Shown one piece after another: positions 1 to 40,968 of a DNA stretch of 40,968 bases; position 1 is the stretch's first letter; each line of letters opens with the position of its first letter. The stretch comes from Pseudofrankia coriaricola (GTDB lineage Bacteria > Actinomycetota > Actinomycetes > Frankiales > Frankiaceae): positions 1 to 40,968 of the forward strand of contig NZ_MBLO01000241.1 in the NCBI RefSeq assembly GCF_001854805.1, given 5' to 3'. The position numbers and the translations under genes are program-made. Under the pieces are notes generated by a model, which did not search any database, was not told where the DNA came from, and was given only the letters and a program-made list of their open reading frames with translations.

Positions 1-549
1 GGCGAGGCCCGGCAGCCGCAGCCGCGTCCCCGGCGCGAGCGGCCCGTCCGCCGGCCGGTAGCGGCAGCCGTCGGGGGCATGGGCCCGCAGCAGGTCGTCC
101 GCCTCGGCGGCAAGCGCCGCGCACAGCGTCGACCAGGCGACCCCGCGCTCGGCGAGCTGGATGGCCGGAGTGGTCAGTCGCTCGAGGCCGAGGCGGCCGA
201 GACCGGCAAGCGCCGCGTATCCGGCGGGCGCGCCGGGGACGCCGACGGAGGGCCCGCCGGTCGTCGCCTGGCCCGCGAGCCCGGCCGCGGCCGGGCCGAT
301 CGCGAGCAGGGCACGTGGCCGGTCCCAGCCGGGCAGCCAGGCGAGCGCCACCAGGTCGCCGGCGAGGCCGCATTTCGGCGGCATGAGGACGGTCTCGGCC
401 AGCGCCGCGGTCACCGCGGCGTCGACGGCGGTGCCGCCGTCGAGCAGGGCCTGGCAGCCGAGGACCGCCGCGGTGCGGGCGCCGGCACCCACGACGCCGC
501 GGGCGCCGAACACCGCGACAGGCGTCGTGGGCGCGGCGGCGATGGTCAT
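1..549 (-). CDS. gamma-glutamyltransferase-like protein, N-terminal part (cut by window edge)
   Basis: Reading leftward from ATG at 549 gives 183 open codons that leave the window with no stop. The motif GGTAVDAAV (residues 38-46) and VPGAPAGY (104-111), followed by a PAIQLAERG segment, are hallmarks of the N-terminal large subunit of gamma-glutamyltranspeptidases, which are Ntn hydrolases that cleave or transfer gamma-glutamyl groups. The usual glycine-rich SGxGGGG stretch is replaced by CGLAGD (60-65), so this is a divergent member. The autoprocessing Thr that defines an active enzyme would lie in the missing C-terminal part and cannot be checked. No signal peptide is visible, so a cytoplasmic role is likely. 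ATG overlaps the stop of the upstream VOC gene as ATGA, which implies translational coupling and a shared substrate pathway with the VOC protein and probably the molybdenum hydroxylase. Family is well supported; substrate unknown. Confidence 0.8.
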   Translation of the reverse strand, partial: MTIAAAPTTPVAVFGARGVVGAGARTAAVLGCQALLDGGTAVDAAVTAALAETVLMPPKCGLAGDLVALAWLPGWDRPRALLAIGPAAAGLAGQATTGGPSVGVPGAPAGYAALAGLGRLGLERLTTPAIQLAERGVAWSTLCAALAAEADDLLRAHAPDGCRYRPADGPLAPGTRLRLPGLA

Positions 550-1028
550 GACGGCCTGATCGCCTGGTTCGGGCCGTAGGAGATCCCCTGAGTGGGCCCG
601 TAGTGACGGAGTTCGATGACGTTGCCATCCGGGTCGGTGACGTAGACCAGGTCAGCCTCGCCGCGCGCGCCCCAGCGCCGGAAGGGACCGGCGATCTTCC
701 CGAACTCCCCGGACTCGACCAGCGTGTACGCGTCGAAGGGCTCGACCTCGAGGCAGAAGTGCGCGAGGTTCTCGCCGGTTCGCTCGGCGCGGCCGTCGAG
801 GTCGATGACGACGCCCGGTCGCACCTCGACCGACGGGAAGGGGACTTTGCCCGCGCGGTACTCGTCCACCCGCAGCGGTCGGAGTCCGAGCCTGCCGGTG
901 TACCAGTCGAGCGACCGCCAGACATCGGCGACATACAGCACGATGTGATCAAGGCCGAGGACCGATATGACGCGCGATGCGTTCGTGCTGGTAGGAGCGC
1001 TGACCATACGGATACTGTATCCGTACAT
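546..1028 (-). CDS. VOC-fold (glyoxalase/extradiol dioxygenase superfamily) protein
   Basis: A 160-residue single VOC protein. The pattern LDHIVLYVADVWRSLDWYT opens the fold, and DPDGNVIELRHY closes it. H28, H90 and E139 sit where VOC enzymes place their metal-binding His, His and Glu, so an active metalloenzyme is plausible (glyoxalase, dioxygenase, isomerase or lyase; the sequence does not choose). The start is uncertain. ATG 1028 includes the palindrome at 1007-1025 inside the coding region; ATG 1007 (MVSAPT) places the palindrome just upstream. Neither has a Shine-Dalgarno sequence, which suggests a leaderless transcript. It lies 159 bp downstream of the 2Fe-2S subunit gene in the same direction and overlaps the GGT-like gene by ATGA, so it may have its own promoter while belonging to the same regulon. 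Confidence 0.85.
   Translation of the reverse strand: MYGYSIRMVSAPTSTNASRVISVLGLDHIVLYVADVWRSLDWYTGRLGLRPLRVDEYRAGKVPFPSVEVRPGVVIDLDGRAERTGENLAHFCLEVEPFDAYTLVESGEFGKIAGPFRRWGARGEADLVYVTDPDGNVIELRHYGPTQGISYGPNQAIRPS
1007..1025. promoter_or_regulatory. Perfect dyad operator, probable GntR site 1
   Basis: TACGGATAC-T-GTATCCGTA is a perfect inverted repeat of 9-bp arms around one base. It lies at the start of the VOC gene. Its core GGATACTGTATCC recurs exactly at 5178-5190 beside the GntR gene. ATAC-n-GTAT dyads are typical of FadR/FCD-type GntR operators. Binding by the 5499-6140 regulator is inferred. Confidence 0.7.
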
Positions 1029-1157
1029 TTGTTACCGATTGTGATGGGCTTTGTTAAGCGTCTGTGACGAATCCCCAGTTCACGCCTGTTTTCGGGCATT
1101 TGTGGGCCGGGCCTCGGTGGCTTGGGTACGGCTGGGTCGGCCTCGGGGCATGTCCAA

Positions 1158-1166
1158 TGGATACAA
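1158..1166 (-). promoter_or_regulatory. GntR-type half-site TTGTATCCA (site 2)
   Basis: TTGTATCCA read on the minus strand, upstream of the VOC gene in the gap after the 2Fe-2S gene. The same nonamer is found on the plus strand at 5364-5372 upstream of the GntR gene. It contains the GTATCC arm of the palindromic sites. Function inferred. Confidence 0.4.
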
Positions 1167-1187
1167 ACTGACGGGTCGGTCGGGTGG

Positions 1188-1766
1188 TCACGGCCGGTCC
1201 AGGGTGGTGTCGGTGCCCGCGAGCGGCGGCCGGCCCGCCTCGGCCTCCGCGTCCGCCATGGCGGCCGCCGTCGCGACGACGGCGGAGACGATCGCGGCGT
1301 ACCCGGTGCAACGGCACAGATGGCCGACCAACCGCTCACGCACGGCGTCCGGGTGGGCGAGCGCGGCCGGGGCCACCCGCAGGGCGTGGGACAGCGCGAC
1401 GACCAGGCCGGGAGAGCAGTACCCGCATTGGGTGGCGCCAGCCGCCGCCAGCCGGGCGACCAGCGCCGGGTCGGCGGCGGTGCGCGCGGTCGCGACCGCC
1501 GCTCCGTCCGCCCGCCCGGCCGGCACGAGGCAGGCCGGGACCGGTGAGGCGTCGAGCAGCACGACGCAGCTGCCACAGTTTCCCGCCCGGCAGCCGGCGG
1601 GCACCGGCGCGCCCGCCTCGTCGAGCACGTCCAGCAGCGAGGCACACAGCGGCGCTTCGAGAGCGTGGCCGGTGCCGTCGATCTCCAGGCGCACGGTGAC
1701 CCCGGGCTCCGCCACGGCCGTCGTCGCGGTGGTCATGGTCGCGTCAGTCATGATCGCGTCAGTCAT
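1188..1766 (-). CDS. 2Fe-2S subunit of a xanthine dehydrogenase-family molybdenum hydroxylase
   Basis: The 192-residue protein has the two-cluster arrangement of XDH-family small subunits. A plant-ferredoxin-type cluster is bound by C59, C64, C67 and C79 (CRAGNCGSC then C). The helical cluster is bound by C114, C117, C151 and C153 (QCGYCSPG and HLCRCTGY). It carries electrons from the molybdenum site to FAD. The chosen ATG at 1766 has GGGAGG seven bases upstream and overlaps the FAD gene stop by eight bases (ATGACTGA). A 15-bp direct duplication puts further in-frame ATGs at 1751 and 1736, so the true start may be any of these. No Tat signal is seen, so the enzyme is cytoplasmic. It is the last gene of the three-subunit set, after the Mo and FAD subunits. 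Confidence 0.93.
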   Translation of the reverse strand: MTDAIMTDATMTTATTAVAEPGVTVRLEIDGTGHALEAPLCASLLDVLDEAGAPVPAGCRAGNCGSCVVLLDASPVPACLVPAGRADGAAVATARTAADPALVARLAAAGATQCGYCSPGLVVALSHALRVAPAALAHPDAVRERLVGHLCRCTGYAAIVSAVVATAAAMADAEAEAGRPPLAGTDTTLDRP

Positions 1767-2562
1767 GGTCGGGCCTCCCATGGCAGCGTCGGTGGCAGCG
1801 GCGGGCCAGCGCGCGTACGGCGGTGGCCAGGTACGCCGGGTCCGCCTGGCCCGCGGGTGCGTCCGCCGGCAGTCCGGCGGCGGCCGCCGCGGCGAACTCC
1901 TCGCCCGCCCCCGCGTCGAGCAGCAGGCGCTCGGCCGCCGCGCGGCGGGCCGGCACCGGCGCCGTCACGGTGACGATGTAGACCCGGGGCCCGTCGTCGA
2001 GCAGTGCGACGGCGACGGCCGCCAGCGTCGGCGCGGCGGCGGGCCGCACGGCCACCCGCGCGTAGGCGAACCGGTGTGGCACGGCGACCGTGAGCGCCAC
2101 GGCGAGCTCCGCGGCCTCGGCGAGCCTCCCCGGCACGGTGACCAGCGCCGGGACGTCGACCGTCCGGCGCGCGCCGTCCGCGTGCGCGACCTCCACCTCG
2201 CCGGCGAGCGCCGCGAGCGGCGCCGCGAGGTCGTGCGGGCGCTGGAAGAGATTCCCCAGCGCCGTCGCCCTCGCGCGCACCGCCGGTGTCGCGAAGCCGC
2301 GCAGTGGCAGGCGGTCCGGGCCAAGCGTCGGTTGCGCGGCCAGGCGTTCGGCGGTGACCAGCGGCCCGAGCCGGATCCGGCCGGCCGCCTCGTCGAGCGC
2401 CGCAACGTCCCGGACGCCGGCCAGGTCGAGCAGCGCGGCCGGCGGCCGCCCGCCGGTGGCCAGCGCCGGTGTGGCCGCCGTGGCGCCGGCGAGGACGAGG
2501 GCCCCCGGGTGCTCGGCGCGCGCCGACAACGCCTCGGTGAGCGTGGCGGGACGCAGATACAC
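1759..2562 (-). CDS. FAD-binding subunit of the molybdenum hydroxylase (CoxM/XDH FAD type)
   Basis: A 267-residue protein beginning MYLRPATLTEAL, the usual opening of molybdopterin-dehydrogenase FAD subunits. It continues with a Gly/Ala-rich FAD segment (VLAGATAATPAL) and a TALGNLFQRPHDLAAPLAAL block equivalent to the family's GNIANASPAAD region, though that block is degenerate. It passes electrons from the 2Fe-2S clusters to NAD or another acceptor. The GTG start at 2562 follows the Mo-subunit TGA after one base. A longer open frame runs upstream but its sequence is arginine-rich shadow of the Mo-subunit gene, so I rejected it. At 267 residues it is slightly shorter than typical CoxM proteins (about 285), and the FAD motifs are weak enough that cofactor binding merits checking. 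Confidence 0.9.
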   Translation of the reverse strand: MYLRPATLTEALSARAEHPGALVLAGATAATPALATGGRPPAALLDLAGVRDVAALDEAAGRIRLGPLVTAERLAAQPTLGPDRLPLRGFATPAVRARATALGNLFQRPHDLAAPLAALAGEVEVAHADGARRTVDVPALVTVPGRLAEAAELAVALTVAVPHRFAYARVAVRPAAAPTLAAVAVALLDDGPRVYIVTVTAPVPARRAAAERLLLDAGAGEEFAAAAAAGLPADAPAGQADPAYLATAVRALARRCHRRCHGRPDHD

Positions 2563-2563
2563 G

Positions 2564-5038
2564 TCAGACCCCCACCGCGTGCGGCACGGCGACGGGCTCG
2601 GCGAGCAGGTCGGCCGGGGCGGCGGGCACGGCCGCGACTGGACGGCCGCTCGCCGCGCGCAGCGCCGCCGCCACCGCGGCCGGCGACGAGGCGAGCGAGC
2701 CCTCGCCGACACCGCGGATCCCATGCGGCAGCCGGTCGTCGGGGTGCTCGATGACCACCGGGACGATCTCGGGAACGTCGAGCGCGGTCGGGACCAGATA
2801 GTCGGCGAACCCGGCGGCTGTGGCGACGCCGTCGGCGTCGACGCGTATCTCCTCGGTGAGGGCGAGGCCGGCGCCCTGTGCCGCGCCGCCGACGAGCTGG
2901 CCGGCCAGCTGCGTGGGGTTCACGGCCCGGCCGACGTCCTGGGCACCCACGAGCTGGACGAGCTCGGCCGTGCCGAGCTCGGGATCCACGTCGACGACGG
3001 CACGGTGCGCGGTCAGCTGGAACGTGATGTGGATGTCGCCGCGGCCGGTCGCCGGGTTGACCGGCTCGGTCGCCGGCAGGGTGTACGACTCCCGGACCTC
3101 CACGGTCTCGTCGCCGAGCACGGCGGCGAGCAGATCGGTCAGCGGGCCAGTCGCCGGCCACCGGCCGTCCGGTCCGCCCGCGGCCGGCCAGCAGGGCAGG
3201 CCGTGCGCGTGGGCACGGGTCGTGAGCTCCGCCAGTAGCCTGCTCGCGGCCGCGGCGGCCGCGCCGCCGGAGGCCATGGTCTGGCGGCTCGCCTTGCTGC
3301 CGCCGCTCACGGGCGCGTCGGTGCTGGGAGCCTCGGCGCGCAGCGGGACGGGGCCGAGCTGCTCCTGGACGATCTGGCGCAGCGCGGTGCCGATGCCCTG
3401 GCCGACCTCCGGCGCCGCGCTGACGATCGTCACACCGTCCCGGTCGGCCCGCAGGACGATCCCGGCGCTGTCCGGCCGGCCGTCGCCGAGCCCCGCGCTC
3501 TTGATCCCGAGCGCGACCCCGACCCCGCGGCGCCGCCCCGGCGCCACCGGCCTCGCCGGCATCGGGGTCGCGAGACAGGCAGCCAACACCTCGGCGGGAC
3601 CGGCTGTCCCGACGAGCGGCTGCCCCGACGTCGCGAGCGGCTCCCCGGGCACGAGCAGGTTGCGTCGGCGCAGATCTACCGGGTCGACGCCCAGCTCGCG
3701 GGCCAGCAGGTCGACCGTCGACTCGATCCCGAACGAGGCCTGGGTCGCGCCGAAGCCGCGCATGGCGCCCGCGACCGGATTGTTCGTCCGGACAGCGGTG
3801 GTCGTGACGTCCACGTTCGGGACCTGGTACGGGCCGGCGGCGAAGAAGTGCACGATCCCGACGACCGGGGTGGACGTGCTCGCGTACGGGCCGCCGTCGA
3901 GCACAATGCCGGCCCGCAGCGAGACGAACGTGCCGTCCGGGCGTGCCGTCAGCTCGTAGTCCATGATCGCTGGGTGTCGGCTCGGATGCGCCTGGAACGA
4001 CTCGGCGCGCCCGTAGACGGCCCGGACGGGCGCGCCGGTGAGCACCGCGGCCAGGCAGAGATGGATGTGCAGGGTCATGTCCTCCCGGCCGCCGAACGCG
4101 CCGCCGACCCCGGCGAGCTCGACCCGGACCGCCTCGGGCGGGACGCCCAAGGCGGCGGCGATCTGGTCCCGGTCGTGGTGCAGGTCCTGGGTCGCGACCC
4201 ACAGCCGGACGCCGCCGCGCCCGTCCGGCACGGCGAGCCCCGCCTCGGGCGCCAGGAACGCGGGGTCCTGCCGGCCGGTCCGCCAGCGGGCGCGCACGGC
4301 CACCGGGCCGCGCGCGCCGTCGCCGTGGCGCAGCCGGCGCCGGAAGATGACGTTGGGGCTGACGGCGCCGTCGGCCGCGTGCGCGCCGTGGACGTCGCCG
4401 CCGGGCGCCGCGTGCGGGTGGCCCGCGGGCACGACGGCCGGCGCGCCTGGGGCGAGCGCGGCCAGGGGGTCGACGAGCGGCGGCAGCGGGCGCAGCAGCG
4501 GGCGCACCAGCGCGGCCATCCGCCGCGCCGCCCAGGGAGTGGTCGCGACCGCGAACGCGATCGGCTCGCCGTGGTGGCGGACCTCGCCCTCGGCGAACAC
4601 CGGCTGGTCGCGCACCTTCACCCCGACCAGCCGGGCGCCGGGCACGTCGGCCGCGATGATCACCCGCATGGCGCCGGGCACCGCCAGCGCCGCCGCGGCG
4701 TCGACCCCGAGCAGCTCGGCTCTGGCGACCGGGGAGCGGACGGTGACGCCGTACAGCTCGGCCGGCGCCGTCACGGCGGCGTTCTCGCCGGGGCTGTCGG
4801 CGGTGGCTCCGGCGTGTCGCGCCTGGTCACCGAGGCGAGAGGGCGCCCGGCGCCCAAGGACGTCGCGTGCGCGCAGGTCGGTCGCGTATCGGAACCGGCC
4901 GGTGAGCTTCGCCACCGCGTCCGCCCTGGTGTCCGGTGCTCCGATTCCAAAAGTGGCCCGGGCGGCGTGGGCAGGCGCCGCCTCACCGGTCGCCGTCTCT
5001 GGGCCCTGTCCGGCGCGACCCGTGGGTCCGGGTGGCAC
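2564..5038 (-). CDS. molybdopterin-binding catalytic subunit of an XDH/aldehyde oxidase-type hydroxylase
   Basis: The 824-residue large subunit hydroxylates an N-heterocycle or aldehyde at a Mo-MCD or Mo-MPT centre. GGAFGGRED (312-320) is the molybdopterin-binding signature, AMRGFGATQ corresponds to the XDH RGFGxPQ segment, EVGQGIGTALRQI is the second Q-containing loop, and GVGEGS provides the conserved catalytic base E779. The AYRCSFR loop of true CO dehydrogenases (CoxL) is absent, so the substrate is not CO. GTG at 5038 is chosen because GAAGGAGG lies seven bases upstream; an ATG further up (5161) would add 41 arginine- and proline-rich residues. It is the first gene of the leftward cluster. 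Dyad sites at 5176-5192 and 5257-5270 lie upstream, so control by the divergent GntR protein is likely. Substrate unresolved. Confidence 0.93.
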   Translation of the reverse strand: MPPGPTGRAGQGPETATGEAAPAHAARATFGIGAPDTRADAVAKLTGRFRYATDLRARDVLGRRAPSRLGDQARHAGATADSPGENAAVTAPAELYGVTVRSPVARAELLGVDAAAALAVPGAMRVIIAADVPGARLVGVKVRDQPVFAEGEVRHHGEPIAFAVATTPWAARRMAALVRPLLRPLPPLVDPLAALAPGAPAVVPAGHPHAAPGGDVHGAHAADGAVSPNVIFRRRLRHGDGARGPVAVRARWRTGRQDPAFLAPEAGLAVPDGRGGVRLWVATQDLHHDRDQIAAALGVPPEAVRVELAGVGGAFGGREDMTLHIHLCLAAVLTGAPVRAVYGRAESFQAHPSRHPAIMDYELTARPDGTFVSLRAGIVLDGGPYASTSTPVVGIVHFFAAGPYQVPNVDVTTTAVRTNNPVAGAMRGFGATQASFGIESTVDLLARELGVDPVDLRRRNLLVPGEPLATSGQPLVGTAGPAEVLAACLATPMPARPVAPGRRRGVGVALGIKSAGLGDGRPDSAGIVLRADRDGVTIVSAAPEVGQGIGTALRQIVQEQLGPVPLRAEAPSTDAPVSGGSKASRQTMASGGAAAAAASRLLAELTTRAHAHGLPCWPAAGGPDGRWPATGPLTDLLAAVLGDETVEVRESYTLPATEPVNPATGRGDIHITFQLTAHRAVVDVDPELGTAELVQLVGAQDVGRAVNPTQLAGQLVGGAAQGAGLALTEEIRVDADGVATAAGFADYLVPTALDVPEIVPVVIEHPDDRLPHGIRGVGEGSLASSPAAVAAALRAASGRPVAAVPAAPADLLAEPVAVPHAVGV

Positions 5039-5175
5039 GGTTCCGCCTCCTTCGCTCGTCCCGTTGCGTCGCCGCCGCTCGCGTCGCCGCGGAGGTCCTT
5101 GGGGACGGCACGCGGGGCCGCTGTGCGGAGGTCCCGCCGGCCCCCGCCAGAGATGTGTCACCTTGGGTGATTGTT

Positions 5176-5192
5176 CGGGATACTGTATCCGT
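5176..5192. promoter_or_regulatory. Dyad operator, probable GntR site 3
   Basis: GGATACTGTATCC (5178-5190) is a perfect 13-bp dyad centred on one T and identical to the core of the site at 1007-1025. The identity continues with GT on the right. It lies about 140 bp upstream of the Mo-subunit start. Role inferred from the repeat and the adjacent GntR gene. Confidence 0.65.
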
Positions 5193-5256
5193 CACGGTCG
5201 CGTCGGACTACCGTGCGGGGGCGACTGGCGCGGGCCTGACCGTAGCCGCGAAAGAT

Positions 5257-5270
5257 TACGGATACGTGTC
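5257..5270. promoter_or_regulatory. Degenerate GntR-type site 4
   Basis: TACGGATAC (5257-5265) equals the full left arm of site 1. The right arm is degenerate (GTGTC). A weaker or half-occupied site is plausible. Confidence 0.35.
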
Positions 5271-5363
5271 AACGATGGTGCGGGCCAGGGGAAGCCGGGT
5301 CTCGTCCCGCCCACTTGCCTGGCCGTGCCCAGGAGAGTGGGCGGCCGGGGCTGGCCCACGTAC

Positions 5364-5382
5364 TTGTATCCAAATGGCATAC
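5364..5382. promoter_or_regulatory. GntR-type site 5, upstream of gntR
   Basis: TTGTATCCA followed by AATGGCATAC gives outer GTAT...ATAC symmetry. The nonamer matches the minus-strand site at 1158-1166. It lies about 120 bp upstream of the GntR start, which would fit autoregulation. Confidence 0.4.
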
Positions 5383-5498
5383 TCGCCTGGCCGGCTGGTC
5401 GGCACCGGGTGCTGGCCGGCCGCGTCAACGGAGTCGTCTCCGGCTGCGCGAGGCTTCGCCGTCGTCGCTCAGCCTTCGGCGGTCGTGGGGAGGACACG

Positions 5499-6140
5499 TT
5501 GTCGATCGGGGAGAGCCACCGTCCGCTGCGGGACACGGTGCTCGACGAGCTGCGCGGGCGAATTCTGGACCGCAGGCTCCCGCCCGGCACACGGCTGACC
5601 GAGACGTTCACGTCCGAGCTGCTAGGGGTGTCCCGGCTACCGGTCCGTGAGGCGTTTCGCCGGCTGGAGTCGGAGGGGCTGGTCGAGGCGCTGCCGCGCC
5701 GTGGAGTGCGCGTCGTCGAGCGGCCCGTGCACGAGCTGGCGACCATCCACGAGATCCGGGTGAACCTGGAGCTCATGGCCGTGCGGCGCGCCGCCGCCCG
5801 CCACGACGCCGAGACGGTGGCCGCGCTCGAACGGCTGCTGGCCGACGGTGCCGCCGCGGCCGCCGACGGCGACAGGGCGGCGCTCGAACGACTCAACGGC
5901 GAGTTCCACGATGTGCTCGCGCGCGGCTCCGGGTCCCGGGTCCTCGCCGACGTGCTCCGCTGGGTGCGCAACCAGTCGCACCACCTGGCCGGCGGCTGGG
6001 TCAGCCCGGCCGACCTGTCCTGGGAGGAGCACGCCTCGATCGTGCGGGCGGTGCTCGCCGAGGACGCCGAGATGGCGTCGCTGCTCATGCGCCGCCACCT
6101 GGAGGCGCGCCACGCCGTCCAGGCCGCCGCCGTAAGCTGA
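5499..6140 (+). CDS. GntR-family (FadR/FCD) transcriptional regulator
   Basis: A 213-residue regulator. The N-terminal winged helix spans about residues 8-72, with LRGRILDRRLPPGTRLTE, the recognition region SELLGVSRLPVREAFRRLE, and the wing segment EGLVEALPRRGVRVV. The C-terminal FCD ligand domain has conserved histidines in GEFHDVL, WEEHASIV and MRRHLEA that in this subfamily bind a metal near the effector pocket. The TTG start at 5499 is preferred because GGGGAGGA lies four bases upstream; no ATG or GTG gives the complete winged helix. The gene is divergent from the molybdenum hydroxylase operon, and matching dyads lie in both control regions, so it probably represses the operon and responds to its substrate or product. 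FCD regulators usually bind small carboxylates, which hints at the pathway but does not define it. Confidence 0.93.
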   Translation: MSIGESHRPLRDTVLDELRGRILDRRLPPGTRLTETFTSELLGVSRLPVREAFRRLESEGLVEALPRRGVRVVERPVHELATIHEIRVNLELMAVRRAAARHDAETVAALERLLADGAAAAADGDRAALERLNGEFHDVLARGSGSRVLADVLRWVRNQSHHLAGGWVSPADLSWEEHASIVRAVLAEDAEMASLLMRRHLEARHAVQAAAVS

Positions 6141-6230
6141 CGCGGTCTGGTCAACCGCCTGGTAGACCCGCCGAGCGGCCGTGCCGGCGGCCGGCTGGCG
6201 GGTGGCGGGTGGCGCACGTCCGCACGGCCA

Positions 6231-6316
6231 GTACCACGACCAGTACATCGCGAGACATGCCACAAGGTGGTACTTGAGGTACGGGGTATCTTCCGGTATG
6301 TCCGACCTGGCGGTAC
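6231..6316. promoter_or_regulatory. Cluster of five GTAC tetramers upstream of the glycosyltransferase
   Basis: GTAC occurs at 6231, 6243, 6270, 6279 and 6313, including a CCAGTAC direct repeat with 12-bp period and three GGTAC copies. It lies in the 252-bp gap between the GntR gene and the glycosyltransferase. It may be a protein-binding region for the downstream operon; no known box is recognised. Confidence 0.3.
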
Positions 6317-6392
6317 CTGGGCCCGTCCGCCAGCCGTCCTCCAGTCAACGCGGACAGGTCGCGTCGTCCGCCCGAAAGGCGGCCGACAGCCG

Positions 6393-7646
6393 ATGTCCAC
6401 GCACCGGTCGATGCATCGCACTCTGATCGTCGCGGACAAGTTCCCGCCGGTGCTGGGCGGGATCCAGACCTTCGCCTACGCCTTTGCCGCGACGCTGCCC
6501 GCGGACAAGGTCCTCGTCGTCGCGCCGCCGCACCCCGACGCGCCCAAACTGGACGCGGACGCGCCCTTCGAGATCATCCGGCATCCGGCGGCCCGGCTGC
6601 GCCTGCCCGGGGTGGGGCCCGTCATCGGCCGGATCGCGCGTGCCGAGGGCTGCACCGCCGCCTGGTTCCCGGCCGGCACACCCCGCGGGATGATCGCCCC
6701 CGCGCTGCGCCGAGCAGGCGTGGAATGGGTGGTGTCGTCCACGCACGGGCATGAGTACGGATGGTCGCAGCTTCCGTACGGCTGGTCCCTGGTACGGGCG
6801 ATCGCCTCGCGGGCGGACGTCGTCACCCACCTGACCGACGTGACCCTGCGCCGCCTGCGCAAGGTCGCGCCCGCCGGGACCCGCTTCGAGCGGCTGACCG
6901 GCGGCGTCGACGTCGAACGGTTCCAGCCCGGCGCGGGCGGCGAGGACATCCGCCGCCGGAATGGCTGGGGCGACCGGCCTGTTGTGACCTCTGTCGCCCG
7001 CCTGGTGCCGCGCAAGGGCCAGGACGTCTTGATCAGGGGGCTGCCGTCGGTGTTGCGTGACCATCCGGACACGCTCCTGGTCGTCATCGGCCGGGGGCGC
7101 AACGCGGGCCGGCTGCGACGACTGGCGGCGAGCGCCGGGGTCAGGGAAAATGTGGTCTTCGCGGGCGCCGTCCCCGAAGGGGACCTGCCCGCGTACCTGG
7201 ACGCGGCGGATGTGTTCGCGATGCCGTCGCGGCCCGCCAAGCTTGGACTGGACCTGGAGGGACTCGGACTGTCGTCGCTGGAAGCCGCCGCGGCGGGCAA
7301 GCCGGTGATCACCGGCGCCGCTGGGGGCGCACCCGAGGTCGTGATCCCCGGTGAGACCGGGCTGGTCGTCGACGGTACCGATGTGTCCGCGGTCGCCCGC
7401 GCCGTCGGCGAGCTGCTCGCCGACCCGGACCGCGCCCGCCGCATGGGCGCGGCCGGCCGCGAGTTCATGACGTCGGCCTGGACCTGGGAGTACCTCGGCG
7501 GCCGGCTCGCCGCGCTGCTGACCGGCCCGTCGTATGCCTCCGTCCTCGCGGGCGGCCCAGCACCGGGGCCCACCCGGCCATCCCCGGCTCCCCTGCCGAC
7601 CGCTCCGTCCTCGCCGCGCCGCACGGACGGCGCGACGGCGCGATGA
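6393..7646 (+). CDS. GT4-family mannosyltransferase, PimB-like
   Basis: The 417-residue GT-B glycosyltransferase resembles the actinobacterial PimB enzymes that add the second mannose to phosphatidylinositol mannoside from GDP-mannose at the cytoplasmic membrane face. Visible signatures in order are DKFPPVLGGIQTF near the N-terminus, SSTHGHEYGWSQLP, RLVPRKGQD at the nucleotide-binding domain start, FAMPSR, the EX7E motif E289/E297 in LEGLGLSSLEA, and GGAPEVV. These motifs correspond closely to corynebacterial PimB as I remember it. A low-complexity Pro/Ser tail of about 30 residues follows the fold. ATG 6393 is used; ATG 6411 is a good alternative because homology begins at HRTLIV, and neither has a strong ribosome site. 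The stop overlaps the next ATG (ATGA), coupling it to the multi-pass membrane protein. Other mannosyl acceptors are possible. Confidence 0.88.
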   Translation: MSTHRSMHRTLIVADKFPPVLGGIQTFAYAFAATLPADKVLVVAPPHPDAPKLDADAPFEIIRHPAARLRLPGVGPVIGRIARAEGCTAAWFPAGTPRGMIAPALRRAGVEWVVSSTHGHEYGWSQLPYGWSLVRAIASRADVVTHLTDVTLRRLRKVAPAGTRFERLTGGVDVERFQPGAGGEDIRRRNGWGDRPVVTSVARLVPRKGQDVLIRGLPSVLRDHPDTLLVVIGRGRNAGRLRRLAASAGVRENVVFAGAVPEGDLPAYLDAADVFAMPSRPAKLGLDLEGLGLSSLEAAAAGKPVITGAAGGAPEVVIPGETGLVVDGTDVSAVARAVGELLADPDRARRMGAAGREFMTSAWTWEYLGGRLAALLTGPSYASVLAGGPAPGPTRPSPAPLPTAPSSPRRTDGATAR

Positions 7647-8812
7647 GCGAACCAGCTGAGCGAGAGGACGCGCCGGCGCCTGCGTCGGCGACGATTCTGC
7701 TCGAGTCCTCGTCGCCCGAAACCCAGCCTCCAGAATCCCCGTCTTCAGAAGTCCAGCTGCTGGAGGTCCAGCTGCTGGAAGTCCAGCTGTCAGAAGTCCA
7801 GCTGTCAGAAGTCCAGCTGCCGGAAACCCCGCCGTCCGGGACGGAGCTGCCCGAGACGACGCCCGCGAGCTCGCCGTCGGCGGCGAGGTCCCGCCGGTCT
7901 CGGCGGATCATGGCTGCGCTCAGCATCGTCGCGCCCGCCGTGGGCGCGACGTGGCTCGGGACCCACCACGAGGAACTGCGGGCGGCCTTCCTGGCCTGCA
8001 AGCGGGCCGACGGCGAGTGGCTGCTGGTCGCGGTGGTGGCCGCGTGCGCGACCTACTTCGCCGCGGCGGCGAGCATGAAGGGCGCGGTGACGCGCAAGCT
8101 CCCGTTCGGCCAGCTGCTCGCCATCCAGATCGCCGCGATCCTGCCGAACGTGCTGGTGCCCGCCGGCATGGGCGTCGCCGCCCTGCAGACCCGTTACCTG
8201 CTCCGGCGCGGCCTGACGATGGCCGAAGCCGTCGCCTCGACCGCCGCGAACGCGACGGCCGGCGCGATCCCGCATGCCCTGATGTTCGTCGTGCTCCTGT
8301 TCGCCGGGGCGGTCCCGCTGCCGCACCTCGCGTTCGGCGGGAGTACTCGCTACTTCGTGGTCGCCACCGTGGCGGCGGCGTTCGTGGCGGCGTGCGTGCC
8401 CAAGGTCCGTCGGGCCGTCGGCCTGGGGGTACGCCGGCTCGTCGAGCACCGTGACCTGCTGGCCGGCTCGGGCAGCACCAGGCGGGCTGTGCTGCTGTGG
8501 GGAGGCTCGATCGCGATCCCGATGCTGCACGCCGCGACGCTGTGCGCGATCGCGGCCGCGCTGCACGCACCGCTCGGCCCTGGGAAGATCATCGTGGTCT
8601 ACCTGGTGGCGAGCGCGCTGTCGGCCGTCATCCCGTCGCCCGGTGGCTTCGGCGGGCTCGACGCCGCCCTGACCGCGCTGCTCACCGGCGCCGGCGTGCC
8701 CACCGCGACGGCGATCGCCGCCGTCCTCGGCTACCGCCTGCTCACCGCCTGGCTCCCGCTGGCCCCCTCCGCGGCCGTCTGCGGCGTCCTCATCCGCACC
8801 CGCGTCATCTGA
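7643..8812 (+). CDS. YbhN/LPG-synthase-TM family membrane protein (flippase-like)
   Basis: The 389-residue protein begins with an acidic, repeat-rich N-terminus of about 85 residues. About seven or eight hydrophobic helices follow, from about residue 91 to the end. Motifs such as ILPNVLVPAGMGVAALQTRYLLRRGL, SALSAVIPSPGGFGG and LGYRLLTAWLPL are typical of the lysylphosphatidylglycerol-synthase TM / UPF0104 family, which includes lipid flippases and polyprenol-linked transport proteins. The soluble aminoacyl-transfer domain of MprF is absent. It overlaps the mannosyltransferase gene by ATGA, so a role in moving or handling the mannolipid product is a reasonable inference. Five 15-bp repeats encode Glu-Val-Gln-Leu-rich units before the first helix. 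A 10-bp direct repeat (ATCTGACGAG, 8807-8826) spans the stop codon. Confidence 0.85.
   Translation: MSEPAEREDAPAPASATILLESSSPETQPPESPSSEVQLLEVQLLEVQLSEVQLSEVQLPETPPSGTELPETTPASSPSAARSRRSRRIMAALSIVAPAVGATWLGTHHEELRAAFLACKRADGEWLLVAVVAACATYFAAAASMKGAVTRKLPFGQLLAIQIAAILPNVLVPAGMGVAALQTRYLLRRGLTMAEAVASTAANATAGAIPHALMFVVLLFAGAVPLPHLAFGGSTRYFVVATVAAAFVAACVPKVRRAVGLGVRRLVEHRDLLAGSGSTRRAVLLWGGSIAIPMLHAATLCAIAAALHAPLGPGKIIVVYLVASALSAVIPSPGGFGGLDAALTALLTGAGVPTATAIAAVLGYRLLTAWLPLAPSAAVCGVLIRTRVI
7745..7819 (+). repeat. In-frame tandem repeat, five 15-bp units
   Basis: Five consecutive units of the form (TCAGAA or CTGGAR)GTCCAGCTG, each coding for a five-residue SEVQL/LEVQL unit. They lie in the cytoplasmic or disordered N-terminus of the membrane protein. 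The unit length keeps the frame if copies are gained or lost. Confidence 0.95.
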
Positions 8813-8879
8813 CGAGATCTGACGAGTTTGTGAGCCGGGCACAAGGCGGGTCCGCGCGCGGGGCCGGAGGGTCTGGGGC

Positions 8880-9827
8880 GTGAACGGGATCGACGCGCTG
8901 CTGACGGCCGGGGCCGGCCTGCTGGCCGGTGGCGTCAACGCGATCGCGGGCGGCGGTACGCTGATCGCCTTCCCCGCGCTGCTGGCCGCCGGGGTGCCGG
9001 CCGTCACCGCCAACATCACCTCATCGGTCGGGCTGGTCACCGGCTATGCGGGCGGCGCGCTGGGCTACCGGCGCGAGCTCGCCGGCCAGACGGCGCGGCT
9101 GCGTGCGCTCGGCCCGGCCGCGATCCTCGGTGGCGCCGTCGGCGCCGTGATCCTGCTGGTAACGCCCAAGGGCGCGTTCAAGGCGGCCGTCCCGTTCCTC
9201 GTCCTGCTCTCGTGCGCGCTGCTGGCCAGCCAGACGAAGCTCGCCGGCGTCGTCGCCCGCCGCCGTGCGGCCAGGACCACCGTTCCGGCGACGGTAGGGG
9301 CGCCTGCCACGGCCGACGCGGCGGCTCCGAGCACCCCGCCAGGTGGCCCCACGGCCGGCGCGGCGACGGCCACCGTGGAGACCACCGCCACTGTGGAGAC
9401 CACCGCCACTGTGGAGGCCGCCGCCGCCGAGGCCACCACGTCGGCGGCGGGCGCGCCCGCCGCGCATCCGGTCACCTGGCCCACGCGGGTCGGGATCTTC
9501 CTTGCCGGCGCCTACGGGTCGTACTTCGGGGCCGGTCTGGGCGTGCTGCTGCTCGGCGTGCTCGGGATCCTGCTGGTCGACGACCTACAGCGCACGAACG
9601 CGCTCAAGACGCTGCTGTCGTTCATCGTCAACATCGTCGGGGTACTGATCTTCCTCGCGAGCGCCCAGGTCGCCTGGGCCTTCGCCGGCATCCTCGTCGT
9701 CGCCTCGGCCGTCGGCGGCGTGCTCGGCGCCCGGGTCGCGCGCCTCCTGCCCGCCATGGTCCTGCGCGCCGGCGTCATCACCCTCGGCGTCGTCGTCGCG
9801 GTCGTCCTGTTCGTCCGCGGCTTCTGA
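8880..9827 (+). CDS. TauE/SafE-family anion permease
   Basis: The 315-residue membrane protein has the two-fold repeat of the sulfite exporter TauE/SafE family. The first half carries AGGVNAIAGGGTLIAFPALL, ANITSSVGLVTGYAGGALGYRREL and further helices. The second half carries GIFLAGAYGSYFGAGLGVLLLGVLGILL, LKTLLSFIVNIVGVLIFL and terminal helices. Members export sulfite, sulfoacetate or other small anions. The halves are separated by an Ala/Thr-rich insert of about 70 residues (about 125-198) with an 18-bp repeat, longer than usual for the loop. The GTG start has GGAGG nine bases upstream. It stands alone between the LPG-synthase-like gene and the convergent DUF779 gene. Substrate not determinable, though a sulfite-oxidase-fold enzyme lies nearby. 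Confidence 0.87.
   Translation: MNGIDALLTAGAGLLAGGVNAIAGGGTLIAFPALLAAGVPAVTANITSSVGLVTGYAGGALGYRRELAGQTARLRALGPAAILGGAVGAVILLVTPKGAFKAAVPFLVLLSCALLASQTKLAGVVARRRAARTTVPATVGAPATADAAAPSTPPGGPTAGAATATVETTATVETTATVEAAAAEATTSAAGAPAAHPVTWPTRVGIFLAGAYGSYFGAGLGVLLLGVLGILLVDDLQRTNALKTLLSFIVNIVGVLIFLASAQVAWAFAGILVVASAVGGVLGARVARLLPAMVLRAGVITLGVVVAVVLFVRGF
9369..9422 (+). repeat. In-frame tandem repeat, three 18-bp units
   Basis: Three units of GCCACYGTGGAGACCACC type encode ATVETT-like hexapeptides in the cytoplasmic loop insert of the TauE-type permease. Confidence 0.9.
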
Positions 9828-9833
9828 CTCTGA

Positions 9834-9849
9834 CGGCCGTCCCTGGCCG
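9834..9849. terminator. Candidate bidirectional terminator hairpin
   Basis: CGGCC-gtccct-GGCCG lies in the 24-bp gap between two convergent genes. There is no T-tract, so it is only a candidate. Confidence 0.35.
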
Positions 9850-9851
9850 GA

Positions 9852-10367
9852 TCACGAGCGGGGCCGGCGCGCGGGTTCAGGCTCCGCCAGCGGGCCGCGC
9901 TGAGGTGGCCCGCTGGCCTCGAGGGCCTCGGCCTCCTCGTCGGTGAACAGCCGGGACCTGGTCAGGAAGCGGTAGCCCTCGGGCGCCTCGAGGCTGAACC
10001 CGCCTCCGCGGCCGCGTACCAGGTCGATCGTCAGCCGGGTGTGCGCCCAGTACGCGAACTGGGCGCCGCCGATGTAAACCGGCACGGTGGTGCCGGAAGG
10101 CGCCGAGGCGGCGGCGACGCCGGGCGGGTCGGTGGAGCCGCCCCAGGCAGCCGGGTCGGCGAGGCACGCGGGGTCGTCGAGGTCGAGGACGCCGAGCAGG
10201 ACGTCGTCGGCGCCGACGAGGAACTCCCCAAGGAGGTAGCACATCGGCGACGACCCGTCGCAGCACCCGCCCGACTGGTGGATCATCAGTGGCCCGTGCG
10301 CGGAGGTCAGCGACCGCAGCATCGCCGCCGCCGCCGGCGTCGCGTCCACCCGCAGTACCTGACCCAT
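9852..10367 (-). CDS. DUF779 protein, partner of the aldehyde dehydrogenase
   Basis: The 171-residue protein matches the DUF779 family by its cysteine motif SGGCCDGSSPMCY (about residues 32-44), GEFLVGADDVLLG, a PVYIGGAQFAYWAHTRLTIDLVRGRGGGFSLEAPEGYRFLTRSRLF block and a short acidic tail. This family is very often encoded beside NAD-dependent aldehyde dehydrogenases of the AldA/ExaC type. Its biochemical role is not settled; the cysteines suggest metal binding or redox protection. ATG at 10367 is preferred over an earlier in-frame ATG (10430) because GGGAGG lies five bases upstream and family similarity starts at VLRVDATPAA. It follows the aldehyde dehydrogenase gene after 123 bp on the same strand, so it is probably co-transcribed. 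Confidence 0.85.
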   Translation of the reverse strand: MGQVLRVDATPAAAAMLRSLTSAHGPLMIHQSGGCCDGSSPMCYLLGEFLVGADDVLLGVLDLDDPACLADPAAWGGSTDPPGVAAASAPSGTTVPVYIGGAQFAYWAHTRLTIDLVRGRGGGFSLEAPEGYRFLTRSRLFTDEEAEALEASGPPQRGPLAEPEPARRPRS

Positions 10368-10490
10368 GGCGACCTCCCATGCCTCGCCGGCTCCGTGTTC
10401 CGGTCCCCGTCGGCCCCGCCCCGCGGTCATTGCCCGGAGCCGGCCGGGTCCTTGCGCACCGGCCGGCTCCGGGTGCCGGTGGTGGCGGAA

Positions 10491-12014
10491 CTAGAAGAAG
10501 CCCATCGCCTTCGGTGAGTAGGAGACGAGCAGGTTCTTCGTCTGCTGGTAGTGGTCGAGCATCGCGCGGTGGTTCTCCCGGCCGATCCCGGACTGCTTGT
10601 ATCCGCCGAACGCGGCGTGTGCCGGGTAAAGGTGGTAACAGTTCGTCCAGACGCGTCCGGCCCTGATCTCCCGGCCGGCGCGGTAGGCCGTGTTCTGGTC
10701 GCGCGTCCACACGCCGGCGCCCAGGCCGTAGAGCGTGTCGTTGGCGATCGTGATGGCGTCCGCGAAGTCGTCGAACGCCGTCACGGCGACGACCGGGCCG
10801 AAGATCTCCTCCTGGAAGATCCGCATCCCGTTGTCGCCGGAGAAGATCGTCGGCTGGATGTAGTAGCCGCCCGACAGGTCGCCGCCGAGCTCGGCGCGCT
10901 CGCCGCCGAGCACCACGCGGGCGCCCTCCTTCCTGCCGATGTCGATGTAGGAGAGGATCTTCTCCAGCTGGTCGGTGCTCGCCTGTGCGCCGATCATGGT
11001 GTCGGTGTCCAGCGGGTCGCCCTGACGGACGGCCTTGGTCCGAATCGCGGCCGCGTCGAGGAAGTCGTCGTACATCGAGCGCTGGATCAGCGCCCGGCTC
11101 GGGCAGGTGCACACCTCACCCTGGTTGAGGGCGAACATCGTGAAGCCCTCGAGCGCCTTGTCGTGGAAGTCGTCGTCGGCGGCGGCGACGTCGGCGAAGA
11201 AGATGTTCGGGCTCTTGCCGCCGAGTTCCAGGGTGACCGGGATGAGGTTCTGGCTGGCGTACTGCATGATCAGCCGGCCGGTGGTCGTCTCGCCGGTGAA
11301 AGCGATCTTCGCGATCCGCGACGACGAGGCGAGCGGCTTGCCGGCCTCGACGCCGAAGCCCTGCACGATGTTGAGGACGCCCGGTGGCACCAGGTCCTTG
11401 ATCAGGTCCCAGAGCACGTTGATGGACGCGGGTGTCTGCTCGGCGGGCTTGAGGACGACGGCGTTGCCGGCCGCGATGGCGGGCGCGAGCTTCCAGACGG
11501 CCATCAGGATCGGGAAGTTCCACGGGATGATCTGCCCGACGACGCCGAGCGGCTCGTGGAAGTGATAGGCGACGGTGTCCGCGTCGAGCTCGGACAGCGT
11601 GCCCTCCTGCGCGCGGATCGCGCCCGCGAAATAACGGAAGTGGTCGATCGCCAGCGGGATGTCGGCGGCGAGCGTCTCGCGGACCGGCTTGCCGTTGTCC
11701 CAGGTCTCCGCGACCGCCAGCCGCTCGAGGTTCTGCTCCATCCGGTCGGCGATCCGGTGCAGGACGAGCGCGCGCTCGGCGACCGAGGTGCGGCCCCAGG
11801 CGGGTGCGGCGGCGTGCGCGGCGTCCAGCGCGAGCTCGACGTCCTCGGCGGTCGAGCGGGCGACCTCGCAGAAGGTCTCGCCCGTGACCGGGGTCGGGTT
11901 CTCGAAGTACTGGCCGCGGACCGGCGGCGTGTAATCGCCACCGATGACATTGTCGTACCGCGACGCGTAGCTGACGGCGGATCCGGGTTGGCCTGGACGG
12001 GCAAAGACGGTCAT
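10491..12014 (-). CDS. NAD-dependent aldehyde dehydrogenase (AldA/ExaC type)
   Basis: The 507-residue enzyme oxidises an aldehyde, probably acetaldehyde or another short aldehyde, to the acid with NAD. The catalytic residues are visible: N in PWNFP (166), the general base E263 in [10 protein letters not shown], and nucleophile C302 in [17 protein letters not shown] (241-246) belongs to the cofactor site, [10 protein letters not shown] is the usual C-terminal motif, and the tail [15 protein letters not shown] is characteristic of this subfamily. ATG 12014 has GGAGG seven bases upstream; a long open frame continues upstream but it is antisense to the regulator gene. The DUF779 partner follows downstream. 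The divergent GAF regulator and the two inverted repeats between them suggest inducible control. Confidence 0.95.
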
Positions 12015-12061
12015 CGCGCGCCCTCCTGGGTGGAGATCATCGAACGGTGAGGACGCTAGCC

Positions 12062-12088
12062 GCGGCAACGTTGCAAACCCGTTGCCGC
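12062..12088. promoter_or_regulatory. Inverted repeat with GCAAC/GTTGC half-sites
   Basis: GCGGCAACG (12062-12070) and CGTTGCCGC (12080-12088) form perfect 9-bp arms around nine bases. GCAACGTTGC at 12065-12074 is itself a 10-bp palindrome, giving three half-sites. It lies 48-74 bp upstream of the aldehyde dehydrogenase start and is a good operator candidate for the divergent regulator. Confidence 0.55.
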
Positions 12089-12114
12089 AGGTGTGCCCGC
12101 CGGCGGGCACACCT
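12089..12114. promoter_or_regulatory. Perfect 26-bp palindrome in the divergent promoter region
   Basis: The 13-base arm AGGTGTGCCCGCC is followed directly by its exact reverse complement. It abuts the neighbouring inverted repeat with no gap. It is in the 180-bp region between the divergent aldehyde dehydrogenase and GAF-regulator genes. A dimeric activator site is the simplest reading; a cruciform or RNA hairpin is also possible. Confidence 0.6.
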
Positions 12115-12194
12115 CGGTGCCAGAGGGCGCTGGCGCGCCGGTGTGCGCGGCGTAGTGTGACCTCCGTCATAGTGCTCTGGGTGGCGGGGTCGGC

Positions 12195-13517
12195 GTGGCG
12201 GAAGACATGGGGCGTGTCGCCCGGCGGGCGCGGGAGTCGCTGGCCGCCGGCGACGCCCTGCCCGCGGGCGCCGTCCGGGCGCTCGGGCGCTCGGTCCGGC
12301 GTGCCGTCGTCGACTCGTGGCGCCGGTCGTGCTCGTTCGGCGTCGACCCGGAGCGCAACATCCCACCCATCCGGCTCGCCGGCGACGAGCTGGCCGCCGC
12401 GCGTGCCGCGCACCCGCTCGCCGGTGTGCTGCCGCTGATCCGCGGCCTGCTCGGTGATGAGGCCGGCGCCGAGGAGCTGATCGTCGCCGTCAGCGACGCC
12501 CAGGGCACCCTGCTGTGGGTCGAGGGTGACCACGCGGTGCGCGGGCGTGCCGAGGACATGGGGTTCACGGCCGGTGCGGGCTGGGACGAGGCGCATGCCG
12601 GCACGAACGCGCCGGGGCTCGCGCTCGCGATCGACGGACGTGCCCAGGTGGCGGCGGCCGAGCACTGGGTGAGCACGGTGCGGTCGTGGAGCTGCTCGGC
12701 CAGTCCGGTCCACGACCCGGTCGACGGGCGGCTGATCGGCGCCGTCGACGTCACCGGCGACAGCCGCGCGGCCGAGCCGGCCGTGCTCGCGCTGATCTCC
12801 GCGACGGTCGCCGCCGCCGAGCGCGAGCTGCTCATCCAGCGCCTGAGGCACCCGAACCGCGGGGCCGCGGATGCCGAGCCCAGGTACGGCGACCCTCGGG
12901 GCACGGGCGGCCCGGCCGGCCGGGCCCCTGCCGGTCGGACGAGGCTCGAGGTGGTCTGCCCGGACGCGCCCGCGCTCGTCGTCGCGGGGCGTCGGATGGC
13001 GGTGACACCGCGGCACGCGGAGCTGCTCCTCCTGCTCGCCGAACATCCGGACGGGCTGAGGGCCGACGAGCTGGCCGCGGCGGTCGACGAGCGCGTGCTC
13101 GACCCGGTGACCGTGCGCGCCGAGATGTCCCGGCTGCGCCGCGTCATCGGGCCGGGCCTGGTCGACTCCAGGCCCTACCGCCTCGCCGGCCCGCTGGAGA
13201 CCGACGTCGCCGACCTGCGCCGTCTCCTGGCGGCCGGGGACCACGCCGGCGTGCTCGACCGCTGGCGGGGCCAACTGCTGCCTCGTTCGACGTCGCCCGG
13301 CGTCGCCGTGCTGCGCGACCGGCTGCGCGCCGAGGTCCGCGCCGGGCTGCTGCGCCGCCGCGACCCGGCTCTGCTGCTGCGGTGGGCCGAGGGCCCGGCC
13401 GGCGAGGACGACGTCGGCCTGTGGGCGGCCTGCTGGCACCTCCTCCCGCCCGGCCCCGACCGCGACCGCGCCGTCGCCCGCCTGACCATCCTCGACCGCG
13501 ACCTCGCCGCCCGCTGA
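12195..13517 (+). CDS. GAF-domain transcriptional regulator with winged helix and BTAD-like C-terminus
   Basis: A 440-residue regulator. Residues about 10-60 match the N-terminal element seen in AcoR-type activators ([18 protein letters not shown]). Residues about 85-215 form a GAF sensor ([56 protein letters not shown]). In AcoR this is followed by a sigma-54 AAA domain; here that is absent and residues about 250-335 form an OmpR/SARP-like winged helix ([33 protein letters not shown]). A BTAD-like segment follows ([29 protein letters not shown]). Actinobacteria often place such regulators beside aldehyde dehydrogenase/DUF779 pairs, consistent with sensing an aldehyde or alcohol. The GTG start at 12195 has a weak ribosome site; ATG 12207 is an alternative. 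Confidence 0.85.
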
Positions 13518-13673
13518 CACGCGCGGACGACGCCTCGTGAGCTCCGGCCCGGCCCGCCGGATCTCGCGCCTCAGCCGTGGGCTGGGCGGTCGTGGGTCGG
13601 ATCACATCGCCGGTCGGCCTCTCGGGCGCGGTTGCGCGCCTGGCGCCGTCGGTGCCGTGGTACCTGTAGGCGT

Positions 13674-14270
13674 ATGGGGATCATCTCGCCCGGCTTCCAG
13701 GGCCGGCGTCGTTCCAGTCCGACGCTGCCCCCCGGCCAGTACCTCGAAGAGGACTTCCCGGTCCTGTCGGCCGGGCCGACGCCGCGCGTCCCGCTGGACC
13801 GGTGGCGGTTCACCATCACGACCGAGACCGGTGAGGAGTACGCGTGGACCTGGGACGAGCTCCAGGCCCTGCCTCAGGAGACGCCGACGGTCGACATCCA
13901 CTGCGTCACCCGCTGGTCGAAGCTGGGTACCGAATGGAAGGGCGTCTCGCTCGACGTCCTGTTCGCCGACGTCGAGACGGCCGCCGACTACACGATGATC
14001 CACTCCTACGGCGGTTACACCACGAACCTGCCGCTGGAGGACCTGCTCGACGGCCAGGCGTGGATCGTCCACACGTTCGATGGCGAGGACCTGGACCCGG
14101 AACACGGCGGCCCGGCCCGGCTCCTCGTCCCGCACCTGTACTTCTGGAAGTCGGCGAAGTGGGTTCGCGGCATCCAGCTCCTGGTCGAGGACTCGCCGGG
14201 CTTCTGGGAGGCCGCGGGCTACCACGACCGCGGCGATCCGTGGCTCGAGCAGCGCTACCAGGGCGACTGA
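13674..14270 (+). CDS. molybdopterin-dependent oxidoreductase, sulfite-oxidase fold
   Basis: The 198-residue protein is a compact sulfite-oxidase-fold molybdoenzyme. VDIHCVTRWSKLGTEWKGV carries C77, which would be the molybdenum ligand. HSYGGYTTNLPLEDLLDG, VPHLYFWKSAKWVRGIQLL and FWEAAGYHDRGDPW are typical of the small bacterial YedY-like/sulfite oxidase-like group. It lacks the dimerisation domain and haem domain of eukaryotic sulfite oxidase. No twin-arginine signal is visible at ATG 13674, and none appears in the upstream extension, so it is probably cytoplasmic. The next gene, 12 bp downstream, encodes a flavin reductase likely to be its electron partner. The substrate may be sulfite, methionine sulfoxide or another oxide. 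Start has a poor ribosome site. Confidence 0.88.
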   Translation: MGIISPGFQGRRRSSPTLPPGQYLEEDFPVLSAGPTPRVPLDRWRFTITTETGEEYAWTWDELQALPQETPTVDIHCVTRWSKLGTEWKGVSLDVLFADVETAADYTMIHSYGGYTTNLPLEDLLDGQAWIVHTFDGEDLDPEHGGPARLLVPHLYFWKSAKWVRGIQLLVEDSPGFWEAAGYHDRGDPWLEQRYQGD

Positions 14271-14282
14271 GGGGAAGGCCCT

Positions 14283-15044
14283 GTGACTGTCGGCCCGACC
14301 CGGGTCGCGACCCGGATGGCCTGGCGGGTTGGTCGGCTCGCCGAGGTCGTCGACGAGACGCCGACCGCCCGCACGCTCGTCCTAGACGTGCCCGGCTGGC
14401 CGGGGCACCTCGCCGGCCAGCGGGTCGACATCCGGCTGACCTCCGAGGACGGCTACCGCGCCTCGCGCGCCTACTCGCTCGCCGCCCCGGCCGACGGCGA
14501 CCGGGTGGAGGTCACCGTCCAGCGGGTGCCGGACGGTGAGGTGTCGCCCTACCTGACCGAGGTCCTCGCGGTGGGGGACCCGGTCGAGCTGCGCGGCCCG
14601 GTCGGTGGCTGGTTCGTCTGGGACCCGGCCAGCCCGCCCGACCCGGTCCTGCTCGTCGCCGGCGGCTCAGGGATCGTCCCGCTGATGGCGATGATCCGTG
14701 CTCGCCGCGCGGCGCGTAGCCGGGTCCCGTTCCGGCTGGTCTACTCGCTGCGCGGCCCCGGCGAGACGTACTACGCGGCCGAGCTGCGCGGCCGCGGCCC
14801 CGAGGACGGCGGCCTCGACGTCGCCTATGTCTACAGCCGGTCCGTCCCGGAAGGCTGGCGGACGCCACCCCACCGGATCACCGACGCGGACCTGGCCTCC
14901 GCCGGCTGGCCCGCCGAGTTCGCCCCCACCTGTTACGTCTGCGGCCCCACCGGCTTCGTCGAGACCGTGGCCGACCTCCTCGTCGCCCAGGGACACGACC
15001 CCGCCCGCGTCCGCACGGAACGCTTTGGCCCTACCGGCCGCTGA
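14283..15044 (+). CDS. FAD/NAD(P)-binding ferredoxin reductase-type oxidoreductase
   Basis: The 253-residue protein has the FNR-like fold. RASRAYSLAAP is the FAD-binding RxYS motif, VAGGSGIVPLMAM is the NAD(P) pyrophosphate loop, and CYVCGPTGFVE is the C-terminal nicotinamide motif. There is no 2Fe-2S domain, so electrons would pass directly between FAD and a partner. The GTG start follows GGGGAAGG and lies 12 bp after the molybdoenzyme gene. Together they probably form a two-protein system in which this subunit feeds or drains electrons from the molybdenum centre. This is the usual context for the pair in actinomycetes. Confidence 0.9.
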   Translation: MTVGPTRVATRMAWRVGRLAEVVDETPTARTLVLDVPGWPGHLAGQRVDIRLTSEDGYRASRAYSLAAPADGDRVEVTVQRVPDGEVSPYLTEVLAVGDPVELRGPVGGWFVWDPASPPDPVLLVAGGSGIVPLMAMIRARRAARSRVPFRLVYSLRGPGETYYAAELRGRGPEDGGLDVAYVYSRSVPEGWRTPPHRITDADLASAGWPAEFAPTCYVCGPTGFVETVADLLVAQGHDPARVRTERFGPTGR

Positions 15045-15226
15045 CGTCGCCCGGGGCGCCGGCCGGCGGGGCTGGCGAGAGGGCCTGCCGTCGGATTTCT
15101 TACCTGGAAGGTTCTTTACCGGTCCTTTCTCGATCGCCCGGCCCGGCCGTGCCTACGCTCCAGCCACCTTGCCGCGAACGGGACTGTGCACGCCCCCGGC
15201 AGTCAACTGGGAGGACGGGCGGCCAC

Positions 15227-15430
15227 ATGGCAAAGACCGGACGATCCGAGAACTGGCGCGCCGAGACGGCGTGCTTTCTCGTCGTCTTTATCGGGTTGCA
15301 GACGATCGCGATCCTGTTCGTCGAGGACAGCGAAAGCCTCTGGCAGGACGTCGTGGCCGCCGCTGTCGTCGCGGTGATCGCGCGCGGCGTGACATGGCTG
15401 GCCTTCGGCCGTCGCCGGGCACGCCCCTGA
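15227..15430 (+). CDS. small two-helix membrane protein
   Basis: A 67-residue protein with a polar start (MAKTGRSENWRAET), a first hydrophobic helix FLVVFIGLQTIAILFV, an acidic connector (EDSESLWQD), a second helix VVAAAVVAVIARGVTWLAF, and a basic end GRRRARP. GGGAGG lies upstream but with long spacing of about 12 bases. No family recognised. It stands alone between the flavin reductase and the O-methyltransferase. The 182 bp before it hold no other gene that I can support. Confidence 0.6.
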   Translation: MAKTGRSENWRAETACFLVVFIGLQTIAILFVEDSESLWQDVVAAAVVAVIARGVTWLAFGRRRARP

Positions 15431-15569
15431 GCGATGCATCCAGCGGCTCGTCGGGCCACGCGGTGGACGGCGGCGGTAATCACGCTGGAGATGTCCGAGG
15501 CGCCGGGGGAGAGTGGGACGCGAGGGCCGTGACGGGGACCGGCGAGGCGACTCGGGAAGGCAGGGCCGG

Positions 15570-16241
15570 ATGACGCAGGAGCTGTGGAACGCCGTCGACG
15601 ACTACTTCGAGGGGCTGTTGGTGCCGGCGGACCCGGTGCTGGCGGAGGCGCTGCGGGCGAGCGACGCCGCCGGGCTCCCGGCGATCCAGGTGTCGGCGAG
15701 CCAGGGCAAGCTGCTGCAGCTGCTGGCGCGGACCGTCGGGGCACGCTCGATCCTCGAGGTCGGCACGCTGGGCGGCTACAGCACGATCTGGCTGGCGCGG
15801 GCGCTGCCGGCCGGCGGCCGGCTCGTCACGCTCGAGGTGGACCCGGCACACGCGGCCGTCGCCCGCGCCAACGCCGAGCGCGCGGGCCTCTCGGACGTGG
15901 TCGACGTGCGGGTCGGGGCGGCGCTGGAAACCCTGCCGAAGCTCGCCGCCGAGGGTGGTGACCCGTTCGACCTGGTCTTCATCGACGCGGACAAGCCGAA
16001 CAATCCTGGCTATTTCGAGTGGGCGCTGAAGCTCGCCAGGCCCGGAAGCCTGATCATCATCGACAACGTCGTCCGCGGCGGCGCCGTCGCGGATCCCGAC
16101 AACACCTCGGCCTCGGTCGTGGGGACGCGCCGCGTCCACGACCTGATCGCCGCCGAGCCGCGCGTCAGCGCTACCGCCGTCCAGACCGTGGGCACCAAGG
16201 GCTACGACGGCTTCACCCTGGCCTTCGTCACGGGCGAGTAG
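15570..16241 (+). CDS. SAM-dependent O-methyltransferase, CCoAOMT-like (family 3)
   Basis: The 223-residue enzyme matches bacterial cation-dependent O-methyltransferases. QGKLLQLLARTVGARSILEVGTLGGYSTIWLARAL is the helix and SAM-binding motif I, VTLEVDP follows, VFIDADKPNN holds the metal-binding Asp, and IIIDNVVRGG the next metal ligands. Such enzymes methylate catechol-type hydroxyls. The chosen ATG has GGGAAGG about ten bases upstream; homology starts at once after it. It faces the MBL-fold gene convergently and has no obvious operon partner, so its substrate is unknown. Confidence 0.93.
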   Translation: MTQELWNAVDDYFEGLLVPADPVLAEALRASDAAGLPAIQVSASQGKLLQLLARTVGARSILEVGTLGGYSTIWLARALPAGGRLVTLEVDPAHAAVARANAERAGLSDVVDVRVGAALETLPKLAAEGGDPFDLVFIDADKPNNPGYFEWALKLARPGSLIIIDNVVRGGAVADPDNTSASVVGTRRVHDLIAAEPRVSATAVQTVGTKGYDGFTLAFVTGE

Positions 16242-16244
16242 CCC

Positions 16245-16255
16245 GCCCGTCGGGC
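16245..16255. terminator. Candidate terminator hairpin between convergent genes
   Basis: GCCC-gtc-GGGC lies just after the O-methyltransferase stop and before the convergent MBL gene end. It is short and lacks a T-tract, so support is weak. Confidence 0.25.
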
Positions 16256-16286
16256 CGGCGGCCGCGGCGTCCCCATCCCCGCACGG

Positions 16287-17153
16287 TCAGCCGGCGTGGA
16301 CGGGCGCCGCGGCCGGCTGGCCGCACCAGATCACCTCGCCCTCCCTGCCGAGGCTCACCGTCGGGCCGTCGCCGCCGTTGGAGCCGTCGGCGGCGAGCCT
16401 GGCCGCGAGCGCGTCGAGGTCGGCGTCGGTCCGGCCGGGGGAGTGGTGGATCAGGACCAGCGACCGTACCCGGCAGTCCCGCGCGAAGCGGATCGCGTCA
16501 TCGATCGTCGAGTGGCCGTAGGCGTCTGCCGCGGCCCGGTCCCCGAAGCCGTTCGAGGCGTCGTGCAGCAGCAGGTCCACGCCCGCCGCCAGCGCCAGCG
16601 CCGCCGCCGTGGGCCGGCCCGCCAGCGCGTGGTCGGGCAGGTAGGCAAGGCTTGTCCCGTCCGCGCTGACCCGGTACCCGAAAGTGCGGCCGCCCTTGTG
16701 CGGGACCTCGGCCGCCGTGACCGCGAACCGCGGCGGCACGGTGAGCCGGCCCGGGCGCACGAGCCGGGCGTGCCACTGCCCGCGCAGGCCGGAGATCCCG
16801 ATCGGGAAGCTCGGCGGCGACATCGACCGGGCGAGCAGGCTGGCCGCGCCGCGGCCCCGCTGGGCCGGCACCCGCAGGTCGACCCGCGCGTCCGGCCGGT
16901 CGAGGCACCGGGTGAACGGCAGTCCCTGCGTGTGGTCCCAGTGCAGGTGGGTCAGCAGGACCGTGCCCCGGAACGGCGCCGGCCCGAGCAGCGCGTCGAG
17001 GTTGCGGGCCCCTGTGCCCGCGTCGAGTAGCAGCGTCGGCCCCGGTTCGCCCGCCGCGGTGACCGCCACGCAGGAGGTGTGGCCGCCGTAGCGGGCGAAG
17101 GACTCGCCGGGTGCCGGCGTCGACCCGCGGACCCCGAGCAGGTGCACGTTCAC
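16287..17153 (-). CDS. metallo-beta-lactamase-fold hydrolase (candidate cyclic-nucleotide phosphodiesterase)
   Basis: The 288-residue protein opens with VNVHLLGVRGSTPAPG and contains the dinuclear metal motif HLHWDH (H69, H71, D73, H74). Further candidate metal ligands are D in LLLHDASNGFGD and H in GHSTIDDA and VLIHHSPGRTD. This layout resembles the RNase Z/PhnP/class II cAMP phosphodiesterase side of the superfamily rather than beta-lactamases. No signal peptide is seen. The GTG start at 17153 overlaps the stop of the cyclic-nucleotide-binding gene (GTGA), so the two are translationally coupled. That context, plus the divergent cyclase, suggests hydrolysis of a cyclic nucleotide, but this is inference; another phosphodiester or an RNA is possible. 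Confidence 0.85.
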   Translation of the reverse strand: MNVHLLGVRGSTPAPGESFARYGGHTSCVAVTAAGEPGPTLLLDAGTGARNLDALLGPAPFRGTVLLTHLHWDHTQGLPFTRCLDRPDARVDLRVPAQRGRGAASLLARSMSPPSFPIGISGLRGQWHARLVRPGRLTVPPRFAVTAAEVPHKGGRTFGYRVSADGTSLAYLPDHALAGRPTAAALALAAGVDLLLHDASNGFGDRAAADAYGHSTIDDAIRFARDCRVRSLVLIHHSPGRTDADLDALAARLAADGSNGGDGPTVSLGREGEVIWCGQPAAAPVHAG

Positions 17154-18235
17154 GCGGTCACCGATTCGCGGCGCGCCGCCGGGGTCGCCGCCGAGACCGC
17201 CCCCCGTGGACCGGTCTCGCCCGGCGCGCCGTCCCCCTCCTCGCGGCGGTGCCCGCGGGCCAGCTGCGCGAGGGCCGCGAGGTCGACGGCGTCCCTGCCG
17301 GCCCTGGCGACGCGCACCGCGGTCAGCGCGGTCAGCGTGGCGGTCCGCAGGCCGCCCTCCAGCAGCGAGCGCTCGCCGACGATCGCGCCGGGGCCGACCT
17401 CGGCGATCCGCGTGCCGTCGACGTCGACACCGAGCACCCCGTCGAGGAGCAGGAACAGCGCGTCGCCCGGCGTGCCCTGCCGGACCAGCTCGGTGCCGGC
17501 CGCCAGGTTGTCGACCTGGGGCCGCCTGCCGGCCCGCATGATGTGGTGGGACAGCTCCCGTTCGAGGGCCGTCTCGGCGGCGACCACCAGCGCCGGCGAG
17601 TCCTCGTCGCCCCACGGCGTGTGCCGCCACGAGGGCTGCGAGGTCCAGCTCGACCAGTCGGTGATCCCCGACTTGAGCACCAGGTGGCCGGCGGCGTCGT
17701 AGACCCAGTGCCGGGGGAAGGTGCTCGCGCCGACCAGGTCGTACTCGGCCCGCCCGTCGGCGAACAGCGTCAGCGACAACGTCGACCAGGTGACCGGGCT
17801 CTGCAGCCGGAAGTAGGGCGGCCGCGCGGTCTGGCGCGGCAGCGGGAGCGCCGTGCGGCCGCCGCCCGTCTGGGTGAACCGCACCCAGCCGTCGCCCACG
17901 ACGGGCTCGGCCTGGATGTCCGGCATGGCCACACCGGCGAACGTCGCGCCGAGCCCGCCGAGGCGGACCGTCGTCGATCCGGTCACCGCGCCGCCCGTGT
18001 AACGGAATGCCAGCAACTCGCCGTCGTCCCCGAACGTCGCGGCCGCCGAGAGGCGGTTGGCGAACCGGAACCGGTCCGCGCCGCGCAGCGCCTCGAAGTC
18101 GTCGATCTGGGCCGGCAGCGGCTCGTCATAGTGGCTGACCCCCAGCGAGAAGGGGACCTTCCCGAATCCCCGGATAGCCTCCGACGGAATCCAGGACAAC
18201 GACATCACGCTCGACTCGACCACCCGTGTTCCCAT
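17150..18235 (-). CDS. cyclic nucleotide-binding domain protein with unrecognised N-terminal domain
   Basis: The 361-residue protein has a C-terminal CNB domain at about residues 243-315 (LAAGTELVRQGTPGDALFLLLDG then VGPGAIVGERSLLEGG). In the phosphate-binding cassette the Glu of GE (E288) and the Arg of RTAT (R297) are both present, so ligand binding is plausible. Residues 1-240 have no family that I recognise; they are rich in beta-like segments with many aromatics (TDWSSWTSQPSWRHTPWGDED) and no membrane helix. The Pro/Gly-rich tail is probably disordered. The start at 18235 is chosen because GGAGG lies five bases upstream; ATG 18238 is directly adjacent. Overlap with the MBL gene is GTGA. 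It diverges from the REC-cyclase gene across 331 bp. Confidence 0.8.
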   Translation of the reverse strand: MGTRVVESSVMSLSWIPSEAIRGFGKVPFSLGVSHYDEPLPAQIDDFEALRGADRFRFANRLSAAATFGDDGELLAFRYTGGAVTGSTTVRLGGLGATFAGVAMPDIQAEPVVGDGWVRFTQTGGGRTALPLPRQTARPPYFRLQSPVTWSTLSLTLFADGRAEYDLVGASTFPRHWVYDAAGHLVLKSGITDWSSWTSQPSWRHTPWGDEDSPALVVAAETALERELSHHIMRAGRRPQVDNLAAGTELVRQGTPGDALFLLLDGVLGVDVDGTRIAEVGPGAIVGERSLLEGGLRTATLTALTAVRVARAGRDAVDLAALAQLARGHRREEGDGAPGETGPRGAVSAATPAARRESVTA

Positions 18236-18566
18236 CATGCCCTCCGAATGAAAATGTGTGGCAGGCCTTTTCTGAAATCCCGCCGTCCCGTTGATGCGGT
18301 CAGACGTTACGGACGGGTCCATGCGTCGCCGAGGGCGTCAGCCGCTTGTTCCGCGCGTGGCAGCACCCCGCGGGCCGGGTGCTGCCGGCGCGGGCCGACC
18401 ACGCGCGACGCTCTGACCAGGGCGAACTGGGCGGGACGTGGGCGGATTCGCGGCGGCTGGCGGCCGGCCGCCGGCTTTCTGTGTGGCCGGCACCCGGGCC
18501 GCCGGGTGCTAGCACGCCAGAAATGCCGTGCTGATCTCCTTGGCGTGCCGGGCCGGATAAGGCTGA
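18236..18566. promoter_or_regulatory. Divergent control region of the CNB-MBL and REC-cyclase units
   Basis: This 331-bp gap has no gene that I can support. It has three dyads: GGCAGCACCC/GGGTGCTGCC (18359-18368, 18377-18386), GCACCCGG/CCGGGTGC (18490-18497, 18502-18509) and the palindrome GTGCTAGCAC (18506-18515). It also has CGCTCTGACCAGGG (18409-18422), found again upstream of the REC-only gene. The common GGGTGC/GCACCC arms suggest a repeated protein-binding site. Confidence 0.5.
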
Positions 18567-20117
18567 ATGGTCGCCATGGAACCGATCACGGTACTGCTCG
18601 CCGATGACAACCTCATCGCGCGGGAAGGTATTCGTGCGCTGCTCGGCACCGACCCGGCCGTGCGCGTCGTGGCGGTCGCGGCCGATGGCGACGAGCTGGT
18701 CCGGGCGGCGTTCGAGCTGCGCCCGCAGGTCGTCGTGACCGACATCCGGATGCCGCCCACCTTCCAGGACGAGGGGATCGCCGGCGCCAAGGAGGTCCGC
18801 CGCCGGCACCCGGGCACCGGGGTGGTGGTGCTGTCGCAGTTCGACGACCCCGAGTACGCGATCGCCCTGCTGGCCGACGGTGCCGCCGGGTTCGCGTACC
18901 TGCTCAAGGACCAGGTGGGCGACTCGGACCGGCTGTCGAGGGCCATCCGGGAGGTCGCGACCGGGGGCTCGATGCTCGACCCGCAGATCGTCGCCGCGAT
19001 GCTCTCGCCGGTGGCCCGGCGCGGGGAGCTGACGGCCGAGCAGGAGAACCTGCTCGCCGACATGGCCGCCGGCCGGCCGGTGAAGGCGATCGCGGCGGCG
19101 CGCCGGCGCACCCCGGAGGCGGTGAACGGCGAGATCGAGGAGATCTTCCTGCGGCTGGCCGAGGGCGCGAGCGCCGGGCGGCGCGGCGCGCTGCGCCGGC
19201 TGCGGCTGCTGCACACCGCGCTGCTGCGCCGCGAGGAGCAGGGGGAGACGCTGTCGCGGCTGCTCCCGTCGGGGCTCGCCGAGAAGCTGCGCACCGACGC
19301 GGGCGCCGCCACCGGGCGCACCGAGCGGCTCGAGGTCACGGTGCTCATGTCGGACGTCCGCGGCTATTCGACCATCGCGGAGTACACCGACCCGGCGGTG
19401 CTGGCCGGCCAGCTCAACGCCCACCGCCGCGAGATGAACGCGGCGATCCTCGGCCACGGCGGGACGGTGATGCAGTACGTCGGCGACGCGGTGATGGCCG
19501 TGTTCGGCGCCCCGTTCGCCCGTCCCGACCACGCACTGGCGGCCTGCCGCGCGGCAGGCGCGATGCACACCCGGCAGGCCGGCCTCGACCAGGCCTGGGC
19601 CGGGGACGGCCTCGAACCGTTCGGGCTCGGCATCGGCGTGTGCAGCGGCCCGGTGGCCGCGGCGCTGCTCGGCAGCGAGGAACGGCTGGAATACACCCTG
19701 GTCGGCGACACCGTGAACCTCGCCCAGCGGTTGGAAGACCTCGCCCGGCCCGCCGGGACGACGGTGATCAGCGACGCGACCGCCGCCGCGCTGCGGGGCC
19801 ACGCGGAGTTCGACGTCTGGGAGATGCCGGCGCGCACGGTCAAAGGCCGCACCACCCCGGTACGCCCATTCCAGCTGCACCCGCCTCGCCCTAGAACGAG
19901 TTCTCCAGGCCCCGACGTGGCCGATTTCCCGCGCTTGGTGGAATGCACCACGCCGGTTGGCGCTCCCATGGCAGATTCCCTGCCAGTGGGGGCAGCCAGT
20001 GCACCGGGCGGGCTCGCCGCCAGGCCGGCCGCCGGGGGGAGAGCGAGCGTTTCCGGCCGCGGCCGCCGGTGGTGGCCCGGCCGTGGCCGGGGTGATTTCC
20101 CGGTGCGCGACGCGTAA
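18567..20117 (+). CDS. response regulator-class III nucleotidyl cyclase fusion
   Basis: A 516-residue protein. Residues 5-125 form a NarL-type receiver with phosphoacceptor D59 (VVTDIRMPP). Residues about 150-215 look like a degenerate LuxR-type helix-turn-helix. Residues about 254-440 form a class III cyclase catalytic domain. Metal ligands D263 (MSDVRGYS) and D307 (QYVGDAVMAVFG) and the transition-state pair N384/R388 (NLAQRLE) are present. The usual substrate-selecting Lys is Gln (Q303) and the usual Asp is Thr (T377), so substrate choice is uncertain. A Pro/Gly-rich tail of about 75 residues follows. ATG 18567 has AAGG four bases upstream; ATG 18576 is possible. It probably makes cAMP or cGMP when phosphorylated by the nearby histidine kinase, for the divergent CNB protein; both links are inferred. 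Confidence 0.9.
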   Translation: MVAMEPITVLLADDNLIAREGIRALLGTDPAVRVVAVAADGDELVRAAFELRPQVVVTDIRMPPTFQDEGIAGAKEVRRRHPGTGVVVLSQFDDPEYAIALLADGAAGFAYLLKDQVGDSDRLSRAIREVATGGSMLDPQIVAAMLSPVARRGELTAEQENLLADMAAGRPVKAIAAARRRTPEAVNGEIEEIFLRLAEGASAGRRGALRRLRLLHTALLRREEQGETLSRLLPSGLAEKLRTDAGAATGRTERLEVTVLMSDVRGYSTIAEYTDPAVLAGQLNAHRREMNAAILGHGGTVMQYVGDAVMAVFGAPFARPDHALAACRAAGAMHTRQAGLDQAWAGDGLEPFGLGIGVCSGPVAAALLGSEERLEYTLVGDTVNLAQRLEDLARPAGTTVISDATAAALRGHAEFDVWEMPARTVKGRTTPVRPFQLHPPRPRTSSPGPDVADFPRLVECTTPVGAPMADSLPVGAASAPGGLAARPAAGGRASVSGRGRRWWPGRGRGDFPVRDA

Positions 20118-20160
20118 CCGGCGCGGCCGTTTCCCGTACCGCGGGGGCGGGCCGGGCTCG

Positions 20161-20248
20161 TCGGAAACCGCCGGCGCGTCGTCGGCGGGCAGAGAAACGG
20201 CCGCGCATGCCGGCCAGGGAGAGAAACGCCGGCGCGTGCCGGCTGGGG
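20161..20248 (+). repeat. Three imperfect 29-30-bp tandem repeats upstream of the ABC operon
   Basis: Units at 20161-20190, 20191-20219 and 20220-20248. The last two share AGAGAAACG at the start and TGCCGGC near the end, with five differences in 29 positions; the first is more diverged (GGAAACCGCCGGCGCGT). They fill most of the 144-bp gap before the ATPase gene and end 13 bp from its GTG. Operator repeats or a structured leader are both possible. Confidence 0.75.
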
Positions 20249-20261
20249 GGAAGGAACTGAC

Positions 20262-21026
20262 GTGACGACCACAGACCTGCTCGGCGGCGGCGGGCCGGAG
20301 CCCGCCGCGGGCACCGCCACGGATCCCGCGGCGGTTACGGCCGGCGGCACGGACGCGGCGCCGGTCGTGCGGCTGCGAGGCGTCCGGCGCACCTTCGACG
20401 CGGATCTCGCGCCGGTGCGGGCGCTGCGCGGCGTCGACCTGGACGTCGCGGCCGGCGACTTCGTCGCCGTCACCGGCCCGTCCGGATGCGGCAAGTCGAC
20501 CCTGCTGAACGTGATCGCGGGCCTGGAGACCGTCGACGACGGCACGGTCGACGTCGCCGGCGACCGGATCAGCGAACGCGACGCCGACTGGCTCGCCCGG
20601 TTCCGGCGCCACCACGTCGGCATCGTCTTCCAGTTCTTCAACCTCATCGACGGCGTGTCCGCGCTGCAGAACATCGTCCTGCCGGCGTCGATCGGCGGGA
20701 TGCGCCGGCGCGCCGCCGAGTCCAGGGCCCGGGACCTGCTTGACCTGCTCGGCCTCGCCGACCGGGCCGACCAACTGCCGTCCACGCTGTCCGGTGGCCA
20801 GCGCCAGCGGCTCGCGATCGCGCGGGCGCTCGTCAACTCCCCGACGCTGCTGCTGGCGGACGAGCCGACCGGCGCGCTCGACAGCGAGGGCGGGCTGGAG
20901 ATCCTCGAACTGTTCCGCCGGCTGCACGCCGACGGCCAGACGATCATCGTGATCACCCACTCCGCCGACGTCGCGGCCGGCGCGCGGCGGGTTGTGCCGA
21001 TGCGCGACGGCCGGATCGCGGGGTAG
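20262..21026 (+). CDS. ABC transporter ATP-binding protein (MacB/LolD type)
   Basis: The 254-residue ATPase has every nucleotide-binding motif: Walker A GPSGCGKST, Q-loop VFQFFNLI, signature LSGGQRQRLAIARAL, Walker B LLLADEPTGALD and the switch His in VITHS. The sequence type is that of the LolD/MacB/FtsE branch, which works with FtsX-fold permeases to move lipids, peptides or lipoproteins or to transmit force, rather than classical import. A variable N-terminus of about 35 residues precedes the domain. The GTG start has GGAAGGA seven bases upstream. The first permease gene starts eight bases after its stop, so one ATPase serves two permeases in a single operon with the downstream histidine kinase. 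Confidence 0.95.
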   Translation: MTTTDLLGGGGPEPAAGTATDPAAVTAGGTDAAPVVRLRGVRRTFDADLAPVRALRGVDLDVAAGDFVAVTGPSGCGKSTLLNVIAGLETVDDGTVDVAGDRISERDADWLARFRRHHVGIVFQFFNLIDGVSALQNIVLPASIGGMRRRAAESRARDLLDLLGLADRADQLPSTLSGGQRQRLAIARALVNSPTLLLADEPTGALDSEGGLEILELFRRLHADGQTIIVITHSADVAAGARRVVPMRDGRIAG

Positions 21027-21033
21027 GGCCGCC

Positions 21034-23538
21034 ATGACCACGACACCGCGGCCCGGTATCGCGGCCGCTACCACGCGCCGGCCGCCGAGGCCGGGGCCAC
21101 AGGGGGGCTCCGGCCCGGCGGCCGGCGCGTGGCAGCCGGTTGGAGCGTGGCTGCGGCTGGACCTGCGGCGCCGCTGGCTGTCGCTGGTCATCCTGGCGCT
21201 GCTGGTCGCGCTCGCCGCGGGCACGGTCATGGCCGCGGCGGCGGGCGCCCGCCGCGGCGGCTCGGCCCTCGACCGGCTGCTGGCCGTCACCCTGCCCAGC
21301 GACCTGCTGCCGACGACCAACTTCCCGGGCTTCCCTTGGGAGGCGGCGCGGCGCCTGCCCGACGTGGCGGCGATGGGCGCGTTCCGGCTGTATGACGGCC
21401 CTGCTGTCATTATTGAAGGTCACCCTGAGGTCGATCTCACCCTGCCCGCGGACCGTGAGTACTTCCAGACGGTCGAACGCCCGGTGGCCCTGCACGGCCG
21501 GCTCGCGAACCCGGACCGGGTGGACGAGGCCGTCGTCGACGAACGTTTCGTCGCGGCGACCGGGCTGACGGTGGGGGACTCGGTGACCGTGCGGTTCGCG
21601 ACCCGCGCCTCGTTCGAGGTCTATGCCGGCTCCCGGGACCCGGCCGCGCTGTCGTACTCAGACCTGCGCCCGAAGCTCACGATCGTCGGCGTCGGGAAGT
21701 GCTTCTGCTACGGCACGCCGGATGACCCGGGCGGCATCGTGTCGACCTACGCGTTCACGCGGGCTCACTGGGACGACGTCCCCGACCCGAGCCCCGAGCC
21801 CATGGTGGCCGCCATGGTCCGGCTGCGCGACGGCGCCGCCGGGGTGCCGGCCTTCCAGACCGAGATCAACAAGTTGGCGGGCCAACCGGTCGACGCCTTC
21901 GACGCCGGCAAGCTCACCGCGGACTACCGCGCCACCACCTCGTTCGAGGCGCTCGCGCTGGCGGCGTTCGCCCTGGCGGCGTTCCTGGCGGCCGCGGTGC
22001 TGGTCGGGCAGGCGGTGGTGCGGTTCGTGATCGGCGCGGCGGCGGATCTTGATGTGATGCGCGTGCTCGGCCTGACGACGCGGCAGGCGACCATGGCCGC
22101 GGCCGCCGGGCCGGTGCTGGCCACCGTCGCGGGCGTGCTGGCCGGGGCTGGCGGGGCGGCGGCGGTCTCGCCGCTGTTCCCGATCGGCGCCGCGGCCTGG
22201 GTCGAGCCAGCGCCGGGCTTCCACCTTGACCTCGTCGTGATCGGCGCGGTGGCCGGGGTGACGGTACTGCTGGCCACGGTGGTGGCGACGACGACGGCGT
22301 TCACCGCGCTGGTGAGCGGCACCCGCGCGGCGCGGCCGCGCCGGTCCGCCGCCGCGCGACTGGCCTACCGTCTCGGCCTTCCGGTCCCGGCGGTGGTGGG
22401 CACGCGGTTCGCGCTCGAGCCGGGACGGGCGGGCGCGGCGGTGCGCCCGGCGCTGGTCGGCGCGGTCGCCGGTGTGCTCGGGGTGCTGGGCTCGCTGACC
22501 TTCCAGGCCGGGGTCGCCGACGCGGCGGCCAACCCCGCGCGGTTCGGCCAGACCTTCGAACTCGTCGCGTGGACAGGGGACCAGAGCGTGGATTACGTGC
22601 AGGGCGCCGACTACGCCGAGTTCGTGCGCACCATGACCAGCGATCCCGACGTGGTGGCGGTCAACAACAGCCTGGTCGGCGTGGCGCAGGCGGCGGGGCG
22701 GTCGGTGACGCTGTACAGCCTCGACCCCCTCGGCGACCGCCCGCTGTCGATCCCGCCGCTGTCCGGCCACCTGCCGACCACGGCGGGCGAGATCGTGCTG
22801 GCGCCGGGAGCGGCCCAGCGGGCCGGCGTCTCGGTGGGTGACGTCGTCACCGTCGCCGGGCGTGACCCTGCGGCCGGCACGCCGATGCGGGTGACCGGTC
22901 TGGCGTTCGTCCCCCAGGACTCGCACACCGACTACGACCAGGGCGGCTGGGTGACCGCGGCCGGTTACCACACGCTGTTCGAGAAGGACTTCAAGTACCA
23001 CGAGCTGCACCTCGAGACGCGGCCAGGCCGCGCGGCCGCCGTGCGTGACCGGCTCAACGCGGCGATCGGCGCTTCCGACGCCGTCCAGCTGATGTCCGAC
23101 GCGGCGCCGATCAAGGCGCAGGCCCGGTTCCGAGGCATCGCCGACCTGCCGCGTTTCCTGGGGGTCTTCCTGGGCCTGCTCGCCGTGGGCGCGGTCGGCC
23201 ACGCGCTGTTCGTCGGGGTACGGCGGCGCCGGCATGAGGTCGCGGTACTACGGGCCCTGGGCACGACCCGGTGGCAGGCGCGGGCGATCGTGCTGACCCA
23301 GGCCGCCGTCATCGTGGTCGTCGGCCTGGTCGTCGGCCTGCCGGTCGGCGTGCTGCTCGGCCGCGCGCTGTGGCGGGCGGTCGCGACGAGCACGCCGCTG
23401 ATCTACGCGCCGCCGGTCGCGGTGTTGGCGCTCGCACTCGTCGTCCCGGCCGTGATCGTCACCGCGGGCGCCCTGGCCTCTGTCCCTGCCCGGCGCGCGG
23501 CCCGCCTGCGCGTGCCGGACGTCCTGCGAGCCGAGTGA
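21034..23538 (+). CDS. FtsX-type ABC transporter permease (copy 1)
   Basis: The 834-residue membrane protein has an N-terminal helix (about residues 45-72, LSLVILALLVALAAGTVMAA), a large extracytoplasmic MacB-like domain, a first FtsX core (about 305-450, AFALAAFLAAAVLVGQAVVRFVIGAAADLDVMRVLGLT), a second extracytoplasmic stretch and a second FtsX core (about 700-834, GLLAVGAVGHALFVGVRRRRHEVAVLRALGTT). This double-FtsX architecture is usual for MacB-like exporters of actinomycetes. Compared with the copy at 23545, homology runs the full length, with near-identity in the membrane cores and divergence in the extracytoplasmic parts (for example DQSVDYVQGADYAEF versus VGFGGHDVAPADDLL). ATG 21034 follows GGGTAGGG. 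The substrate is unknown. Confidence 0.93.
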   Translation: MTTTPRPGIAAATTRRPPRPGPQGGSGPAAGAWQPVGAWLRLDLRRRWLSLVILALLVALAAGTVMAAAAGARRGGSALDRLLAVTLPSDLLPTTNFPGFPWEAARRLPDVAAMGAFRLYDGPAVIIEGHPEVDLTLPADREYFQTVERPVALHGRLANPDRVDEAVVDERFVAATGLTVGDSVTVRFATRASFEVYAGSRDPAALSYSDLRPKLTIVGVGKCFCYGTPDDPGGIVSTYAFTRAHWDDVPDPSPEPMVAAMVRLRDGAAGVPAFQTEINKLAGQPVDAFDAGKLTADYRATTSFEALALAAFALAAFLAAAVLVGQAVVRFVIGAAADLDVMRVLGLTTRQATMAAAAGPVLATVAGVLAGAGGAAAVSPLFPIGAAAWVEPAPGFHLDLVVIGAVAGVTVLLATVVATTTAFTALVSGTRAARPRRSAAARLAYRLGLPVPAVVGTRFALEPGRAGAAVRPALVGAVAGVLGVLGSLTFQAGVADAAANPARFGQTFELVAWTGDQSVDYVQGADYAEFVRTMTSDPDVVAVNNSLVGVAQAAGRSVTLYSLDPLGDRPLSIPPLSGHLPTTAGEIVLAPGAAQRAGVSVGDVVTVAGRDPAAGTPMRVTGLAFVPQDSHTDYDQGGWVTAAGYHTLFEKDFKYHELHLETRPGRAAAVRDRLNAAIGASDAVQLMSDAAPIKAQARFRGIADLPRFLGVFLGLLAVGAVGHALFVGVRRRRHEVAVLRALGTTRWQARAIVLTQAAVIVVVGLVVGLPVGVLLGRALWRAVATSTPLIYAPPVAVLALALVVPAVIVTAGALASVPARRAARLRVPDVLRAE

Positions 23539-23544
23539 GCGACC

Positions 23545-26019
23545 GTGACAAGTACAACCTCGCAGACGGCCCTGGACCGACCTATCCGGGCTGGCGGTGG
23601 CACGGCGCGCGTCTGGCGGCCGGTCTGGGCGTGGCTGCGGCTCGACCTGCGGCGCCGCTGGCTGTCGCTGCTCACGCTCGCACTGCTGGTCACGCTGGCC
23701 ACCGGCGTCGTGATGACCGCCACGGCGGGTGCCCGCCGCGGCGCCTCGGCCCTCGACCGGATCCTCGCCGTCACATCGCCGGCCACGGTGGCCGCGGCGC
23801 CGAACGAGCCCCGCTTCAACTGGGACGCGGTGCGGCGCCTGCCCGGCGTGGAGGCGCTGGGCACGTTCCTGCTCACCGGCAACTTCGCCATCGAGGGCCA
23901 CCCGGAGGTGGAGGTCTCGTCCCCCGCCATGGACGACGAGGGCATGCGTACGGTCGAGCGCCCCGCGGTGCTGGCCGGCCGGCTTCCCGACCCGGCTCGG
24001 GTGGATGAGGCGGTCGTCAGCCCACACTTCGTCGAGACGACAGGGCTGTCGGTCGGGGACACGGTGACGGCGCTCCTGCCGACGCCAGCAGAGACCGACG
24101 CAGCGGCGCTGAACGAGGAGCCGATCTCCTACTCGGGCCCGCGCCAGCGGCTCACGATCGTCGGTGTCGTCCGGTCCGGCTGGTGGCTCCGGGAACCCCA
24201 GGACAGTCCTGGCGGCATCGCGGCCACCTTCGCGTTCACCGAGGCGTACCGGGAGAACCTGGTCGGCGCCACCGGCGACGCGGCCATCGTGAACGCCATG
24301 GTCCGGCTGCGCGACGGCGCCGCCGGGATACCGGCGTTCCAGCAGGCGCTCGACCGGGTGGCGCGCCACCCCGTCGAAACCCTCAACGTCGTCGCGGACG
24401 AGCGCAGCTACCGCGAGACCACGACGTTCGAAGCCGTCGGTCTGGCCGCCTTCGCGCTGGCGGCCTACCTCGCCGCATTGGTCCTGGTCGGGCAGGCCGT
24501 GATCCGGTTCGTGATAGGCGCGACCGCCGACCTCGACGTGCTGCGCACGCTCGGCCTGAGCACTCGGCAGGCCACCGTCGCGGCCGCCGCGGGGCCGGTC
24601 CTGGCCTCGGCCGCCGGGGTCCTCGCCGGGGCCGGCGCGGCGGTCGCCGCCTCGCCGCTGTTCCCAATCGGGTCCGCGGCGCTGGTCGAGCCCGATCCCG
24701 GCGTCCACACCGATCTCCTGGTGATCGTCGCCGTCGCTGGGGTGACGCTGCTGCTGGTGGCGGTGGCGGCAACCACGACGGCGTTCGCCGCGTCCGTGCG
24801 CGGCGTCCGGCCGGCCCGGCCGCGCGGGTCCGCGGTCGCGCGCCTGGCCTACCGACTCGGCCTCCCGGTCCCGGTGCAGACGGGCGTGCGTTTCGCGCTC
24901 GAAACGGGAAGAGCCGGCGCCGCCGTGCGGCCGGCGCTGGTCGGCGCGGTCGTCGGCGTCCTCGGCGTGCTGGGCTCGCTGACCTTCCAGGCCGGCGTCG
25001 CCGACGCGGTGGCCAACCCCGCCCGGTTCGGGCAGGTCTTCGCGGTCGGGAGCTACGTGGGCTTCGGCGGTCACGACGTCGCGCCGGCCGACGACCTCCT
25101 GCGCGCCGCGGCCGCCGACCCCGACGTGCTCGCGGTCAACGACACCCGGGTCGACGTCGCGACCGTCGAGCGCCGGCCGGTGACGTTGTTCAGCCTCGAC
25201 CCCGTGGCCGGGCACCCGCCGTCGATTCAGGTGCTGTCGGGCCGACTGCCGGCCACGCCGGGCGAGATCGTCCTGGCGCCCGGCGTCGCCAGCCGTACCG
25301 GCGTCTCGGTGGGCGACGTCCTCACCGTCGCCGGGCGTGACCCGGCAGCGGGCACGCCGATGCGGCTGACCGGGCTGGCCTTCGCTCCCCAGGACCCGCA
25401 CACCACCTACGACGAGGGCGGCTGGGTGAGCGCGGGCGGCTACCGTGCGCTGTTCACGGACCGTCTTTTCAAGTTCCACGAGATCCGGGTCGAAGTGCGG
25501 GCGGGCGCCAGCGCCTCCGCCGTGCGCGACCGGCTCAACGCGGCCGTCGGCGCCGATGACGCCTTCATCCTCCTGCTCGACGACATCCCGGTCGACGAGC
25601 AGCAGCGATTCCGCGGCATCGCGGTCCTGCCCCGGCTCCTGGGGGCCTTCCTGGGGGTGCTCGCGGTCGGTGCGGTCGGTCATGCCCTGTTCGTCGGGGT
25701 GCGCCGCCGCCGGCACGAGGTCGCGGTACTGCGTGCGCTGGGGACCACCCGCTGGCAGGCGCGGGCGATCGTGCTCACCCAGGCCGCGGTCATCGCGGGC
25801 GTCGGCCTGGCGGCCGGCGTGCCGGTCGGCGTCGTGCTCGGTCGTGCCCTGTGGCGGGCGGTCGCGATGAGTACCCCGCTGATCTACGCCCCGCCGGTCG
25901 CGGCGCTGGCGCTGGCGCTCGTCGCGCCGGCCGTGGCCGTGGCGGCGGGCTTGCTGTCTACCGTCCCGGCCCGGCGCGCGGCCCGTCTGCGCGTACCGGA
26001 CGTCCTCCGAGCGGAGTGA
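23545..26019 (+). CDS. FtsX-type ABC transporter permease (copy 2, tandem paralogue)
   Basis: The 824-residue protein has the same layout as the preceding gene: N-terminal helix, extracytoplasmic domain, two FtsX cores. Shared blocks include WAWLRLDLRRRWLSL-type and GSLTFQAGVADAxANPARFGQ stretches, and both end in PARRAARLRVPDVLRAE. It is a tandem duplicate that has diverged mainly outside the membrane, so the pair probably forms a heterodimer whose two faces contact different ligands or partners; it could also give two alternative homodimers with one ATPase. The GTG start lies six bases after the previous stop. The histidine kinase gene follows after seven bases, so transport and sensing are probably co-expressed. 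Confidence 0.93.
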   Translation: MTSTTSQTALDRPIRAGGGTARVWRPVWAWLRLDLRRRWLSLLTLALLVTLATGVVMTATAGARRGASALDRILAVTSPATVAAAPNEPRFNWDAVRRLPGVEALGTFLLTGNFAIEGHPEVEVSSPAMDDEGMRTVERPAVLAGRLPDPARVDEAVVSPHFVETTGLSVGDTVTALLPTPAETDAAALNEEPISYSGPRQRLTIVGVVRSGWWLREPQDSPGGIAATFAFTEAYRENLVGATGDAAIVNAMVRLRDGAAGIPAFQQALDRVARHPVETLNVVADERSYRETTTFEAVGLAAFALAAYLAALVLVGQAVIRFVIGATADLDVLRTLGLSTRQATVAAAAGPVLASAAGVLAGAGAAVAASPLFPIGSAALVEPDPGVHTDLLVIVAVAGVTLLLVAVAATTTAFAASVRGVRPARPRGSAVARLAYRLGLPVPVQTGVRFALETGRAGAAVRPALVGAVVGVLGVLGSLTFQAGVADAVANPARFGQVFAVGSYVGFGGHDVAPADDLLRAAAADPDVLAVNDTRVDVATVERRPVTLFSLDPVAGHPPSIQVLSGRLPATPGEIVLAPGVASRTGVSVGDVLTVAGRDPAAGTPMRLTGLAFAPQDPHTTYDEGGWVSAGGYRALFTDRLFKFHEIRVEVRAGASASAVRDRLNAAVGADDAFILLLDDIPVDEQQRFRGIAVLPRLLGAFLGVLAVGAVGHALFVGVRRRRHEVAVLRALGTTRWQARAIVLTQAAVIAGVGLAAGVPVGVVLGRALWRAVAMSTPLIYAPPVAALALALVAPAVAVAAGLLSTVPARRAARLRVPDVLRAE

Positions 26020-26026
26020 GCTACCC

Positions 26027-28297
26027 ATGATGAGGCCCGCCCTCGACGACTCCGCGGACCACGGCGGCGCCGCCGGGCCCGACGGTGCCACCCGGCGCGA
26101 CCTGGCGCCCGGCCACGGCTACGGCCACGGCGAGGCGTCGGGCGCCGGCCGCCCAGCGGCACCGCGGGCCGCGGGCGGCGAGGGCGCCGACACCACGGCG
26201 GTGGTCGCGCGGTTGCCCAGGCGGGCGCCCGCCTGGCTGCCCCTCGTCGTAGTCCTGGGAGCGTTTGCGGTCGCGGCGGTCGGCCCTGGCCTGGTCCGCG
26301 GCGCGGGAGCCACGCCCAGCGCCGGTGGCCAGCCGCTCGACGGGGCAGTGTGGGTGGTCGGCCTTGTCTCCATCGCCAGCTGGGCAGTGCCCGCCGTCGC
26401 CGCGCGGTCCGTCCCGCCCGGCTGGTCGCCCCGGCTCGTCTGGGTCGCCGCCGCCGTGGCGGTCGTCGAGGCGGGGGCGCTGCTGGAGCCGCGGCTCGCG
26501 GCCGCCGCCGTCGTCGCCTGGGCGCTCGCCCTGGTGGTCCCGCCCGTCGGCCCGCCCTGGGGCGTCGGCCGGCTGGCGTTCGCCGGACTGCTGTGCGCCG
26601 GGGCCGCGGCGACCGCCGTCGCCGCCGCGCCCGGCTCGGGGGCGTACGGCCCGGCGCTGGCGGGCCTGGCCGCACTTTGCGCCCTGTATGTGGCGGCCTG
26701 CCACCTGGTGCTGATCAGCGTTGCGGGCGCTCCAGGCGGCGTGCCCGGCGGGGGGGCGGGTGACCGGACCAGGTGGGCGCTGCTGTGGACGGGTGCGGGC
26801 GCCGTCCTCGCCGTCGCGGGCTCGGTGGTCGTCGGCGCGGGCAGTCTGTTGCTCCACATTCCGGACGACCCCGCGCCGTGGGCGCTCGCCGCCTGGGTGC
26901 CGGTGCCGCTCGCCATGGCCGCCGGCACCCATCCCCGGCTGGCGCGGTTCGGCCCGCGCGCCTTCGTCGAGGGCGTCACCGTCGCCGGGCTCGCCGTCTT
27001 CGTGGCGACGGTCTACCTGGGCGCCGTGCTTGGCCTGGGCAGGCGGCCCGGCGAGGGTGAGCGGGAGGTCCTCACCCTCTCGGTGCTGGCGGCGGTCGTG
27101 TGCGCGGCCTCGGCGCTGCCGGTCCGGTACTGGCTCGCCGGCCTCGCGGACCGGGCGGTGCGCGGCGCCGAGGTGCCGCCAGACAGGCTGCTCGCCACCT
27201 TCGGCACCCGGATGACCAGAGCCGTGCCGATGGACGAGCTGTTCCTCCAGCTCACCGAGCTGCTGCGCGCGACGCTCGGGCCGGCGGGCGCCGAGATCTG
27301 GACGGGCGGCGAGGGGACGCTCGCCCGGATGGTCAGCCTGCCCGAGCGGCCGGCGGCCCGGCTGACGCTCGGCGCGCGCGAGCGGACCGTGGTCAGCCGG
27401 GCCAGGACCGGCGGGAACGCCTGGATCGGGATGTGGCTGCCCGGGCTGCTCGACGGCGGCCAGGTCCGGGTGGCGCCGGTCACCCACCTGGGCGAGCTGC
27501 TCGGGCTGCTGGTGGTGCGCCGGCCGGCCAGGGCGGCGCCGTTCACCCCAGCCGAGGACCGGGTGCTCGTGGAGCTCGCCCGGCAGGTGGGCCTCGCGCT
27601 GCACAACCTGTCGCTGGACAGCGCCCTGCAGGCGTCGCTGGAGCAGCTGCGGGAGCGCAACGCCGAGCTGGTCGCCTCCCGGGCGCGCATCGTGGCGGCC
27701 GCCGACGCCGCCCGCCGCCGCCTGGAGCGTGACCTACACGACGGCGCGCAGCAGCACCTCGTCGGGCTGTCGGTCAAGGTCGGCCTCGCGGCGCAGCTCG
27801 TCGAATCCAACCCGGCGGCCCTCGGCCAGCTGCTGACCGGCCTGCACGCCGACGTCCGGTCCGCGGCGGCGGCGCTGCGGGAGCTGGCGCACGGGATCTA
27901 CCCGCCGCTGCTGCGCGACCACGGCCTCGCCCCGGCGCTGCGCGCGGCGGCGGGCCGGGGCGCGGTGGACTGCTTCGTCGAGGCGGACGCCGGCCGTTAC
28001 CCGCCCGACCTGGAGGCCGCGGTCTACTTCTGCTGCCTCGAGGCGCTGCAGAACGCGGGCAAGTACGCCGGCGCCGACGCGGAGGTGACGATCACGGTGA
28101 CCGCCGGGGACGGCGCGCTCCGGTTCGAGGTCGCCGACGACGGCGCCGGCTTCGACCCGGCCGCGACCGCCGGCCACGGGTTCGAGAACATGCGCGACCG
28201 GGTGGGCGCCTTCGGCGGGACCGTCGAGGTCGAGTCTTCGCCCGGCGGGGGCACCCGCGTGCGCGGCAGCCTGCCGCTGCCGGCCGGTGGCCGCTAG
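26027..28297 (+). CDS. NarL/DesK-type sensor histidine kinase with membrane and GAF domains
   Basis: The 756-residue kinase has a Gly/Ala-rich cytoplasmic lead of about 65 residues. Roughly ten hydrophobic helices follow (about 66-380). A GAF-like domain comes next (about 385-540, PMDELFLQLTELLRATLGPAGAEIW to AEDRVLVELARQVGLAL). HisKA_3 dimerisation carries H571 in ERDLHDGAQQHLVGLSVK. The HATPase domain has an N-box in CLEALQNAGKYAGA, G1 box DDGAGFDP and GHGFENMRDRVG. It autophosphorylates and should donate to NarL-type receivers. The start is ATG 26027 or the adjacent ATG 26030. It is read directly after the ABC permeases and meets the two response-regulator genes convergently with an 11-bp gap. 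The GAF and multi-helix input suggest sensing at the membrane or of a hydrophobic ligand. Confidence 0.93.
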   Translation: MMRPALDDSADHGGAAGPDGATRRDLAPGHGYGHGEASGAGRPAAPRAAGGEGADTTAVVARLPRRAPAWLPLVVVLGAFAVAAVGPGLVRGAGATPSAGGQPLDGAVWVVGLVSIASWAVPAVAARSVPPGWSPRLVWVAAAVAVVEAGALLEPRLAAAAVVAWALALVVPPVGPPWGVGRLAFAGLLCAGAAATAVAAAPGSGAYGPALAGLAALCALYVAACHLVLISVAGAPGGVPGGGAGDRTRWALLWTGAGAVLAVAGSVVVGAGSLLLHIPDDPAPWALAAWVPVPLAMAAGTHPRLARFGPRAFVEGVTVAGLAVFVATVYLGAVLGLGRRPGEGEREVLTLSVLAAVVCAASALPVRYWLAGLADRAVRGAEVPPDRLLATFGTRMTRAVPMDELFLQLTELLRATLGPAGAEIWTGGEGTLARMVSLPERPAARLTLGARERTVVSRARTGGNAWIGMWLPGLLDGGQVRVAPVTHLGELLGLLVVRRPARAAPFTPAEDRVLVELARQVGLALHNLSLDSALQASLEQLRERNAELVASRARIVAAADAARRRLERDLHDGAQQHLVGLSVKVGLAAQLVESNPAALGQLLTGLHADVRSAAAALRELAHGIYPPLLRDHGLAPALRAAAGRGAVDCFVEADAGRYPPDLEAAVYFCCLEALQNAGKYAGADAEVTITVTAGDGALRFEVADDGAGFDPAATAGHGFENMRDRVGAFGGTVEVESSPGGGTRVRGSLPLPAGGR

Positions 28298-28308
28298 CGG
28301 CCCGCGCA

Positions 28309-28731
28309 TCAGCGGCCCGCGACGGCGCCGCTCAGCGCGGCCGGGGTCAGGTCGTCCTTGCGCACGTAGCCGACAGCGCCGCACGTGGCGGCACCGGGCG
28401 GGAGGTCCTCGGCACCGTAGGACGACATCAGCAGCACGACGGCCGACGGGTCGCCGGCGACGATCCTGCGGGTCGCCTCGACCCCGTCGATGCCGGGGAG
28501 GTGCACATCCATCAGCACGAGGGCCGGGCGGAGTCGCCCGGCGAGCTCGACGCCCTCCTCGCCGGAGGCCGCCTCAGCGACCACGGACCAGCCGGGCAGG
28601 GCCTCGACCAGGAAGCGAGCCACATCGCGGAACAGCGCCTGATCGTCGACGACGAGCACCCCGAAGAGGGGGTTGGCGGCGCTGGCGCCGGCGCTGGCCG
28701 CCGGGGCGAGGTCGGCGTCGGATGTCCACAT
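28309..28731 (-). CDS. stand-alone receiver (REC-only) protein
   Basis: The 140-residue protein has about 22 Ala-rich residues and then one receiver domain with acidic pair D29/D30, phosphoacceptor D75 (VLMDVHLPG), S/T in LLMSSYG and K in YVRKDDL. It stops soon after, with no DNA-binding domain. It could act as a phosphate sink, a connector protein, or a regulator by protein contact for the adjacent kinase or the cyclase. The start has no clear ribosome site. The LuxR-type regulator gene lies upstream on the same strand with 111 bp between, and its own promoter region carries CGCTCTGACCAGGG, which also occurs upstream of the CNB gene. Confidence 0.88.
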   Translation of the reverse strand: MWTSDADLAPAASAGASAANPLFGVLVVDDQALFRDVARFLVEALPGWSVVAEAASGEEGVELAGRLRPALVLMDVHLPGIDGVEATRRIVAGDPSAVVLLMSSYGAEDLPPGAATCGAVGYVRKDDLTPAALSGAVAGR

Positions 28732-28806
28732 ACGACCATCGTCCGCGCCGCTCTGACCAGGGACAAGGAAGCCAGCCGCTGGCCAGGGCGGGTGCCAGCA
28801 CCCCCT

Positions 28807-28842
28807 GGTGCGGGATCCGGTGCGGGATCCGGCGCGGGATTT
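28807..28842. repeat. Three 12-bp tandem repeats after the LuxR-type regulator stop
   Basis: GGTGCGGGATCC occurs twice exactly (28807-28818, 28819-28830), then GGCGCGGGATTT (28831-28842). The array ends directly at the stop codon of the regulator gene. Next to it, GGGTGC-CA-GCACCC forms a dyad. Confidence 0.9.
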
Positions 28843-29532
28843 CTAGTGCGCGGCCTGCCCGTTCGGGCCGCGCTGCTCGGCCAGATAGATCAGTACCGCC
28901 TTGACCCGGCGGTTCGTGTCCGGTTCCGCGGCGAGGCCCAGCTTGGCGAACAGGGTGTTGATGTGCTTCTCGACCGCGCGCTCGCTGAGGTACAGCGCCG
29001 CCCCGGCGGCGGCGTTGCTCTTGCCCTGCGCGATCTGCGCGAGCACGGTGCGCTCCCGGTCGGTGAGCATCGCCAGCGGCGAGGCCCTGGGCGCGGTCCT
29101 GGCGGCGACCAGCGCCTCCACGACCACGGGGTCCACCACCGAGCTCCCGATCGCGACGGCGTGCACCGCGCCGGCCAGCTGCTTCGGATCCCCGACCGCG
29201 TCCTTCACCAGGTACGCCCGTCCGCCGCTGCCGTGCTCGAGGAGTTTCAGGGCGTACTCGGGGTCGGCGTACTGGGACAGCACGACGACGCCGACCCCTG
29301 GATTGCTGGCCCGCAGCTGCGCGGCGGCGCGGATCCCCTCGTCGGTGCTCGTCGGCGGCATCCGCACGTCGGTCACCACCACGTCCGGCTCCAGCTCCGC
29401 CACCGCGGTCAGCAGGGAGTCCAGGTCCGCGCAGGTTCCGACGACCTCGAGACCGGGCTGGCTGTCCAGCATGCCGCGCACACCCTCGCGCACGATCAGG
29501 GAGTCGTCGGCCAGCACGATGCGCAGGGACAC
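28843..29532 (-). CDS. NarL/LuxR-type DNA-binding response regulator
   Basis: The 229-residue regulator has a receiver with D9/D10, phosphoacceptor D55 (VVTDVRMPP), a T/S in VVVLSQYADPEYA and K in YLVKDAVGD. A LuxR helix-turn-helix follows (about 150-205, LTDRERTVLAQIAQGKSNAAAGAALYLSERAVEKHINTLFAKLGL). The receiver resembles the REC part of the cyclase at 18567 across its length, including EGI, VVVLSQ, DPEYA, G.AYL.KD.VGD and S..DP..V, and both probably read the same kinase. The GTG start at 29532 is the only one that keeps the full receiver. It should activate genes for the ABC exporter or the cyclic-nucleotide unit; targets are not visible. Confidence 0.94.
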   Translation of the reverse strand: MSLRIVLADDSLIVREGVRGMLDSQPGLEVVGTCADLDSLLTAVAELEPDVVVTDVRMPPTSTDEGIRAAAQLRASNPGVGVVVLSQYADPEYALKLLEHGSGGRAYLVKDAVGDPKQLAGAVHAVAIGSSVVDPVVVEALVAARTAPRASPLAMLTDRERTVLAQIAQGKSNAAAGAALYLSERAVEKHINTLFAKLGLAAEPDTNRRVKAVLIYLAEQRGPNGQAAH

Positions 29533-29721
29533 ACCAGCAGACTACCGAAAGACGATCACGCTCCGGCCGCGCTGTCCGCTCGGTGACGCGGCCGGCCTCG
29601 GGGCGGGGCGGGGCGGGGGCGACCTGGTCGGGTTTCCCGCGGGCCGTCCTCACCGGGCATCGGGAGGGAAGCGGGCCGAAGCGTGGGAGAGTGTGCCGCG
29701 GGAGCGGGGGAGGTGACGGGT

Positions 29722-31245
29722 GTGGTGGCCCAGAGTGGCGGAACACGGGCGCAGGCCCGGCCGGACGGCTTCGACGCCGTCGTGGTCGGTTCCGGGCCCA
29801 ACGGACTGGCGGGCGCGGTCACCCTCGCCGAGGCCGGATGGCGGGTGCTCGTCCTGGAGGCCGCCGGGCAGCCGGGTGGTGGGCTGCGCACCGAGGAGCT
29901 CACCCTTTCCGGCTTCCGCCACGACGTCTGCGCCACGGTCCTGGCGCTGGCGGCGGTGTCCCCGGCGCTGCGTGCTTACGGCGCGGACGCGCCGGGCCCG
30001 GGGGCGGACGCGCCGCCGGTTCGGTGGGCGCACCCGCCGGTGCCGCTCGCTCACCCGCTCGACGGCGGGGCGGCCGCGCTGCTGCGGCGCGACGTCGCCG
30101 CGACGGCCACCACGCTGGCCGCCGCGCTGGGGGGGACCGGCGGGGGAAAGGCCACCGACCCGGCCGGGTGGCGCAGGCTCGTCGGGCCGCTGGTCGCGGC
30201 CGGGCCGCGGCTGACCGACGGGGTGCTGTCACTGCTGGACCTGCCACCGGCGGCGCCGGTCGCGCTGGCCCGGTTCGGGGCGGTCGGAGTGTGGCCGGCG
30301 ACCGCGCTCGCCCGGGCCGCGCTGCGCGGCGACGCGGCGCGCGCGCTGCTCGGCGGGCTGGCGGCGCACTCGATGCTCGACCTGGGCCAGCCGATGACCG
30401 CCGCCTACGGCCTGCTGCTGGCGGTGAGCGCCCACCAGGTCGGCTGGCCGGTCGCCGTCGGCGGCTCCCAGTCGCTCGCCGACGCGCTCGTCGCCCGGCT
30501 GCGGGCGCTGGGTGGCGAGCTCGTCACGGGACAGCCGGTGACGAGCCTGCGCGCGCTGCCGCCGGCGCGGGCGGTCCTGCTCGACCTGACCCCCCGGCAG
30601 GTGCTGCGGATCGCGGGCGACGAGCTGCCCGCGCGCTACCGGGCCGCGCTGGCGCGGTACCGGTACGGCCCCGGCGTCTTCAAGGTCGACTGGGCGCTCG
30701 ACGGGCCGGTGCCGTGGCGGGACAGGGACCTTGCAGGCGCCGGGACGGTGCACCTGGGCGGCACGCTCGCCGAGGTCGCCGCCGCCGAGCGCGCCGTCGC
30801 CCGCGGCCGGCACCCGGAGCGCCCGTTCGTCCTGTTCGTCCAGGCCACGGTCGCCGACCCGACCCGGGCGCCGGCAGGCAGGCACACCGGCTGGGCGTAC
30901 TGCCACGTCCCGCTCGGCTCGACCGTCGACATGACCGCCGCGATCGAGGCCCAGGTCGAGCGCTTCGCCCCGGGCTTCCGCGATCGGATTCTTGCCCGGC
31001 ACGTCATGGGCCCCGCGGCGCTGGAGGCGCACAACGCCAACGAGATCGGCGGCGACATCGGCGGCGGCACCGCCGACCTGCGCCAGCTGTTCGCTCGCCC
31101 CGTCCTGTCCCGCCACCCCTGGGCCACCCCGCTGCCGGGCGTCTACCTCTGTTCCGCGTCCACCCCGCCCGGCGCCGGCACCCACGGCATGTCCGGCTAC
31201 CACGCCGCCCGCCTCGCCCTGCGCCGCGCCGCGGCCCGGTCCTGA
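29722..31245 (+). CDS. phytoene desaturase-like FAD oxidoreductase (COG1233 type)
   Basis: The 507-residue flavoprotein starts with the Rossmann FAD motif VVVGSGPNGLAGAVTLAEAGWRVLVLEA (GxGxxG then Glu). It continues with GGGLRTEELTLSGFRHDVCATVL and ends with the C-terminal FAD motif VYLCSASTPPGAGTHGMSGYHAA. This group relates to carotenoid desaturases and isomerases, but lone members often act on other lipids or have unknown function. No carotenoid gene is adjacent. GTG 29722 is preferred because GGGGGAGG ends eight bases upstream; in-frame GTGs at 29713 and 29683 are alternatives. A 20-bp tandem repeat array spans its stop codon. The 189-bp gap before it contains nothing that I can name. Confidence 0.88.
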   Translation: MVAQSGGTRAQARPDGFDAVVVGSGPNGLAGAVTLAEAGWRVLVLEAAGQPGGGLRTEELTLSGFRHDVCATVLALAAVSPALRAYGADAPGPGADAPPVRWAHPPVPLAHPLDGGAAALLRRDVAATATTLAAALGGTGGGKATDPAGWRRLVGPLVAAGPRLTDGVLSLLDLPPAAPVALARFGAVGVWPATALARAALRGDAARALLGGLAAHSMLDLGQPMTAAYGLLLAVSAHQVGWPVAVGGSQSLADALVARLRALGGELVTGQPVTSLRALPPARAVLLDLTPRQVLRIAGDELPARYRAALARYRYGPGVFKVDWALDGPVPWRDRDLAGAGTVHLGGTLAEVAAAERAVARGRHPERPFVLFVQATVADPTRAPAGRHTGWAYCHVPLGSTVDMTAAIEAQVERFAPGFRDRILARHVMGPAALEAHNANEIGGDIGGGTADLRQLFARPVLSRHPWATPLPGVYLCSASTPPGAGTHGMSGYHAARLALRRAAARS

Positions 31246-31296
31246 CTCGGGAGAAGCGGTCCTGATCCGGGAGAAGCGGCCCTGGCCCCGGAGAAA
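31237..31296 (+). repeat. Three 20-bp tandem repeats spanning a stop codon
   Basis: Units of CGGTCCTGA-type at 31237-31256, 31257-31276 and 31277-31296, the first two differing at two positions and the third at more. The stop codon of the FAD oxidoreductase lies inside the first unit. The array fills the gap up to about 40 bp before the next gene. Confidence 0.92.
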
Positions 31297-31337
31297 ATGG
31301 GGTGCGGGCGGCCGGGGCCGCTGGCAGGCTTCCCGGC

Positions 31338-32111
31338 ATGGTCGAATCGCCCGATGGATGGGATCCCGCCGAGTACGGGGACCGGGTCGCGGACGTCTAC
31401 GACGACTGGTACGACAGCATGGAGCCGGCGATGCCCGCGGCTGTCGGGATGCTCGCCGAGCTGGCCGGGGACGGCCCGGCGCTGGAGCTGGGCATCGGCA
31501 CAGGACGTGCGGCCCTTCCGCTGGCCGCCGCCGGAGTGAAGGTGGCCGGCATCGACGCGTCCGAGCGGATGGTGGCCCGCCTGTGGTCGAAACCGGGCGG
31601 CGCGGACATCCCGGTCACGATCGGCGACTTCGGCGACGCCGCGGTCCTGGCGGAGGCCGCCGTTCCCTTCGGCGGTTTCCGGGTCATTTACGTCGTCTTC
31701 AACACGTTCTTCGCGCTGCCCTCGCAGGCGGAGCAGGTCAGGTGCTTCGCCGCGGTCGCCGGCGCCCTCGCGCCCGGCGGCGCCTTCGTCATCCGCGCCT
31801 TCGTCCCCGACCAGGGTCTCTACACGAACGGCTCGCGGTTCAACGTCGAGGCGATCGTTGGTGACGAGTCCAAACTGGTCGCCGCCGTGCACGACCGCAA
31901 CTCCCAGACGGTCCGTGGCAACCACATCGTCATCAGCCGGCGGGGTGTCGAGACGTACCCGGTCAACCTCCGCTATGCGTGGCCCGCCGAGCTCGACCTG
32001 ATGGCCGCCCTGGCGGGACTGACCCTCACGTCCCGCCACGCCGACTGGTCCGCGGCCCCCTTCACCAACGCCAGCACCGCCCACGTCTCGGTCTGGCACA
32101 AGCCGGCCTGA
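31338..32111 (+). CDS. class I SAM-dependent methyltransferase
   Basis: The 257-residue methyltransferase has motif I ALELGIGTGRAALPLAAAG, motif II in VAGIDASERMV, an acidic IGDFGDA segment and RVIYVVFNTFFAL as the motif IV region. DWYDS near the start is typical of small-molecule methyltransferases of this type. The start at ATG 31338 keeps the DPAEYGDRVADVYDDWY opening seen in such proteins; the ribosome site is weak. It follows the FAD oxidoreductase with a 92-bp gap that includes a tandem repeat, and precedes the mut locus. The substrate is not recognisable. Confidence 0.88.
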   Translation: MVESPDGWDPAEYGDRVADVYDDWYDSMEPAMPAAVGMLAELAGDGPALELGIGTGRAALPLAAAGVKVAGIDASERMVARLWSKPGGADIPVTIGDFGDAAVLAEAAVPFGGFRVIYVVFNTFFALPSQAEQVRCFAAVAGALAPGGAFVIRAFVPDQGLYTNGSRFNVEAIVGDESKLVAAVHDRNSQTVRGNHIVISRRGVETYPVNLRYAWPAELDLMAALAGLTLTSRHADWSAAPFTNASTAHVSVWHKPA

Positions 32112-32208
32112 CGCCGCGGCGCTGATCGGGGAAGGTCGTTTCTCGCAAGCGGGTGTGACTGAGAGTACATTCCAGGCTCCCTGGGGCGAGGGACTCTACG
32201 ATCCGGTC

Positions 32209-34143
32209 ATGAGCGTTCCCACGGCCGAGTTGGAGCTCGCCGCGCTGTTCCCGGAAGCGTCGCGAGAAGCCTGGCAGAAGCTGGTGCTCGCGGTTCTGCG
32301 CAAGTCGGGAATAGCCGGTGAGCAGGCCGTCCCGGCCGACGCGGAGTCGCTGCTCGCGACCGCCACCTACGACGGTTTCGCGATCAAGCCGCTTTATACA
32401 GCGGGTGACGGCGCGCCCGTCGATGTCGGCGTGCCCGGCCTCGCTCCGTTCGTCCGCGGGCGACGCGCCGAGGGCGCGGTCGAGGGCTGGGACGTGCGTG
32501 CCGCGCACACCCACCCGGACGCGAAGACGACCGCGGAGGCCGTGCTCGCCGACCTGGAGGGCGGTGTCACGTCGCTGTGGCTGCGGCTCGCACCGGCCGG
32601 TGGCATCGCCGTCGAGGCCCTGCCGGACGTGCTGCGCGACGTCTACCTCGACCTCGCGCCGGTCGTGCTCGACACCGGCGGCGACGCAGTGACGACGACC
32701 GCCGCGGCCGACGTGCTGCTCGCGCTCGCGGCTGCCCGTGGGGTCGCGCCGTCGGTGCTGGCGGGGACTCTCGGCGCCGACCCGCTCGGCTACGCGGCCC
32801 GCACCGGCCTCGCCGGCGAGGCGGTGACAGCCCACCTGGACGAGGCGTCGCGGCTCGCCGAGCGGGTCGCCGCGAGCTATCCGGGGATCCGGACGTTCGT
32901 CGTCGACGCGACGCCGTACCACGACGCGGGCGGCAGTGACGCGCAGGAGCTCGGCGCGTCGCTGGCCACCGGGGTTGCCTACCTGCGGGCTCTCACTGGC
33001 CCGCACTTGGCCACTAGCGGCGCAGCGGCCGGCTTCGACGTCGCCGGCGCGCTCGGCCAGCTGGAGTTCCGCTATGCCGCGACCGCGGGCCAGTTCTCGA
33101 CGATCGCGAAGCTGCGCGCGGCCCGGCTGCTGTGGGCCCGCGTCGCCGAGGTCTGCGGCGCCGCCGAGGCCGACCGGGGGCAGCGCCAGCACGCCGTCAC
33201 GTCGTCGGCGATGATGAGCCGGCGCGACCCGTACGTGAACCTGCTGCGCACGACGATCGCCGCGTTCGCCGCCGGCGTCGGCGGCGCCGACGCGATCACC
33301 GTGCTGCCGTTCGACGGGCGCCTGGGCCTCCCGGACGACATGTCCCGCCGGCTGGCCCGCAACATCCAGGTGCTGCTGCAGGAGGAGTCGAGCCTGACCC
33401 GGGTGATCGACCCGGCGGGCGGTTCCTGGTACGTCGAGACGCTGACGGCCGAGCTCGCCGAGGCGGCCTGGGCGTTCTTCACCGAGATCGAGCGGGCCGG
33501 CGGGATGGCGGCGGCGCTCGCCGTCGGCCTCGTCGGCGAGCGGATCGACGCCACCTGGGCGCGCCGCCGGGAGGACCTCGCGCTGCGCCGCGCGCCGCTG
33601 ACGGGCGTCAGCGAGTTCCCGAACGTCGCCGAGACGTTGCCGGCGCGCGCCCCGGCACCGGTGCGGACGCTGACCGGCGGGCTGCCGGTCCGGCACTACG
33701 ATGAGGACTACGAGGACCTGCGCGCCCGCGCGGACGCCGAGCTGGCGGCGAGCGGTGCCCGGCCGGTGGCGTTCCTCGCCACGATCGGGTCGCTCGCGGC
33801 CTTCACCCCGCGCGCGACGTTCGCCGCGAACCTGTTCCAGGCCGGCGGGTTCGACACCCCGAACGCGGGCCCCGGCGACGACCCGGTGGCGATCGCCGCG
33901 GCGTTCACCGCGTCCGGCGCGAAGATCGCCTGCCTGTGCGCGTCGGACAAGGTGTACGCGGCCAGCGCCGCGCCCGTCGCCGCCGCGCTCAAGGCCGCGG
34001 GCGCCACCCACATCTGGCTCGCAGGCAAGGCGGGGGAGCGGGCAGCGTCGGATGAGGCGGCCGGGATCGGCGGCTACGTCTTCACCGGCTGCGACGCGGT
34101 CGACGTCCTGCGCTCCGCTCTAGCGAAGGCCGAGGTCGCCTGA
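32209..34143 (+). CDS. mutA: methylmalonyl-CoA mutase small subunit
   Basis: The 644-residue non-catalytic subunit of the MutAB heterodimer interconverts (R)-methylmalonyl-CoA and succinyl-CoA with MutB. It begins [20 protein letters not shown], has [15 protein letters not shown], a TIM-barrel part with [18 protein letters not shown] and [12 protein letters not shown] motifs, and a C-terminal B12-fold domain. The DxHxxG cobalamin signature of MutB is absent, as expected for MutA. ATG 32209 is preferred because family similarity begins there; a GTG at 32155 would add 18 residues. MutA TGA and MutB ATG share one base (TGATG), ensuring equal synthesis. A 97-bp leader separates it from the methyltransferase; I saw no B12 riboswitch there. 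Confidence 0.95.
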
Positions 34144-36455
34144 TGAACAGCAAGGACCTGATTCCCGACTTCGCCGGCGTCGAGCTCGGCCTCGCCGCCG
34201 CGTCGGCGGCGTCGGCGGCTGGTCCGGACAGCGCCGCTCTCGCGCATCAGGAAGGCCAGTGGCGCGCCGCCGTCGAGGCGGCGACCGGCAAGAACATCGA
34301 CGCGCTGGCCTGGGACACCCCGGAGGGCATCGAGGTCAAGCCGCTCTACACCGCCGCTGACACGGCGGGTCTCGACTTCCTCGACACCTACCCGGGGATC
34401 GCGCCGTTCCTGCGCGGGCCGTACGCGCCGATGTACGTCACCCAGCCGTGGACGATCCGCCAGTACGCCGGCTTCTCGACGGCCGCCGATTCGAACGCCT
34501 TCTACCGCCGCAACCTGGCCGCGGGCCAGAAGGGCCTCTCGGTCGCCTTCGACCTGCCGACCCACCGGGGCTACGACTCCGACCACCCGCGGGTGACCGG
34601 CGACGTCGGCATGGCGGGCGTGGCGATCGACTCGATCTACGACATGCGCCAGCTGTTCGACGGCATCCCGCTGGACAAGATGAGCGTGTCGATGACGATG
34701 AACGGCGCCGTGCTGCCGATCCTGTCGCTCTACATCGTCGCGGCCGAGGAGCAGGGTGTCGCCCCGGAGCAGCTGGCCGGGACCATCCAGAACGACATCC
34801 TCAAGGAGTTCATGGTCCGCAACACCTACATCTACCCGCCGAAGCCGTCGATGCAGATCATCTCGGACATCTTTGCGTACTCCTCGCAGAAGATGCCGAA
34901 GTTCAACTCGATCTCCATCTCGGGTTACCACATGCAGGAGGCGGGCGCTAGCGCGGACCTGGAGCTCGCCTACACGCTCGCCGACGGCGTCGAGTACATC
35001 CGCGCGGGCCTTGCCGCGGGCCTCGACATCGACGCGTTCGCGCCGCGGCTGTCATTCTTCTGGGCGATCGGCATGAACTTCTTCATGGAGGTCGCCAAGA
35101 TGCGGGCCGCGCGGCTGATCTGGGCGCGGCTGGTGAAGGAGTTCGGCCCGAAGAGCACCAAGTCGCTGTCGCTGCGGACGCACTCGCAGACCTCCGGCTG
35201 GTCGCTGACCGCCCAGGACGTCTTCAACAACGTCGCCCGCACCTGCATCGAGGCGATGGCCGCCACCCAGGGCCACACCCAGTCGCTGCACACCAACGCC
35301 CTCGACGAGGCGCTGGCGCTGCCGACCGACTTCTCCGCCCGGATCGCCCGCAACACCCAGCTGTTCCTGCAGCAGGAGTCCGGCACCACCCAGGTCATCG
35401 ACCCCTGGGGCGGGAGCTACTACGTCGAGCGGCTCACCTACGACCTCGCCCGCAAGGCCTGGGGCCACATCACCGAGGTCGAGGAGCGCGGCGGCATGGC
35501 GGCGGCGATCGACGCCGGCATCCCGAAGCTGCGGATCGAGGAGGTCGCGGCTCGCACCCAGGCCCGCATCGACTCCGGCCGCCAGCCGCTCGTCGGCGTC
35601 AACAAGTACCGCCTCACCGGCGGGGAGGACATCGAGGTCCTCAAGGTCGACAACTCGGCGGTGCGCACCGAGCAGCTCGCCAAGCTGCGCCAGCTGCGGG
35701 CAGACCGCGACCCGCACGCCGTCGAGGCCGCCCTCGCCGCCCTCACCCGCGCCGCCGAGGAGGCCCAGGCGGGCACCCGGGCCGTGGGCCTCGACGGCAA
35801 CCTGCTCAAGCTCGGCGTCGACGCCGCCCGCGCGAAGGCGACCGTCGGGGAGATCTCCGACGCGTTGGAGAAGGTCTACGGGCGGCACGCCGCGCAGATC
35901 CGTACGATTTCCGGCGTGTACCGCGACGAGGCCGGGCCTTCGCCCGAGATCAGCCGGGCGCGCGCGCTGGCCACCGCGTTCGAGCAGGCCGAGGGCCGCC
36001 GCCCCCGCATCCTGATCGCCAAGATGGGCCAGGACGGCCACGACCGCGGCCAGAAGGTCGTCGCCTCCGGCTACGCCGACCTCGGCTTCGACGTGGACGT
36101 GGGCCCGCTGTTCCAGACGCCGGCCGAGGTCGCCCGCCAGGCCGTCGAGGCGGACGTGCAGATCGTCGGCGTGTCGTCGCTGGCCGCCGGCCACCTGACG
36201 CTGGCGCCGGAGCTGCGCGCGGAGCTGGCCAAGCTCGACCGGGCCGACATCCTGGTGACCTTCGGCGGCGTCATCCCGCCGCAGGACTACGACGCGCTGC
36301 GCGCCGCCGGCGCCGCGGCGATCTTCCCACCGGGCACGAGCGTCGCCGAGTCCGCCGTCGAGGTCCTCGGCATCCTCGCCGCCCAGCTCGGCCACGACCT
36401 CGGCGCCCCCAACGACGGCACCGACGGCGCCGAGCCCACCGCCGGCGCGGCCTGA
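34143..36455 (+). CDS. mutB: methylmalonyl-CoA mutase large subunit (catalytic)
   Basis: The 770-residue adenosylcobalamin-dependent catalytic subunit is long but otherwise very close to the Propionibacterium enzyme as I recall it. Residues needed for substrate and catalysis are present in [47 protein letters not shown] and [12 protein letters not shown]. The cobalamin domain has [11 protein letters not shown] with lower-ligand H633, followed by [10 protein letters not shown] and [12 protein letters not shown]. The last ~20 residues are a variable acidic tail. It overlaps mutA by one base, and meaB begins four bases after its stop. The pathway role is propionyl-CoA assimilation or, in reverse, supply of methylmalonyl-CoA for polyketides. 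Confidence 0.97.
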
Positions 36456-36459
36456 CGCG

Positions 36460-37521
36460 GTGACGGAGGTCCTCGCCCGCGTGCCCTCGTCCCGCCCACC
36501 CATCGAGGTCGACGCCTACGCCGACGGGGTGCTCGCGAACAACCGGACGATGGTCGCGCGGGCGATCACCCTGGTCGAGTCGAGCCGGGCCGACCACCGG
36601 GAGGCGGCGCAGCGGCTGCTGGTGAAGCTGCTTCCGCACACGGGCAAGGCCCGCCGGGTCGGGATCACGGGCGTGCCGGGCGTGGGCAAGTCGACGTTCA
36701 TCGACACGCTCGGCACGACGCTGACCGGCGCCGGCCACCGGGTCGCGGTGCTCGCCGTCGACCCGTCGTCGACCCGCACCGGCGGCAGCATTCTCGGCGA
36801 CAAGACGCGGATGGCGACGCTGTCCGCCGACCCGAACGCGTTCATCCGGCCGTCGCCGACGGCGGGCACGCTCGGCGGCGTCGCGAAGGCCACCCGCGAG
36901 GCGATCGTCATCATGGAGGCCGCCGGCTACGACGTCGTGCTCGTCGAGACGGTCGGCGTCGGCCAGTCGGAGACGACCGTCGCCGACATGGTCGACACCT
37001 TCCTGTTCCTGACGCTCGCCCGCACCGGCGACCAGCTGCAGGGCATCAAGAAGGGCGTCCTCGAGATCGCCGACGTCATCGCCGTGAACAAGGCCGACGG
37101 GCCGCACGAGATCGACGCCCAGCGGGCGGCCCGCGAGCTCGCCGGCGCGCTGCGGATGCTGCGCGCCCCCGACGACGGCTGGCGCGCCCCGGTCCTGACC
37201 TGTTCCGCGATCGAGAACAAGGGCCTGGACGAGGTGTGGGACCAGGTCGTCGCCCACCAGGACCTGCTCGACGCCGGCGGGCTGCTGGCGGCGAAACGCC
37301 GCCGCCAGCAGGTTGACTGGACGTGGGCGATGGTGCATGATCGGCTGCTCGCCGACCTGCACGCCCACCCGGCCGTCCGCGCGCTCGGGCCCGACCTGGA
37401 ACGCCGCGTCCGCGACGGCACGCTCACGCCCAGCCTCGCCGCCGACGCGATCCTCGCCGCCTACGCCCAGCCCACCGCCGGTCCCGCTGGTCCCGAGGCA
37501 GACGCCGACCCGGTCGCCTGA
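36460..37521 (+). CDS. meaB: methylmalonyl-CoA mutase-associated GTPase
   Basis: The 353-residue G3E-type GTPase gates cobalamin loading and protects MutAB from inactivation. GITGVPGVGKSTFID is the P-loop, AVDPSSTRTGGSILGDKTRM the switch I/metal region, VETVGVGQSE the Walker B and switch III area, and VNKADG the guanine-specificity motif (NKAD). The C-terminal arm (DWTWAMVHDRLLADLHAHPAVRALGPDLERRVRDGTL) is the dimerisation extension found in MeaB. The GTG start lies four bases after mutB. The GTPase is freestanding, not fused with the mutase as in IcmF. A short SH3-like remnant lies just after the stop. Confidence 0.96.
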   Translation: MTEVLARVPSSRPPIEVDAYADGVLANNRTMVARAITLVESSRADHREAAQRLLVKLLPHTGKARRVGITGVPGVGKSTFIDTLGTTLTGAGHRVAVLAVDPSSTRTGGSILGDKTRMATLSADPNAFIRPSPTAGTLGGVAKATREAIVIMEAAGYDVVLVETVGVGQSETTVADMVDTFLFLTLARTGDQLQGIKKGVLEIADVIAVNKADGPHEIDAQRAARELAGALRMLRAPDDGWRAPVLTCSAIENKGLDEVWDQVVAHQDLLDAGGLLAAKRRRQQVDWTWAMVHDRLLADLHAHPAVRALGPDLERRVRDGTLTPSLAADAILAAYAQPTAGPAGPEADADPVA

Positions 37522-37523
37522 GG

Positions 37524-37649
37524 CGCGGCGGACAGGCCCGCGCCGCCGACGTCCTCGCCGAGGACCTGGAAAGCGGCTGGCTGTGGTGCCGTGACGCGTC
37601 CGGCCATGAGGGCTGGGTCCCGGTGCGGACCGTCGCCGATGTCGACTGA
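37524..37649 (+). pseudogene. remnant of an SH3-like domain protein (C-terminal half)
   Basis: Codons in frame from 37524 encode AADVLAEDLESGWLWCRDAS and then GHEGWVPVRTVADVD with a TGA stop at 37647-37649. The GWLWCRD-x-GxxGWVP pattern is that of small bacterial SH3-like proteins of about 70-80 residues. No ATG, GTG or TTG occurs in frame upstream in the portion I read, where the frame overlaps meaB as arginine-rich shadow. The N-terminal half of the domain is missing, so I read this as a decayed gene cut by meaB rather than a working one. It could be translated from CTG or as a meaB frameshift extension, but I see no support for that. Confidence 0.55.
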
Positions 37650-37660
37650 CTGCCAGCCAA

Positions 37661-37674
37661 GGGCCTTTCGGCCC
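37661..37674 (+). terminator. Candidate terminator of the mut locus
   Basis: GGGCC-tttc-GGCCC forms a compact hairpin, extended by outer CTGCC/GGCAG pairing, 12 bp after the SH3-like remnant stop. It lacks a clear T-tract. Confidence 0.4.
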
Positions 37675-37760
37675 GGCAGGTCGGACCTTTCGGTTGAAAT
37701 CGGTGACCGAGGCCTAGGCTGGTCCTACGATCCGCCCGCGGGGGTTGACAGCGTGCGACC

Positions 37761-38621
37761 ATGTGGGCGTTCCCGCGGCCCTTGCTCCGACTGCCCGGGA
37801 GGTCCTTGTTGCTCCGCCGGCATGCCGACAAGTTCGACGTCACCTTCGCCGCCTCCGACGGGCTACTCGGGTCGATGTCGGCGGAGCCGCGGGAGCTGTT
37901 GCTGCGTCGCGCGCTCGACGAGTTCGTCGCCGACGTCGCCGCGCTCGACGCCACGTCGGGCGCCATGGTCGCGGGCAGCGCCCGGCCACTCATCGACGCG
38001 GCCGTCGACGTGGCCGTGCCCCGGCTGACCGACGACGAGCTGGTCGTCTCCGGCCAGGAGGTGATGCAGGCCTGGGAGCGCCCGCTGATGCGAGCGCTCG
38101 CCCGCGCGGTCGCCCGGCCGGGCGGCTCGGTGCTGGAGGTGGGCTTCGGCATGGCGATCTCCGCCGGCTATGTGCGGGACGCCGGCGCGGCGCGGCACAC
38201 CATCATCGAGGCGAACCCCCAGGTCGCGGACGCGGCCAGGAGCTGGGCCGCCGGGCGGCCCGGTGTGGAGATCGTCGAGGGCCGCTGGCAGGACGTCATC
38301 GGCGGCCTCGGCCACTACGACGGGATCCTGTTCGACACGTACCCGTTGACCGAGGCCGAGGTCGACGAGTACTACCTGCGCGGCGCGACGTTCGCCGAGC
38401 ACTTCTTCGCGGCCGCCGCCGAGCACCTCGCCGACGATGGCGCGTTCACCTACTACTCGAACGAGATCGACTCGGTGTCCCGCAGCCACCAGCGCGCGCT
38501 GCTGCGCCACTTCGGCGCGTTCGGCGTCCGCGTCGTCGACGGCCTCACCCCGCCCGCGGACTGCACCTACTGGTGGGCCCCGTCCATGGCCGTCATCGTC
38601 GCCACCGATCCCCGCCGCTGA
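37761..38621 (+). CDS. RMT2/GAMT-like class I methyltransferase
   Basis: The 286-residue enzyme has SAM motif I SVLEVGFGMAISAGYV, then HTIIEANPQV, EGRWQDVI and the characteristic GILFDTYPLTEAEVDEYY. This set is shared by guanidinoacetate N-methyltransferase and the fungal arginine methyltransferase RMT2, so a guanidino, amino or carboxyl acceptor is likely. The C-terminal FTYYSNEIDS and YWWAPSMAVIVATDP fit the fold. The start is uncertain: ATG 37761 has no ribosome site, whereas TTG 37809 has GGGAGG six bases upstream and would give a 270-residue protein. About 110 bp separate it from the SH3-like remnant. Its relation to the mut genes is not obvious. The real acceptor needs a biochemical test. 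Confidence 0.85.
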   Translation: MWAFPRPLLRLPGRSLLLRRHADKFDVTFAASDGLLGSMSAEPRELLLRRALDEFVADVAALDATSGAMVAGSARPLIDAAVDVAVPRLTDDELVVSGQEVMQAWERPLMRALARAVARPGGSVLEVGFGMAISAGYVRDAGAARHTIIEANPQVADAARSWAAGRPGVEIVEGRWQDVIGGLGHYDGILFDTYPLTEAEVDEYYLRGATFAEHFFAAAAEHLADDGAFTYYSNEIDSVSRSHQRALLRHFGAFGVRVVDGLTPPADCTYWWAPSMAVIVATDPRR

Positions 38622-38647
38622 CGCTCCGGGCGCCTGGGCTCCGCATA

Positions 38648-38661
38648 CGGCCGGCTGGCCG
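38648..38661. terminator. Candidate hairpin between convergent genes
   Basis: CGGCC-ggct-GGCCG lies in the 126-bp gap between the RMT2-like gene and the convergent DUF5990-type gene. It is short and has no T-tract. The rest of the gap shows nothing that I can name. Confidence 0.3.
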
Positions 38662-38747
38662 GGCACGTTGATGTTGATGTCCAGCGGGGTCGGCCGAGGT
38701 TCGCGCCCGGCCCCCGAGGCGGCATGACCGCCGCCGACCGGCCGCGG

Positions 38748-39239
38748 TCAGCCCCCGTGGGCCTCGGCCGTCCAGGTGATGACCGGTGGGCGCACGGAGG
38801 CGCAGAGGGGATGCCCCTTCGGATCGGTGAGGCCGAGGCGGCCGACGAGCAGGCCCCAGGCGACGGCCTCGGCGAGGATCTCGGTGGGCACCGCGTTCAG
38901 CCACAGCTTGGCCCGCCGGAACATCGTGAAGCCACCCTCGGCCGGGTCGACCACACCCCAGCTCAGGTAGATGAAGCGCTCGCCGGGCCGGCCCTGGATG
39001 TGCTGCCCCCGGAGATCGATCCCGCCGGGCGTGGCGGTGGCGGTGGCGGTGGCGGTGGCGGTGGCGGTGCACTCGAGCGTCCACACCGCCGCCGCGGCGT
39101 CGCCCGGGACGAGGCCGAGCAGCTCGGCGGGCCGGCCCCGCCGCTGGACGGCGACGTGGATGTCCGCGTACCCCGGGAAACCGGGCGCGCCCGCGCACGC
39201 CCGGCCCGGCAGGTCCGACCCCTCGACGCGGATCAGCAC
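38748..39239 (-). CDS. DUF5990-type protein of unknown function
   Basis: The 163-residue protein has conserved-looking segments IRVEGSDLPGR, YADIHVAVQRRGRPAELLGL, RGQHIQGRPGERFIYLSWG and FTMFRRAKLWLNAVPTEIL, which match the DUF5990 family as I recall it (moderate confidence). No signal peptide or membrane helix is seen, and no enzyme motif. The GTG start at 39239 follows GGGGGAAGG by eight bases and lies 20 bp after the stop of the Hsp70/PstS-like gene on the same strand, so the two are probably co-transcribed. An Ala-Thr repeat encoded by a hexanucleotide run interrupts the middle of the protein, and close relatives may lack it. Confidence 0.7.
   Translation of the reverse strand: MLIRVEGSDLPGRACAGAPGFPGYADIHVAVQRRGRPAELLGLVPGDAAAAVWTLECTATATATATATATPGGIDLRGQHIQGRPGERFIYLSWGVVDPAEGGFTMFRRAKLWLNAVPTEILAEAVAWGLLVGRLGLTDPKGHPLCASVRPPVITWTAEAHGG
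39031..39069. repeat. Hexanucleotide microsatellite, six units
   Basis: GTGGCG is repeated six times (39031-39066) plus GTG. Read on the coding strand it makes an alternating Ala-Thr tract in the DUF5990-type protein. Unit length keeps frame. The tract is the kind that changes copy number easily. Confidence 0.95.
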
Positions 39240-39259
39240 CGGCGCGTCCTTCCCCCGCC

Positions 39260-40968
39260 TCAGGCGGTTACCGGGCCTACTCCCTGGGATAGCTGGCCCA
39301 GGCGTTCGATGTTGGACTTGGTGGTGGCGTTGGAGCGCCCGACGTAGCCGGTCTCGGTCGTGATGGTCTGCGCGTGCTCCAGGTAGTAGCGCAGGTAGGC
39401 GACGGTGGCCGGGTCCTTCAGCGCGTCGACGCGGGCGTAGACGAACAGCGGCTTGCACAGCGGCACGTAGGCGCCGCTGCCCGCGGTGATGGCGTTCGGC
39501 GGCTGGCAGCCCTCCCCGCCGTTGACGAGCACACCGCGCAGCTTGGAGCCCAGCTGGTTGTACGTCGGGAAGTCGAGGTAGCCGATGGCGTCCCGGTCGT
39601 TCTGCACGGCCTGCGCGACGCCGGCCAGGTCGGTCGTCGTGTAGGGCCGGGACTTGGAGCTCTCGCCGCTGATGCTGGCGTTGAACACCTGGGCCTGCAC
39701 ACTGTCGGGCTTCGGGCCGACGAAGTTGATCGGCTCGTCCGGGTACGACTTGTCGATCTGGTTCCAGCGGGTGACGGTCGAGCCGGCTCCCCAGATCTGC
39801 TTGAGCTGGTCGAGGTTCATGCAGCCCAGCCAGGTGTTGGCCGGGTTCACCACGATCGGCAGGGTGTGGTGCGCGATCTCGAACCCGACCACCTCGTCCT
39901 TACAGCTTGGATTCGGCGCGAACTTCGGGTCCAGCTCGTAGGACGTGCCGGCGATGGCGACCTGGCCGTTGCACAGCTTGGTGAACGCCTGGGTCGTGTC
40001 GGTGACCTGCGGGTCGAAGGCGACCGTCACCTTGGACTCGGTCTGGCGGAACTCCTGGAACGCGCGCTCACTGATCGGCGCGACCTCGTTCGAGTCGGCC
40101 ACCCGGACCAGGTTGCGGGTCACGACCGGCGGTGTCGACGCGGCCGCCGTGGCCGGCTGCGACGACGGCTGGCTGGACGGCTGCGCGGTGATGGTCGGGC
40201 CGGAGCTGTCCGAGCTGGTCAGCGTGAGCCCGAGCGCGGTACCACCGGCGATGAACAGCACCGCCGCGATGATGGCCGCGATTCCGCCCTTGGTGCGCAG
40301 CGAGGCCAGCACGCCCGAGCGGCGTGGCGACCGGCCCCCCGGCCGTTGCGAGGCGTGCCCGCCCGGGGGCCGACCGGCCCCGCCTACGCCGCTGGCCCCG
40401 CCGTGCACGACAGTGCGCGCCCCCGAGCCCGGCCCGGTGCCCCAGGAGACGAGGCCCTGCTGGTCCTGCTGGCTGGCGCCGGAGGCCGCCGCGCCGGCCG
40501 CGCCCGCGCCCGCACCCGCGGCGGTGGCGGTGGCGGTGCTCGCGGTGCTCGCGGTGGTCGCCGGGTAGGCGTCGTAGGCGGCGGTGAGGCGCGCCGTCGA
40601 GTCCGGGTCCCACCCGGCGCCGGCGGCCGCCGCGGCGGCCCCAGGCGCAACGTAGGTCGTGCCGGCCGGCGGCATCGACAGCCCGGGGAAGGACGACAGC
40701 TCCGGCGGCTCCATCGTCGACGGGCCGATCAGCGCCGTCGCGCCGCCGGCGACCGGCTCCGCCTGCTCCGCGAGCCCGGCGGCCAGCAACGCGGCCCCGA
40801 CCGCGAGGTCCTCGGCCGGCCGGTGCTCGAAGCGCCTCGCGCCGGGCAGCGCGGCCCGCACCAGCCGGTCGACCAGCGGCATCCGCGCCACGCCGCCGTA
40901 GAGCAGCACCGCCGACAGCGACTCGGCGGACGCCGGCACCGAGCGCACCGTGCGGACCAGCGCCCGCA
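39260..40968 (-). CDS. Hsp70-like ATPase end fused to membrane span and PstS-like binding domain (5' end outside window)
   Basis: The frame is open from the right edge to the stop at 39260, so the start lies beyond 40968. The first visible part (RALVRTVRSVPASAESLSAV, then LLYGGVARMPLVDRLVRAAL and PAEDLAVGAALLAAGL) matches the end of an Hsp70 nucleotide-binding domain (the vlLvGGsSRiPlV and dPdxAVAlGAA pattern). About 130 low-complexity residues follow, then one membrane helix (IAAIIAAVLFIAGGTALGL, about 40228-40290) and an SSQPSSQPAT-type linker. The rest is a PBP-like domain (LDQLKQIWGAGSTVTRWNQI, YLDFPTYNQLG, PLCKPLFVYARVDALKD) like that of PstS. By orientation the ATPase part is cytoplasmic and the binding domain outside. 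It precedes the DUF5990-type gene by 20 bp. An N-terminal GTG at 40948 is rejected because the Hsp70 pattern already runs before it. Confidence 0.8.
   Translation of the reverse strand, partial: RALVRTVRSVPASAESLSAVLLYGGVARMPLVDRLVRAALPGARRFEHRPAEDLAVGAALLAAGLAEQAEPVAGGATALIGPSTMEPPELSSFPGLSMPPAGTTYVAPGAAAAAAGAGWDPDSTARLTAAYDAYPATTASTASTATATAAGAGAGAAGAAASGASQQDQQGLVSWGTGPGSGARTVVHGGASGVGGAGRPPGGHASQRPGGRSPRRSGVLASLRTKGGIAAIIAAVLFIAGGTALGLTLTSSDSSGPTITAQPSSQPSSQPATAAASTPPVVTRNLVRVADSNEVAPISERAFQEFRQTESKVTVAFDPQVTDTTQAFTKLCNGQVAIAGTSYELDPKFAPNPSCKDEVVGFEIAHHTLPIVVNPANTWLGCMNLDQLKQIWGAGSTVTRWNQIDKSYPDEPINFVGPKPDSVQAQVFNASISGESSKSRPYTTTDLAGVAQAVQNDRDAIGYLDFPTYNQLGSKLRGVLVNGGEGCQPPNAITAGSGAYVPLCKPLFVYARVDALKDPATVAYLRYYLEHAQTITTETGYVGRSNATTKSNIERLGQLSQGVGPVTA

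Follow-up and report, generated by a model that had tools for sequence, protein, structure and literature searches.

Pseudofrankia coriaricola carries a genuine gene fusion, in which an Hsp70 domain and a PstS-like domain are parts of one protein. From the N to the C terminus, this protein consists of an Hsp70 nucleotide-binding domain (NBD), a Gly/Ala/Pro linker, a single membrane helix, and a PstS-type domain. The architecture and the local gene order are the same in two genomes, a set of site residues has been lost from each of the two domains, and the gene is under purifying selection. Our leading but tentative reading is that the protein is a single-pass membrane receptor or scaffold made from two repurposed folds, which would perform neither a normal ATP cycle nor the usual phosphate binding.

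Results

The fusion gene is intact in a second Pseudofrankia genome

We analyzed a DNA stretch of 40,968 b (the window), which is the entire contig C241 of the 11.2-Mb, 280-contig P. coriaricola genome. The contig end cuts the fusion gene (Table 1). Searching the organism's own genome, we found the N-terminal remainder on the minus strand of contig C242 (positions 1-846). The C242 piece is 94% identical to an orthologue from Pseudofrankia asymbiotica NRRL B-16386 over query residues 1-282, the window piece covers residues 294-859, and about 11 codons of the gene fall between the two contigs. The orthologue is complete, with 859 codons in a single uninterrupted frame (NZ_MOMC01000067.1, hereafter L009, positions 5122-7701, plus strand). 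It was the one relative returned by a search of genome contigs with exact peptide patterns taken from one sequence, a search that may leave out own-genome records, and the PBP-fused form is seen in these two closely related genomes.

An earlier note on the window had described an Hsp70-type part, a membrane helix, and a PBP-like part in a single frame, and the intact orthologue confirms this chain. Extension past position 40,968 places the rest of the N-terminal domain on C242, and the orthologue gives a full-length Pfam HSP70 match (E 4.6e-34). No stop or frameshift separates the two parts in the one open frame of P. asymbiotica. The two assemblies agree on the frame and the gene order, which also rules out a chance join or an assembly artefact.

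Table 1. Positions of the fusion gene, its parts, and the following gene in the window.
Feature	Position	Strand	Basis or remark
Fusion gene, 3′ two thirds	39260-40966	minus	568 codons + stop; 5′ end cut by contig end
Final ~70 residues of Hsp70 NBD	40757-40966	minus	Pfam HSP70 profile 322-376
Low-complexity Gly/Ala/Pro/Ser/Thr linker	40289-40756	minus	sequence; R/K residues directly before membrane helix
Single membrane helix GGIAAIIAAVLFIAGGTALGL	40226-40288	minus	hydropathy, sequence
PstS-like (PBP_like_2) domain	39263-40132	minus	Pfam; altered ligand motifs; five cysteines
DUF5990 gene (predicted start)	38748-39239	minus	~20 b downstream, same strand; Pfam DUF5990 5.7e-43 for 38748-39209

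Domain organization of the fusion protein

In the orthologue, the Pfam HSP70 match and a PBP_like_2 match (3.8e-12) both lie above the curated cut-offs; the window piece alone matches HSP70 with E 0.0087, under the Pfam cut-off. The full NBD comprises orthologue residues 1-360. When the Hsp70 domain was searched alone, its best solved relatives were DnaK (1dkg, 1.3e-26). An AlphaFold2 model of the orthologue NBD (40 rows) reached a mean pLDDT of 84.7, and the 50 Foldseek matches listed for it were all Hsp70-type chains (best E 4.2e-27), 4gni (Ssz1) among them. These results bear out the Hsp70-type ATPase fold that the earlier note had recognized from the terminal part of the domain. The substrate-binding domain (SBD) is absent, the HSP70 profile match stopping at position 376 of 599, and neither the alignment nor Pfam revealed a DVLLLDV-type hydrophobic interdomain linker after the NBD.

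The orthologue linker (residues about 361-517) is G/A/P-rich in composition with an R/K-rich end, and the helix follows at residues about 518-540, with a Kyte-Doolittle 19-residue maximum of 2.38 at residue 518. Composition and hydropathy thus support the disordered Gly/Ala/Pro region and the one transmembrane helix noticed before. By the positive-inside rule, the N terminus would lie inside the cell, and the PstS-like domain is predicted to be extracytoplasmic.

The PBP_like_2 domain spans orthologue residues 572-818 (47.0 bits vs a cut-off of 27), and its closest solved structure is 4JWO, deposited as a phosphate-binding protein (2.9e-37). The model of the PBP part (18 rows) is weaker than that of the NBD, with a pLDDT of 73.7 and values <50 at positions 45-47 and 52-55 in the first loops. 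The first 36 of its 50 listed Foldseek matches are phosphate-binding proteins, with 4JWO on top (TM 0.60, rmsd 6.1). The Pfam and 4JWO matches agree with the PBP-like C-terminal domain of the earlier note.

A Ser/Thr kinase gene precedes the fusion gene

Both genomes have the same gene order: a membrane/CBS-type gene (identified by eye), a Ser/Thr kinase gene, the fusion gene, and a DUF5990 gene. The kinase (L009:2040-4862 in P. asymbiotica and C242:1097-3952, or L019, in P. coriaricola) ends about 250-260 b from the fusion gene. It contains a Ser/Thr kinase domain, a linker, a hydrophobic helix, and, past the helix, WD40 repeats, and in overall plan it resembles the fusion protein. Its best NCBIfam match, AfsK, scored 244.7 bits, far under the cut-off of 1300. 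Between the species, the kinase copies are 89% and the DUF5990 copies 88% identical, the domain matches having been run on one copy each. A DUF5990-type gene follows the fusion gene in both genomes, as the earlier note had seen in the window. Comparison with L009:7805 suggests GTG at 39239 as its start. Within this gene, a Thr/Ala dipeptide repeat (window 39030-39068) exceeds in length its counterpart in P. asymbiotica. Further along the window (34143-37521), a methylmalonyl-CoA mutase gene and then a MeaB-type GTPase gene, both ordinary, were identified by eye; the two also occur near the fusion gene in L009.

Identity as a known defence gene is unsupported, with one weak PADLOC candidate match (3.8e-4) inside the Hsp70 domain. 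The neighboring kinase strongly matches the PADLOC kinase-domain models of PD-T4-6 and mad6, which may merely reflect the kinase fold.

The Hsp70 domain has lost conserved nucleotide-site residues

We compared the NBD with the best 80 of 552 Hsp70 homologues. The search patterns for these held D8, G10, T11, T12, N13, D194, G196, G197 (G or A), and G198, so these positions are biased; K70, F146, E171, D201, and E267 lay outside the patterns. In E. coli numbering, K70 is replaced by V in P. asymbiotica and by A in P. coriaricola, and both sequences carry E171 to A, G197 to A, D201 to E, E267 to V, T12 to A, and F146 to W. Among the 80 DnaK-like homologues, K70, F146, E171, G197 (a pattern position), D201, and E267 are each kept in all, and at position 12, likewise in the patterns, 79 have T and one has S. 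E. coli DnaK retains K70, E171, G197, and D201, as do the four actinobacterial membrane Hsp70s that were aligned and all six of the remaining Hsp70-domain proteins encoded by P. coriaricola. E267 is uninformative, being also missing from the four aligned membrane Hsp70s and from another Hsp70-domain protein of the same genome (C274:28779-29936, or L024). The C274 protein, which has a WD40-type C terminus by eye and no strong membrane helix, keeps K70 and E171.

According to the available text of one study, T11 and K70 are the key γ-phosphate sensors, F146 packs on K70, and E171D and E171Q variants still function (PMC12406271), so the loss of E171 alone is indecisive. Lys71 of human Hsp70 is described as catalytically important in the accessible part of another (PMC4013662). 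The GG of the adenosine motif is retained in the Pseudofrankia domain, as are D8, T11, N13, D194, T199, and K270. With these residues in place, a nucleotide may still bind, and slow hydrolysis may be possible.

In the model of the earlier note, the Hsp70 part would be an active ATPase, and its cycling would be linked through the membrane to ligand binding by the PBP domain. The fold behind this idea stood, with T11 in place; the normal ATP cycle became doubtful, since K70, E171, G197, and D201 are replaced. We consider such coupling unlikely. It would agree with the intact predicted NBD fold and the retained D8, T11, D194, and T199, but it has to contend with the four lost residues and the missing interdomain linker, and exchange of T11 or K70 for residues without polar contacts incapacitates allostery, as far as the available text of PMC12406271 describes. 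An ordinary DnaK-type chaperone was rejected, as the K70/E171 pair, the interdomain linker, and the SBD are all missing.

Membrane-anchored Hsp70 proteins occur in other actinobacteria

When plasmid records were searched by tblastn with the whole protein, 190 had a match. None covered 80% of the query, and the 40 for which matches were listed align with the Hsp70 part. With the PBP part as query, 41 records matched; 30 were listed, and those of them that carry an annotation are PstS. Eight of the 190 records were examined in detail. Seven of them hold eight proteins with a common plan of NBD, linker, membrane helix, and another C terminus (hydropathy maxima of at least 2.11 past residue 330), and the eighth (Streptomyces, L030) encodes an ordinary DnaK. 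None of the seven membrane Hsp70s scanned against Pfam carries a PBP domain, the R. opacus protein lying outside the scan. Like the Pseudofrankia protein, these "Hsp70 family proteins" of Rhodococcus, Prescottella, Gordonia, Nocardia, and Nonomuraea have an NBD without an SBD, a linker, a helix, and a C-terminal part. The earlier note named no characterized protein with this architecture. The broad plan is not confined to the Pseudofrankia protein, and public databases already list such proteins under the name "Hsp70 family protein"; as far as we found, the PBP-fused form is a new variant. The Nonomuraea protein (L027:6001-7389) combines its NBD with a CD225 domain (Pfam 3.1e-21), the domain of interferon-induced transmembrane proteins.

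All four aligned membrane Hsp70s keep both K70 and E171, unlike Pseudofrankia. Since most membrane relatives checked retain the pair, its loss may be peculiar to the Pseudofrankia lineage. In the membrane Hsp70-like protein of Nocardia farcinica (L142:2827-4830), E171 is kept but D8, K70, and the GGGT motif are gone, and degeneration therefore extends beyond Pseudofrankia. The Pseudofrankia NBD groups with this protein in a tree (87/85), away from the other membrane Hsp70s, a placement that is only tentative given a long-branch warning and an untrimmed N. farcinica N terminus. The N. farcinica gene adjoins a very long Gly/Ala-rich frame on the opposite strand.

Dynamin-family and GTPase genes lie next to the membrane-Hsp70 genes of Rhodococcus erythropolis and Prescottella, and a GTPase gene next to that of Gordonia. 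These neighbors, the common plan of the eight proteins in seven records, and the motif-degenerate N. farcinica relative would fit an envelope-maintenance factor like the membrane Hsp70s of Mycobacteriales, with the PBP domain merely an envelope anchor or adhesin. We regard this as improbable. The R. rhodochrous stretch has no dynamin or GTPase gene beside its membrane-Hsp70 gene (in the other three records this region is unannotated), no dynamin-family, GTPase, or Gly/Ala-rich-protein gene lies beside the fusion gene in either Pseudofrankia assembly, and the PBP domain is strongly constrained (see below).

The phosphate-site motifs of the PstS-like domain are altered

We aligned the PBP part with seven PstS proteins, namely that of the same genome and those of six of the 41 plasmid records. 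Of 55 columns invariant in the seven, both fused versions retain 23 and change 32; among the 32, two columns are gaps and one concerns nothing but the start methionine. The GSST, SGTGGG, TD..ASR, DSGTF, and EDDN motifs of PstS, which we take to be the phosphate site, are all affected: DGSST became ADSNE, SGTGGG became TDTTQA, TD..ASR became VA..TSY, DSGTFDYF became DSVQAQVF, and EDDN became -DLA. The motifs are likewise altered relative to 20 further PBP homologues (20 of 24 loci, those >190 aa, were counted), which were found with patterns at DSGTFDYF (V, Q allowed) and WNQ..P..PD. Single motif residues are retained (S53, T83, S101, D181, S182, and D208 in the numbering of the own-genome PstS), and some anion binding may be possible with these. 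Four of the five cysteines are at cysteine positions of that PstS.

Of the PstS-like external binder suggested before, the fold held and a PstS-like ligand is doubtful, every phosphate-site motif being altered. The domain scored 126.2 bits against the TIGR02136 PstS subfamily, below the cut-off of 206.6. A motif-intact pstS with pstC, pstA, and pstB forms a cluster elsewhere in the genome, on contig C234 (genes named by eye), and no transporter permease or ATPase gene, pstC/A/B included, lies beside the fusion gene in either Pseudofrankia assembly. On the subfamily score, the motifs, and the lack of adjacent pstC/A/B, an ordinary PstS importer part was rejected. An accessory PBP tethered to the membrane and feeding an ABC importer would share the PstS fold, but with altered phosphate motifs, no transporter genes adjacent, and a separate pstSCAB, it is very unlikely.

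The fusion gene is under purifying selection

Performing pairwise comparison of the two Pseudofrankia species with YN00 in Biopython, we obtained dN/dS values of 0.108 for the N part, 0.058 for the C part, 0.025 for the PBP domain, and 0.19 for the linker, the highest among four C-terminal segments. The PBP ratio is so small in large part because dS is high (0.664), and the PBP dN (0.017) is about that of the helix segment (0.018). The fusion gene is under purifying selection despite the residue loss in both domains. That loss is what a decaying, functionless fusion gene would show, but the dN/dS ratios (0.06-0.11, PBP 0.025) largely refute decay, 859 codons stay open, and the gene is kept with its neighbors in two species; we give this explanation hardly any weight.

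Discussion

Both domains of the fusion protein have lost site residues yet stay constrained, which suggests that they serve as binding surfaces and not as an ATP-driven chaperone or a part of an importer. We therefore return to the receptor or scaffold reading given at the outset. Inside the cell, the protein would present an Hsp70 NBD without the SBD, the allosteric linker, or the γ-phosphate-sensing K70/E171 pair. Any nucleotide binding by this domain is probably weak or static, and the domain would act by docking rather than hydrolysis, with a docking surface as in Ssz1. The outer PstS fold, with its altered site, probably recognizes either an envelope protein or a small ligand other than phosphate. 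If the ligand made the outer domain close or cluster, the docking of partners by the inner domain would change, and an outside signal could possibly be carried to the cytoplasmic domain. The nearest candidate partner is the transmembrane WD40 Ser/Thr kinase encoded immediately upstream; its adjacency in two closely related genomes suggests that the two proteins perhaps work together.

A bolder proposal, about which we have more doubt than confidence, is a new class of bacterial transmembrane receptor that would act alongside a transmembrane kinase with WD40 repeats. Here, an Hsp70-type domain unable to run a normal ATP cycle would replace the kinase domain as the output, and a PBP-fold ectodomain for a new ligand would be the sensor. 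In the open-licence PMC literature, we found no description of an Hsp70 fold as the inner half of a receptor. If the proposal is true, some actinobacterial proteins automatically named "Hsp70 family protein" are receptors or scaffolds and not chaperones. The same literature yielded no published Hsp70-domain/PBP fusion and no published characterization of actinobacterial membrane-anchored Hsp70s.

Several known systems share features with the fusion protein. HSP70 domains without a peptide-binding domain are reported in proteins of actinobacterial and firmicute conflict systems, and the available text of that report does not mention the fusion architecture (PMC7159879). CnuD of the CoCoNuT systems is a bacterial Hsp70-like protein with degenerate ATP motifs; its NBD/SBD units occur in fusion with McrBC-type genes or next to them, and no PBP is mentioned in the accessible part of its description (PMC11090510). 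Like CnuD, Ssz1 and Sse are precedents for Hsp70s that hydrolyze little ATP, the latter two as stated in the available text of PMC8476630. Ssz1, of the fungal ribosome-associated complex, is comparable as an atypical Hsp70 that hydrolyzes ATP hardly or not at all (PMC8476630, same text), but it is soluble and eukaryotic, pairs with Zuo1, has an SBDβ-like part, and is without a membrane helix or a PBP domain.

The PBP part resembles PstS (PF12849, TIGR02136; 4JWO) in fold, in about 30% identity, and in four cysteine positions, but all of its phosphate-site motifs are altered, and it is tied to a membrane and an Hsp70 domain. Transmembrane Ser/Thr kinases of the PknB/PknD type have a cytoplasmic nucleotide-binding domain, a low-complexity linker, a single helix, and an outer domain. 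The fusion protein has this same plan with an Hsp70 fold in place of the kinase fold, and the kinase encoded upstream of it resembles the PknB/PknD type.
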